A stretch of 56,177 nt of DNA, taken from positions 1 through 56,177 of the forward strand of contig ONLH01000019.1 of the NCBI GenBank assembly GCA_900318645.1, given 5' to 3'. A program made the position numbers and the translations under genes. Positions 1 through 56,177 of this stretch are shown one piece after another. The DNA comes from an uncultured Prevotellaceae bacterium. Its GTDB lineage: Bacteria > Bacteroidota > Bacteroidia > Bacteroidales > Muribaculaceae. The stretch's first letter is position 1; the number at the start of each line of letters is the position of its first letter. Below the pieces are notes generated by a model. It was not told the DNA's origin. It saw only the letters and a program-made list of their open reading frames with translations, and ran no database searches.

Positions 1-337
1 GTGTGGGCAACACGAAACTTCCAAAGCCTGCCACCCAAGGAACCGTAGTTGGCGACATTGCCCGCAAGCACCAGGGGATTACATTCGCTATGGTCACGGG
101 GTTGTATTCGGCTGCTTCACGCTCCGCACTTCAACCAGCCGGCTGCGCTGGCTGGATTGAGCTGCTCCGCTACAGCCTCATGCCGCTGGGCGACTTCGCC
201 CGGCGGAGATCACCCTATTCCCACCGCTCATCGATGGCGATGCCTTACTTGATTATTCACATTCTTCTACAATTATTGTTTAAAGTGAATTTGAATATTC
301 TTTGGGGGTATTTCGAAGATTTTTAGTAACTTGCGGC
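1..337. other. intergenic region without a supported gene
   Basis: I see no credible gene here. An open frame of about 107 codons crosses it but has no recognisable domain, and its C-terminal part reads through AT-rich promoter-like sequence. Positions 172-245 hold a repeat-like stretch containing CCGCTGGGCGACT and CGCCCGG. A diverged second copy lies at 2271-2345, so this is a dispersed intergenic repeat. The last 60 bases before the esterase gene are AT-rich and probably carry its promoter, but no clean TAnnTTTG box is present. Confidence 0.5.
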
Positions 338-1153
338 ATGAAAAAGATTCTGATATTTTTGATACTGGCGGCAGTTGCCGTCACATGGGACCTTGGCGCT
401 AGCGCACAAGGCAGGAGCAAGGGTGACAACCTGTTCTATGTTTTCGCCGAAAAAACGGTGAAAATTGACAAGAAGAAGATCCGGTATAGGGCGGCGTTGA
501 CAGCCCCGACCGATACCGCCCGTCCCGCAATCATCATCTACCTGCATGGCGGCAGTGGTGCCGGCAGTGACAACGAACAGCAACTGAGGTCGCCTGGCAT
601 CGCCCAAATTTATGACTACCTCGCTGAGCAGGGCATCAAAGCCTATTTCTTGGTTCCCCAATGCGAGGATGAATCGTCATGGTCTGGTTATAATCCCCCG
701 CCCAAACGATCGGGACGCCGCACCCCAGGAGGCCCCCGTCCCCAAGGGCCGGTAAAATGCCCGTCCTACAACCCGTTTGCCAAAGCATTGGCCGACCTGT
801 ATGTGCAGGACTTCGGCGCCGACCCCAATAGGATCTACATCTTTGGAGCATCGATGGGAGGCGATGGCGTGTGGCACATCGTGAAAGATTATCCTGACTA
901 CTTCGCAGCAGCCATGGCGGCTTCGGGCGCCTACCGTGGAATGGGTGTACCCGACTTGGGCAGCACACCGCTGCTTTGCACCAAGGGAACCCGTGAAGGA
1001 AACTACAGCAAGTATGTGCAGATGATTGACGACATCAGGCTCTTGGGTGGTGAAGTCAATTTCCAGCCCTTGGAGGGGTGCGATCACCATTCAGCGATAG
1101 ATAATGCCTTTACCAGCGAACGTATCGCCTGGGTCTTGTCCCATCAGCGCTGA
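338..1153 (+). CDS. secreted alpha/beta-hydrolase (esterase-like)
   Basis: A 271-residue exported hydrolase, probably an esterase acting on carbohydrate- or xenobiotic-linked esters in the periplasm or outside the cell. Residues 1-24 form a Sec signal peptide ending in ASAQ. Visible catalytic features are the oxyanion-type HGGSGAG motif (residues 70-76), the nucleophile elbow GASMGG with Ser172, and a histidine pair at 250-251 in GCDHHS. These match the PHB-depolymerase/feruloyl-esterase branch of the fold. Residues 120-140 are an unusual Pro/Gly/Arg-rich insert. I chose the ATG at 338 because it begins a good signal peptide; the frame stays open upstream to a TTG at 302, which would spoil it. 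No operon partner. Exact substrate unknown. Confidence 0.75.
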   Translation: MKKILIFLILAAVAVTWDLGASAQGRSKGDNLFYVFAEKTVKIDKKKIRYRAALTAPTDTARPAIIIYLHGGSGAGSDNEQQLRSPGIAQIYDYLAEQGIKAYFLVPQCEDESSWSGYNPPPKRSGRRTPGGPRPQGPVKCPSYNPFAKALADLYVQDFGADPNRIYIFGASMGGDGVWHIVKDYPDYFAAAMAASGAYRGMGVPDLGSTPLLCTKGTREGNYSKYVQMIDDIRLLGGEVNFQPLEGCDHHSAIDNAFTSERIAWVLSHQR

Positions 1154-1501
1154 GCGTTTAACGCCATCATTAAAGGCTATGATAATGGACACATTGTTTG
1201 CATATTCTTAGCAGGCATTTCTTTAGGCCTCCGTGTCGCGAATCCATATTGATAGCGGTACGAGGAAGCCTATCTCTGTGACAAGATCCTAATCATCGCC
1301 TGTAGCGATTGGCCCACCCGCGAACCCCGCTGGCGATGGGCCGTTCCACTCCGTCTGCGTCCGCTACGAATGACTGACTTATCGGCTGGAGAGTGCCCGG
1401 CCAGGCTCACTGTCCGCGCCGACACCCCGCACAGCCGGCTGCTCGCTGTTGTATAACCGGCTAACGTCCTCTTGACGGGCTTTGAAATGATTGTCTTTCC
1501 T
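1154..1501. other. intergenic region between convergent genes
   Basis: 348 bases between the convergent esterase and acetyltransferase genes. I find no gene. GGCCCA at 1311-1316 and TGGGCC at 1337-1342 could pair into a weak stem, which might help terminate either transcript, but there is no T-run. The rest looks like decayed sequence. Confidence 0.4.
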
Positions 1502-2068
1502 TCATAACACCAGGTGCTTCATGTCATGACCGCCCCAGTGGTTGTCGTTTACATATCGAAAACCGATTGATGTATAAAGTGCCTCACCAACGGGATTACC
1601 TTTATCAACCAGTAGCCCAAGGACAGGCAGACCCATTTGGTCGGCGCGTTCTTTGGTGACGCGTATCAGGCGCCTAGCAATTCCCTGTCGGCGATATTCA
1701 GGCAGAACAGCCAACGAGTCAAGATAGAGTTCGCCGGGCTGCGTTTCATCATTAATGCCGGAATGATCCCTACCGATGAGTTCCAAAGCCAATTCGAGGA
1801 AAGGACGGCGAAGTTCATGGAGCCTTGAGCCATCATAGCTGACCGAGATGCCGACCACCTTGTCACCGTCCAGGGCAACACAGGTGTTCTTGTAACTGTA
1901 TTGCGAATCCTCCCGCTCCACCAGCAGGGTCATCATTTTGTAAAAATCATCCAGCCCATAGCTGTCGCCACAGAAACTCAGGCAGCAGTCGTCCGTCATG
2001 GCCAACATGATCATGCGGGCAATCTCTGGGGCCTGCTCCCTGCTTGCTTGTCGGATGTCAATCTTCAT
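1502..2068 (-). CDS. GNAT-family N-acetyltransferase
   Basis: A 188-residue cytoplasmic acetyltransferase that would transfer an acetyl group from acetyl-CoA to an amine. The acetyl-CoA pyrophosphate-binding motif A is clear as RRQGIARRL (residues 126-134), preceded by the beta4 strand LYLDSLAVLPEY and followed by the typical YTSIGF turn (165-170) of the C-terminal motif B region. Length fits a single GNAT domain. The N-terminal part is Met/Cys-rich (MIMLAMTDDCC). It stands alone; its start ATG is 2066-2068, and a minus-strand -7 box lies about 135 bases upstream. The substrate cannot be read from the sequence; GNATs with this layout act on antibiotics, proteins or polyamines. Confidence 0.85.
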   Translation of the reverse strand: MKIDIRQASREQAPEIARMIMLAMTDDCCLSFCGDSYGLDDFYKMMTLLVEREDSQYSYKNTCVALDGDKVVGISVSYDGSRLHELRRPFLELALELIGRDHSGINDETQPGELYLDSLAVLPEYRRQGIARRLIRVTKERADQMGLPVLGLLVDKGNPVGEALYTSIGFRYVNDNHWGGHDMKHLVL

Positions 2069-2201
2069 GTCCTGTCAATTAGATTTGAAAAATGGGCGCC
2101 TTGCCGATCAAACATTTTCCACCATTGATTATTTGATGATAGGAACTCAATTCCTATGATTATTCGCAATGGTTTACATTTTTTCAAATAAATAATTGCC
2201 A

Positions 2202-2209
2202 CAAAGTTA
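2202..2209 (-). promoter_or_regulatory. Bacteroidetes -7 box (acetyltransferase gene)
   Basis: On the minus strand this reads TAACTTTG, matching TAnnTTTG, and faces the acetyltransferase gene. The leader would be about 130 bases. One of the two CCTAAGGAATAAA repeats lies immediately upstream of it, so the repeat could act as an operator. Confidence 0.4.
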
Positions 2210-2270
2210 CACTTTTCCTAAGGAATAAACAGGCTGTTTGCACATTTTCCTAAGGAATAAAGTCCTTCCC

Positions 2271-2345
2271 AGCCTCACGCCGCTGGGCGACTACGCCCGG
2301 CCGAGATTACTCTGTTCCCGCCGCCCATCAATGGCCCTGCCGTCA
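2271..2345. repeat. dispersed intergenic repeat, second copy
   Basis: Shares CCGCTGGGCGACT, CGCCCGG and the spacing of the following blocks with 172-245. I estimate about 80 percent identity by eye. Neither copy has obvious terminal inverted repeats or an open frame of its own. Confidence 0.5.
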
Positions 2346-2632
2346 CTGCCGCCGTGTCGGGATTACTCCGTTACCGAGAGTGGCTTATCGGGCTGTCTGT
2401 CCGCATGGAGGCCTCACATGCACGGCTTGTTTCGTCGCTGTCGCATCAGGTCTCGCTGCGCTCGATTTGATGAACGCTCTTCAATTAAACCCAGCGTTCT
2501 CGCTGCGCTCGGAGGTATCGATGCTGCCAGCCCCCATGGCACAATTTTAATATTGATGGGATTGAAACGGGGTAGGGGACAAAGAAAAAAACAGAGGCCG
2601 CTGAAAAAATCAACGACCTCCGTTATTACTGT

Positions 2633-2715
2633 GTCCAAGATGAGAGTCGAACTCACACGCCCAATTGGGCACTACCCCCTCAAAGTAGCGCGTCTACCAA
2701 TTCCGCCACCTGGAC
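2633..2715 (-). tRNA. tRNA-Leu (anticodon GAG)
   Basis: The minus strand folds as an 83-base class II tRNA. The acceptor arm pairs GTCCAGG with CTTGGAC, the D-arm contains GGTAGA, the anticodon stem CTACT/GGTAG encloses the loop TTGAGGG (anticodon GAG), there is a long variable arm (GTGCCCAATTGGGC), and the T-loop reads GTTCGAC. CCA is not encoded. It is the last of three tRNAs on this strand and probably co-transcribed with the two Gly tRNAs. Confidence 0.93.
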
Positions 2716-2724
2716 AAATAGAGA

Positions 2725-2796
<72 letters not shown>

Positions 2797-2848
2797 ATTC
2801 GAAGTACTGTTTCCAGTACCGTACCATTGTTAAGTTCAAAGAACGTGA

Positions 2849-2920
<72 letters not shown>

Positions 2921-2966
2921 AGTCAATTCTGACCCCTCAAGAGGGGTGCTTTCGTGAATTGCGGTG

Positions 2967-2974
2967 CAAAGATA
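2967..2974 (-). promoter_or_regulatory. Bacteroidetes promoter for the tRNA cluster
   Basis: The minus strand reads TATCTTTG, a perfect TAnnTTTG, with TTTTG 19 bases upstream as the -33 box. It lies 46 bases before the first tRNA-Gly. Confidence 0.65.
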
Positions 2975-3030
2975 TAGCGACTTTTTGAACTGGCAAAATT
3001 TTTTGCCAGAAAAATCACTTTTTTTTGAAA

Positions 3031-3624
3031 TTATTTTTTTACACCAAGCAGAGTGAAGAACTCATTCTGACGGTGAATGTCCTCAAACTCACCACTATAC
3101 TCAAATGTGATGGTGGTTGAGTCCTGTTTCTCGACGCCGCGCATTTTCATGCACATGTGCTGTGCTTCGGCATAAACGATGACGCCGCGGTTAGGCAGCA
3201 CGCGAGTGAGGAGTTCGCAGATGTCGTGTGTCATGCGCTCCTGGACCTGCAGGCGACGGGAGAAGGTATCGACGATGCGGGCGAGCTTGCTCAGGCCGAC
3301 AATGCCTCCGGCAGGGATATAACCGATGGAAACTTTGCCGAAGAAGGGCAGCACGTGGTGCTCACACAGGGAGTAGAACTCGATATCCTTGACGATGACG
3401 ATTTCGCTGCCCTCGTGCTCAAAGATGGCGCTGTGGACGATGGCATCGGCGTCCTCGCTGTAGCCGCGCGTATTTTCGATGAGAGCCTTGGCGGCGCGCA
3501 TAGGTGTCTTGGCCAGACCTTCACGATCTGGATCTTCTCCGATGAGTTCGATGATGGCGCGGTAGTGTTCGGCTATTTTTTCGGCGAGTTTCAAATCCTC
3601 GTCGCTGAATTTCATTTTAATCAT
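3031..3624 (-). CDS. folE: GTP cyclohydrolase I
   Basis: Converts GTP to 7,8-dihydroneopterin triphosphate, the first step of tetrahydrofolate and related pterin synthesis; a cytoplasmic homodecamer in known members. The 197-residue protein has the diagnostic zinc/active-site block SLCEHHVLPFFG (Cys87, His90) and the third ligand Cys158 in AQHMCMKMRG. EDPDREGLAKTP near residue 30 is the family's N-terminal signature. I chose the start MIKMKF at 3624 because ATGATTAA overlaps the stop of the SPOR gene, suggesting translational coupling. An ATG at 3615 (MKFSDED) is equally possible, and the frame stays open to 3666. Last gene of a two-gene unit. Confidence 0.95.
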   Translation of the reverse strand: MIKMKFSDEDLKLAEKIAEHYRAIIELIGEDPDREGLAKTPMRAAKALIENTRGYSEDADAIVHSAIFEHEGSEIVIVKDIEFYSLCEHHVLPFFGKVSIGYIPAGGIVGLSKLARIVDTFSRRLQVQERMTHDICELLTRVLPNRGVIVYAEAQHMCMKMRGVEKQDSTTITFEYSGEFEDIHRQNEFFTLLGVKK

Positions 3625-4276
3625 TACTCCAGATGTTGATGCGGTCACGGACGATGACCATTTCACGTGCGAACTTGGGATAAACGCTCTTGATGCGGTT
3701 CAGGGCAGCCTTTGCTTCATGCTGAGTCTTGAAGTCACCGATGCGCAGTCTCCATGAGGGAGCCTTATAGGAGATGTAGGAACGGTACTGCGGGAACTTC
3801 ATGGCGATGTCACGGGCGCGTTGCTGAGTGGCGGCCTTGGCGGTACGGGGATTATTGTCGGTATAGGCTTGGATGCGGTAACCGACGCCACGGTTCTCGA
3901 TAGTCTGTTGTGAGGTGTGCTGGCGCTTGGGTTTCTTGGGCGTCACTTCCTCTTTCTTCTTCTCTTCGTCTTTTTTCTTCTCCTCTTCCTTCTTGGTGGT
4001 ATTATCGTCCTCGTCGAGTTCGTTGATCTTTTCTTCCTCGGCTTTCTCTTTCTTTTTGTCTTTCTCCTTGACCTTCTTGTCCTTGCTGTTGGTCTGCTGT
4101 TGCTGCTTGCCCAGGTCGGCATTATTGCGCTTGACAAGTTCCTTGGGGGCGTCAACAGTGACCTGGCCGCTCTGGTTCAGGCGGTCGGTGATTAGTGGGC
4201 GTTGTGCGCTGGCTGCCAATGCGATGACGAGCATCAGGCACAGGCTCAAGACGCGGATGTGTAATCTCTTGAACAT
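3617..4276 (-). CDS. secreted SPOR-domain protein
   Basis: A 219-residue envelope protein. Residues 1-24 are a signal peptide ending AASAQ. Residues 58-120 are an extreme low-complexity linker of Lys, Glu, Asp and Gln (KEKDKKKEKAEEEK and similar), probably extended or helical. Residues 131-215 form a SPOR domain (GYRIQAYTDNNPRTAKAAT, LRIGDFKTQHEAKAALNRI), which in known members binds denuded peptidoglycan at division sites. The gene overlaps folE by eight bases; the pairing with folate synthesis is not functionally obvious. A clear -7 box lies upstream at 4313-4320. Confidence 0.88.
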   Translation of the reverse strand: MFKRLHIRVLSLCLMLVIALAASAQRPLITDRLNQSGQVTVDAPKELVKRNNADLGKQQQQTNSKDKKVKEKDKKKEKAEEEKINELDEDDNTTKKEEEKKKDEEKKKEEVTPKKPKRQHTSQQTIENRGVGYRIQAYTDNNPRTAKAATQQRARDIAMKFPQYRSYISYKAPSWRLRIGDFKTQHEAKAALNRIKSVYPKFAREMVIVRDRINIWSND

Positions 4277-4312
4277 TATAGTTATAGATGTATTGTTTTC
4301 AAATTTTGCCGC

Positions 4313-4320
4313 AAAGATAG
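4313..4320 (-). promoter_or_regulatory. Bacteroidetes -7 box (SPOR-folE)
   Basis: Minus strand TATCTTTG, 36 bases before the SPOR gene start. Sequence further upstream is AT-rich. Confidence 0.6.
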
Positions 4321-4400
4321 TGCATTTTTCCGTAACGGATATAGTTTTTAATAGATTTTAATGACGAACGGGTCTTTGGTTCGACCATACAACTAATAAC

Positions 4401-4470
4401 TCACGCTAAGCCGCCAAGTCGCTAAGTTTTATAATTATTTAAATCTTAGCGGCTTAGCGCCTTAGCGTGA
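4401..4470. repeat. TTAGCG-family long hairpin repeat
   Basis: The left arm starts TCACGCTAAG and contains GTCGCTAAG; the right arm contains CTTAGCGGCTTAGCG and ends CTTAGCGTGA. The arms pair almost fully around an AT-rich centre, giving a hairpin of about 70 bases. It sits 21 bases past the end of tpiA, so it may end that transcript. Related copies are near 26318, 30415, 38172, 40190, 44784 and 52574. Confidence 0.7.
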
Positions 4471-4491
4471 AGCCAGTTAAGTCTCAATAGT

Positions 4492-5250
4492 TTAGAAGGC
4501 GGTGACGATACCCATGAAGTCGCCGGCCTTCAACGAGGCGCCGCCGATGAGGCCGCCGTCGATGTCAGGCTTTGCGAACAGTTCGGGGGCGTTGCTGGGT
4601 TTGCAGCTGCCGCCGTAGAGGATGGTCATGTCGTCGGCTACCTGTGCACCGTACTGGTCAGCCAGCAGGCCACGGATGAAGGCGTGGATCTCCTGTGCCT
4701 GGTCGCTCGTGGCGGTCTTGCCAGTACCGATGGCCCAGATAGGCTCATAGGCGATAACGATGTTGGCCATCTGCTCAGCGGTCAGGTGGAACAAGGAGTC
4801 ACGGATTTCGGCACCGATGACCTCCTTGAACGAACCATTCTCGCGCTCCTCCAGGCTCTCGCCGCAGCAGAAGATCACCTTCAGACCGTTTTCCAGCGCC
4901 AAGTCAACCTTGGTCTTGAGCATCTCATAGCTCTCGTTGTAGTAACCACGGCGCTCGCTGTGACCCAGGATTACGTAGTTGGCACCTGTCGATGCAACCA
5001 TAGCGGCAGAAACCTCACCGGTGTAGGCACCGCTGGTGTGGTCGGCGCAGTTCTGAGCAGCCAGGCCTACGTTAGCGTCGCCGATGACCTCCTTAACAGC
5101 CATCAGGTGGGTAAAGGGAACGCCCATGATGACTTCACACTTCAGGTTAGCCTCTGCAGCAACAGCGGCACACACGTCCTTAGCGAGCTGTACGCCTTCG
5201 GGCACGGTGGTATTCATCTTCCAGTTGCCCGCAACAATGTTCTTTCTCAT
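4492..5250 (-). CDS. tpiA: triosephosphate isomerase
   Basis: Interconverts dihydroxyacetone phosphate and glyceraldehyde 3-phosphate in glycolysis; cytoplasmic dimer. The 252-residue length is normal. All catalytic elements are visible: NWKMN with Lys11, GHSERR with His97, and [11 protein letters not shown] with Glu169, followed by the phosphate-gripping loop 6 and the C-terminal GGSCKPSNA and GGLIGGASL phosphate loops. It is a single gene with its own promoter at 5299-5306 and a long hairpin downstream. Confidence 0.98.
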
Positions 5251-5298
5251 TTTTCTGTTATTCAGTTAAAACAATAAAAGTGATTTCATTCAATGCCA

Positions 5299-5306
5299 CA
5301 AAGGTA
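5299..5306 (-). promoter_or_regulatory. Bacteroidetes promoter (tpiA)
   Basis: Minus strand TACCTTTG with a TTTG -33 box 20 bases upstream (GTTTGACG). The leader to the tpiA ATG is about 45 bases. Confidence 0.7.
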
Positions 5307-5398
5307 CAATGTTTTGTTGAAATCGTCAAACAACAGTCTTCTGATTTTTCAAACAACTAGGATAACTTGTGAACAATAGTTACAGCATCTTATTGTAT

Positions 5399-6112
5399 TC
5401 ATTGGGGGTGGTGGAGGAACTCCATGATGGCGCTGGGTTGGTCGTCTATGGCGAGGGAGACAATGTAGCCGTCGTCGATGGGGTAGAGGGTGGGGGTGAG
5501 CTGGTCGCCCAGTTTGGCGGCAATGCGGTACTCCACGTGCATGTCCTGGACCTCGAAGCCCTCTGGCAGCAGTTCCATGGCGATGCGTACGTAGTTAGCG
5601 TTGTTCATGTGCCGGTTGTAGTCGATGTCGGCTCGCATGACCTCGACGGGCTCCAGCACGGTGCCGTCCTGCTTGGGCAGGATGATGCGTCGGCCGCGGT
5701 AGTTCATCTCCTGTTTGGCCTCGAGGGTGAGCGATGCGATGGCGTCTTCGGAGAGCCGGGCGAGTTTGCCCGTGGCAAGATCGACAAAGGCGCCCATGCT
5801 CCATGTTCGGTAGCAGGGTTGACCCTGGGCGTCGCAGATGAACGTGTTGCGGAAGCCGTACATCGGCAATACCTCATAGATGGACGTGGTCACCGACAAG
5901 TCCTCCTTGAAGCGCGGCACACGCACGACTTCGACTTGGCGTGTGGCGAGAAGTTGCGTCATGTTGTTGTCGTTGAAGAACTTACGTGCCGTTGGCTCGC
6001 TGTCAATCCACATCTCGGAGCAGTCCTGCATCATCTGCAGGGCCGAGTAGAGTTTCAGTTTCCCCTCGCTGTCGCAGCAACTGGTAGTCACTTTATAATT
6101 GAGTGTGTACAT
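5399..6112 (-). CDS. acyl-ACP thioesterase
   Basis: Hydrolyses acyl-ACP to free fatty acid, ending fatty-acid chain growth in the cytoplasm. The 237-residue protein has two hotdog domains like plant FatA/FatB and bacterial homologues. The second contains the catalytic signature ADIDYNRHMNNANY (residues 161-174), matching the D-x-N-x-H-x-N-N block, and the first has the substrate-proximal YRTWSMGAFVDLATG. In Bacteroidales such enzymes release medium or branched fatty acids. It is transcribed alone, with a -7 box about 35 bases upstream. Confidence 0.92.
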   Translation of the reverse strand: MYTLNYKVTTSCCDSEGKLKLYSALQMMQDCSEMWIDSEPTARKFFNDNNMTQLLATRQVEVVRVPRFKEDLSVTTSIYEVLPMYGFRNTFICDAQGQPCYRTWSMGAFVDLATGKLARLSEDAIASLTLEAKQEMNYRGRRIILPKQDGTVLEPVEVMRADIDYNRHMNNANYVRIAMELLPEGFEVQDMHVEYRIAAKLGDQLTPTLYPIDDGYIVSLAIDDQPSAIMEFLHHPQ

Positions 6113-6142
6113 AGTTTTTTATGATGGTAGTTAAATGATGTG

Positions 6143-6150
6143 CAAAGTTA
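6143..6150 (-). promoter_or_regulatory. Bacteroidetes -7 box (thioesterase)
   Basis: Minus strand TAACTTTG. No perfect TTG -33 element at the ideal distance. Confidence 0.5.
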
Positions 6151-6235
6151 GCTATATTATCGGAAATGGGAAGGTAAATCCACATTATTAATATACTTTA
6201 AGGGGGTATGGCGGGTGAATTTACAAGATTTTTTG

Positions 6236-6243
6236 TACCTTTG
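6236..6243 (+). promoter_or_regulatory. Bacteroidetes -7 box (etf operon)
   Basis: TACCTTTG, about 85 bases before the etfB start. The region upstream is AT-rich, and no ideal TTTG -33 box is evident. It is divergent from the thioesterase promoter at 6143-6150. Confidence 0.65.
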
Positions 6244-6327
6244 CGGCGCTTTTTGTGTTTTTAGACACAAGTGGCTGTAAATAAAAAGAATATCAACATA
6301 ACAACCATAAATTGTAAAATAGAAACT

Positions 6328-7200
6328 ATGGGTTTAAGAATTATTGTTCTGGCCAAGCAAGTGCCAGACACCCGCAATGTGGGTAAAGATGCGATGAAGG
6401 AAGACGGCACCATCAACCGTGCCGCTCTGCCCGCTATTTTCAACCCCGAGGACCTGAACGCCCTGGAACAGGCGTTGCAGCTCAAGGACGCTCATCCTGG
6501 CTCAACCATCACGCTGCTGACGATGGGCTTGCCTCGCAGCGCCGAGATGGTGCGCGAGAGCCTCTATCGTGGCGGTGATGACGGCGTGGTATTGACCGAC
6601 CGCCCTCTGGGTGGCGCCGACACGCTGGCTACGAGCTACTCGTTGGCTCAGGCCATCAGGCACATGGGCGAGTTTGATATCATCGTGGGTGGCCGCCAGG
6701 CCATTGACGGCGACACCGCACAGGTGGGACCGCAGATTGCTGAGAAGTTGGGTTTGCCCCAGGTGACCTATGCCGAGAGCATTCAGGTTGCTGATGGCAA
6801 GGCAACCATCAAGCGCCGCATCGAGCGCGGCTTTGAGACCGTGGAGTGCCCGCTGCCTCTGGTGGTGACCGTTAACGGTAGCGCTGACGCTTGCCGTCCC
6901 CGCAACGCTCGTCTCATCCAGAAGTACAAATATGCCGTGACGCCCAGCGAGAAGGCCGCTCTGCCCGCCGACCGTCAGGCGCTCGTTGATGCCCGTCCCT
7001 ACCTTGCTATCAAGGAGTGGGGTGTGAAGGAGATTGAGGCTGACCCCGAACAGATCGGTATGGCCGGTTCGCCCACCAAGGTGAAAACCATCGTCAACGT
7101 AGCTTTCCAGGCCAAGGAAGCCCGCCGCATCGACGCCGCTGCCGATGCCGAGCTCGAGGGCCTCGTTAAAGAACTTATTGCCGATCACATTATCGGATAA
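6328..7200 (+). CDS. etfB: electron transfer flavoprotein, beta subunit
   Basis: Beta subunit of ETF, which binds AMP and shuttles electrons between acyl-CoA dehydrogenase and other redox partners in the cytoplasm. The 290-residue protein opens with MGLRIIVLAKQVPD, carries the adenosine-binding block RESLYRGGDDGVVLTDR, and has the ETF-beta signature CPLPLVVTVNGSADACRPR around residue 190. The upstream in-frame GTG would add 19 unusual residues, so I start at the ATG of MGLR. It is followed by a hairpin and etfA after 102 bases. Confidence 0.95.
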   Translation: MGLRIIVLAKQVPDTRNVGKDAMKEDGTINRAALPAIFNPEDLNALEQALQLKDAHPGSTITLLTMGLPRSAEMVRESLYRGGDDGVVLTDRPLGGADTLATSYSLAQAIRHMGEFDIIVGGRQAIDGDTAQVGPQIAEKLGLPQVTYAESIQVADGKATIKRRIERGFETVECPLPLVVTVNGSADACRPRNARLIQKYKYAVTPSEKAALPADRQALVDARPYLAIKEWGVKEIEADPEQIGMAGSPTKVKTIVNVAFQAKEARRIDAAADAELEGLVKELIADHIIG

Positions 7201-7224
7201 ACAACTTGCTTTATCGCAAGTTGT
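7201..7224 (+). promoter_or_regulatory. stem-loop after etfB
   Basis: ACAACTTGC at 7201-7209 pairs perfectly with GCAAGTTGT at 7216-7224 around a six-base loop, directly after the etfB stop codon. There is no T-run, so it could be an mRNA-stabilising or partial terminator element. The rest of the gap to etfA is low-complexity (GATTAGTGATTAG, GACAACTGACAAC). Confidence 0.55.
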
Positions 7225-7302
7225 GATTAATGATTAGTGATTAGAGACCAAAGACTTTAGGGACTCTGACAACTGACAACTTAAAACTGAAGACTGAATA
7301 AA

Positions 7303-8331
7303 ATGGAAGACAAGAATAATCTGATAGTCTATTGCGAGTATGACGAGGGCCGTATTGCCGACGTCAGCCTCGAACTGTTGACCAAGGGCCGCCAGTTGGC
7401 TACCCGCTTGGGTTGCCGCCTCGAGGCGCTGGTGTTGGGCGACAAGCTCGACGGCATCGAGCAGGAGCTGTTCCCCTATGGCGTTGACGTGGTCTATAAG
7501 GTGCAGGACGAGCGCCTGTTCCCCTACACGTCGTTGCCTCACTCGAGCGTAGTGACCACGCTGTTCAAGGAGATTGAGCCGCAGGTGTGCCTCATGGGCG
7601 CTACCACCATTGGCCGTGACCTGGGTCCCCGCGTGTCATCATGTCTGCACAGCGGTCTGACCGCCGACTGCACCTCGCTGGAGATCGGTGACCACACCGA
7701 CGCAGCCAAGGGCAAGGAGTACAAGAACCTGCTGTACCAGATCCGTCCCGCCTTCGGTGGCAACATCGTCGCTACCATCGTCAATCCCGAGTGCCGTCCC
7801 CAGATGGCTACCGTGCGTGAGGGTGTGATGAAGAAGGAAATATTTGATGCCAACTATAAGGGCGAGGTCATCAACCTTGATCCCGACAAGTATATTGACC
7901 CCGCCAGCCTCGTGGTGAAGATCATCGACCGCGAGATTGAGCAGAGCAAGGTCAACATCAAGAACGCCCACATCATCGTGGCTGGTGGTTACGGTATGGG
8001 TAGCAAGGAGAATTTTGACATGCTGTTTGAACTCGCTGACGTGCTTGGTGGCGAGGTAGGTGCCTCGCGTGCTGCTGTCGATGCAGGCTTCACCGACCAT
8101 GACCGCCAGATCGGCCAGACCGGTGTCACCGTGCGTCCCAAGCTGTACATTGCCTGCGGTATTTCTGGCCAGATCCAGCACATCGCCGGTATGAACGAGA
8201 GCTCTATCATCATCAGCATCAACACCGACCCCGATGCGCCCATCAATGCGATCGCCGACTATGTGATCACTGGCAGTGTCGAGGATGTGATTCCCCGTCT
8301 CATCAAGCACTATAAGAAGAATTCAAAATAA
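7303..8331 (+). CDS. etfA: electron transfer flavoprotein, alpha subunit
   Basis: Alpha subunit of ETF, carrying the FAD. The 342-residue protein ends with the FAD-binding domain: GEVGASRAAVDAGF, QIGQTGVTVRPKLYIACG and SGQIQHIAGM, followed by SINTDPDAPI, the usual ETF-alpha signature order. The N-terminal half is the etfA nucleotide-binding-like domain (SLELLTKGRQLATRLG). It lies between etfB and the dehydrogenase, as in other anaerobic Bacteroidetes, where the set may perform electron bifurcation; that role is inferred. Confidence 0.95.
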   Translation: MEDKNNLIVYCEYDEGRIADVSLELLTKGRQLATRLGCRLEALVLGDKLDGIEQELFPYGVDVVYKVQDERLFPYTSLPHSSVVTTLFKEIEPQVCLMGATTIGRDLGPRVSSCLHSGLTADCTSLEIGDHTDAAKGKEYKNLLYQIRPAFGGNIVATIVNPECRPQMATVREGVMKKEIFDANYKGEVINLDPDKYIDPASLVVKIIDREIEQSKVNIKNAHIIVAGGYGMGSKENFDMLFELADVLGGEVGASRAAVDAGFTDHDRQIGQTGVTVRPKLYIACGISGQIQHIAGMNESSIIISINTDPDAPINAIADYVITGSVEDVIPRLIKHYKKNSK

Positions 8332-8339
8332 TAGTTTAA

Positions 8340-8394
8340 AGTTGTCAGTTTTCAGTTGTCAGCAGCATCCGCATTCAACTGAAAACTGACAACT
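8340..8394 (+). repeat. 19-base perfect inverted repeat between etfA and the dehydrogenase
   Basis: AGTTGTCAGTTTTCAGTTG at 8340-8358 is exactly complementary to 8376-8394, with a 17-base loop. It fills most of the 88-base gap in the operon and would form a strong mRNA hairpin, possibly setting the relative levels of etf and dehydrogenase mRNA. Similar degenerate CAACTGACAAC motifs occur before etfA. Confidence 0.75.
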
Positions 8395-8419
8395 GAAAAC
8401 TAAAAACTCAAAAAAGAAT

Positions 8420-10126
8420 ATGGCTAACTTTTATACCGACAATAAAGCGCTCCAGTACCACCTGCGTCACCCGCTGATGAAGCAGATCGTCGCATTGCGT
8501 GAGCGCGACTATACCCAGAGCGAGAAATTCGACTATGCTCCCCTCGACTTCGAGGACGCCATGGACTCCTACGAGCGCGTGCTGGACATTATTGGTGAGG
8601 TGTGCGGTGACATTATCGCTCCCAATGCCAAGGATGTGGACCTTGAAGGTCCGCACCACGAGAACGGCCGAGTGCGCTACGCCAAGGGCACCGAGGAGAA
8701 CCTCAAGGCCCTGAACCAGGCTGGCCTGATGGGCATCACCTTGCCCCGCCAGTATGGTGGTTTGAACATGTCGTCGATTCCCTACATCATGGCTGCCGAC
8801 ATGGTGAGCCGTGCCGATGCTGGCTTCGTCAACGTATGGGGTCTGCAGGATTGCGCCGAGACCATCAACGAGTTTGCTAGCGAGGACCAGAAGGAGCGTT
8901 TCCTGCCCCGCACCTGCAAGGGCGAGACCCTGGCTATGGACCTGACCGAGCCCGATGCCGGTAGCGACCTGCAGTCGGTGATGCTCAAGGCTACCCAGGA
9001 CGAGGATGGTACTTGGCGCCTGAACGGCGTGAAGCGCTTCATCACTAACGGTGACGGTGACATCTCGCTCGTGCTGGCACGTAGTGAGGAAGGTACCCGC
9101 GACGGCCGCGGCCTGTCGATGTTCATCTACGACAAGCGCGACGGTGGCATGACCGTGCGCCGCATCGAGGACAAGATGGGTATTCACGGCAGCCCCACGT
9201 GCGAGCTCGTGTTCAAGAATGCCAAGGCCGAGCTGTGCGGTGACCGCAAGTTGGGTCTGATCAAGTATGTGATGTCACTGATGAACGGTGCCCGCTTGGG
9301 TATCGCTGCCCAGAGCGTCGGTGTGAGCGAGGCCGCCTATCAGGAGGCTATCGCCTATGCCCGCAGCCGTGAGCAGTTTGGCAAAGCCATCATCAACTTC
9401 CCCGCCGTGAGCGAGATGATTTCCAACATCAAGGCCAAGTTGGACGCCTCACGCACCCTGCTATATGAGTGCACCCGCTTTGTGGACATGTACAAGTCGC
9501 TGGAGGCCATCAGTCGTGAACGTACCCTCGCCCCCGAGGAGCGCAAGACCATGAAGGCCTATAACCGCCTGGCCGACGCCTTCACGCCGCTGGCCAAGGG
9601 TATGACCAGTGAGTTCTGCAACCAGAACGCCTATGACTGCGTGCAGATTCACGGTGGTAGCGGCTTCATGCGTGACTACGCCTGTGAGCGCATCTACCGT
9701 GATGCTCGCATTACCAGCATCTACGAGGGTACGACCCAGCTGCAGGTGGTTGCAGCCATCCGCCACGTCACCACGGGCACCTATCTGAACCAGATTAAGG
9801 AGTATGCTGCCCGCGAGTACAGCGAGGCCGTTGCTCCCATGCGCGCCAAGCTTGAGGCCATGACCGCCCTCTATGAGGAGACCTTCGCTAAGGTCCAGGC
9901 TGTTGAGGATCCCGAGTACATTACCTTCCACGCCCGTCGTCTGGTCGAGATGCTGGGTCACATCATCATGGGCTACCTGCTCATCGGTGATGCCAGCAAT
10001 GAGCCCGACCTGTTCATGGACAGCGCCAAGGTCTATGTCAATATGGGTGAGGCCGAGGTGGCACGCCACTCACGCTTCATCGGCAGCTTCAACCCTGCCG
10101 ATCAGGCCGCCTATATGAGGAATTAA
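8420..10126 (+). CDS. acyl-CoA dehydrogenase
   Basis: FAD enzyme that oxidises, or with bifurcating ETF reduces, acyl-CoA/enoyl-CoA pairs. At 568 residues it is longer than the 380-residue classical family because of N- and C-terminal extensions, like other Bacteroidetes members. Visible signatures are AMDLTEPDAGSDLQS, RFITNGDGDI, YARSREQFGKAI, and QIHGGSGFMRDYACER, with the catalytic glutamate at residue 436 in IYEGTTQ. Third gene of the etfB-etfA unit, so ETF is its probable partner. Butyrate-type metabolism is plausible but not shown. Confidence 0.94.
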   Translation: MANFYTDNKALQYHLRHPLMKQIVALRERDYTQSEKFDYAPLDFEDAMDSYERVLDIIGEVCGDIIAPNAKDVDLEGPHHENGRVRYAKGTEENLKALNQAGLMGITLPRQYGGLNMSSIPYIMAADMVSRADAGFVNVWGLQDCAETINEFASEDQKERFLPRTCKGETLAMDLTEPDAGSDLQSVMLKATQDEDGTWRLNGVKRFITNGDGDISLVLARSEEGTRDGRGLSMFIYDKRDGGMTVRRIEDKMGIHGSPTCELVFKNAKAELCGDRKLGLIKYVMSLMNGARLGIAAQSVGVSEAAYQEAIAYARSREQFGKAIINFPAVSEMISNIKAKLDASRTLLYECTRFVDMYKSLEAISRERTLAPEERKTMKAYNRLADAFTPLAKGMTSEFCNQNAYDCVQIHGGSGFMRDYACERIYRDARITSIYEGTTQLQVVAAIRHVTTGTYLNQIKEYAAREYSEAVAPMRAKLEAMTALYEETFAKVQAVEDPEYITFHARRLVEMLGHIIMGYLLIGDASNEPDLFMDSAKVYVNMGEAEVARHSRFIGSFNPADQAAYMRN

Positions 10127-10142
10127 GATTCTAATTCTCTTT

Positions 10143-10574
10143 ATGATGAAGAAGTGCTATTATGCATTGATGGTCATGTTGATGGCCCTGGTTTCTGTCG
10201 GTTTTGCTGCTTGCGGCGACGACGAGCCCGAGCTTGAGATTGCTGAAATTGTTGGGACATGGCAATACGATGACCCTGATATGTTCGATGATACTGTACT
10301 GCTGTTTCAATTTACCAAGGACAGAAAGTATCATCAAGTGGCAAAATTCATCGGGGCGGAAGGCATGCCTGAACACTTTGTTTTTCATGGAACATATAGC
10401 GTAAAGGGTAATCAATTGATTGTCACTATTGATCCCACTCCCTTGTTTAGTGATAAGAGTGAGACCATTGAATTCAGCTATGCTGTGGAGGGTGACAAAT
10501 TAGAGCTACTGTCTGGTTGGGAAACTATCACTCTCACCCGTGTCAATGCCAGCGTCATTGAACCCTATTTGTAA
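10143..10574 (+). CDS. lipocalin-like lipoprotein, paralogue A
   Basis: A 143-residue lipoprotein. The lipobox is VGFAAC with the acylated cysteine at residue 24, followed by GDDEPE, which suits outer-membrane anchoring. The body has a lipocalin-like beta pattern: IVGTWQYDD, FTKDRKYHQV, GTYSVKGNQLIVTI, GDKLELLSG. It ends VIEPYL exactly like the next gene. It starts only 16 bases after the dehydrogenase stop, so it may be co-transcribed. An ATG one codon downstream is an equally good start. Ligand unknown. Confidence 0.78.
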   Translation: MMKKCYYALMVMLMALVSVGFAACGDDEPELEIAEIVGTWQYDDPDMFDDTVLLFQFTKDRKYHQVAKFIGAEGMPEHFVFHGTYSVKGNQLIVTIDPTPLFSDKSETIEFSYAVEGDKLELLSGWETITLTRVNASVIEPYL

Positions 10575-10660
10575 AGGTCTATAGCAATACAAGAATAAGT
10601 ATAATCACAGAAATTTTAGGTTATTTTTTATTAACTATTTTTTATTTACAATTATCATTT

Positions 10661-11083
10661 ATGAAAAAGTTTTATTTATTCCTGTCAGTCATGATGCTGA
10701 CTTTGGTTTCAGTTAGTTTTGTTTCTTGTGGTGATGATAAGGATGAGCCCAAGAGCTCTGATCTCGTTGGCACTTGGCAGGTTAAAGCAATCGCTGAAGA
10801 TGGTGAGTCCTTTGAGAATCTGGTTCAATTTACTAAAGACGGCAAATGGCATTCAGTGGATATTTACGAAGGTGAAATTGGCGTTGAAGTTGAAGTTGAG
10901 CATGGAACATATACCGTTTCTGGTAATAAGATGACCGTGACTTACTCTGAAGATGGTGTAACCATTAACGAGAAATTTACTTTTGAAGTGAATGGCAACA
11001 AATTGACACTTACTTCCGATGAGCTTCCCGTTGCTGTCATTTATGACCGCGTAAAGGACAGTGTTATTGAGCCGTACTTGTAA
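10661..11083 (+). CDS. lipocalin-like lipoprotein, paralogue B
   Basis: 140-residue paralogue of the preceding gene. The lipobox SFVSC is followed by GDDKDEPK. The same beta blocks recur (LVGTWQV, FTKDGKWHSV, GTYTVSGNKMTVTY, GNKLTLTS), and the C-terminus is again SVIEPYL. It is visibly richer in A and T than the etf genes. A rho-independent terminator follows at 11112-11150. Confidence 0.78.
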   Translation: MKKFYLFLSVMMLTLVSVSFVSCGDDKDEPKSSDLVGTWQVKAIAEDGESFENLVQFTKDGKWHSVDIYEGEIGVEVEVEHGTYTVSGNKMTVTYSEDGVTINEKFTFEVNGNKLTLTSDELPVAVIYDRVKDSVIEPYL

Positions 11084-11111
11084 ATTGTATACAATTTAAT
11101 CATTATAGCGT

Positions 11112-11150
11112 GTCCCTGCCGATGTCAGTCGGTGGGGACTCGTTTTTTTT
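11112..11150 (+). terminator. rho-independent terminator
   Basis: GTCCCTGCCGA pairs with TCGGTGGGGAC (11 pairs, two of them G-T) around a TGTCAG loop. CG and then a run of eight T residues follow. It ends the etf/lipocalin-like transcript. Confidence 0.85.
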
Positions 11151-11447
11151 AGATGCGGACAATGGTTGGGTGGGGAAAAAAGTTTTGGTTAGAAATAGCA
11201 AGGTGCTGAGCATAAATCAGCAATTTGATTGATATGTGCCGAAATCGGTCAAAATATGAGGGCCTTTTGTGGTCAATTATGGGACTTTAACCCAATAATT
11301 GATGATTAGAGATTAGTGACCATATCACATTGCTGTCCTATTCAGATCAACAAAATCAGCCTTTGCCGAGCGCCGTACAGAATATGCTGATTTATATCCT
11401 GTCCACAGCATATAAAGCCAAATGTCACCACGTCTTTTTCGTTGAGC
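11151..11447. other. intergenic AT-rich region
   Basis: About 300 bases between convergent genes. I find no gene. It contains one copy of the low-complexity GATTAGAGATTAGTGACC motif (11303-11321) that recurs in other gaps of this window. Confidence 0.4.
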
Positions 11448-12242
11448 TCAAAGATTCCATCGTCTTCCTCGTCTCAAAGGCTTATAACTATAGGTGACTT
11501 GTTTTTGGGGCGATAGTACCTCAATCACTCGATCAATAATATTTTGATAATGAAAAACTAATCCCCCACTTGTAATGTACTTTATTAATTCTTCTTTGTC
11601 TAGTTTATAAAGGATAGTTAATGAATTTGATTTAATAGGTAAAATGCACCAAAGAAAGCTTTTCACTTCACCCTCTTTTAAAATTTTCAAATGTTCATGG
11701 TGAGTTGAGCTTTTGAAGTCCATTATAACTGGAACGTTGCAATTAAGCCATTCCTTAGGTATACATTCATCCGCATGAAATAAATAGAAAATATTTGTTT
11801 CGGGAATAAGATGAATGTTGCCATTGTGGAATGCTTTATAGAATCGAGGGAAAGTTAATTTTAATCTTGATCCATCAACTACCCATAACATGTTTTTATA
11901 GAACAATTCGCGAGAAATTCTTTCTTCTGGTCTAATCTGAGAATGTTGAAATTCAATGACAAAGCCCTGATCCGTTTTGATGTCGGCCACATGTTTTTCA
12001 CCCGTATTCTCGTCATAAGCAATAACTTCTTGCCATTCTTCAGGAAAAAGATTTTTCCAAGTTCGATGCCATTCGGTTTCTGATTCCCACCAGCTGTCAC
12101 AATTATTTGATTTTGAATGCGCCCAATGATTGACTTTAAATTGTCCACATTTTGCAATTACAGGCTGTTTGCAGACAGGGCAGATACCTTTCATGCCTTT
12201 TTGTGCTTCAACACGTTGATTATTTACTAAAGCATATTTCAT
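11448..12242 (-). CDS. CoiA-like zinc-finger/nuclease protein
   Basis: 264 residues resembling the competence CoiA-like family. An N-terminal treble-clef-type region (Cys21-x2-Cys24, then NHWAH at 38-42 and Cys48) precedes a PD-(D/E)xK-like nuclease core with ESEWHR-type residues at 55-60, Asp87 in VADIK, and IEFQHS (Glu97, Gln99). The C-terminal half matches nothing I recognise. CoiA works with DNA uptake in Firmicutes; in Bacteroidetes these genes are usually orphans and may act on foreign or damaged DNA. The gene is clearly AT-richer than its neighbours, suggesting horizontal acquisition. No dprA or comEC is nearby. Confidence 0.72.
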   Translation of the reverse strand: MKYALVNNQRVEAQKGMKGICPVCKQPVIAKCGQFKVNHWAHSKSNNCDSWWESETEWHRTWKNLFPEEWQEVIAYDENTGEKHVADIKTDQGFVIEFQHSQIRPEERISRELFYKNMLWVVDGSRLKLTFPRFYKAFHNGNIHLIPETNIFYLFHADECIPKEWLNCNVPVIMDFKSSTHHEHLKILKEGEVKSFLWCILPIKSNSLTILYKLDKEELIKYITSGGLVFHYQNIIDRVIEVLSPQKQVTYSYKPLRRGRRWNL

Positions 12243-12309
12243 AAGATAATTTTAATTTATTATATAATAACAAGAAGTGTTCCAAAAGTTATACTAGTGT
12301 GATAATGTG

Positions 12310-12336
12310 TTATAATGTCATTTTTTGACGTTATAA
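12310..12336. promoter_or_regulatory. inverted repeat in a divergent promoter region
   Basis: TTATAATGTCA pairs with TGACGTTATAA (one G-T) around five T residues, between the divergent CoiA-like and cation-efflux genes. It could be a regulator site for either gene, or a hairpin; there is no direct evidence for either. Confidence 0.4.
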
Positions 12337-12405
12337 CTGAAGTCTTGATACACTTGTCACTGACAGATATGTCGGTTTTAGTTAGGTCATGCCAATAAAA
12401 AGGAC

Positions 12406-12413
12406 TATCTTTG
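12406..12413 (+). promoter_or_regulatory. Bacteroidetes -7 box (cation efflux gene)
   Basis: TATCTTTG ends only 10 bases before the ATG at 12424, so the transcript would be nearly leaderless. Confidence 0.6.
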
Positions 12414-12423
12414 TCGTGATGTT

Positions 12424-13308
12424 ATGAATCGAGAGAAAGAGATATATAAGGTGACGCTGGTGGGCAGTGCGGGCAATGTGGCGCTGTTGACCTTCAAGTT
12501 TATTGCGGGTATCATGGGACATAGCTCGGCGATGATTGCCGATGCCGTTCACTCGCTCTCTGACTTTATTACTGACGTCGTCGTGCTGGCCTTTGTCCAT
12601 GTGAGCGCCAAACCGCAGGATGTTAGCCATGACTATGGGCACGGCAAGTACGAGACCTTTGCCTCGTTCATCATCGGTCTGGCATTGCTGGCTGCCGCGA
12701 CGGGCATTATCGTGTCGGGTGTTGCCAAGCTCATCGATTGGGCTGGCGGTAAGAAACTTGCTGCTCCCGGGTGGCTGGCGCTTGCTGCCGCTATCATCTC
12801 GATTCTTGTCAAGGAACTGCTATATCAATATACGGTCAGGCGTGGCAAGAAGCTGGATTCACAAGCTGTTGTTGCCAATGCTTGGCACCATCGCAGCGAC
12901 GCCCTATCGTCCATAGGAACTACGGTGGGCATCGGCGGAGCCATCCTGCTGGGAAACCGCTGGACGGTCCTTGACCCGTTGGCCTCGGTATTTGTGGGCG
13001 CGTTGTTGATCAAGGTGTCTGTTGGCTTGTTGCGTTCAAGCGTGGGTGAACTCACTGAGTCTTCGCTCTCTGGTGATATTGAGAAGGAAATTGAGGACAT
13101 CATCTGTTCATTCCCCGACGTGAGTGAGCCGCATAACCTGCGTACACGTCGCATCGGCAACCGCTTTGCCATTGAGGCCCACGTGCGAATGGACGGTAAT
13201 CTGCCGCTCTCAGTTGCCCATGACCGAGCTACAGCCATCGAGCAGCGAATCAGACAACGCTTTGGCGCTCAAACCCACGTTACCATCCACATGGAGCCTG
13301 TTAAGTGA
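12424..13308 (+). CDS. cation diffusion facilitator (metal efflux)
   Basis: 294-residue inner-membrane antiporter that exports divalent metals such as Zn, Fe or Mn for protons. Six transmembrane helices are expected. The two half-sites of the transport metal site are visible: Asp40-x2-HSLSD (His43, Asp47) in helix 2 and HHRSD (His155, Asp159) in helix 5. A cytosolic C-terminal domain (about 205-294) ends with the metal-binding-type HVTIHMEP. Metal specificity cannot be decided here. Confidence 0.92.
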   Translation: MNREKEIYKVTLVGSAGNVALLTFKFIAGIMGHSSAMIADAVHSLSDFITDVVVLAFVHVSAKPQDVSHDYGHGKYETFASFIIGLALLAAATGIIVSGVAKLIDWAGGKKLAAPGWLALAAAIISILVKELLYQYTVRRGKKLDSQAVVANAWHHRSDALSSIGTTVGIGGAILLGNRWTVLDPLASVFVGALLIKVSVGLLRSSVGELTESSLSGDIEKEIEDIICSFPDVSEPHNLRTRRIGNRFAIEAHVRMDGNLPLSVAHDRATAIEQRIRQRFGAQTHVTIHMEPVK

Positions 13309-13325
13309 GGCTTCCCCAAAAAAGC

Positions 13326-13349
13326 AGAGGCGCAAAATTTTGCGCCTCT
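13326..13349. terminator. 24-base perfect palindrome between convergent genes
   Basis: The core GGCGCAAAATTTTGCGCC extends to 24 perfectly self-complementary bases. It lies between the convergent cation-efflux and lipoprotein genes and may act as a bidirectional terminator. It is a GC-variant of the GACGC palindrome family seen repeatedly from 26.1 kb onward. Confidence 0.6.
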
Positions 13350-13379
13350 ACACATAGTCAGTATGTCGTCAATACTACT

Positions 13380-13889
13380 TTAATCGTAATCCATATTGTT
13401 GGCCGGTGAAACGTTGCCGTTGATGGTCACTTTATAGCCGATGGACTTACCACTCTGCTTATCAAGGGTGCTGAGTACCTTGTCCTTGGCAACGCCCTTG
13501 GCATCGATAATGGTCACCGTGTTAGAGTAGCTGGCCCCATTGGAGGTCATCATTCTGAACATGATGGAAGCCTCGAGGTCATACTTCTCTTTGATCAGCT
13601 CTGCATCCGATTTGGTGCTGAACTTGTACATCACACCAAATTCGGCGGGGAACTTGTCGCTGGTGATGGACTTGGTCCACCAGGGACTGGTGATTGCTTC
13701 CATGACGTTGCGTCCGTTCTCGGCCTTGTAGGTGATGAACACGTTGCAAGCATCAAGCAGGTCCTGAGAGAACGTCATGTTGTAGGTAGCGGTAGCCGTG
13801 ACATGCTCTTTGGGCTCATCGCTGCCGCACGAGGTGAATGACAGTGCAGTTGCGATCAAGAGGACTGCCATGTAATAGAATCTTTTCAT
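13380..13889 (-). CDS. hypothetical lipoprotein
   Basis: 169 residues with lipobox LSFTSC (Cys21) and an acidic GSDEPKE tail, typical of Bacteroidetes surface or outer-membrane lipoproteins. The rest is a predicted beta-rich domain without a family I recognise (TYNMTFSQDLLDACNVFITYK, YKVTINGNVSP). It is the 3'-most gene of a minus-strand block of secreted proteins; 24 bases separate it from the calycin-like gene, suggesting co-transcription. Confidence 0.68.
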   Translation of the reverse strand: MKRFYYMAVLLIATALSFTSCGSDEPKEHVTATATYNMTFSQDLLDACNVFITYKAENGRNVMEAITSPWWTKSITSDKFPAEFGVMYKFSTKSDAELIKEKYDLEASIMFRMMTSNGASYSNTVTIIDAKGVAKDKVLSTLDKQSGKSIGYKVTINGNVSPANNMDYD

Positions 13890-13913
13890 TGCAAAAAATG
13901 TTAAGCGTCCAAC

Positions 13914-14465
13914 TTATTTACTCAGGATGATATCAACCACGCGGTTCACGTCGGCGATATTGACCTCACTGTCCTTGTTCACGTCACCCTCAAGGCCTTC
14001 GCTGGCTGGAGCAACGCCAAAGATTGACACGCTGATGATTTGGTTCATCGTTGAGCTCAGGTCGATGAAAAGGTCTCCGCTGATAGCCGTGTCAATAAAG
14101 CGGGCGGTAGCAACGGTGGGAACCGGGCCGAGCATCGGGCCCATCCAGAAGTCATACTGGGGGTCATTACCCTCGGTGATGTTGATTGTGCCATTGAAGT
14201 TGAGCTTGGTAAATCCATGCTCGTCAACGCCCTCAACACCCGTCACGGTGACGTTGCCCACGGGCATGGCTACACCTTCTGAGATGAGGACAAAGTTCTT
14301 CAGGTCCAGGTCATAAGCTCCATTGTTCTCATTGACCTCCACTTGCACTTCTTCCTGCTCAGTAACAGTACTGTTGATAGTGACTTTAACGTGGCAGGTG
14401 TAGATAGTGGCATTCAGTGCCATAGCGCAGCACGCGGCTGCCATAACTGATAAAAACTTCTTCAT
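13914..14465 (-). CDS. secreted calycin-like protein with half dockerin repeat
   Basis: 183 residues: signal peptide 1-19 (ending ALNA), a calycin-like beta-barrel at about 20-150 (HVKVTINSTVTEQEE, FNGTINITEG), and a C-terminal EF-hand-like dockerin segment GDVNKDSEVNIADVNRV (residues 159-175), ending DIILSK. The dockerin loop keeps the D-x-N-x-D calcium pattern. Only one repeat is present, whereas the neighbours have two. In these bacteria such C-termini occur on many exported proteins; the binding partner is unknown. Confidence 0.75.
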   Translation of the reverse strand: MKKFLSVMAAACCAMALNATIYTCHVKVTINSTVTEQEEVQVEVNENNGAYDLDLKNFVLISEGVAMPVGNVTVTGVEGVDEHGFTKLNFNGTINITEGNDPQYDFWMGPMLGPVPTVATARFIDTAISGDLFIDLSSTMNQIISVSIFGVAPASEGLEGDVNKDSEVNIADVNRVVDIILSK

Positions 14466-14516
14466 TGTGATAAAAAGTATAATTTCAATTATTAATGTTG
14501 TTCGATAGAAATTGAA

Positions 14517-15998
14517 TTAATTACCTGACAACAGCAAGTTGATCAAGGCAGTCACATCACTGATGTTGACCTTATTGTCACGGTCCACGTCGGCAGCCTG
14601 GAGGTTGACACCCTCGGCATTGCCGCTCAAGAGGTAATTAATCAGGGCAGTCACATCACTGATGTTGGCAGTTCCGCTATTGTCCACATCACCGAGAACG
14701 AATTCCTGAGCAGGCTTGGTCACGTTGATGATGTAGCAGGCTGCGTTCTGCAAGTCGGCCGAAACGATGCTGATGGCGATGCGGTAGCTACCGTCGGCGT
14801 TCTGTTCCATCGACTTGGTGAGCACGGCGCTCACGCCCTCAAAGGTGCCATCAAAGTCGTCCAGGTTGGGCTCGCCGTCGATCTCCATGCTGTATTCAGT
14901 GACAGCGGGATTCCAGCCAGCGATGGTGGTACCCTGGTAGCGCAGGTCGGTCATGTTGCCCAGATAAACCAGCTCCATGTCATCAACATAGACAGCATCA
15001 TTCTTGCTGCCATGACCGGGAATGCCGTTGGTCGAGAAGGTCACAAAGATAGCATTGGTGCTGGCACCATTGGCAGCGTAGCTGTCGTAGTCAAAGTCAA
15101 ATGAGAAATGGGTCCAGTCACACACTGCGATGGGGCCACCCACAATGCTGCCCGACAAGTTGGTGTAGGTCTTGTCGGTGGGCTCCTGATAGTAGGTGCC
15201 GTCAAAGGTCTTGACGCTTACGTTAGCCTTGTTGTTGGCATTGGCAGTGCCCTGGGTGTATTTCAACCATACGTTGAACTTATCAGGCTTGGCATACAAC
15301 GGCATGTAGAAGTCATTAGTGCCGTTGGCCATATCCATCTCGGCATGATTGTCGGGGCTGGCGGCTTCATATGATCCTGCCATGAGTTTACCGTTGGTCA
15401 TGGTGCCATTGGCAACGATACCAATGAATGAGCCAGCGGTAAGGACTGTACTGTGGCCTGTTGCACCAGGACGAACGTCAGTACTGGAGCCAAGACTGGC
15501 AATGTTAGCCGATGTGCTGGCAAAAGTGCCGCCAGCGCTCTTGAAACCGTGCCAGCGGTTGGGCTCGTTGGTATAGCTGCTGTTCCAATCTTCCATGTCG
15601 CTGTTGGGCATCTGGAAGTGGTCACCCACGGTGTTGAACCGCATGGTGGTGTTCTGGGCGGGGATAGCAACATCGGCGGTCATCATGCCGTCGATGGTGC
15701 GGGCAAACAGGATAGTGCGCATAGTGCCAAAGTTGGTAGCCACTTCGCGCTCTGCGCTATAGACGGTGAACCCTCTGCGATAGGCAGAATGTACGTCTGT
15801 CATTGTCATAGTGCCAAAAGTGGGGACTTGCAGCACGAGTGTGTACAAACCATTAGTTTGCTGTGTCACGTTTACTGTGACGTTAGCGTTATTGGTCTGT
15901 CCGTTCCTGTTCACAACGATGTTGCCGGTGAATGATTCAGCTTGGAGGGCCAGCACGGCCGTCACAGCCAAACAAATTGTCAAAAATAATTTCTTCAT
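14517..15998 (-). CDS. secreted PCMD/calycin-like protein with dockerin repeats
   Basis: 493 residues. A signal peptide (1-20) is followed by a calycin-like domain similar to the neighbouring gene (about 22-130), then a PCMD-type carbohydrate-related domain (about 135-430) recognisable from MEDWNSSYTNEPNRWHGFKS and VYVDDMELVYLG. The C-terminus has two dockerin-like EF-hands, GDVDNSGTANISDVTALIN and DVDRDNKVNISDVTALIN, ending LLLSGN. It probably binds or handles glycans outside the cell. It starts 52 bases before the calycin-like gene. Confidence 0.8.
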   Translation of the reverse strand: MKKLFLTICLAVTAVLALQAESFTGNIVVNRNGQTNNANVTVNVTQQTNGLYTLVLQVPTFGTMTMTDVHSAYRRGFTVYSAEREVATNFGTMRTILFARTIDGMMTADVAIPAQNTTMRFNTVGDHFQMPNSDMEDWNSSYTNEPNRWHGFKSAGGTFASTSANIASLGSSTDVRPGATGHSTVLTAGSFIGIVANGTMTNGKLMAGSYEAASPDNHAEMDMANGTNDFYMPLYAKPDKFNVWLKYTQGTANANNKANVSVKTFDGTYYQEPTDKTYTNLSGSIVGGPIAVCDWTHFSFDFDYDSYAANGASTNAIFVTFSTNGIPGHGSKNDAVYVDDMELVYLGNMTDLRYQGTTIAGWNPAVTEYSMEIDGEPNLDDFDGTFEGVSAVLTKSMEQNADGSYRIAISIVSADLQNAACYIINVTKPAQEFVLGDVDNSGTANISDVTALINYLLSGNAEGVNLQAADVDRDNKVNISDVTALINLLLSGN

Positions 15999-16054
15999 CT
16001 TAAATCTTAAAATACTATTATTAAAAGTTTCAGTTATTCTTCAGTTGAGTAAAA

Positions 16055-16090
16055 CTCCTCCTCTAATCTTAGAGGGTTAGGGGATGTTGA
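16055..16090. repeat. degenerate copy of the DUF559-linked palindrome
   Basis: CTCCTCCTCTAATCTTAGAG followed by GGTTAGGGGATGTTGA. Same order and orientation as the copies at 16132 and 16213, but with eroded arms. It overlaps the last codons of the DUF559 gene. Confidence 0.65.
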
Positions 16091-16730
16091 CCCCAGGCTC
16101 GTCCTTTTTCAGATGTTGAGCCGTTTTGTCCAGCTCCCCCTCTAAGATTAGAGGGGGCTGGGGGGCGTTGATCCCAAGGGCGTCCTTTTTCAGATGTTGA
16201 GCCGTTTTGTCCAGCTCCCCCTCTAAGATTAGAGGGGGCTGGGGGGCGTTGACCCTCCCACTAGAGCAGTTCGTCGATTTATCAAGCTCTGCTAATATAG
16301 CATTGATTATAATCCTTGGATGCTCAAACACAGTTTTGTTCTCAAAACGGAGCGTTTTGATTCCGTGTTTGCACAAGAGTTCTTGGTCTCGCTTCCAGTC
16401 TTGTTCAGGCATGGCCATGTGATAGTGGTAATCACCATCAAGTTCAATGGCAAGTTTCAAAGCAGGACAGTAAAAGTCCAAGATATGATGGCCAACACTG
16501 AATTGACGACGAAATTGGAGGCCTCTAATCTGCTTGCTTTTCAGCCAGTTCCAAAGAGCTCGTTCGGCTGGAGTCCCATTAGCACGGAGTTCCCGTCTGT
16601 GGGCTTTCATCTCGGGAGTATTGAAAACGTGGACAATTCTTTCTTGTTCGTTGGTTTTCAATGCCCCCTTGCCCCCTCTAATCTTAGAGGGGGAATATTT
16701 AGTAATCTCCATATTTGAACTGGATGCCAT
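16077..16730 (-). CDS. DUF559 (Vsr-superfamily) endonuclease with repeat-derived ends
   Basis: 217 residues. The core (about 38-151) is a DUF559 restriction-endonuclease-like fold: LRANGTPAERALWNWLKSK, FRRQFSVGHHILDFYCPALK, IELDGDYHYH and LRFENKTVFEHP, with probable catalytic Asp85, Glu96 and Asp98. Both ends are translations of a dispersed DNA repeat: residues 13-26 (SPSKIRGGKGALKT) and 161-217, which contain NAPQPPLILEGELDKTAQHL twice. The DNA copies on the two sides are inverted relative to each other. An ATG at 16712 (MEITKY) is an alternative start. DUF559 proteins are related to Vsr mismatch endonucleases; no methylase is adjacent. A role in mobilising its repeat is inference. Confidence 0.85.
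   Translation of the reverse strand: MASSSNMEITKYSPSKIRGGKGALKTNEQERIVHVFNTPEMKAHRRELRANGTPAERALWNWLKSKQIRGLQFRRQFSVGHHILDFYCPALKLAIELDGDYHYHMAMPEQDWKRDQELLCKHGIKTLRFENKTVFEHPRIIINAILAELDKSTNCSSGRVNAPQPPLILEGELDKTAQHLKKDALGINAPQPPLILEGELDKTAQHLKKDEPGVNIP
16086..16247. repeat. 81-base tandem direct repeat (two units)
   Basis: Units at 16086-16166 and 16167-16247 differ at only a few positions. Each holds TTTTTCAGATGTTGAGCCG and one DUF559-linked palindrome. Because 81 is a multiple of three, the duplication keeps the nuclease frame open and lengthens its C-terminus by 27 residues per unit. Confidence 0.9.
16132..16171. repeat. DUF559-linked palindrome, left copy 1
   Basis: Palindrome core CCCCTCTAAGATTAGAGGGG followed by GCTGGGGGGCGTTGA. 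The tail points toward the nuclease core. A second near-identical copy lies at 16213-16252. Confidence 0.85.
16213..16252. repeat. DUF559-linked palindrome, left copy 2
   Basis: Same sequence and orientation as 16132-16171. It sits at the junction of the nuclease core and the repeat-derived C-terminus. Confidence 0.85.
16658..16693. repeat. DUF559-linked palindrome, right copy (inverted)
   Basis: TCAATGCCCCCTTG followed by the palindrome core CCCCTCTAATCTTAGAGGGG. It is in opposite orientation to the left copies, so the tails of both sides face inward and enclose the nuclease coding core like terminal inverted repeats. Confidence 0.85.
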
Positions 16731-16744
16731 CTATCTTTGATTTT

Positions 16745-17518
16745 TTACTTGATGCGGTAAGAGACGCCCAGTGAACCGTACATCGGACGCAACGGCTGAA
16801 CCGAGTGAAAATCGCTCTTGAACAGGCCGCTGAAGCCATAGGTCAACTCGGCGAACAATCCCCAACGGCGGGTGAATTGCCAGTCGGCACCGACGTCAAG
16901 CCCCCATTGCATGTGACGCATGTTCTGGTCGAAGTCAAAGTCACCACGGTCACCTGGCTCACGTCCCATCTCGATTTTGGCACCGACGGGCGTGCCTTCA
17001 CGCAGGTAACCATCGTAGGCCCAGCCCCAGAACTTGCGGCTGAAGAGCCATCCCATGAACAAGCCACCGCGCAGGCAGAACTCGTCGCTGAAGTTGTATT
17101 GTGCCTGCAATGGCAGGGATAGGCGGCGCTGAGTGGTCTTGATGCGAACGTTGCCCATGAAAATGCCACTGAGTGACTCATCGCCTCTGACGACCTCGAT
17201 TTCATAGTTCTTGACGCGGCTGTCCACGTCCATACTACCCAGCTCCAAACGCAGTCCAGAATGCAAGGACCAGCGGCCTTTAAGCGGCAGGGTGGCCTCG
17301 GCAGACAGTGAGAAGTTTAAGCCGGGGTTGAAGCTGTTGATGCCGCGTATTTCTTTGCCGATGTGGGTGGGTATAGTGCCGCCCACCGTGTAGCCCAGAC
17401 GTGCATCATAACTCAGGCTGTCGAGCACCGAGGCACTGGCACCGAGCGTTGAGGCGGCAATCATCAAAGCGATGAACAATATATGTTTGATATGAATCTT
17501 CATGTTTGTCATCATCAT
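16745..17518 (-). CDS. outer-membrane beta-barrel protein
   Basis: 257 residues. The signal peptide MKIHIKHILFIALMIAAST is clearest if translation starts at the internal ATG 17503; the first ATG is 17518. The mature part has alternating strands ending in aromatic residues (LPLQAQYNFSDEFCLRGGLF, WGLFAELTYGFSGLF) and ends GSLGVSYRIK, the usual pattern of a porin-like or PorT-type Bacteroidetes barrel. It begins 14 bases after the PCMD lipoprotein gene, so the two are probably one operon and may form a surface pair. Confidence 0.8.
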   Translation of the reverse strand: MMMTNMKIHIKHILFIALMIAASTLGASASVLDSLSYDARLGYTVGGTIPTHIGKEIRGINSFNPGLNFSLSAEATLPLKGRWSLHSGLRLELGSMDVDSRVKNYEIEVVRGDESLSGIFMGNVRIKTTQRRLSLPLQAQYNFSDEFCLRGGLFMGWLFSRKFWGWAYDGYLREGTPVGAKIEMGREPGDRGDFDFDQNMRHMQWGLDVGADWQFTRRWGLFAELTYGFSGLFKSDFHSVQPLRPMYGSLGVSYRIK

Positions 17519-17532
17519 TAACTCCTATAACT

Positions 17533-18702
17533 CTATTCCTCGTGTGTGCAGATGAGGCGCACCTTGTCAACACACAATCGGCTGCCAATGGCTCCGATAA
17601 ACTTACCGCCTGCCGAACTCGACGAGAATACGATGGCAAGGCTATAACCACGGTTGGCAAGCAACTGCTCATCAACCTCCTGGCGATATACAAACTTGAT
17701 ATCCCATGGTGTCCATTGGTCCGTTGGTGCGACGTAATCCATTTCGGCCACAGCGACAATCAGGTCACTCGAGAGCACATTGTCGCCGTAGAGTACCACC
17801 TCGTTGCCTGCTGCATCGTGGTTGCGGTAGAAGACGGCATAGACGTCAGCCGAGTCCACCCTGCCGACGATGGGATTGCCGTAGAAGTCCTGTACGGTCG
17901 CGCCCGGCTCAAAGGTATAGTAGCCCGTGAAGCGGTCAGGACGGCTCGTGAACGGCAGTCCGAAGCGGGTGGCGTGCAGATGGTCGCTCATCGCGATCTT
18001 GATGTCAAATGTGCCAAGGAACATATTGCCGGCGGCCAACCGCTTATTGGCCATCCTGCCGAAGGGTCCCGTGTCACGGGTTGTCAGGCACACTGCAGCA
18101 CCGTCATATCCATTTTCCAGCGGGGTAGTGGGGTAGTCCATAGGGGCGGCACTACCCATCGAGATGCGGAAGCCGTCGTTGGCTGTTGCCCAGTCATTGC
18201 CCAGTGAGCCATCGGGCAGTGTATTGTGCCACATGTAGAAACGACGGTAGGTAGGCTCTAATTCATAATGCTCAAAGTTGTAGAACAGCGTGTCGGCGAC
18301 AGTAATCATCGTCGGCACCACGCTGACGCGATAATGGCGCTGCCACTTGCCGTCCTGTGAAGTCACCGTATAGCGTACAGGACCACCAGAGAAGTCATGG
18401 ACGCTACCGCTCTCAGGACTCACGGTCGCACCTGGCGACAGCGTGAAAACGGGAGCAAGCGCACTCACGTCGGCATCGCCACGCACAGTGAAGGTGATGA
18501 CGCTGTCGGTCGAGAAAACGGTCTGGGTGGAGTCGGTGGCCTGGAAGAAAAACTGTGAGGGATCGTCCACATGCAGTGTTGCCGTCTCGATGTCGGCCTC
18601 ACAGTATTCAGGCTCTTCGCCGAAGCATGATGTAAGCATCAGGCTTGACAAAAACACCAGCGTCAGAACCAAGGGTGAATATCTGTTTGATTTGAGTTTC
18701 AT
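17533..18702 (-). CDS. PCMD-domain surface lipoprotein
   Basis: 389 residues with lipobox SLMLTSC (Cys26) followed by FGEEPEYCEAD, an acidic surface-export-like segment. Residues about 65-130 are a small Ig-like domain of the DUF5018 type (VFTLSPGATVSPESG, YTVTSQDGKWQRHYRVSVVP). Residues about 145-389 are a PCMD putative carbohydrate-metabolism domain (LPDGSLGNDWATANDGFRIS, GKFIGAIGSRLCVDKVRLI). It likely binds glycan at the cell surface. It has its own -7 box and is followed by a beta-barrel gene. Confidence 0.85.
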   Translation of the reverse strand: MKLKSNRYSPLVLTLVFLSSLMLTSCFGEEPEYCEADIETATLHVDDPSQFFFQATDSTQTVFSTDSVITFTVRGDADVSALAPVFTLSPGATVSPESGSVHDFSGGPVRYTVTSQDGKWQRHYRVSVVPTMITVADTLFYNFEHYELEPTYRRFYMWHNTLPDGSLGNDWATANDGFRISMGSAAPMDYPTTPLENGYDGAAVCLTTRDTGPFGRMANKRLAAGNMFLGTFDIKIAMSDHLHATRFGLPFTSRPDRFTGYYTFEPGATVQDFYGNPIVGRVDSADVYAVFYRNHDAAGNEVVLYGDNVLSSDLIVAVAEMDYVAPTDQWTPWDIKFVYRQEVDEQLLANRGYSLAIVFSSSSAGGKFIGAIGSRLCVDKVRLICTHEE

Positions 18703-18727
18703 TGCTATCTTTTTGATTTTAAACTGA

Positions 18728-18735
18728 CAAAATTA
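18728..18735 (-). promoter_or_regulatory. Bacteroidetes -7 box (PCMD lipoprotein operon)
   Basis: Minus strand TAATTTTG, 25 bases before the start codon. Confidence 0.5.
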
Positions 18736-18829
18736 GGAAAATTATTAATATCGGAAGTGGTTTATGTCGATATTTTTTGTGCTAAAGATGATTTTTTCGG
18801 GATATTATTGTCGGATGAAATAAAATCAT

Positions 18830-18837
18830 TACTTTTG
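18830..18837 (+). promoter_or_regulatory. Bacteroidetes promoter (nucleotide-sugar dehydratase)
   Basis: TACTTTTG with TTG (ATTATTGTCGG) 19 bases upstream. The leader to the gene at 18934 is about 90 bases; I see no riboswitch-like structure in it. Confidence 0.6.
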
Positions 18838-18933
18838 TGGCTTAAACCTTTGTGATCTGATTTGGAGATTGTGTGTCATTATACAATGTGACCACGCTAC
18901 ATGAAGGAGCACTTGAACTAGTATTCGCAAAAG

Positions 18934-20937
18934 ATGGAACAATTGATAGATAAACTACTGGATTTGAGGCTTTTCAGGGCCTTTAAGGTTAAGACAACAC
19001 CTCGTTGGATAATCTTGTTGCTCGATATGCTTATCGTCTTGGTATGCTACATCGCGACAGTGATTGCCGACATGTACTCATTGCACACCGTTCTGCCGTC
19101 ACAGACGATTCTGTTGAATGCCTCTATTGTCCTAATTGTCTATTTCGCAATCACTTATATTTCCAAGAGTTATACCTGCGTCATCCGCTTGTCGGTCATT
19201 GAGGACTTGTATCGCATCTTCATGGTTATTGTCGTTTCTACGTTAGTGCTCACCGGCATTAACATAGTGAAGGTTGCGGTGACTGGAGCACCATTCATGA
19301 AGTTCTGGGATATCCTCATCATCGGTGCACTGTCGTTCTCCATTATGATGATTGAGCGTCTGTGTATCAAATACTTGTATATGCGGATGAACAGCGCTAC
19401 CACAGGTCGAAAACGTGTCCTTGTATTGGGTACCTCGTTCTCGTCGGTCTTCCTCGCTAACGCCCTCAAGGGCGAGATAGGCGGTAAGTACCTTCCCGTG
19501 GGATTGCTTAGCATCAAGGCGGGGCCCGAGAATTCCGAGATTAACGGCTTCAAGGTCTATCGTTTTGACCCGACCAGAATGGGTGATTTGTTCGCTGAGA
19601 ATAATATTGATGCCTTGATTTTTGACTCAAAGAGCACCAACCTGATGAGCAGCGGCTTTGCCGACTTCTTCATCAAGAATGATATCGCCCTGCTCTCCAT
19701 GAACAGGGTCGCTGAATTTGAGCAAGCAGGCGACAAGGAATCCAATAATGGTATCTCGACCTATATCAAGGAAGTGCAGATCGAGGATCTGCTTGGCCGT
19801 GATCCCATCGTGCTGAATAATCCGTTGGTGAGCGAGCATATCAAGGGCTCTTGTGTACTTATTACTGGCGCGTGTGGCTCTATCGGTAGCGAAATCGTTC
19901 GTCAGGTCGCCAATTATGGTGCAAGCAAGATCGTGCTCTATGACCAGGCCGAGACGCCCATGCATGACATCTCATTGGAGATGAAGAAGAGTCACCCCAA
20001 CGCCCACATTGAGCTGTTTATGGGTGATGTTCGCAACCGTGCTCGTGTGGAGGAAGCATTTGTCAAGTTCCGTCCTCGATATGTCTTCCATGCCGCTGCC
20101 TACAAGCATGTGCCCATGATGGAGATCAACCCTAGCGAGGCCATCCTGGCCAATGTGATGGGCACTCGCAATGTGGCTGACCTGGCATTGAAGTACAATG
20201 TCTATAAATTTGTGATGATTTCTACCGACAAGGCTGTCAATCCCACCAATGTCATGGGCTGCACCAAGCGCTTAGCTGAGATCTACTGCCAGTCGCTGTT
20301 CTATCAAGCTCGGAAGGAGGGCAAGAAGACCCAGTTTATTACCACCCGCTTCGGTAACGTGTTGGGCAGCAACGGTTCGGTGATTCCGTTGTTCCGCAAG
20401 CAGATTGCTGCCGGTGGTCCGGTAACCGTCACCCACAAGGAAATCATCCGCTACTTCATGACCATCCCCGAGGCCTGCTCGCTGGTGCTTGAGGCTGGTT
20501 GCATGGGCAGTGGTGGCGAGATTTACATCTTTGATATGGGCGAGCCAGTCAAAATCTATGACCTGGCACGGCGCATGATTTCGTTGGCAGGACTCAAACC
20601 CGATGTTGATATCAAGATTGAGGAAATCGGCCTCAGACCCGGTGAGAAACTCTACGAGGAACTGCTCAACGACAAGGAGAAGACCACTGCCACCGTCAAC
20701 AAGAAAATCATGATTGCCAAGGTCAAGACCTACAATTACAAGGATGTGTGTGCCAACATTGAAGCCATCATCAATTTTGCAGCTAAAGGTGACATCCACA
20801 GCATGATTTATGCCATGAAGGAGTTTGTGCCCGAGTACAAGAGTCAGCATAGCAAGTTTGAAGCCATCGACAAAGAAATTGAGAGCGGTGACAGTTCCTC
20901 ACCCGCACCTGACCGACTGCAGCCCACTGCAGAGTGA
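18934..20937 (+). CDS. membrane-bound nucleotide-sugar 4,6-dehydratase (CapD/PglF type)
   Basis: 667-residue inner-membrane enzyme that makes UDP-4-keto-6-deoxy-hexosamines for capsule, O-antigen or glycoprotein glycans. Four hydrophobic helices occupy about residues 20-140, followed by a first Rossmann-like region with VLVLGTSFSSVFLANAL. The catalytic short-chain dehydrogenase domain starts with ITGACGSIGSEIVRQ (about 310) and contains STDKAVNPTNVMGCTKR (about 430-446), where the usual active-site Tyr is replaced by Met as in PglF/WbpM enzymes. The C-terminus after 630 is a disordered tail. No other glycan genes are adjacent. Confidence 0.92.
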   Translation: MEQLIDKLLDLRLFRAFKVKTTPRWIILLLDMLIVLVCYIATVIADMYSLHTVLPSQTILLNASIVLIVYFAITYISKSYTCVIRLSVIEDLYRIFMVIVVSTLVLTGINIVKVAVTGAPFMKFWDILIIGALSFSIMMIERLCIKYLYMRMNSATTGRKRVLVLGTSFSSVFLANALKGEIGGKYLPVGLLSIKAGPENSEINGFKVYRFDPTRMGDLFAENNIDALIFDSKSTNLMSSGFADFFIKNDIALLSMNRVAEFEQAGDKESNNGISTYIKEVQIEDLLGRDPIVLNNPLVSEHIKGSCVLITGACGSIGSEIVRQVANYGASKIVLYDQAETPMHDISLEMKKSHPNAHIELFMGDVRNRARVEEAFVKFRPRYVFHAAAYKHVPMMEINPSEAILANVMGTRNVADLALKYNVYKFVMISTDKAVNPTNVMGCTKRLAEIYCQSLFYQARKEGKKTQFITTRFGNVLGSNGSVIPLFRKQIAAGGPVTVTHKEIIRYFMTIPEACSLVLEAGCMGSGGEIYIFDMGEPVKIYDLARRMISLAGLKPDVDIKIEEIGLRPGEKLYEELLNDKEKTTATVNKKIMIAKVKTYNYKDVCANIEAIINFAAKGDIHSMIYAMKEFVPEYKSQHSKFEAIDKEIESGDSSSPAPDRLQPTAE

Positions 20938-20938
20938 T

Positions 20939-20971
20939 TTTCGTACAGAGGGACGGTTCTTTTGTACGAAA
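20939..20971. repeat. REP-like hairpin with GGGACGGTTCTTTT
   Basis: TTTCGTACA pairs perfectly with TGTACGAAA, and the loop carries GAGGGACGGTTCTTT. The same GGGACGGTTCTTTTG string recurs at 55553-55567. GGGACGGTTCT motifs are known from REP elements mobilised by Y1/RAYT transposases in many bacteria; no such transposase is in this window. Position right after the dehydratase gene would also suit a terminator-like role. Confidence 0.6.
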
Positions 20972-20983
20972 TAGCATATAGAT

Positions 20984-21526
20984 ATGGAAGATTTTGCAGA
21001 AAAATTACTTGAAGACCTGCATCGCTACTTGGTTAAACGCGATGCGGTAGATGAGCGTATGCCCGAATGTCCTGACGTGGAGAGCAAGTGGCCAGCCATT
21101 GCCGAGGCTTATTTGCCTGACGGAGCACGTGAATTTGCCAGCTATCCTGTTGCTTCACTGGGATGGATGATGTTTATCGCGATGGCGGTGGCAAAATTCT
21201 GGGATACTGACTGGGAACGCTATGACAAGGTGGATGACCTGTACCTGATGCTCAGGGACAAGCGGGGATATGACAACCTTGATGAGTATATCCTCGACGA
21301 GGTGCTTGACCTGCATGGCGATGATGCCGAGCAGATGCAGAACCTTGTGGGCGACTGCGCCGAGCGTGTGAAGCGTGCTCTGTTTGCATTGGACATTGAA
21401 CCAGGCACTGTCGAGGCGTTCAAGGCCTATGTTGCCTGCTTGCACACGATGTTCCAGATGGGTATGGCTGTCCAGCTCAAGTCGATGGGCTACCACATGG
21501 TGAAAAGTGAAGATACAACTCTATAG
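20984..21526 (+). CDS. conserved hypothetical protein
   Basis: 180 residues, acidic and largely helical, without signal peptide or transmembrane segments. I do not recognise the family. Notable blocks are ECPDVESKWPAIAEAYLPDG, SYPVASLGWMMFIAMAVAKF and a Met-rich C-terminal helix TMFQMGMAVQLKSMGYHM. The gene lies 46 bases after the dehydratase, with a REP-like hairpin between, and 37 bases before a methyltransferase gene, so it may be in an operon with the latter. Function unknown. Confidence 0.7.
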   Translation: MEDFAEKLLEDLHRYLVKRDAVDERMPECPDVESKWPAIAEAYLPDGAREFASYPVASLGWMMFIAMAVAKFWDTDWERYDKVDDLYLMLRDKRGYDNLDEYILDEVLDLHGDDAEQMQNLVGDCAERVKRALFALDIEPGTVEAFKAYVACLHTMFQMGMAVQLKSMGYHMVKSEDTTL

Positions 21527-21563
21527 GTACTGTAGCCACTATAGACTATAAATATAGACAATC

Positions 21564-22277
21564 ATGAGAAGTGATCAAGACCCGATGGGCCAAGCCATCG
21601 CCGACTATCATGCTACGGGCAAGGCGTCACAGCTGCGTGTGTTCTCCCCGATGTTTGACGAGGACGAGATACCTGTCGCTACACTTTTCCGCACCCTGGA
21701 TGAGATGCCTGCCATTGAGCAGGAGGCGCTCAAGGTGGCCAGTGGCCATATTCTTGACGTGGGAGCCGGAGCCGGTTGCCACACGCTGGTATTGCAGGCG
21801 ATGGAAAAGCGTGTGACAGCCATTGACATCTCACCGCTGGCGGTTGAGACGATGCGCCAGCGCGGTGTCCGTGACGTGCTCGAGCAGGACTTTTTTACTT
21901 TTGACGGTCAGTATGACACGATTCTCATGCTGATGAACGGCATTGGCATCGTGGGCACCATATCCCGCCTGCCGGCCTTCTTCATGCAGGTGAACCATCT
22001 CTTGGCTCCTGGCGGACAGTTGCTGTGTGATTCCAGTGACTTGTGCTATCTCTATGAGGACGAGGACGGCATCATTGACCTAACAGGCATAGAGGGATAC
22101 TATGGCGAGTTGACTTACCAGATGCAGTACAAGTCCATCAAGGGCGAACCGTTCCCCTGGCTCTTCATCGATGCCGAGACCTTGCGCGAGCAGGCCGCTG
22201 CCCATGGCTTCCACTGCGACATCCTCATGCGTGGTCCCCACTACGACTACCTTGCCCGCCTCACCCGCCACACTTAA
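21564..22277 (+). CDS. class I SAM-dependent methyltransferase
   Basis: 237-residue cytoplasmic methyltransferase. The SAM-binding motif I is GHILDVGAGAGCHTL (about 61-75), the acidic end of strand 2 is VTAIDISPLAVE, and the later LAPGGQLLCDSSD block is the usual post-III motif. The N-terminal region MGQAIADYHATGKASQLRVF is conserved in a Bacteroidetes subgroup. The acceptor (small molecule or protein) cannot be told from sequence. It probably shares a transcript with the preceding hypothetical gene. Confidence 0.88.
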   Translation: MRSDQDPMGQAIADYHATGKASQLRVFSPMFDEDEIPVATLFRTLDEMPAIEQEALKVASGHILDVGAGAGCHTLVLQAMEKRVTAIDISPLAVETMRQRGVRDVLEQDFFTFDGQYDTILMLMNGIGIVGTISRLPAFFMQVNHLLAPGGQLLCDSSDLCYLYEDEDGIIDLTGIEGYYGELTYQMQYKSIKGEPFPWLFIDAETLREQAAAHGFHCDILMRGPHYDYLARLTRHT

Positions 22278-22409
22278 AATCGGACAAGAGGGACAACATC
22301 AAAGACAAGCCACCTGTTGGCGAGATCAAGCGAACAGCTACTCCCACGACTTGACTCCGCCTTTTCCCCACGGATTTAAAGGGTCATTTTAACCTTCGTT
22401 TTTTTTATA

Positions 22410-22417
22410 TATCTTTG
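22410..22417 (+). promoter_or_regulatory. Bacteroidetes -7 box (ABC transporter)
   Basis: TATCTTTG ends five bases before the permease ATG at 22423, implying a very short or absent leader. Confidence 0.6.
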
Positions 22418-22422
22418 TAGCC

Positions 22423-23814
22423 ATGTTGAAGCAATTATTATCCTTAAGGTATATCCAGTGGCGCCGCAACTTCAGTTGGAAGAAATTCCTGGTGGTGCTT
22501 TATCTCGCTGGTGTCATGCTGCTGATGATTGTGTCCGTGCTCTACGTAAGTCGCGATTTGTTGGCCGATCTGTTGGACAAGTTGCCGCTTGGCGCTCTGG
22601 CTGTTGCGGTGATATCGATGCTGGCACTGCCCGATTTCATGTTGAAGCTGATGTGGAACACCGATGCTGTGGTGATGGATGACTTCCTGCGCACCAAGCC
22701 CGTTCCATCTCAAGTGTGGAACCGATTCATAGCCATCGTGCTCGCTGCCGACCCTTGGAACTTGCTTATGCCGATGTTCATCGCTCTGGTGGGCGCATGG
22801 CTGCTGCCCGCCGGAATTACGGTTCTGGCCGTTGTTGCCGCATTGGTGCAGACGTTGATGCTGTCGTGGCTGGTGGCTGGCATCCACAAGGCTCCTGACA
22901 TCAACCATTCGCTGCCGTTGTGGGTCGGAGCGGTGGTTTATTACTTGGGCATGATGGGCTTGGGCTACTTCCTGGTTGTGATGGCCAAGATGTTTCATTT
23001 GCCCGGTTCGCCGTGGACCGAACTTGTTCTGTTCATCGTGCTGGACATTGTGCTGACGGGCTTGCTCTACCTCTACTTCTGCCACATGCGCGCCTATGAC
23101 GAGCATGAGCAGCATGCCAACACCGTTCGCTCGGTGGGCGACGTGACACTCTTTTCTACTGAATACCTGAGCGTGTGGCGCAGCAAGCGTTTTCGCTTCC
23201 CGATAATCTTTTTCACCATCATATTTCTTCTGCAGAGCTATACGATGCCTGCCGATGGTTCAGTTCGTGTTTTCATCCCTCTGTACTTCCTATTATGCTG
23301 GCCGACGCTGTTTCTGGGTCAATGGGTGTTCGGTATCGAGGGCAACTACTTCCACGGTTTGTGGACCAAGCCTTATTCCATCGAGCACGTGTTACTGAAC
23401 AAGTACAAGTTCTTCATCCTACTCACGTTGTGCACGGCAGTATTGCTTATCCCAGCTATTTTCTTCATGGGGCTGCGGCCTACGGCGCTATTGGCCCTGA
23501 TTCTGCTATTGGGTTGCGGCCAGAGTCTGTTGATGATGCCCACGTGCCTGTTCTCCACACGCTTGGACCTGTTCACGTCGTCCTTCTTTAACTATCAGGG
23601 AGCAAATATGCGCGTGACCATATATTCGTTCGTTCTGTTTATCCCGTTGGCTATTTATGTAATTTGTACCCTCGCGTTGCCACCGCTGTGGGGTGACGCC
23701 GTAATGGCAGCCATTGGCCTTGCCGCACTGGCTATTCACCGTCCCTGCATCCGCCTGCTGGCGCAGAAGTGGAAGAACAATCGGTATGAGAATATGGAGA
23801 GGTATTTGAAATAA
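22423..23814 (+). CDS. DUF5687-type ABC transporter permease
   Basis: 463-residue integral membrane protein with about ten hydrophobic helices and a basic cytoplasmic N-terminus (MLKQLLSLRYIQWRRNFSWKK shortened here to its character). It fits the DUF5687 family of Bacteroidetes exporter permeases. Features are a cytosolic loop MRAYDEHEQHANTVRSVG and the family-like FFNYQGANMRVTIYS segment near residue 390. The ATPase gene follows after 25 bases. Substrate unknown; antibiotic, lipid or peptide export are all possible. Confidence 0.82.
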   Translation: MLKQLLSLRYIQWRRNFSWKKFLVVLYLAGVMLLMIVSVLYVSRDLLADLLDKLPLGALAVAVISMLALPDFMLKLMWNTDAVVMDDFLRTKPVPSQVWNRFIAIVLAADPWNLLMPMFIALVGAWLLPAGITVLAVVAALVQTLMLSWLVAGIHKAPDINHSLPLWVGAVVYYLGMMGLGYFLVVMAKMFHLPGSPWTELVLFIVLDIVLTGLLYLYFCHMRAYDEHEQHANTVRSVGDVTLFSTEYLSVWRSKRFRFPIIFFTIIFLLQSYTMPADGSVRVFIPLYFLLCWPTLFLGQWVFGIEGNYFHGLWTKPYSIEHVLLNKYKFFILLTLCTAVLLIPAIFFMGLRPTALLALILLLGCGQSLLMMPTCLFSTRLDLFTSSFFNYQGANMRVTIYSFVLFIPLAIYVICTLALPPLWGDAVMAAIGLAALAIHRPCIRLLAQKWKNNRYENMERYLK

Positions 23815-23839
23815 TTTAGAGTTTTAATATTTAGGACAG

Positions 23840-24568
23840 ATGGATATCAAGATAACAAACCTCAAGAAAGTGTATGACTGGGTCACGGTGCTCGACATTC
23901 CCGAACTGACGCTGGCCTCGGGCGAACTGATTGGTCTGGTGGGGAATAACGGTGCTGGCAAGACCACGCTGATGCGTCTTATCCTCGATGTAATCGGTGC
24001 CAGCTCGGGCTATGTGGAGAGCGACGGCCGGCGGGTGGATCAGGACGATCTGTGGAAGACCTATACGGGTTCTTTCATTGACGGCAATTTCCTTATCGAC
24101 TTCTTCACCCCCGAGGAATATTTCTCCTTCATCGGACGCCTCTACGGCATTGACAAGGACACGCTGGAGCAGCGTCTGAAGCCCTTCGAACCGCTGATGC
24201 ACGGTGAAATCATGGGCACCAGCAAATTCCTGAAGGACTTCTCACAAGGCAACCGTCAGAAAGTCGGCATCATTGGGGCTATGATGATTCAGCCCAAGGT
24301 GCTTATTCTCGATGAGCCCTTCAACTACCTGGATCCGTCGTCCCAGATTATCGTAGCCCGCCTCATCGAACAGCAGAACCGCGAGTTGGGTTCCACCGTG
24401 CTCATCTCCAGCCACAACCTCAGTTTCGTCACCGACATCTCCTCCCGCATCCTGCTCTTGGAGAAAGGTGTTGTCGTGAAGGACCTGGACAACCGCGAGG
24501 GCATGGCAGAGGGCATACTCAAGGCTTACTTCCAGGAACAGAATCCCATGCCTCCTGCCCAGGAATAG
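23840..24568 (+). CDS. ABC transporter ATP-binding protein
   Basis: 242-residue ATPase partner of the DUF5687 permease at the cytoplasmic face of the inner membrane. Walker A is GNNGAGKTT (about 36-44), the signature is the variant FSQGNRQK instead of LSGGQ, Walker B is VLILDEPFNYLDP, and the switch histidine is in LISSHNLSF. The variant signature is common in Bacteroidetes export ATPases. A GC stem (GCGGGGA at 24592 with TCCCCGC at 24621) just downstream may help end transcription. Confidence 0.92.
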   Translation: MDIKITNLKKVYDWVTVLDIPELTLASGELIGLVGNNGAGKTTLMRLILDVIGASSGYVESDGRRVDQDDLWKTYTGSFIDGNFLIDFFTPEEYFSFIGRLYGIDKDTLEQRLKPFEPLMHGEIMGTSKFLKDFSQGNRQKVGIIGAMMIQPKVLILDEPFNYLDPSSQIIVARLIEQQNRELGSTVLISSHNLSFVTDISSRILLLEKGVVVKDLDNREGMAEGILKAYFQEQNPMPPAQE

Positions 24569-24636
24569 AAATCAGAAAATAAGCTCCGTGAGCGGGGACA
24601 GATGGTCTGTTGGCATTTTTTCCCCGCCAAAGGGTC

Positions 24637-24819
24637 AAGGTGCTGTGTCATAATTCATTCGTTGCAAATTAAGTCGCGCTTCGCGCGAGAAATTAAGCAA
24701 AAATTATTAATAAAATTAAATAAAAATGCTATCTTGTTTAATTTTTATATAAATTTTGTTTAATTTCTCGGCCGTCAGGCCGATTAAAAATCACGAGGCG
24801 AATTATGACACAGCTCCTT
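24637..24819. mobile_element. MITE-like element with 20-base terminal inverted repeats
   Basis: 183 bases bounded by AAGGTGCTGTGTCATAATTC and GAATTATGACACAGCTCCTT, which are complementary at 19 of 20 positions. Inside, CGAGAAATTAAGC and GTTTAATTTCTCG form a second stem around a very AT-rich centre. Each arm carries a different small GC hairpin (TCGCGC-TTC-GCGCGA and CGGCC-GTCA-GGCCG). It has no open frame and no clear target duplication. It fits a non-autonomous element, or a structured RNA between the ABC genes and recA. Confidence 0.7.
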
Positions 24820-24864
24820 GCCTAAATAATCAAAGTGTGCTTTTCATGGTATGTAGGGTAAGGT

Positions 24865-25971
24865 TCATGTGGTGGCTTGCAGCAGAGCGGCGATGGCGTC
24901 GGCGGTGTCGGGGTTGTCGATGAGGTACTGCTTGGCGGCCTCACGACCCTGGCCCAGGCGCATGTCCTGCCAGCTGAACCACGCGCCGCTCTTCTTGACG
25001 ATGCCGGCCTCGACGCCCATGTCCAGAATCTCGCTCTCGCGACAGATGCCCGTGCCGTAGATAACGTCAAACTCGGCCTTGCGGAAGGGTGGGGCGACCT
25101 TGTTCTTGACCACCTTGACGCGCGTCTGGGCACCCAGAACGCGTTCGCCGTCCTTGATGTGTGCCAGGCGGCGGATGTCGAGGCGCACGCTGCTGTAGAA
25201 CTTCAGCGCATTGCCGCCGGTCGTTGTCTCGGGGTTGCCGAACATCACGCCCAACTTCTCGCGCAGCTGGTTGATGAAGATGCAGCAGGTGCGGGTCTTG
25301 GAGATGGTGGCAGTGAGTTTCCTCAGCGCCTGGCTCATCAGGCGAGCCTGCAGGCCCATCTTGCTTTCGCCCATCTCGCCCTCGATTTCGGCCTTGGGGG
25401 TAAGGGCGGCGACGCTGTCGATGACGATGACGTCGATGGCGGCGCTGCGGATGAGTTGGTCGGCAATCTCCAGGGCCTGCTCGCCGTTGTCGGGTTGTGA
25501 GATCCACAGGTTGCGCGTGTTCACGCCGACGGCTTCGGCATAGGAGCGGTCAAAGGCGTGCTCGGCATCGATATAGGCAGCGATGCCGCCCATCTGCTGC
25601 GCCTGTGCGATGGCATGCAGCGCCAGCGTGGTCTTGCCTGACGACTCGGGGCCGTAAATCTCGACGATGCGTCCTCGGGGATAGCCTCCCACGCCCAGGG
25701 CGCGGTCCAGCCCGATGGAGCCGGTGGGGATGACGTCAACGTCCTCAACGCTCTCGTCGTTCATTCGCATGATTGCACAGGTCCCGAAGGCCTTCTCAAT
25801 CTTGGCCACCGCGTTCTGCATCACCTGAAGTTTCATGGGGTCTACCTCAACGGTGCGCGGAGTGTGGGGTGCACTCTCGGCTACTTGGTTGCTCACGATG
25901 TCGGGCGTGGCGATGCTCAATACCTGCTGCCCGTCAATCATCACTTCTTGTTTCAAAATCTGCTCAGTCAT
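24865..25971 (-). CDS. recA: RecA recombinase
   Basis: Forms ATP-dependent filaments on single-stranded DNA for homologous recombination and SOS induction. 368 residues: Walker [10 protein letters not shown] (107-115), [49 protein letters not shown] and the primary DNA-binding region that follows are all intact. Oddities: the N-terminus is roughly 35 residues longer than usual ([14 protein letters not shown] to VEVDPMK), the normally conserved FGKGSIM reads FGTCAIM, and the acidic C-terminal tail is missing (ends AALLQATT). A later start at Met46 (MKLQVMQ) would remove the extension. Transcribed alone. Confidence 0.97.
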
Positions 25972-26411
25972 AGTCGTTATAAGTTTTAAGTTGTTAGTTG
26001 TTAGTTTTAGTTTTTTTTAAGGACCTTAGGGTCTTTAAGGTCCTTAAAGTCTTTTAGGCCCTCGGGTGGCCTTGCGACCTTTTCACGCTGCAAAATAACA
26101 ACAACAGTGTGCAAGAATTTGGCATCATCAATAGAAAGAAAGTTAAATCAATTCAAGTCAAAATGTAGAGACGCAAAATTTTGCGTCTCCCGGGCAGTCG
26201 CGCCGCTTGACAATTCATAGTCTCTAGCAACGAGACGCAACATTTTGCGTACAGGTAACATAGAAAAGAGACATCCGCGCTCCGTTTGACAGGAGCGCGG
26301 ATGCCAATTCATGTAATCTTAGCGACTTAGCGACTTAGCGTCTTAGCGTGAGACCAAGGAAAGCGGATGTCTCACTCATCACTGAACTCTAATCAGCGAG
26401 CAACGCGAGCA
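25972..26411. repeat. repeat-rich intergenic region
   Basis: 440 bases without a gene. From left: degenerate AAGGACCTTAGGGTC/TTTAAGGTCCTT stretches (26020-26045), a perfect GACGC palindrome (26169-26190) and an eroded one (26232-26250), a 12-base perfect inverted repeat CATCCGCGCTCC/GGAGCGCGGATG (26272-26303), a TTAGCG-type half element (26318-26352), and AGCGAGCAACGCGAGCAT at the adhesin stop. The same order recurs at 30219-30509 beyond the next adhesin gene. Confidence 0.75.
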
Positions 26412-29400
26412 TTACCAACTGTGAGTCAACAGGTAGTTGATGAGGACTGTCACGTCGCTGATGGTGACTGAGCCACTCTGGTCACAATCGGCACCAGAGA
26501 CATTGACGTTTGTAGCGTCGTGGGTCAACAGGTAATTGATCAATGCTGTGACGTCACTGATGTTAACCGTGCCGTTGTTGTCAACGTCGCCACGCATCGC
26601 GGTAGGCTTGCTGATGACAACATTGGTGCCTGAAATTACCATACCGCCGCTTGACACCACAGTGCCCGCACTGTTGAAGTAGGCTCCTGCAGGTTCGGTG
26701 ATAGCAAGGCCATTGTTCAATGTGGCCTTCATGCGATAGATCGAAGCGTTGTTGGTACCCTTAGCTGTCAGCTTGGTCGTTGCTCCGCTCACGACCAGTT
26801 TGCTCGTGGTGCCGCTACCAAAGAGGCCGTAGTTAAGGCCCGAGATGTTGACTTTAGCTCCGCCACTGATGGTCAGCGTCTTGCCATCGCCCACGCGGCA
26901 ACCGGTTTTTTGTGTGCTGATGAAATTCACTTCTCCCGTTCCCGTTATTGAGGTCGACTCGCTGGCAACGAGTGAAGCAGAACTTCCTGATGTATCCCGG
27001 AGCGTGTTGGTCCCGATAACGTTGATCTTCAAGTCGCTGATTTGATTGATGATGTTAGCTGCCAAATCGGTTGACGTGGTGGAGACAATGGTGGCGTTGC
27101 TCAGTTTCAACGTGTTGGTGCCAGGGGTATAGGTCACCGTGCCGCTCACGCCGTCAATGACAGACAGGTTGTTGCAGTTCAGGCTTGTCACCATCACACC
27201 GTTGATCCACAAGTTGTAGAGCGTGGCGGTGTTCTCGATATAGACGGCGGGCACTGACGATACCGGACCGATGACGTCGGATGACAGCTGCACGTAGGCC
27301 GAACCGCTGTTCAGCGTTTTAGATGAGGTCACCTTGGCGAACCTGTCTGAGCCGTTGAATGTGTAGTACCACGGTCCCGCTGAGGTATAGGTCAGCGTCT
27401 GGCTGGCACCGGTCACGCCTTTCAGAATGTTGTTGGAAGGTTCTACATAGGTGTAGTTGCTGACGTCCGTCTTGCGGCGGAAGCGGTAGATGGTCCCCAC
27501 CGTGCCCTTGAGCAACATGCCCTCATAGCCCTTGATGCCCTTGTTGTTGTTCAAAAGGGTCTTGACCAGCGAACTATGGGGCCTGCTGTAGTCTGTGGCG
27601 ATATAGAACTCGCCGGTGGCGGGCAGCAGTATATTATCATCGACAGGAACCGAGATGGGGGTCCACTGGGTGGTGGGTTTTACCCATGGCAACAGCTTCT
27701 TGGGCGCAGTAGTGGGTGACGAGGAATAAGTGTTTGTCTTCATCTTGGAGTAGAAATCGTAGAATTGGTTGAGAGGCACATAGCATGCAAATCCTTCAAC
27801 GCTGGAGGGATAGAAATCCCTGCCAAACGTGGTGGCTTCGGTCCTGTTCACGAATATGCTTTGCAGACCGGTGCAATTGACAAATGCTGAGGCGCCGATG
27901 TTGGTCACCGTCGCAGGCAATGAAATCTCTCCAGTCAATGCCTTGCAGTTGATGAATGAGGAGACGCCAATGCTTTCAAGACGGCTACCCATATTGAACG
28001 AACTCAGTGCCGTGCAGTCTTCGAACGCATCCTTGCCGATACTCACCAGGTTGTGGAAGTTTACCGTCGTCAGCGACAAACATGTCGAGAAGGCCTCTTC
28101 GCCAATCGTTTTCAAGCAGTCACCACCATAAATTTGTTTCAGGCTGGTAAAGACATAGAATGCTCTATAATCAATCTCGGTAATTGCGAAGTCATTAAAA
28201 TTGTCGGAGTAATACCGCATGGGAATATCTATCGTTCCGCTGTAGGTGTCCGACATTTCGCCGCGAACGATTTTCACTTGACCATTCATCGTGAGGTAGG
28301 TGACCGCCGGGTCGGTATAAGAGCCTACACTGGTCACGGTATAATACAGCCTTGTGTTGCTCGCATCGTCAAGCTTGGACAGGTCATAGGCTTTGCCGTC
28401 GATGCCCCCAGTGAAGGCGCTGGACCAAGTCGAATTGCTGGAATAGTTACTCCTGCTTTGGTAGGGAACGCTCAGTACGCACCCGCTTTTCAGTCCATTG
28501 AATGACACTCCCGAGGTGGGAGTGGGCTTATTGTAGTAGAGATGTTCAAGATAGCTCATATAGCAGAACGCATAGCTGCCAACCGACGTTACTGAACTGG
28601 GAATGAGCAGACTTGTGATAATGGCATCATAGAATGCATAATTGCCAATCGTCGTGACGCCATAGGGAATCTTCAGCATATCGGTCGCGGTGCAACCGGC
28701 AAAGCACCAAGGCTTGATGGTCCTAGTGATGCCGTAGAAGCCGCCGTTGCCCACTCTGGTGTTGGCAGCGCCCACCTGGTAGATGGTCTCGTAGTCCTGG
28801 CTGCACAGCCAGCCGGCAAAGGTCTCAAAGAGCGTGTTATTGCTGCTGACACCGAAGTTCTCCAGGTTGCTGCACATGGCAAAGGCTCCATCTCCATAGT
28901 CAGTCAACGACTGCGGGATATATTGATAGGAGACAGCGGTGCGGGCAAAGCAGCGCTCGCCCAGCTTCTTTGTACCATAGCTCTCGTTGCCCTTGAGGTA
29001 CAGGTTGACGGTAGCAAGGTTGGAACAATTGTAGAAGGCAAAGTTGTCAATTTCCTGGGCCGAGATATTGACCTCGGTCAGTGCGTGGCAGCTGTTGAAG
29101 GCATAAGCGCCTACCTTCTTGAGACGGAAGTATGAGCCCAGGTCGCTGCGGCCAATCGTTTTCAAGGTCGAGTGGCCATAGGCAGCATAGGGGGCAATTT
29201 CGGTCCAGTTACAAAAGATGTAAGAGCCGCCACCGTAGGTGCTGTTGGTATAGTCATTGACCGAAGAGGCCATAGGCAGATAGGTCACACCTGACGAGAT
29301 GCCCACCAGCGTGACGTCGACGTTGTTGCTCGTTGTAGCGGGACTGGTGATGACATAGCACATGTTGTTCTCGACAAAGTCGTTGGCCTTGGTGCCGCTA

Positions 29401-29954
29401 TAGGAGACCGAGCCGTCGCTGTCGGCATTCTTCCATGCGGTCACAGCATTGTAGCTGCTGGCGTTGGTCTGTATCGCCGTGACGATCTCACACGTCTTCA
29501 TGCCCGACAAGGCATAGGTTGACAGCGTGGGCGGTGTCGGTGCTGCCACACCCATCTGGGTCATCGACGAGCAATTCTGGAAGGCATAGTTGCCGATGTA
29601 CGTCAGCGTGCTGGGCAAGAACACATACTTCAAGCCCGTGCAGCCTGCGAAGGCATAGGGGTCGATCTCCTCCACTCCCCAGCCCAGGCGCACACGCTGC
29701 AGCGTAGTCACGTTCTGGAAGGCATTGTTGCTGATTGCGGTCACGCGATATTCCCTGCCGTTGTAGGTCACTCGGCCAGGAATCGTGATGTCGGTCAAGC
29801 CATCATAGCCGCCATAATAGGGGCTATCGCGCACCCAGCAGGTGCCGTCGTCGGCCTGTTCGTCGGGCTGATAATAAATGTTGCCCACCTTGAAATAAGC
29901 ACTGGCGTACATTGTCACCAACGCAAATGATAGCGTGAGTAGAATCTTTTTCAT
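26412..29954 (-). CDS. BspA-like leucine-rich-repeat adhesin with dockerin C-terminus
   Basis: 1180-residue exported protein. Signal peptide 1-19 (ends YASA). Residues about 45-780 contain LRR_5/BspA-type repeats of the form ITAISNNAFQNVTTLQRV, IGNYAFQNCSSM and IGKDAFEDCTALSSF, interspersed with non-repeat inserts. Residues about 910-1105 form a beta-helix-like domain beginning YNLWINGVMVTSLNC that is shared with the next adhesin. The end carries two dockerin-like EF-hands (GDVDNNGTVNISDVTALIN, DCDQSGSVTISDVTVLIN) and finishes LLTHSW. BspA proteins bind host or microbial surfaces; that function is inferred here. It has its own promoter, with paired direct repeats upstream. Confidence 0.88.
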   Translation of the reverse strand: MKKILLTLSFALVTMYASAYFKVGNIYYQPDEQADDGTCWVRDSPYYGGYDGLTDITIPGRVTYNGREYRVTAISNNAFQNVTTLQRVRLGWGVEEIDPYAFAGCTGLKYVFLPSTLTYIGNYAFQNCSSMTQMGVAAPTPPTLSTYALSGMKTCEIVTAIQTNASSYNAVTAWKNADSDGSVSYSGTKANDFVENNMCYVITSPATTSNNVDVTLVGISSGVTYLPMASSVNDYTNSTYGGGSYIFCNWTEIAPYAAYGHSTLKTIGRSDLGSYFRLKKVGAYAFNSCHALTEVNISAQEIDNFAFYNCSNLATVNLYLKGNESYGTKKLGERCFARTAVSYQYIPQSLTDYGDGAFAMCSNLENFGVSSNNTLFETFAGWLCSQDYETIYQVGAANTRVGNGGFYGITRTIKPWCFAGCTATDMLKIPYGVTTIGNYAFYDAIITSLLIPSSVTSVGSYAFCYMSYLEHLYYNKPTPTSGVSFNGLKSGCVLSVPYQSRSNYSSNSTWSSAFTGGIDGKAYDLSKLDDASNTRLYYTVTSVGSYTDPAVTYLTMNGQVKIVRGEMSDTYSGTIDIPMRYYSDNFNDFAITEIDYRAFYVFTSLKQIYGGDCLKTIGEEAFSTCLSLTTVNFHNLVSIGKDAFEDCTALSSFNMGSRLESIGVSSFINCKALTGEISLPATVTNIGASAFVNCTGLQSIFVNRTEATTFGRDFYPSSVEGFACYVPLNQFYDFYSKMKTNTYSSSPTTAPKKLLPWVKPTTQWTPISVPVDDNILLPATGEFYIATDYSRPHSSLVKTLLNNNKGIKGYEGMLLKGTVGTIYRFRRKTDVSNYTYVEPSNNILKGVTGASQTLTYTSAGPWYYTFNGSDRFAKVTSSKTLNSGSAYVQLSSDVIGPVSSVPAVYIENTATLYNLWINGVMVTSLNCNNLSVIDGVSGTVTYTPGTNTLKLSNATIVSTTSTDLAANIINQISDLKINVIGTNTLRDTSGSSASLVASESTSITGTGEVNFISTQKTGCRVGDGKTLTISGGAKVNISGLNYGLFGSGTTSKLVVSGATTKLTAKGTNNASIYRMKATLNNGLAITEPAGAYFNSAGTVVSSGGMVISGTNVVISKPTAMRGDVDNNGTVNISDVTALINYLLTHDATNVNVSGADCDQSGSVTISDVTVLINYLLTHSW

Positions 29955-30002
29955 AGCTCAATACGATTTAAAAGTTAATAAAAAGTGTTGTTTTCGATAT
30001 CG

Positions 30003-30010
30003 CAAATTTA
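30003..30010 (-). promoter_or_regulatory. Bacteroidetes -7 box (LRR adhesin)
   Basis: Minus strand TAAATTTG, 48 bases before the start codon. The identical box sits at the equivalent position before the second adhesin. Confidence 0.55.
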
Positions 30011-30032
30011 CAATATTGTTATTGAATACAAT

Positions 30033-30072
30033 GAACATTTTTAGTCAAAATTCTGAACATTTTTGACCAAAA
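30033..30072 (-). promoter_or_regulatory. paired direct repeats, candidate activator operator (LRR adhesin)
   Basis: Two copies of GAACATTTTTxRxCAAAA (30033-30050 and 30055-30072) repeat with a 22-base period, two helical turns, just upstream of the -7 box. The spacing and position are typical of AraC-type activator sites. The same pair exists before the second adhesin. Confidence 0.55.
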
Positions 30073-30509
30073 CAACGAGAAAGGCTATTTTCTTTCACAA
30101 ATCAGTAAAAATAATGCCATTTCCGCATTTCCGGCATGAATGCATGTCAACTCCCCTAAATTAGAGCGGGCTGGGGGGCGTTGAAAGGTGTCTCGGCTGG
30201 GGCGTTGATGGGTGTCAATGTAGAGACGCAAAATCTTGCGTCTCCCGGTCAGTCGCGCCGCGTGTCAATTTATTGTCACCGGTAGCGAGACGCAAAATTT
30301 TGCGTCTCTACAGGGCTGTCGCGCCACATGTCAATTCATAGTCTCTACAGGTATCATAGAAAAGAGACATCTGCGCTCCGTTTGACAGGAGCGCGGATGC
30401 CTATTCATGAAATCTTAGCGACTTAGCGTCTTAGCGTGAGACCAAGGAAAGCGGATGCCTCACTAATCTCTAACCACTAATCTCTAATCAGTGGGCATCG
30501 CCCACTTAG

Positions 30510-33500
30510 TTACCAAGAGCCTGATAGCAGATAGTTGATGAGAGCAGTCACGTCGCCAATCTTGATCTCGCCGTTCTGGTCGCAGTCGGCAGCCTGCGGG
30601 TTGATAGCCGACTCATCACCGCTGAACAGATAGCTGATCAGGGCAGTCACGTCGCCAATCTTCACCTCGCCGTTGTTGTCAACGTCACCACGGATGAAGG
30701 AGGGCTCGATGGGAATGCCAGTGACGACAACATCTTGACCACCCACAGTTATACCGTTTAATACCACATCTCCTCGAGTGGATAGCCAGAAGGCTCCGGC
30801 TGGCTCGGTGATGTAGCCAGATAGGTAGTTTTTGGCCTGCAAGGATACATTAGTGCCGTTGGATGTCAATACTCCAGTACCGATTACACTCACGCCATTG
30901 GCGGCGGCCGTGCCAATATTTCGACATGTCACATCGACATTTGCACCGTCACGGACGACGATATCCCTTGCTGCGAGACCCACGGCTTGCGCTGAGGCAT
31001 TGCGGTTACTAACCAGCAGGGTTCCAGTGCCATCAAATACCACACGTCCCGTTGAATAGATTGTTGCTGTATTGCAGTTCGATTGTACTCTTGTTTGTTG
31101 TAACACTTTGATTATCAGTGTTTTCATACCACTGGCGATAGCAGGGTTTGTGGAGGTTGCAGTTCCCACTGTTCCACCGCTCAAGTAGAGCGTACCATTA
31201 TTGTAAGAGGCAAAACCATTGCCATTGCCCAGGATGTCAAACTTGTTGAGGCTGGTCACACGGGTGCCACCTATCCACAGATCGTACTTCTCGCCGCCGA
31301 CATGAACCACGCAGGTGTCGATAAAGTCCTCGACTTGGGCTGTGATGTAATAGGTCTCGCCTAATGTGTTACTAAGATTGGTCAAGGTCACCAGACCGTT
31401 CTCATCGACCGAGAGGTAGCTTGGCGAGCTGGAGGTCCATACCACGTCGCCCTCGGCATACTCGGGATAGATTGCGGCCTGCAGTTGCAGTTGACCCACC
31501 TCGGGATCAAGCGTCACTTCTTCGGGCGTGATGATGACGCCCTCGACAGGACGTTTGTCAACGACAACAGACATATCGGCTAAAGTGTGGTCGCCATCCT
31601 TGAAGATAAAGCGGTATTTGCCATCGTTGTCGGCTGTCGCGTCATAAGCACTGATTGTGAAGGTCTTATTCTGGGCGTTGACGGTCACTGTCGGTGGGGT
31701 GGGGTCGGATAAGGAGCCTGTATAACCGGCGTACTCCACGGTCACGTTGGAGATGTCGGCAACGGCGGGCATTACAACGATGGCCTGTGTGACTGAACAG
31801 CCTTTCGTCACATGATGCTCGTATGGAACACTGGTGGACAGTTTAAATTTCCAGGGGTTCCAGGTGCCGTCCTCGTTGGCTACCACAAAATAAAGATCGG
31901 AGGTGTATCCTGCAAGGTAGGCACGGATGCTAACATTTCCATAATACTCATTGTCCCTGTTGGCCTTGAGTTTGGCATACACTGTCTTGTAGTATTGGCC
32001 TGACACAAGTGACTGGGTGCAGGCAGCATCGGCATAGAGGGTTCCACACTCGTTATCCCAATAGGTGCCGGTGCTACCGGATGGCTTGGAAATGGACATG
32101 CCGCTACCCAATACACCATTGAAGTTGGTGGCGTTGGAGGGCACTGGCGACAGGGTGAGTTTCACGACGGTGTTCTTCAGGCAGCAATAGCCAAGTTCAT
32201 CAGGAATCAGTGTCGCGCCATTCATGGGCGTTGCGGTCATTGAGATACCCGTGTAATTCACCGATGTGCCGCCCGAGATAGAGGAATAGAGCACCTGGGT
32301 GCCCGGAGCATGGGTAGCGGTCTCCTTGAAGCGGGTATAGACATAATAGACTTGGTCATAATTGGCCTGGCAGAGCTGCAAGAGCCCGATACTGCTACGG
32401 CTCATGGCGTTGGCCCAGTCGGCTTCGGTCAAGGCATCGACTGCCTTTGGGGTGGTCATCACGATATACTCCTGAGTGGGGTAGGCCGAGACATACACAT
32501 ACCGGGTCGATGATCCGCTGGGTGTACTGATCTGTAGGGTGGGTCGATTAGGCTCATTGTTGTTCTGCTTGACCACGACAGGTAACTCGTTGCTGTAAAC
32601 GGCACCCTGGTGAGAACTGTAGAAAACCATTGCCTTTATCTTGTAGCCCACGTCGGCTGCAGTGGGTATGTAGGTGTCACCCGTTCCCACTTTTGTTATG
32701 TTACCGGTGTTATTGACGCGATACCATTCAACGGTGCGCACAGGTTGCGGGTTGGGAAAATAGGTCACCGGGTTGTTGGTGGGATTATGAAGCACATAAT
32801 CGGCCAGGAGTTGGGGCTCGACGAACTTGACATGCTCGCCCTTGTAGGCTGCCACCGGGCGGGTCTGGTAGTAACCGTTGTATTCGGCCTGCAGCGTCTC
32901 GTCCATGTTCACTCCGGCCTCGGTGATCGAGACGCCCTTGATGGTTACACGTCCTGGAGTAGCCGTCGTGTTGGTCGATGGACCGCTGCCGGCATAGACG
33001 ACAAAGTAGCGCTGATCGCTCGAGATGTCAAAACGATTGATGTCCGTCAACATGGAATAATCCTGATTGAAGCGGTCGTTGAAGGGCTGGTACATGCGGA
33101 TTCCGCCCTGGGCATAGAAAGGACAATTGGGCGAATAGGCATCATAGATGCTATAGGGATTGTTCTCAATACTCAGTTCAGCCATTGACTCGACAGCTCG
33201 GCAGTTACTGCGGCGCGCCACGGCATAGAGGTATCGATTGGCAATCCGGATATTGGCATCGCCGTGGATGCCGCTATAGTCGCCATTGGCAAAGACCTGA
33301 CTGCGGGTGCTATAGCCATTGAAAATAAGAAAACCGCTCATACCAGTTGAACCGGCAGGCTTGTCCCTTCCGTAGATGCCATGGGCTTTGGTGCCGCCAT
33401 AGGCATAGAAATAGGTGTTCATGGCTCTGAGGTAAGTTACCTCGATACCATTGCCAACGCTGGTGACAGAAATTGAACTCTCGTTGGCCTCAAGCCAGAC

Positions 33501-34238
33501 GACATCGATACCGGCATACCTATCGTCATTGTAGGCATTAATACTGGCACCGGAGTCAAGGTAAAGTGAAGAGCATTCAATGGCTTTGCGCTGACCATAG
33601 ACGTTGAGCGTGGCTCCGTTCATAGTCAGAGTACCGTAGTCGTCGGTGCCGGTGCCGCTGTAGATGTGGATACCATCCTGGTCGGAGCTGATGTTGACCA
33701 CCGTGTTACTGCCCGTAATATTTACCTTTCCTTTACCTCCGATACCCCAGCCATCGGTGGTCTGGCATTCAACGGTACCACTATTGATATTAACAGTCGC
33801 ATTGTCTATTATCGAGATTGCATGTGCCCAGTCGCCGTCGCGACCATGGAATGCTGCTGTGCCAGTGTAGTTGTCGATTAACAATTCGCCGCCACGAATG
33901 TAGGCGCCAAAGTTCCTGCCGGTACTCAGCAGGTTACCGGTACCCCTGATTTCCAGGCTTGCGACATCGATAGCTCCCAAATTCTTCTTGTCCTGGTCCA
34001 CAGTGAGGGTGTAATCACCGTTGAGGACGAGCGTCAACTTATAGTTAATACCCGAAATTTCACGCAGGTAGTAATCCTGATTAACGATAAGTGTCGTGTT
34101 ACCGCCCAGCGCGATTCTGGTGTCGGTGAGCGAACCGACAGACACGGTTCCCGAGATTGTCTGCGTGGCATGGGCCACACTCGGGCAGAGTGACACAAAG
34201 GCCACTGCCATCAATAGGGTTAGTAAAATCTTTTTCAT
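30510..34238 (-). CDS. large adhesin with beta-helix, Ig-like and dockerin domains
   Basis: 1242-residue exported protein. Signal peptide 1-24 (ends VAHA). Residues about 30-330 are Gly/Asn-rich short beta-strand repeats of pectin-lyase or carbohydrate-binding type (LEIRGTGNLLSTGRNFGAYI, INITGSN-like turns). The middle (about 430-900) is made of Ig-like modules, followed by a BIG2 domain (ITPEEVTLDPEVGQLQLQAA, VVWTSSSPSYLSVDENGLV). About 985-1170 is the YDLWIGGTRVTSLN domain shared with the previous gene. Two dockerin-like EF-hands end the protein, finishing LLSGSW. It likely acts at the cell surface. The 5' and 3' flanks are duplicated from or into the neighbouring cassette. Confidence 0.85.
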   Translation of the reverse strand: MKKILLTLLMAVAFVSLCPSVAHATQTISGTVSVGSLTDTRIALGGNTTLIVNQDYYLREISGINYKLTLVLNGDYTLTVDQDKKNLGAIDVASLEIRGTGNLLSTGRNFGAYIRGGELLIDNYTGTAAFHGRDGDWAHAISIIDNATVNINSGTVECQTTDGWGIGGKGKVNITGSNTVVNISSDQDGIHIYSGTGTDDYGTLTMNGATLNVYGQRKAIECSSLYLDSGASINAYNDDRYAGIDVVWLEANESSISVTSVGNGIEVTYLRAMNTYFYAYGGTKAHGIYGRDKPAGSTGMSGFLIFNGYSTRSQVFANGDYSGIHGDANIRIANRYLYAVARRSNCRAVESMAELSIENNPYSIYDAYSPNCPFYAQGGIRMYQPFNDRFNQDYSMLTDINRFDISSDQRYFVVYAGSGPSTNTTATPGRVTIKGVSITEAGVNMDETLQAEYNGYYQTRPVAAYKGEHVKFVEPQLLADYVLHNPTNNPVTYFPNPQPVRTVEWYRVNNTGNITKVGTGDTYIPTAADVGYKIKAMVFYSSHQGAVYSNELPVVVKQNNNEPNRPTLQISTPSGSSTRYVYVSAYPTQEYIVMTTPKAVDALTEADWANAMSRSSIGLLQLCQANYDQVYYVYTRFKETATHAPGTQVLYSSISGGTSVNYTGISMTATPMNGATLIPDELGYCCLKNTVVKLTLSPVPSNATNFNGVLGSGMSISKPSGSTGTYWDNECGTLYADAACTQSLVSGQYYKTVYAKLKANRDNEYYGNVSIRAYLAGYTSDLYFVVANEDGTWNPWKFKLSTSVPYEHHVTKGCSVTQAIVVMPAVADISNVTVEYAGYTGSLSDPTPPTVTVNAQNKTFTISAYDATADNDGKYRFIFKDGDHTLADMSVVVDKRPVEGVIITPEEVTLDPEVGQLQLQAAIYPEYAEGDVVWTSSSPSYLSVDENGLVTLTNLSNTLGETYYITAQVEDFIDTCVVHVGGEKYDLWIGGTRVTSLNKFDILGNGNGFASYNNGTLYLSGGTVGTATSTNPAIASGMKTLIIKVLQQTRVQSNCNTATIYSTGRVVFDGTGTLLVSNRNASAQAVGLAARDIVVRDGANVDVTCRNIGTAAANGVSVIGTGVLTSNGTNVSLQAKNYLSGYITEPAGAFWLSTRGDVVLNGITVGGQDVVVTGIPIEPSFIRGDVDNNGEVKIGDVTALISYLFSGDESAINPQAADCDQNGEIKIGDVTALINYLLSGSW

Positions 34239-34284
34239 AACTCATGGGATTTTAAAGTTAATAAAAATTGTTGTTTTGATATCG

Positions 34285-34292
34285 CAAATTTA
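34285..34292 (-). promoter_or_regulatory. Bacteroidetes -7 box (beta-helix adhesin)
   Basis: Minus strand TAAATTTG, 46 bases before the start codon, in the region conserved with the LRR adhesin promoter. Confidence 0.55.
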
Positions 34293-34314
34293 CAACATTA
34301 TTATTGAATACAAT

Positions 34315-34354
34315 GAACATTTTTAGTCAAATAACTGAACATTTTTGACCAAAA
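34315..34354 (-). promoter_or_regulatory. paired direct repeats, candidate activator operator (beta-helix adhesin)
   Basis: GAACATTTTTAGTCAAAT at 34315-34332 and GAACATTTTTGACCAAAA at 34337-34354, period 22 bases. Same arrangement and distance to the -7 box as at 30033-30072. Confidence 0.55.
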
Positions 34355-34794
34355 ACAACGCGAAACGCTATTTTCTTTCATAAATCAGTAAAAATAATGC
34401 GATTTTCATATTTCCCGCATTTATGCCTGTCAACTCCCCCTCTAAGATAAGAAGGGGCAGGGGGGCGTTGATGTTACAAGAGGACTTATCATACTCATCT
34501 GCCCTGATGGGCACCTCGAGGAGTTGATCATGCTTTCATGGCATCACTCCCGACCGCAGTACAAAAAATGTAGAGACGCAAAATCTTGCGTCTCCCGGTC
34601 AGTCGCGCCGCGTGTCAATTCATTGTCATCGGTAACGAGACGCAAAATTTGCGTCTCCTGGGCAGTCGCGTCGCTTGGCAATTCATTATCATCGGTAACG
34701 AGACGCAAAATTTTGAGTCTCTACAGGGCTGTCGCGCCGCGTGTCAATTCATGGTCTCTAGTAGCGAGACGCAAGATTTTGCGTCTCTACATAA

Positions 34795-36477
34795 TCAGGC
34801 CCGGGTGCGGTATTGTGACGGGGTGAGGCCCAGGACGCGCTTGAAGGTGCGGGTGAAGCTGCCTGGCTCGGTGAAGCCGCATTGCATCGCCACATCGGCA
34901 ATCTGCAGGCCGCTGTCGAGCAGATTGCAGGCCCGTTGCATCTGTATGGCCTGGATGTAGGACTTGGGCGAAACGCCGGTAGCATCCTGCAGACGGCGGC
35001 GCAGGGTGGAGACACTCATAGCGAAGTGGTCTGCCATATTCTCCAGCCCGAAGTCTCCCTCCTCCAGATGGTCGTTGACAAAGTCGATGACGCGTGTCAG
35101 GAACTCATTCTCGGTGACACCGACAATCGTTGGGACTGGTTCGTCGTCGGGCCAGGTTTCTTCAACATCGGTGATGTCCGGCTGGCTGCTGGCCATAGCT
35201 GCACGTGCCGCCTCGCTCTCGGCCTTCAGTCGCTCAATTTCGTGCATCAGCTTGTTGATGTGCTGTTGCTGACGGTGGCGCTGGCGCCTGATGATCCACC
35301 ACGAGGCAGCGGCAAGCAACAGCAGCAGGGCGACGGCAATGATGCGGTCGCGTGTGCGGGCGTTGCGCACCTGCTCATTCTCCATCGTCAATTGGTCGTT
35401 GCCAAACTCGGCATTGAGGCGTGCCAGCGCCTCGGCCGACTCGCTGGAGTAGAGCGAGTCCTTGAGGAAATTGAAACGGTTCAACTCGCTGCGGGCACTG
35501 TCGGGGTTGCTCTCCCACAGGCTCAGGCACAGGCCGCGACGGGAATATATCTCGTTGACAGGGTCACCCATCTTGACCAGCAGGTCGGCGGCCTCGCGGA
35601 AAAACGGGAACGCCTCGTCGTTGCGTTTCTGCCAGATCAGGCAGGTGCCCAGGTGGTTGCTGGCAATAGCGAGCGAGTGCAGGTCGCCGTGCTCACGCAT
35701 CACAGGGATGGCTTCGCGCAGGGCCTTCTCGGCTTCCTGATAGCGTTTTAGGCCCATGAGTGCCGATGCCTTCTGGTCCAGGCGGTAGGCAGCAGGCAAG
35801 CTGCGTCCCAGTTTCTGCTCCAGGTCATAGGCTTGCTGGGCATAGTCCAGGGCTTTTTCCTCCTTTGTCAGTGTGTGGTAAATCTCGGATGCCATACCCA
35901 GCAGCACGGCCTTACGGGCAGGGTTCTTGGCCAGGTCGGCATGCTCGATGGCTTGAACGATAAGTTTTTCGGCTTCGTCGGCCTGATGGGCTGCCATATA
36001 GATGCCCGCCAGCGTATTCATGCTCGATGAGATACGGTCATGGTCGCCGCTGGCCATGTCGATGTTGAGGCATTGCTTGGCATAGGTGGCAGCATTCTGG
36101 AAGTCGCCCAGCCTGACGTAGATGCATCCCAGCAGGTTCAGGCAGTCAGCTTTGCTCTCGCTGTCGCCATGATAGAACTTGAGGGCCTTGAGGCCATAAT
36201 CCTTGCCCTGATTGTAATCCTGCTGGTCATAGAACCACTCGCTGGCCCAGTACCACACTTGCTGGCGCACCGAGTCGGTAGGCACCTTGGATGAAAACTG
36301 TATCTTTTCCTCGGTGAACTGCTCCCGGTCCAGCAAGGCAAAGAACTGGTTAGCGGCATCTACCGTCAGTGCACGGTTATACTGTTCAAGAGCCTTCTCA
36401 ACGGCATCGGACTGAGCCAGAGAAGCAATCGGGCATATCGCCATCAGAGCGACAAGAAGGATTATCTTTTTATACAT
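34795..36477 (-). CDS. membrane TPR-AraC transcription regulator
   Basis: 560-residue one-component sensor-regulator. A signal sequence (MYKKIILLVALMAICPIASLAQ) is best if translation starts at 36477; an ATG at 36495 adds six residues. Residues about 30-340 are tetratricopeptide-type helices, expected in the periplasm (CLNLLGCIYVRLGDFQNAAT, LGTCLIWQKRNDEAFPFFRE). One transmembrane helix (IIAVALLLLLAAASWWII) and a coiled coil follow. The C-terminal about 100 residues are an AraC HTH pair: DFGLENMADHFAMSVSTLRR and IADVAMQCGFTEPGSFTRTF, ending LTPSQYRT. It may control the adjacent adhesins, whose promoters carry paired direct repeats; this is inference. Confidence 0.9.
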   Translation of the reverse strand: MYKKIILLVALMAICPIASLAQSDAVEKALEQYNRALTVDAANQFFALLDREQFTEEKIQFSSKVPTDSVRQQVWYWASEWFYDQQDYNQGKDYGLKALKFYHGDSESKADCLNLLGCIYVRLGDFQNAATYAKQCLNIDMASGDHDRISSSMNTLAGIYMAAHQADEAEKLIVQAIEHADLAKNPARKAVLLGMASEIYHTLTKEEKALDYAQQAYDLEQKLGRSLPAAYRLDQKASALMGLKRYQEAEKALREAIPVMREHGDLHSLAIASNHLGTCLIWQKRNDEAFPFFREAADLLVKMGDPVNEIYSRRGLCLSLWESNPDSARSELNRFNFLKDSLYSSESAEALARLNAEFGNDQLTMENEQVRNARTRDRIIAVALLLLLAAASWWIIRRQRHRQQQHINKLMHEIERLKAESEAARAAMASSQPDITDVEETWPDDEPVPTIVGVTENEFLTRVIDFVNDHLEEGDFGLENMADHFAMSVSTLRRRLQDATGVSPKSYIQAIQMQRACNLLDSGLQIADVAMQCGFTEPGSFTRTFKRVLGLTPSQYRTRA

Positions 36478-36541
36478 CGGTAGTTTCAGTCTCATGAGTT
36501 GTCAACCAGGCATTCCTGATAGACAAAGTCAAATGGTGATG

Positions 36542-36549
36542 CAAATATA
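36542..36549 (-). promoter_or_regulatory. Bacteroidetes -7 box (TPR-AraC gene)
   Basis: Minus strand TATATTTG, about 47-65 bases before the candidate starts. Confidence 0.5.
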
Positions 36550-36714
36550 CTGTTTTTCCCCCAATCAAGGATGACAATCGCAACATTTTTTAGACAATAA
36601 ACCAAGCCAGCCGCGGCAGCATAGATCTGTCACGGCTGACTCTATCAGTTAAAGGATGTCTAGTGAAAGGAAGGCGGATGTCCTCACTAATCACTAATCC
36701 CTAATCTCTAATCA

Positions 36715-36736
36715 CCAAGCGAGCTTGCTCGCTTGG
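36715..36736. terminator. hairpin at the asnS 3' end
   Basis: CCAAGCGAG and CTCGCTTGG pair perfectly around CTTG, directly after the asnS stop. A T-run follows only on the plus strand, so termination of asnS by it is plausible rather than certain. Confidence 0.5.
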
Positions 36737-36738
36737 TT

Positions 36739-38130
36739 TTAAAACTCAGCATTGTTCGGCGTGCGCGGGAACGGGATGACGTCGCGGATGTTGGCCATAC
36801 CCGTCACGAACAGGATCAGGCGCTCAAAGCCCAGACCGAAGCCGCTGTGAGGCACGGTGCCGAAGCGACGAGTGTCGAGGTACCACCACATGTCCTTCAT
36901 GGGGATGCCGCGGCGCTCGATCTCGCTCATCAGCTTGTCGTAGTCAGCCTCACGCTCGCTACCACCGATGATCTCGCCAATCATGGGGAACAAGACGTCC
37001 ATGGCGCGAACGGTCTTGCCGTCCTCGTTCTGCTTCATGTAGAAGGCCTTGATCTCGCGCGGATAGTCGGTGAGGATGACAGGGCGCTTGAAGTGCTCCT
37101 CGACGAGGTAGCGCTCATGCTCGCTCTGCAGGTCCACGCCCCATTCCACGGGGAACTCAAACTTCTTCTTGGCAGCTTTCAGGATCTCGATGCCTTCGGT
37201 ATAGGTCAGGCGAACGAACGGCTCCTTGAGGACACTGTGCAGACGCTCGATCAACGTCTTGTCAAAGTGCTCGTTCAGGAAAGCGATGTCGTCCTGGCAG
37301 TGCTCCAGCGCATAGTTCACGCAATACTTGATGAACTCCTCGGCCAGGTCCATGTTGTCGGTGATGTCATAGAAAGCCATCTCGGGCTCAATCATCCAGA
37401 ACTCGGCCAGGTGGCGCGGCGTATTACTGTTCTCGGCGCGGAAGGTGGGGCCGAAGGTATAAATCTCGCCCAGCGCGGTAGCGCCCAGCTCGCCCTCAAG
37501 CTGACCCGACACGGTCAGACTCGTGGACTTGCCGAAGAAGTCCTTCGAGTAGTCGGTCTTGCCGTCCTCGGTCTTGGGCAGGTCGCCCAGGTCGAGGGTC
37601 GTCACCTGGAACATATCGCCGGCACCCTCACAGTCACTGGCAGTGATGAGCGGGGTGTGCAGATAGAAGAAGCCCTTCTCGTTGAAGAACTTGTGGATGG
37701 CAAAAGCCAGGTGGTGACGGATGCGGAAGACGGCGCCGAAGGTGTTGGTGCGCATACGCAGGTGGGCCTTGGTGCGCAGGAACTCCAGCGTGTGGCCTTT
37801 CTTCTGCATGGGATAGTCGTCGGCACAAGTGCCATAGATCTCAATGCTCTGGGCCTGTACCTCAACGGTCTGGCCCTTGCCCTGTGACTGGACGAGCTGT
37901 CCCTCGACGTGCAGGCTGGCGCCTGTGGTGATGGGACGCAACTCCTCCTCGCTGAACTTCTCGAGGTCAACGACAATCTGCAGGTTGTTGATGGTCGAGC
38001 CGTCGTTCAAAGCGATGAACTGGACAAACTTGTTACCACGGCGGCTGCGTACCCAGCCCTTTACACACACCTGTTGTCCCACCAGAGCGGGATCAAAGAT
38101 ATCGACGATTTTTGTGCGTTTTAAAGCCAT
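36739..38130 (-). CDS. asnS: asparaginyl-tRNA synthetase
   Basis: Charges tRNA-Asn with asparagine in the cytoplasm. 463 residues, normal length. The N-terminal OB fold (about 17-110) contains [20 protein letters not shown]. The class II catalytic core has [20 protein letters not shown], motif 2 [20 protein letters not shown], and motif 3 [20 protein letters not shown], ending with [12 protein letters not shown], which separates AsnRS from AspRS. It is flanked by repeat hairpins and transcribed alone. Confidence 0.98.
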
Positions 38131-38171
38131 TTTTTGTTTTTGTATTCTGATTTAAACTCCGATACAATTCT

Positions 38172-38254
38172 CTCGCTAAGCCGCTAAGTCGCTAAGAAAA
38201 AAATTGTTGTCATTTTAAATAATGAACTTAGCGTCTTTGCGTCTTAGCGTGAGC
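38172..38254. repeat. TTAGCG-family long hairpin repeat
   Basis: CTCGCTAAGCCGCTAAGTCG on the left pairs imperfectly with CTTAGCGTCTTTGCGTCTTA on the right, around an AT-rich loop of about 30 bases. It lies between the end of the pseudouridine synthase gene and the start of asnS. Confidence 0.7.
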
Positions 38255-38281
38255 CTTGTGGAATCGGATTTGTTGTTATGT

Positions 38282-39778
38282 TTATTCAAATGAGTTCTGT
38301 TTCAAGAAGTTGACCTCTTCCTGGGTGAGGTAGCGCCAGCGACCGCGGGGCAGGTTCTTCTTGGTCAGACCGGCGAAATATACGCGGTCGAGCTTCACCA
38401 CGTGGTAACCCAGCGATTCAAAAATGCGGCGTACAACGCGGTTGCGACCTGAGTGGATCTCGATACCAGCCTGCTTGCGGTCGGTGGGGGAGACGTAGCT
38501 CACTGCATCGGCATGGATGGGACCGTCGTCCAGTTCAACGCCGTCGGCGATGTGCTGCATGTCCTCTTCGCTGATGGGCTTGTCGGTCCATACCTGGTAG
38601 ATTTTCTTCTTGACATATTGCGGGTGGGCGAGTTTGGCAGCCAGGTCGCCATCGTTGGTGAGCAGGAGCACACCAGTGGTGTTGCGGTCAAGACGGCCAA
38701 CGGGATAGATACGCTCCTCGCAGGCACCCTTCACGAGGTCCATAACGGTCTTGCGGCCATTGGGATCGTCGCTGGTGGTGACACAGTCCTTGGGCTTATT
38801 GAGCAAGATGTAGCACTTCTTCTCGGTGGTTACGATCTCGCCGTTATATTTCACAATGTCTTTGGGGGTAATCTTCATACCGAGTTCGGTAACGACTACA
38901 TCGTTGACCGTCACGAGACCCTTCTGGATATATTCATCGGCTACGCGGCGTGAGCAGATGCCGGCATTGGCCATGAACTTGTTCAAGCGAACCTCCATGT
39001 TGGGATCGATTGCGGGCTCTTCATAAATGACACGTTGGGGCTTGGGCGTGAAGCGCATTTGGGGCTTGGGACCCTGCTGGCGTTTGGGGCGCTGTTGCTG
39101 GAATCCACCTTGGCGCTGCTGGTAACCGCCTTGACGTTGCTGGTAACCACCTTGTTGGCGCTGCTGGTAGCCACCCTGTTGACGCTGCTGATAACCACCC
39201 TGGCGCTGCTGGTAGCCGCCCTGGCGCTGCTGATAGCCGCCCTGACGCTGCTGATAGCCGCCCTGACGCTGCTGGTAGCCACCCTGGCGGGGCTGGTAAC
39301 CACCCTGGCGGGGCTGATAGCCACCCTGGCGGGGCTGGTAACCACCCTGGCGGGACTGATAACCGCCTTGACGAGGCTGGTAGCCTCCTTGTTGCTGCTG
39401 TTCGGGGTTCATAGCGTTGCCCTCGGCGTTAGGGGTCTGTTCGCCCTCTTCTTGGGGCTGTTGATAGCGTTGTTGGTAGCGAGGCTGGTATCCACCCTGA
39501 CGCTGCTGGTATCCACCCTGACGGGGCTGATAGCCTTGGCGCTGCTGGTAACCGCCTTGACGTTGTTGATAACCTTGGCGGGGCTGGTAACCACCCTGGC
39601 GGGGCTGGTAACCTTCCTGCGGCTGATAACCATCACTGGGTGTTGACTCTTCTCCCTGATGCTGCTCGTGGGCGCTATATTCTACTTTTTCATAGCGTCC
39701 ATTCTCAAAATTCTCATCAAGATTGGCATTGCTTTCTCCGATTCTGGGCCTTTTTGGTTTCTTCAGATTCTCGTCCAT
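38282..39778 (-). CDS. RluB-type 23S rRNA pseudouridine synthase with RQGGYQ repeat tail
   Basis: 498 residues. Residues about 50-230 are a low-complexity tract of repeated RQGGYQP, RQGGYQQ and RQGYQ units. An S4 RNA-binding domain follows (LNKFMANAGICSRRVADEYI, about 262-310). The pseudouridine synthase core has the catalytic aspartate at residue 364 in GRLDRNTTGVLLLTNDGDLA and ends with HSGRNRVVRRIFESLGYHVV. This core matches RluB/RsuA enzymes that isomerise uridine in large-subunit rRNA. Gln/Gly/Arg/Tyr-rich tails can drive RNA binding or phase separation; that is inference. The DNA repeat may vary in length between strains. Confidence 0.92.
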   Translation of the reverse strand: MDENLKKPKRPRIGESNANLDENFENGRYEKVEYSAHEQHQGEESTPSDGYQPQEGYQPRQGGYQPRQGYQQRQGGYQQRQGYQPRQGGYQQRQGGYQPRYQQRYQQPQEEGEQTPNAEGNAMNPEQQQQGGYQPRQGGYQSRQGGYQPRQGGYQPRQGGYQPRQGGYQQRQGGYQQRQGGYQQRQGGYQQRQGGYQQRQQGGYQQRQQGGYQQRQGGYQQRQGGFQQQRPKRQQGPKPQMRFTPKPQRVIYEEPAIDPNMEVRLNKFMANAGICSRRVADEYIQKGLVTVNDVVVTELGMKITPKDIVKYNGEIVTTEKKCYILLNKPKDCVTTSDDPNGRKTVMDLVKGACEERIYPVGRLDRNTTGVLLLTNDGDLAAKLAHPQYVKKKIYQVWTDKPISEEDMQHIADGVELDDGPIHADAVSYVSPTDRKQAGIEIHSGRNRVVRRIFESLGYHVVKLDRVYFAGLTKKNLPRGRWRYLTQEEVNFLKQNSFE

Positions 39779-39891
39779 CGTTTTCTGATTTTGAATAGAT
39801 TGATAATAATAATGTTAATTCTGGCCTCGCGGCCGTTGATTTAATAAAAATAAGTGTAGAACAATCTTTTGTTTGTCTTTCTCTGTTTTGT

Positions 39892-39965
39892 GGGCAGTGA
39901 GGGATTCGAACCCCCGACCCTCTGCTTGTAAGGCAGATGCTCTGAACCAACTGCGCTAACTGCCC
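39892..39965 (-). tRNA. tRNA-Val (anticodon TAC)
   Basis: 74-base minus-strand tRNA. Acceptor GGGCAGT/ACTGCCC, D-arm AGCGCAGTTGGTTCAGAGC, anticodon stem TCTGC/GCAGA enclosing CTTACAA (anticodon TAC), T-arm GGGGGTTCGAATCCC. CCA is not encoded. The two short frames overlapping it are not genes. Confidence 0.95.
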
Positions 39966-39995
39966 GTGTATGCGCGTCTCCCGCGAAATTCACTG

Positions 39996-40003
39996 CAAAA
40001 GTA
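39996..40003 (-). promoter_or_regulatory. Bacteroidetes promoter (tRNA-Val)
   Basis: Minus strand TACTTTTG with TTTG 20 bases upstream, 30 bases before the tRNA. Confidence 0.6.
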
Positions 40004-40061
40004 CTCCAAACTTTTTGATTCCCCAAATAATTAAGGAAAATTATTATAAATGCCCGGTAAA

Positions 40062-40287
40062 GCTCGCGTTGCTCGCAGTTTAGAGTTTAAAGTTTAGAGT
40101 TTAGAGAGGCATCCGCACTGTAGGGCCTCGCCTTGGCGTGGCCGCCCGTCTCTCGATACAAACTTCACGCAAAGCCGCAAAGCCACAAAGTTGATTGCTC
40201 GTAAGAGGCTCGCAAAAGTTTTTTTATTTCTTGCGAGCAATCTGTAATAGCTTAGCGGCTTAGCGTGAGGCCAAAGAGCGCGGATGC
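40062..40287. repeat. left long direct repeat flanking the DUF285 gene
   Basis: About 226 bases starting GCTCGCGTTGCTCGCAGTTT, running through TAGGGCCTCGCCTTGGCGTG, a CACGCAAAGCCGCAAAG/TTAGCG hairpin, and ending GTGAGGCCAAAGAGCG. The second copy, in the same orientation, is 44692-44918 on the other side of the DUF285 gene. 40288-40357 holds low-complexity CTCCTAACTTCTAACTCC. No gene lies in 39966-40357. Confidence 0.8.
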
Positions 40288-40357
40288 CAACTCCTAACTT
40301 CTAACTCCTAACTCCTAACTTCTAACTTCTAACTCCTAACTCCTCACTCCTAACTTA

Positions 40358-43300
40358 TCAGCTGCCTGAGAGCAAGAGGTTGATGAGAGCCGTTACGTCG
40401 GCGATGGTGACCTTGCTGTCACCGTTCACGTCGCCACTGCCCGCTGTCGGTTCACCGCTCAGCAGGTAGTTGATCAGTGCTGTCACGTCGGCGATGGTCG
40501 TCTTGCCGTCACCGTTCACGTCGCTAGGCATGTAGTCCACCTTCCCTGTGAAGTAGCCGGGGTTGGAGGGCCCGCCGTCGATGTGGGCATAGTCGGCATT
40601 AATATGACTGGAATCATAGGTCGTACCTTTGCCTCCAACCAGTTTGGTGCAACGATAGAACATCTTATCAGAATTAGTGACTGCGGCGGTGCTCCAACCA
40701 TTACCAACGTAGATAGTGGTCAAATTGTTGCAGTAATAGAACATGTAACGCATATTATTCACAGTTTCGGTAGTGAAATTGCTCAAATCGAGGCTCGTCA
40801 AACCTCGGCAGTTACCGAACATGTTATTCATATCTGTTACATTCTCAGTATTGAAGTTGCTCACGTCAAGGCTTGTCAAGCCGATACAACTGATGAACAT
40901 ACCGTTCATGTTAGTCACTTTATCGGTGTTGAAATGGCTTACATCAAGGCTTGTTAGAGCACTACATTCCGTGAACATGCTAGCCATAATTGTCACATCT
41001 TCAGTATTAAGGTAATTCATACCCGCAATAGAAACGAGGTTGGACATGCTTTCGAACCATGAGAAGGTCGTAGTGGGGCGCGCTTCAGCAAAAGACGCAT
41101 CAAACACTACATGGGAAACAGACGTGCCATGCTGTTGCCAATCTGGTTGAACATAACCCGTGTTCAAGTCATAGGCCGTACCTGAGCGAAAACGTCGTCT
41201 AGAGTCGAAGTAGAACGTCAGCGTTGAGTCAGACGGAGTAAAGCAAGCATAAGCCTCTGGTTCTGATGGCACAGCTGGATCAGTGAAATAGCCCGGGTCG
41301 CTGGGGCCGCCGTCGATGTGGGCGTAGGTCTTATCCACGTGGTTAGGATCATAGGTCGTGCCCATGCCGCCGACCAGGCTCGTGCAGTTGGTGAACATAT
41401 CCACTGATTGAGTAACTGCATCCGTGCTCCATCCGTCGCCGACATAGATCGTTTCCAGGCTGTTGCACTCCAGGAACATGCCGCTCATTTTCGTCACGCT
41501 CGACGTGTTGAAATTGCTCAGGTCAAGGCTTGTCAAACTTCTACTATCATAGAACATATATCCCATGTCGGTCACGTTAGCGGTGTTGAAGTTGCTCAGG
41601 TCAAGACTCGTCAACCCAGAGCAGTTACTGAACATGTCATTCATGTTAGTCACGTTTGCAGTGTTGAAGTTGCTCAAGTCAAGGCTCGTCAATGATTGGC
41701 AGTACGTGAACATGGAATTCATGTCTGTCACATTCGAGGTGTTGAAACTGCCCAAGTCAAGGCTCGTCAAAAATTCGCTGCCATGGAACATATTACTCAT
41801 GTTTGTTACCTTAGTGGTGTTGAAATGGCTCACGTCAAGGCTTTCTAGACTAATGCCAGTGAACATGTAAGACATGTCTGTCACTTCGCTGGTGTTGAGG
41901 TATTCCATGCCCGTGATTGATCCGACTGCAATCCTATAAAACCAAGCTTTGGTTGATGTGGGACGGGCATCGGCAAACGACGGGTCAAACACCGCCTTGG
42001 TGCATTTGTTGTCCAAGAGCTGGACATACCACTCAGGGAGATCACCTGCAGTGTTCAGGTGATAGATCGTGCCCGGCCGGTTATTAATCTGGTCGTCGTA
42101 GTAGAACGTCATCGTCCTGTTGTCTGCCGTGAAGCAGAGGTAGGCCTCCTTATGCACGCTGAAGTAGCCCGGGTTGCTGGGGCCGCCATCGATGTGGGCG
42201 TAGGTCTTATCCACGTGGTTAGGATCATAGGTCGTGCCCATGCCGCCCACCAGGCTGGTGCAGTCCTGGAACATGCCCTCGGAATAAGCATCGGCTGGCA
42301 GGTTCCATCCGCTGCCGGCATAAATGGTGGTCAGATTGCTGCATCTATAGAACATGTACGGTATGAAACTGGCTCGGGCGGTGTTGAAACTGCTCAGGTC
42401 AAGGCTCGTCAAGGCAGTGCAGTCCTCGAACATGTCGCTCATGTCGCCCACATTGGCGGTGTTGAAACTGCTCAGGTCAATGCTCGTCAAGCCAGAGCAG
42501 CGAAGGAACATACTCTCCATATAAGCCACATTGGCAGTGTTGAAACTGCTCAGGTCAAGGCTCGTCAAGCCACTGCAGTTATTAAACATGGAAGTCATGT
42601 TTGTTACCTCAGACGTGTTCAGGTAACTGAGGCCCGAGAAGCTTTGCAGATTTCTCATACCGAGGAACCAATATGCGGTTGATATGGGACGGGCGTCGGC
42701 AAACGACGGGTCAAAGACGACCTGTGTAGCCGGGTGAAGATTGTTTTCAAGGTCTAACCAGTCCATGATCCACCCCGGTAATTCAAATTCTCCATTCAGG
42801 TCATAGGTAGTGCCTTCGCGGGTGCTGCGCAGGTTGTCGTAGTAGAACGTGAGCGTCGTGTTCTCGGGCGTGTAGCAGGCATAGGCTCTGGGCGCATTCG
42901 CGTCACTGAAGTAGCCCGGGTCGCTGGGACCGCCGTCAAGATGGGCGTAGCCATAATGCGCGTTGTTGTAATTGTAGGTCGTGCCCTTGCCACCCACCAG
43001 ACTGAAGCAATCAACGAACACGTCATTACCATAAGTAACTGATTGTGTGGTCCACAAGTCACTGGCATAGATTGTCGTCAGATGGTTGCAGCCATAGAAC
43101 ATGTTATCCATGATTTGCAAATTGGGCGTATAGAAGGTGCTCAAGTCAAGGCTTGTCAAGGCACTACAGTCTCTGAACATGTTTTTCATGTTTGTCACAT
43201 CTTCGGTGTTGAGATATTCCATGCCTGACAAGGAACTGAGGTGATTCATCCCATAAAACCAACCAAAGGTCGATGTGGGACGGACTTCGGCAAACGAGGG

Positions 43301-44359
43301 GTCAAACACCACCTGAGTGGCATACTTGGCGTTGACGTCCACATACCAGTCAGGATTATAAGTAAACCAAACTGGATAATATACGGTACCTTGTCGCGTA
43401 TTTGCCAGATAATCATAGTAAAAGGTCAATGTCGTGTTGTCTGGATCAATAATTACATAGCACTTACCGGTCATGTAACCCGGCATTCCCGCTGAAGGGT
43501 TATCGGCTACAGCATAGATATAATCCTCCGAGAAAGGGTTATTGTTGTAATGCGTACCCTGTCCGCCCACCAGGCTCGTGCAACCATAGAACATATTGTT
43601 GGTGTCAACATTGTACGTACCATCCAAAAACCAACCGCCACCCACATAGATGGTAGCCAAGTTACTGCAGCCACGGAAAATGTTAGACAAGTTTTCTACC
43701 TTGTTGATGTTGAAGCTGCCCAGGTCAAGCATCGTCAGGCCAGAGCAATTCTGGAACATGGAGCCCATAGTAATGACCTTGGAGGTGTTGAAGTGGCTCA
43801 CGTCAAGCGTAGTCAGACCAGAGCAATCCTGGAACATGCCGTACATATTAGTGACCTTGGAGGTGTTGAAGTTACTCACGTCAAGGCTTGACACACCGCT
43901 GCAGCCATAGAACATGCCGCCCATATTCACAGAATTAGCGGTATTGAAGTGCCCCACGTCAATACTGGTCAAGCTGCTACAGTAAGCAAACATGCCGTTC
44001 ATGTTGGTCATGTTCTCGGTGTTGAGGTAATTTAGGCCCTCGATGGTCGTGAGATTTGTCATCTCATAAAACCAGTAGAAGCCCGATGTGGGACGGGCAT
44101 CGGCAAATGTCGGGTCAAATACTACCTTTGTGACCGATGTCCTGATATCATACCAAGGAGCATTACCGGTCAAAAGATATGTCGTGCCCGGGCGGGTACT
44201 GCGCTGGTCGTCGTAGTAGAACGTCAGCGTCGTGTTCTCGGGCGTAAAGCAGGCATAGGCCTGTGCAGCCCGCACAGCCAGTGACGAGAGCATCACCAGC
44301 AACAGCGCCATGAGCCACCGGCCCATGGATCGCGAGAAAAGTCTTGTAATTTGTTCCAT
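40358..44359 (-). CDS. DUF285/BspA-type surface protein with five modules and dockerin C-terminus
   Basis: 1333-residue exported protein. I start at the ATG 44359 (MEQITRLFSRS), with a signal peptide ending AVRAA; the frame opens at a TTG nine bases earlier. Five modules each start with a CFTPENTTLTFYYD-like strand and continue with VFDPSFADARPTS, then DUF285 leucine-rich repeats of the form FNTANVTNMNDMFSNCSGLT, and close with IYVGDGW and DGGPSDPGYF. Two dockerin-like EF-hands end the protein (DVNGDGKTTIADVTALIN, DVNGDSKVTIADVTALIN, then LLLSGS). Repeats this regular can recombine within the gene. Adhesion is the usual inferred role. Confidence 0.88.
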   Translation of the reverse strand: MEQITRLFSRSMGRWLMALLLVMLSSLAVRAAQAYACFTPENTTLTFYYDDQRSTRPGTTYLLTGNAPWYDIRTSVTKVVFDPTFADARPTSGFYWFYEMTNLTTIEGLNYLNTENMTNMNGMFAYCSSLTSIDVGHFNTANSVNMGGMFYGCSGVSSLDVSNFNTSKVTNMYGMFQDCSGLTTLDVSHFNTSKVITMGSMFQNCSGLTMLDLGSFNINKVENLSNIFRGCSNLATIYVGGGWFLDGTYNVDTNNMFYGCTSLVGGQGTHYNNNPFSEDYIYAVADNPSAGMPGYMTGKCYVIIDPDNTTLTFYYDYLANTRQGTVYYPVWFTYNPDWYVDVNAKYATQVVFDPSFAEVRPTSTFGWFYGMNHLSSLSGMEYLNTEDVTNMKNMFRDCSALTSLDLSTFYTPNLQIMDNMFYGCNHLTTIYASDLWTTQSVTYGNDVFVDCFSLVGGKGTTYNYNNAHYGYAHLDGGPSDPGYFSDANAPRAYACYTPENTTLTFYYDNLRSTREGTTYDLNGEFELPGWIMDWLDLENNLHPATQVVFDPSFADARPISTAYWFLGMRNLQSFSGLSYLNTSEVTNMTSMFNNCSGLTSLDLSSFNTANVAYMESMFLRCSGLTSIDLSSFNTANVGDMSDMFEDCTALTSLDLSSFNTARASFIPYMFYRCSNLTTIYAGSGWNLPADAYSEGMFQDCTSLVGGMGTTYDPNHVDKTYAHIDGGPSNPGYFSVHKEAYLCFTADNRTMTFYYDDQINNRPGTIYHLNTAGDLPEWYVQLLDNKCTKAVFDPSFADARPTSTKAWFYRIAVGSITGMEYLNTSEVTDMSYMFTGISLESLDVSHFNTTKVTNMSNMFHGSEFLTSLDLGSFNTSNVTDMNSMFTYCQSLTSLDLSNFNTANVTNMNDMFSNCSGLTSLDLSNFNTANVTDMGYMFYDSRSLTSLDLSNFNTSSVTKMSGMFLECNSLETIYVGDGWSTDAVTQSVDMFTNCTSLVGGMGTTYDPNHVDKTYAHIDGGPSDPGYFTDPAVPSEPEAYACFTPSDSTLTFYFDSRRRFRSGTAYDLNTGYVQPDWQQHGTSVSHVVFDASFAEARPTTTFSWFESMSNLVSIAGMNYLNTEDVTIMASMFTECSALTSLDVSHFNTDKVTNMNGMFISCIGLTSLDVSNFNTENVTDMNNMFGNCRGLTSLDLSNFTTETVNNMRYMFYYCNNLTTIYVGNGWSTAAVTNSDKMFYRCTKLVGGKGTTYDSSHINADYAHIDGGPSNPGYFTGKVDYMPSDVNGDGKTTIADVTALINYLLSGEPTAGSGDVNGDSKVTIADVTALINLLLSGS

Positions 44360-44408
44360 TTTACTCAAGTTATAAAAGGTTAAAGATAATAGTACTGTTA
44401 TTCCGCCA

Positions 44409-44416
44409 CAAATATA
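44409..44416 (-). promoter_or_regulatory. Bacteroidetes -7 box (DUF285 protein)
   Basis: Minus strand TATATTTG, 49 bases before the ATG. The paired GAACATTTTT operator-like repeats of the other adhesins are absent here. Confidence 0.5.
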
Positions 44417-44459
44417 GTAAAAATATTTTAGATATTAGACATTAGACGTTAGATTTTTA

Positions 44460-44605
44460 ATGCTCGCGTTGCTCGCAGTTTAGAGTTTAAAGTTTAGAGT
44501 TTAGAGACGCATCCGCATGAATGCTCGCGTTGCTCGCAGTTTAGAGTTTAAAGTTTAGAGTTTAGAGACGCATCCGCATGAATGCTCGCGTTGCTCGCAG
44601 TTTAG
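44460..44605. repeat. 61-base tandem repeat (two full units plus part)
   Basis: Units start ATGCTCGCGTTGCTCGCAGT at 44460, 44521 and 44582 with period 61, each containing TTTAGAGTTTAAAGTTTAGAG and ACGCATCCGCATGA. Further dispersed copies lie near 40062, 44692 and 44949. Confidence 0.85.
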
Positions 44606-44691
44606 AGTTTAGAGGGAAAAAGCACAGTAGGGCCTCGCCTTGGCGTGGCCGCCCGTTCGTCGATACAATCCTCACGCAAAGCCGCATGTAT

Positions 44692-44918
44692 GCTCGCGTT
44701 GCTCGCAGTTTAGAGTTTAAAGTTTAATGTTTAGAGAAGCATCCGCACTGTAGGGCCTCGCCTTGGCGTGGCCGCCAGTCTCTCACGCAAAGCCGCAAAG
44801 CCACAAAGTTGATTGCTCGCAAGAGGCTCGCAAGAGTTTTTTAATTTCTTGCGAGCTCTTGCGAGCAATCTGTAATAGCTTAGCGACTTAGCGACTTAGC
44901 GTGAGGCCAAAGAACGTG
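44692..44918. repeat. right long direct repeat flanking the DUF285 gene
   Basis: Direct copy of 40062-40287 with scattered mismatches. Inside, GATTGCTCGCAAGAG (44811) and CTCTTGCGAGCAATC (ending 44870) form a perfect 15-base stem, nested in TCACGCAAAGCC / TTAGCG outer arms. The region 44360-45027 has no gene. Confidence 0.8.
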
Positions 44919-45027
44919 GCCGCCTGTCCGTCACGCAAAGCCGCATGTATGCTCGCGTTGCTCGCAGTTTAGAGTTTAGAGATGCATCGGCGTTGACGGG
45001 CGCAGCTTGGTGACTGTTTACCCCCCC

Positions 45028-46053
45028 CTAGTGTTTGATCTGTTTGTCCGTTCTGGCCAAAATCACATGATGTGCCCAACTGAATAGGATGACAGGAATA
45101 ATAAAAAGAACGGTCATGATAAACGGGTGATAAGGATGCCAAAAACAATTCATAAAAAGCATTCTGATGAAAGGATGGATGACAAAAATACTTGGGGATA
45201 AAATGCCAAGATAATAAACCCATCGGTTATTACATGCATAGGAGATGCTGATGAAACACAGAATTGTTGATAGCTCAATGAATGGGGTCAATGGCTTGGT
45301 TATCAAGCTGGCACATAGAATGATGAATGAGAATAAACCAACCAGACTCTTGTGTCTCTCAATGATCGATATATTTGTTTTTGCAGCAATCATTCCAAGG
45401 ACAAAAGGATATCCCCAACCCATGAAATTGAGCCTGCACCAGAGCATGGTATCTTCGGATACAAAATATAGAATGAAGTAATTAAAGAGGAGGAACACCA
45501 ATGCCAGAGCCCATAACCATTTGGTGCTCAGCTTCCGGATAAAAACAAAGAGTATATAGAGTTGAAGAATAAGCCCAAAAAACCAATAAACCCCAGGCGA
45601 TAAAATAAAGGGACTATCACCGTACATCAATATATTGATAGTACAGGTCATGTGGGCTAATACCGATATGATATTAGTGCTGTGATGGAATACTCCCCAA
45701 TCGAACAAGACATAAAGCACGTATATCGGTAGAAGGAGCTTTAATAGCTTAATAATGTGATTCTTTAGATATGGGAAAAGTTTAAACTCGGTTTGATGTT
45801 GATTGTATTTTTTGGTTAATCCATAGCCGCTTAGGAAGATAAAAAGAGCTACTCCTATCCATCCTGCATAGGAGAGAATGTACCAAATCGAGGAAGTGGT
45901 AAACAGATTAGCGAGAAAAAGACTAGTGCGTTCATAATCATAACTCCATTCATTACACGGGATGTTGAGCAAGAGGTGCACAATGTTATGGAGCACTATT
46001 AGGGATATGGCTAATCCTTTAATGATGATGCATTGCTGTTTAGTCAGGTTCAT
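45028..46053 (-). CDS. acyltransferase 3 (OafA-like) membrane protein, paralogue 1
   Basis: 341-residue inner-membrane protein with about ten hydrophobic helices. It resembles acyltransferase family 3, which O-acetylates polysaccharides or similar acceptors. Visible motifs: KGLAISLIVLHNIVH at the N-terminus (catalytic-type His), ALFIFLSGYGLTKKY, and GVYWFFGLILQLYILFVFIR. The next gene upstream is a clear paralogue, so this is a tandem duplication. Base composition is distinctly AT-rich relative to the window, hinting at transfer. It is followed by the long right-hand repeat. Substrate unknown. Confidence 0.85.
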   Translation of the reverse strand: MNLTKQQCIIIKGLAISLIVLHNIVHLLLNIPCNEWSYDYERTSLFLANLFTTSSIWYILSYAGWIGVALFIFLSGYGLTKKYNQHQTEFKLFPYLKNHIIKLLKLLLPIYVLYVLFDWGVFHHSTNIISVLAHMTCTINILMYGDSPFILSPGVYWFFGLILQLYILFVFIRKLSTKWLWALALVFLLFNYFILYFVSEDTMLWCRLNFMGWGYPFVLGMIAAKTNISIIERHKSLVGLFSFIILCASLITKPLTPFIELSTILCFISISYACNNRWVYYLGILSPSIFVIHPFIRMLFMNCFWHPYHPFIMTVLFIIPVILFSWAHHVILARTDKQIKH

Positions 46054-46188
46054 AGGATTGTACTATTGTGAATACCATTTCTACTTTGCCGATATTTTTG
46101 TCTAAAAACCATTTACCTTAAATGTTAGTGATAATTATGTTTTCAACATGAATATCTATTGAATCTGGTTTAATTACTTGCGAGCAAC

Positions 46189-47241
46189 TTATGAAATGCT
46201 TCGCACCTTAGGACCTGATTTGTTTGTCCATTTACATTTAGCTAATACTTCATGATGTAACCAACTTAATAGGATGACGGGAATAATATAGATGATTGTC
46301 ATCAACAGGGGATGGTTAGAACTGCAGAATGTATTGAAATACAGAAGTCTTATGAATGGATGGATGACAAATATGCTTGCTGAAATGGCACCAATCCAGT
46401 AAATCCACTTAGCTTCGCATTTATTTGAGATAATCAGGAACAGGGTGATGGTGGACGGATCAACTAATGGTGACAATGGTTTTACAACTAGGCTGGCTGA
46501 AAGTAGAACTAGTGACAACAAGCCCATAACAAGTGTCCAGCGCTTAGGTAACGACCATGTTGACTTGGCTGCAATCATGCCCAGTACAAACGGCAACCCC
46601 CATCCTATAAAGTTGTGGCGGCACCAGTCCATTGTATCTTGGGAAGCGAAGTAGAGGATGCTGTAGTGGATACCGAGAAAGGCTAACGCAAGCACGCACA
46701 GCATTTTTATGTTAAATTTCCTGATAAAAATAAATAGGATGTAGAATTGCAAGATTGCACCGAAAAACCAGTATACTTCGGGTCTAAGATGGAAAGTGCC
46801 TTGTTCACCATAGTGGAAGAGGTTGATGGTGAAAGTCACATGAGCAAGGACTGACTTTAGATTGTTGGGATTGTGGAAAATGAAACTGTCAAAAAACACG
46901 TACAGCGCATATATGGGAACAAGTAGTTTCAATAGTTTTACAACATGTTTTTTGAGATAAGAAATCGTGTCAAAAGGATGACTTGTGCTATTGTACTTCT
47001 TGGTCAATCCATAACCGCTCAGGAAAAAGAATAGAGGTACACCAATCCAGCCAGCATAGGATAGGATATACCAAATGGATTGACTTGAGAAAAGACCGTT
47101 ACAAAAGTTCTCTGTTAACTGCTGGTTGAAAGACATCTCGTTACAGTGTATTCCCAGCAGTTGATAGACAAAATTGTGGACCATGATCATTGAGATGGCT
47201 AACCCCTTAAGGAAATTGCCTTGTTCTTTGCTCATGTTCAT
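46189..47241 (-). CDS. acyltransferase 3 (OafA-like) membrane protein, paralogue 2
   Basis: 350 residues, same topology as the next gene downstream: KGLAISMIMVHNFVYQLLGI, PLFFFLSGYGLTKKYNS, EVYWFFGAILQFYILFIFIR, and a similar end (VIHPFIRLLYFNTF, LSWLHHEVLAKC). An ATG two codons downstream (47235) is an alternative start. The two genes are 135 bases apart. They likely modify a surface glycan, but no glycosyltransferase or polymerase genes are adjacent. Confidence 0.85.
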   Translation of the reverse strand: MNMSKEQGNFLKGLAISMIMVHNFVYQLLGIHCNEMSFNQQLTENFCNGLFSSQSIWYILSYAGWIGVPLFFFLSGYGLTKKYNSTSHPFDTISYLKKHVVKLLKLLVPIYALYVFFDSFIFHNPNNLKSVLAHVTFTINLFHYGEQGTFHLRPEVYWFFGAILQFYILFIFIRKFNIKMLCVLALAFLGIHYSILYFASQDTMDWCRHNFIGWGLPFVLGMIAAKSTWSLPKRWTLVMGLLSLVLLSASLVVKPLSPLVDPSTITLFLIISNKCEAKWIYWIGAISASIFVIHPFIRLLYFNTFCSSNHPLLMTIIYIIPVILLSWLHHEVLAKCKWTNKSGPKVRSIS

Positions 47242-47261
47242 GGACTTTATGGTTTAAGAAA

Positions 47262-47298
47262 GTCGAGCCCAACCGATTATTGATGTGTTGGGCTCGAC
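47262..47298 (-). terminator. terminator of mdh
   Basis: GTCGAGCCCAAC and GTTGGGCTCGAC are exact complements (12 pairs) around a 13-base loop, 25 bases past the mdh stop. On the minus strand the stem is followed by TTTCTT. Confidence 0.75.
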
Positions 47299-47322
47299 TA
47301 TAAGGTTAATCAATAGGTGAAA

Positions 47323-48312
47323 TTACAGGTTGGGATTGATTTTGTTCCACTCGCTGATGGGAGGAACGATGCCCAGGTCAACCAGCTCGTCGCGCATCTT
47401 GCACAGGTGCACGTAGCTGGCGTCGAGGCGCTCGTTCTCGCTGGGCAGACCCTGCGGCACCTTGTAAGTAGCGCCGTTCTCGTCGAGTGTAGTGTCCATA
47501 GCCATCATGATGTGGTTGTACTTGTCGTTGTTCACGTAGGTGCCCACGGGGAAGCGGAACTTCTCACCGCCCATCGCTGCACGGATCATCTCTACCGACA
47601 GGTAAGCGGGGCTCTGGAACGAGCTGCGGCCGCGCAGCTTGATGATCTGGGCGCCACCCTTGGTGACGTCAACCTTCATCTGCTCCCACTCCTCGGCGGG
47701 GAACTCGTCGGTGCCGAGGATGTCGGTCAGCTTGCGACCGGCAATCTCGACATGGCTGCCGAACACTGCCATCTGCTCACCGTGGCCACCGTAGGTAGCG
47801 CAACCGGTGATTTCGCTCTGCATCACATTGAACTTCTTGGCCAGCGCGCTCTGCAGACGGGTGGTGTCGAGGGCCGCCAGGGTGGTTACCTGGCAGGGCT
47901 TCAAGCCACTGTACAGCAGGGTTACCAGACCCGTCAAGTCGGCGGGGTTGAAGATGATGACGACGTGCTTCACGTCGGGGCAGTAGGTCTTGATGTCCTT
48001 GCCGAGGCCCTCAGCGATCTCGCAGTTGCCCTTGAGCAGGTCCTCACGCGTCATGCCCTCCTTGCGGGGAGCGCCACCGCTCGAGATGATATATTTTGCG
48101 TTGGTGAATGCTTCCTTGGCATCGGTGGTGGCGACGATGTTCACGTCACCGAAACCGCTCTGGCGCATTTCCTCGGCCACGCCCTCGGGCGAGAACACGT
48201 CATAGAGGCAGATGTTTGTTGTCAAGCCCATCATCAGGGCCGTTTGTACCATGTTTGAGCCGATCATGCCGGCAGCGCCGACGATGACCAATTTGTCATT
48301 TGTTAATGCCAT
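47323..48312 (-). CDS. mdh: malate dehydrogenase
   Basis: NAD-dependent interconversion of malate and oxaloacetate, part of the reductive branch to succinate and propionate in Bacteroidales. 329 residues: the dinucleotide motif GAAGMIGSN (13-21), substrate arginines in GGAPRKEGMTREDL, FNPADLTG, and catalytic His in TYGGHGEQM are visible. The sequence belongs to the Bacteroidetes lactate/malate dehydrogenase type rather than the E. coli type. It has a strong promoter and terminator and is transcribed alone. Confidence 0.95.
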   Translation of the reverse strand: MALTNDKLVIVGAAGMIGSNMVQTALMMGLTTNICLYDVFSPEGVAEEMRQSGFGDVNIVATTDAKEAFTNAKYIISSGGAPRKEGMTREDLLKGNCEIAEGLGKDIKTYCPDVKHVVIIFNPADLTGLVTLLYSGLKPCQVTTLAALDTTRLQSALAKKFNVMQSEITGCATYGGHGEQMAVFGSHVEIAGRKLTDILGTDEFPAEEWEQMKVDVTKGGAQIIKLRGRSSFQSPAYLSVEMIRAAMGGEKFRFPVGTYVNNDKYNHIMMAMDTTLDENGATYKVPQGLPSENERLDASYVHLCKMRDELVDLGIVPPISEWNKINPNL

Positions 48313-48366
48313 GATTTTATCTCTTTTAAAATTACTGCAAATTGTTTGTTTGAAATTTTACCACCG

Positions 48367-48374
48367 CAAAGGTA
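48367..48374 (-). promoter_or_regulatory. Bacteroidetes promoter (mdh)
   Basis: Minus strand TACCTTTG with a CTTG -33 element about 20 bases upstream; 55 bases to the start codon. Confidence 0.65.
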
Positions 48375-48478
48375 GTCATTTTTGCCGAATTATACAAGCA
48401 TTTTGCAAGTTTGTAAAGTTTAAATATTGTGAATTAGGTATAGTTCACTAGCAATTTGCACAAATCAGAGATTGGCGC

Positions 48479-48486
48479 TATCTTTG
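48479..48486 (+). promoter_or_regulatory. Bacteroidetes promoter (pnuC)
   Basis: TATCTTTG preceded by TTTG (AATTTGCAC) with a 20-base spacer. The leader is only about 20 bases, too short for a riboswitch. Confidence 0.7.
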
Positions 48487-48514
48487 TGACGACTTTAGAA
48501 TACAACAGACGGCA

Positions 48515-49195
48515 ATGATGGAAACAATCGTGCAATATTTCAGTGATTTCACTTGGGTCCAGGCCATTGACTTGGCGGGCCTGGTGCTGGGACTCATTTA
48601 TTTATGGTTGGAGTTCAAAGCCAGCATCTGGCTGTGGCTCGTGAGTGTCATCATGCCCATTGTGCATGGTTACCTCTACTGGGAACGAGGCCTGTATGCC
48701 GACTTCGGTATGGAAGTCTATTATGTCCTCGCCGCCATCTACGGCTATGCCGTGTGGCGCTGGTCCAAGGCTCGTACTGTAGAGACGCAAAATCTTGCGT
48801 CTCCCAAGGATGAAGATGGTGCCACGCAAAATCATTCTTCATCCGATGGCGAGCGTCCCATCACCCGTTTCCCCTTGCGCCGTGTCCTGCCCGTCGCCAT
48901 TGTCGGCCTGGCATTGTGGGCCGTCATCTATTGGGTATTAATCACGTGGACCGACAGCAGTGTCCCCCTGTGTGACAGCTTCACTACGGCCCTGAGCATG
49001 GTGGCGCTGTGGGCGCTGGCCCAGAAGTATGCCGAGCAATGGCTCCTGTGGCTCGTCGTTGATGCCGTGTGCACCGTCCTCTATATCTACAAGCAGATAC
49101 CTTTCACCGCCTGCCTCTACGCCTTCTACACCGTGATGGCCGTCCTAGGCTACCGCCAGTGGCTCCGCAAAATCCCTTCTTCTCAACCAACATAG
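48515..49195 (+). CDS. pnuC: nicotinamide/vitamin transporter PnuC with repeat-derived loop
   Basis: 226-residue inner-membrane facilitator of the PnuC family, which imports nicotinamide riboside or, in related members, thiamine. About seven helices. Family features are FSDFTWVQAIDLAGLVLGLI near the start, WLVSVIMPIVHGYLYWE, YGYAVWRW before the central loop, and DAVCTVLYIYKQIPFTACLY near the end. The central loop (about residues 88-115, VETQNLASPKDEDGATQN) is unusually long and is encoded by a GACGC palindrome (48782-48803) inserted without breaking the frame. Transcribed alone. Confidence 0.88.
   Translation: MMETIVQYFSDFTWVQAIDLAGLVLGLIYLWLEFKASIWLWLVSVIMPIVHGYLYWERGLYADFGMEVYYVLAAIYGYAVWRWSKARTVETQNLASPKDEDGATQNHSSSDGERPITRFPLRRVLPVAIVGLALWAVIYWVLITWTDSSVPLCDSFTTALSMVALWALAQKYAEQWLLWLVVDAVCTVLYIYKQIPFTACLYAFYTVMAVLGYRQWLRKIPSSQPT
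48782..48803. repeat. GACGC palindrome inside pnuC
   Basis: GACGCAAAATCTTGCGTC with one mismatch in the palindrome, followed by CTCCC as in the intergenic copies at 30223 and 34573. It is translated in frame as part of a cytoplasmic or periplasmic loop. Confidence 0.9.
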
Positions 49196-49253
49196 GCTCC
49201 CTTTTTTTCTCAGACAACAGTGAAACAAGATTGACAACTATGACAACTTTTAA

Positions 49254-51182
49254 TTAATGTTGTCTTTGTTGTCTGACGGTTTGGATATAGTTGTAAAGTT
49301 GTTTGTAGAAGGGGTGACGAGTTAGGGTGGGGGCGTCGCCCAGGATGAAGAGTTTCATGCGGGCACGAGTCATGGCGACATTCATGCGGCGTAGGTCGCG
49401 CAGGAAACCGATTTGGCCCTTGTCGTTGGCTCTCACCAGCGATATAAGGATGACATCTCGCTCCTGACCCTGGAAGCCATCGACCGTGTTGACCGAGATG
49501 AGGTGGCGGAAGGGCTTGAAGAAAGTGCGTTTCTTGATTAGGCGCTTGAGGTATTGCACCTGTGCGCGGTAAGGCGAGATGATACCCACGTCGATGCGGT
49601 CGTCAAGGATGCGCTGCTTGCCGATGCGCTGGAAATAGATTTGCAGCAGGCTGATGGTCAGGTCTGCCTCGCCCTTGTTGACGCGGCCGAAGGTCTCCCC
49701 GACAAATTGTTCCTTGAAGTTGTCCTTCTCATCCTCGCCGAGCTCAATCTCGGAGGTGTCAAACCACAGGATGGGCGCATCGCCCTCGTGAATCAGGCGG
49801 TGTGCCACCTCGGGAGCCGACCTCATCTTGCCATGATAGAAATAGTCGCTGCTGAATTGCATGATCTCGTCGTTCATGCGATATTGCACCTCGAGTAGCG
49901 AGACACACTCGGGTTTGTTCTCGACGATACGTTCCATGAGTGTCTTGCCCAGGCCGCCCTTCAGCGCCTCGAGGCTCTTGACTGTGGGCGGCAGTTGGCA
50001 ATGGTCGCCGGCAAAGATTACGCGGCTGGCGCGACGGATGGGAATCCAGCACGCCGCTTCCAGGGCTTGGGCGGCTTCGTCAATAAACAGGGTGCTGAAG
50101 CGTTTGCCGTCCAGCAGCTTGTTGCCTGCTCCCACGAGCGTCGAGGCGATGACGCGCACCTGACCGAAGATGTCGGCATTGATGCGTACCTCGAGTTCGA
50201 CCGCCAATTCCTTGAGGCGATTGAGTTTCTGGTGGAAATGCTCGCCCGACTCGCGGCGGCGACGTCGCATCTCGCGCATGTTGCGCCTCACCTGCCACAA
50301 CTTGGGATAGTCGGGGTGGTCGGCGAAACGGTGCTCATAGGTGAAACTCAGCATCTTGTCGTTGACGCGTGTGGGGTTGCCCAGGCGCAGGACCGGAATG
50401 CCACTGTCCACCAGTTTCTCGCTGATCCAGTCCACTGCTGTGTTGCTCTGGGCGCACACGAGCACCTGCGTCTCGCGCATCAGTGTCTCGTTGATGGCCT
50501 CGACAAGCGTCGTCGTCTTGCCTGTGCCCGGAGGACCATGCAGTACGAGCACGTCCTTGGCCCTGAGTACCTCGTTGACGGCGCGCTCCTGGCTTGGGTT
50601 GAGCCACGGGAAGCGTATCGCGTCAAAGCCGAAAGCCTCGGCATGCTGGTGCGAGTAGAACAGGTCGCGCAGGTAGGCGAGGCGAGTGCCCTTGGCGTTC
50701 ATGACGCGCTCCAGGGCATCAAACATCATGCGGTAGCTTGTCTCGTCGAAGAACAACTGCACGCCCACGGGCTGCTGTGCGTTCTGCAGTTCCAGCGTGT
50801 GGCCCTCGGGTATGGCGACGACCATACGATTACCGTCAACAAACGAGACGCTCCCCGTGAAGCCATAGTAGTGAATGTGCCCCGCCTGCTTCAAGTCGCC
50901 GGCAGGGGCCTCGGCATTAAAGAACACCACAGGCTTGCCGTACTCAAAGTTGTGGTCTATCTCCTCGTCGCCCTGGCGGGTCACCTCGATGCAGAATTGG
51001 TTGAGCGAGTTGTAATAGGTGCGTCCCACATGCAGCGGGAACCAGGCATCGCCGCGTGTCACCTTGCGCGCTAGCCCCATCGACTCGCTGTGCAGACGAT
51101 AGGCTTCCTTCTCCTCCTGGTATTCCACCTGGAGCAGGTGCCGCTGCTGTTGCAGTTGTACTATGGCTGACGCGTGACTCAT
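49254..51182 (-). CDS. UPF1/IGHMBP2-like superfamily 1 helicase
   Basis: 642-residue nucleic-acid helicase. The N-terminal about 200 residues form the accessory beta-barrel region typical of this group. Walker A is GPPGTGKTT (about 215-223), followed by AQSNTAVDWI (motif Ia), DEAAQALE (motif II, about 366), GDHCQLPPTV (motif III), VQYRMNDEIMQFSS (motif IV), TVDGFQGQERDVILISLVR (motif V) and NVAMTRARMKLFILG (motif VI). All motifs are intact, so it should be active on RNA or DNA. Its cellular role in Bacteroidetes is not established. Confidence 0.93.
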   Translation of the reverse strand: MSHASAIVQLQQQRHLLQVEYQEEKEAYRLHSESMGLARKVTRGDAWFPLHVGRTYYNSLNQFCIEVTRQGDEEIDHNFEYGKPVVFFNAEAPAGDLKQAGHIHYYGFTGSVSFVDGNRMVVAIPEGHTLELQNAQQPVGVQLFFDETSYRMMFDALERVMNAKGTRLAYLRDLFYSHQHAEAFGFDAIRFPWLNPSQERAVNEVLRAKDVLVLHGPPGTGKTTTLVEAINETLMRETQVLVCAQSNTAVDWISEKLVDSGIPVLRLGNPTRVNDKMLSFTYEHRFADHPDYPKLWQVRRNMREMRRRRRESGEHFHQKLNRLKELAVELEVRINADIFGQVRVIASTLVGAGNKLLDGKRFSTLFIDEAAQALEAACWIPIRRASRVIFAGDHCQLPPTVKSLEALKGGLGKTLMERIVENKPECVSLLEVQYRMNDEIMQFSSDYFYHGKMRSAPEVAHRLIHEGDAPILWFDTSEIELGEDEKDNFKEQFVGETFGRVNKGEADLTISLLQIYFQRIGKQRILDDRIDVGIISPYRAQVQYLKRLIKKRTFFKPFRHLISVNTVDGFQGQERDVILISLVRANDKGQIGFLRDLRRMNVAMTRARMKLFILGDAPTLTRHPFYKQLYNYIQTVRQQRQH

Positions 51183-51203
51183 CTATTTGTGACTTTTCAG
51201 CCA

Positions 51204-51211
51204 CAAAGGTA
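51204..51211 (-). promoter_or_regulatory. Bacteroidetes -7 box (helicase)
   Basis: Minus strand TACCTTTG, 21 bases before the helicase start. Confidence 0.6.
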
Positions 51212-51334
51212 CAATATATTTTTCTAATTAGTGGATGCAGAAGCCCGTTAGGGCTGCAAAGTGTATAGGCAGGTGGTGAAGTGAGGTGAAGCCGAACGGA
51301 ACCCCTGCGACGTGTTGGTATTCTATTGCTGTCC

Positions 51335-52474
51335 CTATCGGTTGTCGAGGAGCCAGTGCATGAGGTCGAGGCTCATGGCCACGTCGCCTTGGTGGATATA
51401 TTTTTCTCGGTTGGCTTCGAGTTTCTGCAGCAGGGCTTCGGCCTTGGGACGGTCATTCTCCAGTGCCAGGGCGACGGCTAAGGTCGTGAACTGCTTGTCG
51501 CTCTGGGTGGGAGCGTGGCGGGCAATGTGCTTGGCCAGTCTGTCGCTGTAGTGCTGTCGCGCCTCATCGTCGCGTCCGGTGAGGATGCACACCTGGGTCA
51601 TCATGTTTTCCATCTCCAGTTGGTACAGCTCCATGTATTTGTCTTTGTTGTAAAGGGCTTCGGACAGTAATTGGTATGCCTCTTCCCACTGGTGGACAGC
51701 CATCATTCTCGTGGCGGCACCCAATACCGTCCCCACGTGCATACTGTTGGCCCAGTCGATGGGCTTCGGCAGGGCGAAGATGCGCTCGGGCATGTCTGCA
51801 TATAGTTCTCCTTCCTGGCTGCGGGCATTCACCTCAAGGATATTGCAGAAGCATTGTTTCGTGGGGATGTCTTTTTCCAGTTGCAGCAGGTTAAGACCGT
51901 CGTTGGCGACACCGCCCATCTTCATGGGGATGCCGTTCCCCACTCCGAAAAAGAGACCCAGGATAATCATCATCACCAATAGTACGACTAGCCAGTAGGG
52001 CAAGTCAAAGGCCCACAGCAGTAGGGCTGAAATCACGGCGATGAGGATATTGGCCAGCACGCCACCGGCATTATACCAACGCGTGTCAATTTGGTCGATG
52101 GGCCGGTCGGGTGGGGTCATCAGGCATTGGCCGCCCGAGCCCGCCAGCTCATAATTGCGCCACTGCAGGCGTCCGCCCTTGCGGATGAGCGTCCAGTTCA
52201 GGAAGCGGAACGACACGAAGCGGTAGCCCGTCAGCAGTCCCGCCACCAGGTGTCCGCCCTCGTGGAGGACGACACTCAAGATGAAGGCAATCATGACGGC
52301 TATCAGTATCCATGCGATGTCCATCACGTCTTGCAGGGAAAACTTGGTGAAGATCGTTCTCGCTACCGTCATGATTGACTCGCCTTCAATGACGGCAATA
52401 AGTGGGATGACAATAATCAGGCCGAAACAGGCTCCGACGAGCATTCCCCCGATGAGTCTCAATATGGTTTTCAT
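51335..52474 (-). CDS. M50-like membrane metalloprotease
   Basis: 379-residue integral membrane protein starting at ATG 52474 (MKTILRLIGG); the frame opens at a TTG upstream. Zinc ligands of the site-2-protease family are visible: HEGGH (71-75), and an Asp in KMGGVANDGLN near 195-205, with GGVLANILIAV between. About five helices occupy residues 1-190. The C-terminal about 170 residues are cytosolic-looking TPR-like helices (WEEAYQLLSEALYNKDKYME). Only bacterial M50 members with regulatory or signal-peptide clearing roles are known; the substrate here is unknown. Confidence 0.82.
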   Translation of the reverse strand: MKTILRLIGGMLVGACFGLIIVIPLIAVIEGESIMTVARTIFTKFSLQDVMDIAWILIAVMIAFILSVVLHEGGHLVAGLLTGYRFVSFRFLNWTLIRKGGRLQWRNYELAGSGGQCLMTPPDRPIDQIDTRWYNAGGVLANILIAVISALLLWAFDLPYWLVVLLVMMIILGLFFGVGNGIPMKMGGVANDGLNLLQLEKDIPTKQCFCNILEVNARSQEGELYADMPERIFALPKPIDWANSMHVGTVLGAATRMMAVHQWEEAYQLLSEALYNKDKYMELYQLEMENMMTQVCILTGRDDEARQHYSDRLAKHIARHAPTQSDKQFTTLAVALALENDRPKAEALLQKLEANREKYIHQGDVAMSLDLMHWLLDNR

Positions 52475-52929
52475 TTTCGTGACTTGATTTGGAATTACTA
52501 TCCGCAAAGGTAATATAAAAGGCTTTAGGTTTTAGGCGTTAGGCTTTAGTTTTTTGTGTCCGCAATATTTAGCCTCACGCTAAGCCGCTAAGTCGCCAAG
52601 TCTTTTATTTCACGTGAGTTCAATGGAATTATCGATTGTTAATCAGTGCGTTAACAAGTCCCCCTCTTAGATAAGAGGGGGCTGGGGGGCGTTGATGCTA
52701 CAAGAGGAAGTGTTTTGAGGGTAAATCATACTCCTCCGGCGCTCTGCGCCACCTCCCCTATCTTAGGGGAGGAATTGAGCATCAGCACTTTTCTCCTCCG
52801 TCGAACTCACGTTATTTATTGCTCGCAAGAGGCTTGCAACTTTTTACTTCTCTAATCCCTAACCACTAATCACTAATCACTAATCTGCGAGCGAAGCGAG
52901 CATTTTATTGTTCATTAGCAAGATTGTAT
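52475..52929. repeat. repeat-rich intergenic region
   Basis: 455 bases. A minus-strand -7 box for the protease gene (TACCTTTG, 52505-52512), a TTAGCG-type arm (CACGCTAAGCCGCTAAGTCG at 52574), a DUF559-linked palindrome with tail (52660-52695), a related palindrome CCTCCCCTATCTTAGGGGAG (52752-52772), GCTCGCAAGAGGCTTGC, and low-complexity CTAATCACTAATCAC. No gene. Confidence 0.75.
52505..52512 (-). promoter_or_regulatory. Bacteroidetes -7 box (M50-like protease)
   Basis: Minus strand TACCTTTG, 30 bases before the start ATG. Confidence 0.6.
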
Positions 52930-52937
52930 TATATTTG
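52930..52937 (+). promoter_or_regulatory. Bacteroidetes promoter (radical SAM operon)
   Basis: TATATTTG with TTG (ATTATTGTTCATTAG) 19 bases upstream. The start site would fall a few bases before the microprotein ATG at 52952, so that small frame is the first in the transcript. Confidence 0.65.
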
Positions 52938-52951
52938 CAGTTGGAAATGAA

Positions 52952-53044
52952 ATGGCCATATTGATGCTTATTCTTTCTGCAGCTATTTTGGCTATCGGCT
53001 ATGTGATTAACAGAACAGCTACTCAGTATCATACTAAAACTTAA
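52952..53044 (+). CDS. 30-residue membrane microprotein
   Basis: Reads MAILMLILSAAILAIGYV, then about 12 polar residues (NRTATQY and following), then TAA. The first 18 residues form one hydrophobic helix; the tail is polar and slightly basic. It is too short for routine gene calling. Two things support it: it lies 14 bases after a good Bacteroidetes -7 box and ends five bases before the radical SAM start codon, filling the leader exactly. It may be a membrane anchor, a partner of the enzyme, or a leader peptide. I know no named family for it. Confidence 0.5.
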   Translation: MAILMLILSAAILAIGYVINRTATQYHTKT

Positions 53045-53049
53045 CAATC

Positions 53050-54150
53050 ATGAACGTGCACCAACAGCAACAATTGGAGAAGACTCGCAATTACGTGGAA
53101 CGCCTCAGGAGAGAGCACCCCTTGCAGGATCTGTTTTGGGAATGCACCCTGCGCTGTAACATGGCCTGTCGGCATTGCGGGAGTGACTGCCTCAAGGAAT
53201 CCATGGTGCCCGATATGCCCTTTGCCGACTTCGTGCCGGTGCTGGACGAGGTGGCGGCCCATTGCGATCCCAGGCAGGTGATGGTGCAGACTGTGGGCGG
53301 CGAGCCTCTGGTCAGGTCCGATCTGATGGATAGCGGACGTGCTATCCGTGAACGGGGCTTCACGTGGGGACTTGTTACCAATGGCCTGATTCTGGATCGA
53401 TCCTTAGCCCGCGAGATGGCCCAAGCGGGTATCAATTCTATAGCCCTTGACGTGGACGGCATGCGTGAGGAGCACAACTGGCTCCGCAATTCAACGGTCA
53501 GTTTTGATGCCACCATGCGGGCTATCGAGGCGGTGCAGACCATCCCGGGGCTCACCTGGGACGTCATCACCTGTGTAAACGGCCGCAATCTGCCGCGGCT
53601 GGATGAAATCAAGCAACTGCTCATCGAGGCTGGCGTTACCAACTGGCGCTGCTTTACCATTGACCCGATGGGACGCGCAGCACGGGACAAGAGCCTGCTG
53701 CTCAACGATGAACAGTTCCGCGACTTGCTCAACTTCATCGTCACCACCCGCATCGAGGGGAAAATCAACATGAGCTATGCCTGCGACGGGTTCCTGGGCG
53801 CCTACGAGGGGCTTGTTCGCGACTACTTCTTCTACTGCCAGGCGGGACTCACCGTCGCCAGCGTGCGAGCTAACGGTGACATATCGGGTTGCTTGAGCAT
53901 CCGCAGCGACTACAGTCAGGGCAACATCTACCGTGACAGCTTCTGGGACGTGTGGGAGAACCGCTTTGAGCAATTCCGTGACCACGAGTGGATGAAACGC
54001 GGTGCGTGCAAGGATTGTGAGGCCTTTCGCTATTGTCAAGGTGACGGTTTCCACCTGCGTGACGGCAATGGCGACCTGATGATGACCTGCCACTACAATC
54101 AACTCAAGAATGTTAGAATTCAAGATTCTAGTGCGGAAAAACCACTTTGA
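53050..54150 (+). CDS. radical SAM/SPASM maturase
   Basis: 366-residue iron-sulfur enzyme expected to modify a peptide or protein by radical chemistry. The radical SAM cluster motif is Cys36-x3-Cys40-x2-Cys43 (RCNMACRHCGSDC), with TVGGEPLVRSDL and ALDVDGMREEHNWLR in the barrel. The C-terminal SPASM region binds auxiliary clusters: Cys263, Cys281, Cys320-x2-Cys323-x5-Cys329 and Cys347, with GNIYRDSFWDVWENRF between. The sequence resembles the Bacteroidetes radical SAM group paired with lipoproteins (TIGR04133-like). Here the partners are instead two proteins sharing a common N-terminus. Second gene of the operon starting at 52930. Confidence 0.9.
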   Translation: MNVHQQQQLEKTRNYVERLRREHPLQDLFWECTLRCNMACRHCGSDCLKESMVPDMPFADFVPVLDEVAAHCDPRQVMVQTVGGEPLVRSDLMDSGRAIRERGFTWGLVTNGLILDRSLAREMAQAGINSIALDVDGMREEHNWLRNSTVSFDATMRAIEAVQTIPGLTWDVITCVNGRNLPRLDEIKQLLIEAGVTNWRCFTIDPMGRAARDKSLLLNDEQFRDLLNFIVTTRIEGKINMSYACDGFLGAYEGLVRDYFFYCQAGLTVASVRANGDISGCLSIRSDYSQGNIYRDSFWDVWENRFEQFRDHEWMKRGACKDCEAFRYCQGDGFHLRDGNGDLMMTCHYNQLKNVRIQDSSAEKPL

Positions 54151-54217
54151 AATCTTGAAGTTGAGAACTTATAGTTTAGAATTTATATTTTATTAAAAAA
54201 CTAAACATTTTAGCATG

Positions 54218-54853
54218 ATGAAAGAAAAAAACAAAGGAAAAAAGACGCTCGCCGCTGTGGGGGCCGTGGTTGCTGCCGGGCTCACACCTGGCATCGTTGC
54301 CTCTACTCCCCAATGTGCACCCATTCCCGATCCCAATATTGAATTAACAGCTGCCGACGTAGTCGCCATCGGTGGCACAGCTTACAGTTTTGACGAATTA
54401 TATGCCATGCAACGTGGGGACACTGTGGATGTGCAAGTAGGGCTGCCTGAAATCCAAGTTGAATCATTTCCATATGCTACAAGGTATGGCGCTCTCTTAA
54501 TTTCACCCTCTTTTGACAAGGCTGATGGAAATAAAAACACTGTCTATCGTAGCGTTGAGCAGATGCCCCGGTTCCCTGGTGGCGAGGCCGCACTGATGAA
54601 GTATCTCGAATCTCATATCAATTATCCATCCGAGCCAGCCAAGAACAAGATAGAAGGTCATGTCATTGTACAGTTTGTTGTGAAAAATGACGGTAGTATA
54701 GGTGAGGTGAAGGTTGTCCGCTCGCTGGAAAAGGACCTCGACAAGGAGGCCATCCGCGTTATCAAGTCGCTGCCCAAGTTCACCCCTGGCCGTCAAGATG
54801 GTAAAGAGGTGAGCGTATGGTACACGCTGCCCGTGAAATTCAAGCTGAAATAA
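54218..54853 (+). CDS. shared-leader protein with TonB C-terminal domain
   Basis: 211 residues from the second of two adjacent ATGs (54218; the first is 54215). Residues 1-66 are the segment shared with the next gene: basic MKEKNKGKK, hydrophobic LAAVGAVVAAGLTPGIVA, then TPQCAPIPDPNIE with Cys33, AADVVAIGG and YSFDELYAMQ. The hydrophobic part could be a signal peptide. Residues about 105-211 are a TonB_C fold (PRFPGGEAALMKYL, GHVIVQFVVKNDGSIGEVKV, FTPGRQDGKEVSVWYTLPV). It starts 67 bases after the radical SAM gene. Possible substrate of that enzyme; this is inference. Confidence 0.78.
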   Translation: MKEKNKGKKTLAAVGAVVAAGLTPGIVASTPQCAPIPDPNIELTAADVVAIGGTAYSFDELYAMQRGDTVDVQVGLPEIQVESFPYATRYGALLISPSFDKADGNKNTVYRSVEQMPRFPGGEAALMKYLESHINYPSEPAKNKIEGHVIVQFVVKNDGSIGEVKVVRSLEKDLDKEAIRVIKSLPKFTPGRQDGKEVSVWYTLPVKFKLK

Positions 54854-54937
54854 GCAAAAATAGGAACGACCAAAGGGCATTAAACCCTAATGAGGTATTC
54901 GAGTCTAATAATTAAAAACACTCTGAACGCCATAATT

Positions 54938-55537
54938 ATGAAGAAGGACAAAAATAAAGGAAAAAAGTCAATCGCTGCGGTGGGTGCCGTGGTTGCTGTC
55001 GGGCTCACGCCAGGCATCGTTGCCGCTACTCCCCAATGTGCGCCCATTCCCGCTCCCAATATTGAAGTCACCGCAGCCCAGGTGGTCGCCATCGGCGGCA
55101 ATACTTATAGTTTTGACGAATTATACGCTATGCAACAACGTGACGACTCGCAGGGGCGTCCAACGATAAGCCATCAATATTCTGGAGGATCAAGGTATGG
55201 TGTGATACGCCCTCAACAACGCCCTGTGCCGCCTCAGAAACCCGTTATCGTCATTGAAGCGGTGGAAGGCTTAGACACGATTCAAGCGGGCCTCTTGGAA
55301 TATTGCACCAAACTGCTTGATACAGACTTCTATACCAGAGGTGTCATCATTTCACTTGACAGAGACTTGACTCGTGAAATAGGAATGAATGATCGCCAAT
55401 TAAAAGAGCTCAAGGCATTCATCGAGGACTACTATGGCGTGGAAGTGTCCTACCACCGATTCAGCCTCAACGGCCAGCTCAACACCTTGCGCCTCATCTC
55501 ACATTACATCTTCAAGATAAAAACCGTCTGGGACTAA
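54938..55537 (+). CDS. shared-leader protein with ACP-like C-terminal domain
   Basis: 199 residues starting MKKDKNKGKK; an upstream ATG at 54890 would add 16 residues and break the match to the neighbour. Residues 1-66 match the preceding protein at 53 of 62 compared positions (by my count), including Cys34 in TPQCAPIP. A short Pro/Gln linker follows (RPQQRPVPPQKPVI). The last about 75 residues, with ISLDRDLTREIGMNDRQLKE and IEDYYGVEV, follow the helix pattern of an acyl carrier protein, but an Asp stands where the phosphopantetheine Ser would be. Fold assignment is tentative. Last gene of the operon. Confidence 0.72.
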   Translation: MKKDKNKGKKSIAAVGAVVAVGLTPGIVAATPQCAPIPAPNIEVTAAQVVAIGGNTYSFDELYAMQQRDDSQGRPTISHQYSGGSRYGVIRPQQRPVPPQKPVIVIEAVEGLDTIQAGLLEYCTKLLDTDFYTRGVIISLDRDLTREIGMNDRQLKELKAFIEDYYGVEVSYHRFSLNGQLNTLRLISHYIFKIKTVWD

Positions 55538-55950
55538 CCCAACGAAAAAAAAGGGACGGTTCTTTTGATGTAAAAACATGAATGTCCATGAATGCTCCAC
55601 GAATGGGGCCATGAATATAATTAATGATGGTTCATTCGTGTGATGGACAATTTGTTTTCAACGCCCCCTGACCCCCTCTAGTCTTAGAGTGGGATTGTGT
55701 GTCAGTACTCCATTTCATTTAACCCGTGTTATTCATGGTTCATTTGTGGGCATTCATGTAAATTAATCTTTGTCCCAGTTGTTTGAAAAAGGACGCTGGA
55801 AAGCATAGTATTTTTTGTATTTATTGTTTTCATTTTAAAAATGTTGCCCAAGTTGTATGAGAAGTGTTGAGAATTCTTTGTAACTTTGCAGTTTGAATTG
55901 TTGTACTGTTGTAGGGTACGACGCAAACATTTAATTATTAACAACTTATT
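55538..55950. repeat. repeat-bearing intergenic region
   Basis: 413 bases without a gene. A GGGACGGTTCTTTTG REP-like string lies at 55553-55567. Inverted arms CATGAATGCTCCACGAATGG (55587-55616) and ATTCATGGTTCATTTGTGGG (55731-55758) enclose an inverted-orientation DUF559-linked palindrome at 55655-55694. The thrS promoter follows. Confidence 0.7.
55881..55888 (+). promoter_or_regulatory. Bacteroidetes -7 box (thrS)
   Basis: TAACTTTG, 62 bases before the thrS ATG. The leader is AT-rich; I see no T-box-like structure. Confidence 0.55.
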
Positions 55951-56177
55951 ATGATTAACATTAAGTTTCCTGACGGCAATGTACGCCAATACGAGGATGG
56001 AGTAACCCCTCTGGACATTGCCAAGAGCATTAGCGAAGGCTTCGCACGCAATGTGCTGGCCGCATCATTAAACGACGAGGAATGGGATATCTCACGCCCC
56101 ATTTGTATGGATGGCGATATCAAGTTCTTCAAGTGGGAGGACGCCGAGGGCAAGCACGCCTTCTGGCACACATCGGC
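55951..56177 (+). CDS. thrS: threonyl-tRNA synthetase, N-terminal part (cut by window end)
   Basis: Only the first 75 codons are inside the window. They encode the TGS domain (MINIKFPDGNVRQYEDGVTP, LDIAKSISEGFARNVLAASL) and the start of the editing N2 domain at KHAFWHTSA, the diagnostic ThrRS junction. The enzyme charges tRNA-Thr in the cytoplasm. In Bacteroidales thrS is usually followed by infC, rpmI and rplT, which would lie beyond the window. Confidence 0.95.
   Translation, partial: MINIKFPDGNVRQYEDGVTPLDIAKSISEGFARNVLAASLNDEEWDISRPICMDGDIKFFKWEDAEGKHAFWHTS

Follow-up and report, generated by a model that had tools for sequence, protein, structure and literature searches.

A TIGR04133 radical SAM/SPASM enzyme and two leader-sharing partner proteins form a predicted splicease-like maturation operon with conserved Tyr-Gly sites

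In the window analysed here (the whole 56,177-nucleotide stretch of contig ONLH01000019.1, part of a 3.6 Mb draft genome), a radical SAM/SPASM enzyme of the TIGR04133 family is followed by two proteins that carry one leader on different C-terminal domains. From sequence and by analogy with known spliceases, we consider it probable that this is a two-substrate maturation operon, in which a splicease-like TIGR04133 enzyme would modify Xaa-Tyr-Gly in the linkers of putatively exported partners. The gene arrangement, the co-occurrence of leader and enzyme and the conservation of the YG dipeptide are direct observations. The locus contains the following features.

52930..52938, + strand: candidate promoter, a -7-like box TATATTTGC, at the same distance in the relative L210
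52952-53044: ORF of 30 aa
53050..54150, + strand: P0001, radical SAM/SPASM maturase of the TIGR04133 family (TIGR04133 489.1 bits; PF04055, PF13186)
54215..54853, + strand: partner A (P0002), with the shared leader, an RYG linker and a TonB_C domain (PF03544 79.9 bits; leader 81% identical to that of B)
54215..54412, + strand: leader of partner A, with a Lys-rich start, a hydrophobic segment and a TAADVV...G motif (33-leader alignment)
54482..54490, + strand: Arg90-Tyr91-Gly92 in partner A, predicted to be modified (YG in 33/33 aligned partners)
54938..55537, + strand: partner B (P0003), with the shared leader, an RYG linker and a predicted degenerate ACP-fold domain (AF2 model, PDB matches, relatives)
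54938..55135, + strand: leader of partner B (same 33-leader alignment)
55193..55201, + strand: Arg86-Tyr87-Gly88 in partner B, predicted to be modified (all 21 ACP-type partners have Y87 and G88)

The four ORFs of the operon were confirmed (52952-53044, 53050-54150, 54215-54853 and 54938-55537), so that the operon described in the earlier note stands, with the enzyme and two partners downstream of it. The closest relative of the enzyme is found at L210 (ONJS01000020.1), where it is 97% identical; other near records are uncultured Prevotellaceae/Muribaculaceae assemblies, several of them labelled as rumen or foregut samples. The claim of one promoter is partly retained: a single TATATTTGC box, which we take to be of the Bacteroidetes -7 type, lies at 52930 and is kept in L210, but the sigma-70 scan did not rise above shuffled sequence. 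Terminator and folding scans of the locus were likewise no better than shuffles. The 30-residue 'membrane peptide' loses its standing as a functional part. The near-identical DNA of L210 still has it, with 28 of the 30 residues kept, TTG replacing ATG and a different stop, but in L192-L209 no locus shares more than 8 of the 30 residues in the region before the enzyme gene. Other short ORFs occupy this place in some relatives. A search of plasmid DNA with the locus as query gave one match, with 12% covered.

P0001 (366 aa) scores 489.1 bits against TIGR04133, above the curated cut-off of 425, with 70.2 bits for PF04055 and 37.3 bits for PF13186, which confirms its earlier reading as a full TIGR04133-like radical SAM/SPASM enzyme. 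The next-best NCBIfam family is TIGR04103, at 126.2 bits under a cut-off of 725, and the heme b synthase model scores nearly as high (120). The GDL-motif maturase model TIGR03913 gave 103.7 bits, its cut-off of 591.75 not being reached. Three distant radical SAM matches were found among solved structures (best E 7.8e-12). In a tree of the enzymes, TIGR04133 is a separate clade with a long branch, and the Nostoc TIGR04103 enzyme groups with that of Aureibacter and the GDL enzyme of Azospirillum. As a test of kinship with PlpX the tree, which contains long branches, shows no particular tie between TIGR04133 and TIGR04103. Apart from TIGR04133 pairs, a replicon search with the enzyme returned a radical SAM gene of Agathobacter, whose one neighbour that was read has no YG.

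The first ~69 residues of the two partners are 81% identical (E 2.2e-33), in agreement with the near-identical N-termini noticed earlier. Further leader copies were sought in the 3.6 Mb genome, and the only two matches are both noise (E 0.06 and 0.5). We aligned 33 leaders from hand-picked partners, among which residues T45, A46, A47, V50 and G54 are invariant; 10 further leader-bearing ORFs were seen. By alignment the partners comprise 12 of TonB type and 21 of ACP type, the Pfam scan of the TonB type covering partner A only. The hydrophobic stretches of the two leaders have mean Kyte-Doolittle values of 2.0 and 2.2 over 18 residues, and the Lys-rich start together with this stretch suggests export. 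Leaders at L101, L103 (second copy) and L104 carry lipobox-like cysteines, judged against what we assume to be the lipobox consensus; these cysteines fit descent from lipoprotein partners.

The C-terminal domains of the partners are unlike, as the earlier note had it. Partner A (212 aa) has a TonB_C domain (PF03544, 79.9 bits) at residues 134-211. Partner B is taken to start at its second ATG, which gives 199 aa (215 aa from 54890 in the ORF listing). It had no Pfam match at E<=1, and its C-terminal domain is predicted from a model to have an ACP fold. In its AlphaFold model (14 rows, mean pLDDT 67), helices span residues 108-129, 152-166, 172-175 and 184-198, in a block with pLDDT of about 78-94, while residues 71-103 are mostly below 50, so that the linker is predicted to be mostly disordered. 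The 50 PDB matches listed for this model are by title acyl or peptidyl carrier proteins, or larger complexes, with probabilities of 0.99-1.00 and a best E of 3.3e-3, none being at or below 0.001. Among them are complex I and MmpL5/EmbC entries, whose small chains are presumably ACP subunits. Of ten related partners scanned, five pass the PF00550 cut-off of 20.8 (L103 at 45.3, L106 at 48.3, L110 at 38.8, L104 at 25.4 and L101 at 21.7 bits), L201 passes DUF1493 instead, and four pass neither; the L106 partner is also over the TIGR00517 acyl_carrier cut-off. The Asp-Ser phosphopantetheine site is present in L106, L110 and the first copy of L103, and is absent from partner B, which has Asn-Asp at that position. 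The idea that one leader is borne by unlike cargo proteins next to a SPASM maturase is supported.

The conserved position in these partners is Tyr-Gly rather than cysteine. YG occurs at residues 56-150 in all 33 aligned leader partners, with two copies in 16 of them and three in 4, and over 57 sites the preceding residue varies (R 14, K 12, M 11, L 7, V 7, others 6). Among the 21 ACP-type partners, whose mean column identity is 33%, the only invariant columns are Y87 and G88 together with the five leader residues T45, A46, A47, V50 and G54. One partner, at L203, has tandem sites reading ATRYGVPRP, TTKYGVPRP and TTMYGVPRP. Nine of the 10 further leader-bearing ORFs also have YG, the one lacking it being a 90-aa truncated copy in L192. 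The earlier note had proposed the single cysteine of TPQCAPIP as the target, and this proposal is not borne out, since a Cys within residues 1-75 is present in just 12/33 partners, compared to YG in 33/33. In compiling the site context of the 33 partners, a YG followed by x-Pro was taken first, so that the Pro count there reflects this choice; the unbiased count is that among neighbour proteins given below. A second YG of partner B, near residue 166, lies inside the folded domain without x-Pro and was not counted as a site.

The leader follows the enzyme closely. Among 101 genomes of the host genus, the leader profile gave 74 matches in 48 genomes and TIGR04133 was found in 64 (80 rows, one of them a fragment). 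Seventy of the 74 leader matches, from 46 genomes, are on the same strand as a TIGR04133 gene and downstream of it at a distance of 27-2962 nt, and 46 of the 80 enzyme rows have a leader match downstream. This is the neighbourhood association that had been anticipated, and leaders apart from a radical SAM gene, which would have spoken against it had they been widespread, are confined to two genomes. The four remaining matches belong to G568, at a contig start, and to G531, a true exception with two leader genes carrying KYG sites and no enzyme ORF there; a TIGR04133 search of G531 gave no match at E<=1e-60. Conversely, 34 enzyme rows in the genus have no leader, and in the six that were read (L107, L113, L114 and L116-L118) short upstream proteins carry VYGPP in each. 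Beyond the genus, TIGR04133 is over its cut-off in 61/295 sampled genomes of the order, where a single leader used as query matched in 2 at E<=0.01, one of them weakly. Among 198 genomes of the family, 28 have TIGR04133 and 16 have a leader match at E<=0.05, 10 of those 16 being of the host genus. The other six have leader E>0.005; matches at that level outside the genus, some of them containing stops or lying inside other genes, were treated as noise.

We then considered the neighbours of TIGR04133 enzymes at large. The family sample supplied 29 and the order sample 71 of the 100 regions fetched. For lack of an enzyme ORF, L120, L134 and L139 were left out, and the remaining 97 together with the window make 98 loci, L191 being kept in the set below the TIGR04133 cut-off. 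On a second look L139 has YGxP partners, which are counted outside the 98 loci. With a close neighbour defined as a same-strand gene of <=350 aa within 70 nt of the enzyme, 87/98 loci have one, and YG is present in a close neighbour at 82 of these 87 loci, compared to a shuffle expectation of 29.4. Of all 400 dipeptides YG has the highest z-score (11.9, followed by MK at 10.5 and AC at 10.2). The counts are not independent: the neighbours number 104 proteins, of which 87 have YG and 73 YGxP, and they make up 24 BLAST groups at E 1e-3, the two largest having 55 and 17 members, so that much of the conservation is shared descent and the z-score is inflated. YGxP is found at 73/87 loci compared to 16/333 genes three or more places from the enzyme. 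When the eight residues round each YG were masked, 34 groups were obtained at the same E, with a YG member in 21 and a YGxP member in 15, and the leader proteins (a group of 16) were separate from the main lipoprotein group (49). The site thus persists where the rest of the sequence has diverged, YGxP recurring in 15 groups that are not otherwise linked by BLAST. The YG neighbours L103U, L165D, L189U and the L153D group are probably not partners. ACYG occurs in 18/87 YG neighbours; here X looks like the lipobox Cys, and splicing at this position would alter the lipidated residue.

When start or distance was relaxed, a YG partner was found in 92/98 loci, ten of the 16 left over being gained (L110, L182, L188, L119, L095, L100, L131, L094, L157 and L140); the relaxed rule reached up to 900 nt, and the control for the same rule comes from a separate set of 26 loci. 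Six of the 98 loci have no YG neighbour (L097, L145, L148, L152, L190 and L172), L145 having ~200 nt of upstream contig. In the 26 further loci, chosen from 45 of which the other 19 are near relatives, a YGxP ORF lies near the enzyme in 23, compared to 2/26 on the reverse strand and 4/45 in shifted windows; some of these loci are on contigs of the same size as first-set ones (L211, L218), so that the replication is not independent. One of the 23, at L229, has its YGxP in a GyrB-like ORF, probably by chance.

We infer from these data that YG would be the modified site and that the partners would be exported, with a possible protease-inhibiting or tethering role. In the mechanism that we propose, the enzyme would bind the shared leader in the cytoplasm, and this leader would serve both recognition and export. 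The YG of the linker, which is RYG in both partners, would enter the active site, and the Tyr would be modified, most likely by excision as tyramine. The TonB_C and ACP-like C-terminal domains would be cargo, and the resulting ketoamide might inhibit proteases or bind amines. The wider proposition, that TIGR04133 enzymes are stand-alone spliceases common in Bacteroidales, deleting Tyr (as tyramine) from exported envelope proteins, with one leader re-used for different folded domains, seems to us evenly balanced.

The conservation of YG is independent of the type of reaction, and the enzyme could modify it by another radical chemistry, such as Tyr crosslinking, hydroxylation, decarboxylation or epimerisation, instead of excising tyramine. 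This reading, which we hold to be rather unlikely, agrees with the score of P0001 under the TIGR04103 cut-off and with the enzyme tree, which gives no tie; the mycofactocin maturase, moreover, is described as acting on Tyr differently (PMC8326336). It accounts less readily for a pattern of variable X and constant Y and G with x-Pro as a frequent continuation, as in PlpXY tags and a Nostoc precursor. YG might also be a recognition or structural motif only, the modified residue lying elsewhere, in the leader, at a Cys or at the following Pro. The leader does have invariant residues of its own, and a Pro is available as YGxP in 73/104 neighbour proteins. We nevertheless judge this improbable, given that YGxP is common to neighbours of 15 separate groups while the proposed Cys is present in only 12/33 leaders.

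That the neighbours are not substrates at all, but members of a co-regulated operon whose enzyme makes a small molecule, appears highly improbable. G531 has partners without the enzyme, and the role of the partners as substrates is itself predicted; against this, 70/74 leaders are linked to the enzyme, and YGxP is shared by neighbours that are otherwise unlike. Splicease-like modification of the linker YG is the reading we retain.

TIGR04133 is a 'hypoth_equivalog', a name without a function, and is over its cut-off in about a fifth of the sampled genomes of the order, as given above. Should splicing prove true, backbone editing would be widespread among envelope proteins of Bacteroidales from gut and rumen, whose lipoproteins and TonB-like and carrier-like proteins would then contain alpha-keto-beta-amino acids. 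A leader working on folded domains would in that case also have a practical use, as a means of introducing ketoamides into proteins. Known spliceotides are termed protease inhibitors (PMC11117315), which by analogy suggests a possible role for the modified partners. A literature search returned no paper on TIGR04133, TIGR04134 or the model names; Scott et al. 2022 (Chem) may cover the topic, and we make no claim that the idea of a splicease-like TIGR04133 is unpublished.

Three known systems can be compared with this operon. The GDL-motif maturase (TIGR03913) with its DUF1843 peptides resembles it in having a related SPASM enzyme and a YG near the start of some peptides (2/3 DUF1843 peptides at Azospirillum, 1/3 beside the Aureibacter enzyme), but the peptides are short and have no leader-domain architecture. 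The TIGR04133 (rSAM_w_lipo)/TIGR04134 (lipo_with_rSAM) pairs share with it the enzyme family and an adjacent exported-looking partner with xYGxP. In the pairs of Parabacteroides distasonis (WP_036633130.1 and WP_005853865.1) and of the spirochaete Treponema saccharophilum, the TIGR04134 lipoproteins, both over the TIGR04134 cut-off, have CEYGSP and SCYGMP, respectively. The present operon differs in that the partners are downstream, combine the KNKGKK...TAADVV leader with a TonB_C or ACP-like domain, and have their linker YG at about 85-90 residues from the start. Partners A and B gave no TIGR04134 match at E<=1. The earlier contrast with lipoprotein partners is correct in so far as the leader proteins form a separate BLAST group without a TIGR04134 match; it is weakened by the common YG site and by the lipobox-like cysteines of some leaders.

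The third system is PlpXY/TIGR04103, PlpX being, we assume, a TIGR04103 enzyme. In Nostoc, a plasmid-borne TIGR04103 maturase, which scored 853.1 bits as positive control for the model, adjoins a Nif11 precursor ending IALYGLPPELF; the same cluster has a 71-aa downstream protein, and two other precursor-type genes in it have no YG. PlpX (IPR026482) with PlpY, a truncated RRE, is described as excising tyramine from Xaa-Tyr-Gly (PMC11002830). PMC10533398 gives the loss of the tyramine equivalent at YG as 135.0757 Da, with MYG and LYG as natural sites; it also reports action on tags such as PIRPGYGLPI, and for tags such as GGPIRPGYGLPI only two FtsZ placements that were accepted. Our operon differs in that P0001 is under the TIGR04103 cut-off and in that its putative substrates are ~200-aa proteins with folded domains. 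No NCBIfam model of a Nif11/NHLP leader was matched at E<=1, and no PlpY-like gene was noticed on inspection of the window's listed ORFs. With no particular tie between TIGR04133 and TIGR04103 in the tree, it is the substrate motif more than the kinship of the enzymes that connects this operon with spliceases, and our claim is that the enzyme works like PlpX, not that it belongs to the PlpX family. What the two systems have in common is a radical SAM/SPASM enzyme beside Xaa-Tyr-Gly substrates, with RYG in both partners here, and the x-Pro that follows Xaa-Tyr-Gly in PlpXY tags and in the Nostoc precursor, as in the YGxP of TIGR04133 neighbours.

Directly 5' of the radical SAM/SPASM (TIGR04133) enzyme gene in L098 and L108, two of the regions fetched around related enzyme genes or partners, lie tiny proteins of 54 and 63 residues that carry the sequence CVYGPPP, and a 97-residue frame with the same sequence occupies this position in L100. 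The short proteins of L098 and L100 have a C-terminal hydrophobic stretch. The CVYGPPP proteins of the three regions appear to be minimal partners of the enzyme. In the linkers of the partners at L203 (5865-6527) and L201 (8015-8695), a YGVPRP-like unit is present in tandem copies, as if the predicted Xaa-Tyr-Gly (YG) modification site had been multiplied. Decayed copies of this unit are found in L195 and L206 (KYAAP, RYSKP). The ACP domains of the leader-YG proteins of L103 (5083-5655), L106 (5424-6014) and L110 (1134-1778) retain the Asp-Ser site; in each, a carrier protein that may be functional is joined to an export-like leader.

Two leader genes with KYG sites occur without a TIGR04133 enzyme in G531, a host-genus genome (L296, 5254-6540), 3' of a helicase-like gene resembling that of the window at 49254-51182. 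This arrangement would constitute a natural case of enzyme loss. Outside Bacteroidota, a TIGR04133 enzyme and a TIGR04134 lipoprotein are paired on the Treponema saccharophilum plasmid pTS1 (L262, 2592-4068). A serine recombinase gene adjoins the pair, and horizontal transfer is suggested.

Of the 87 YG-bearing proteins that neighbour TIGR04133 genes, 18 have ACYG as the site (those of L178, L180 and L184 among them), and we take its Cys to resemble a lipobox cysteine. If splicing took place there, the lipidated residue itself would be altered. DUF1843 peptides adjoin a GDL maturase in Azospirillum (L312, 528-1243) and a related radical SAM gene in Aureibacter (L264, 2144-2857); LYG or PYG stands close to the start in two of three and one of three peptides, respectively, hinting that the YG site may be common to the DUF1843/GDL maturase system as well.
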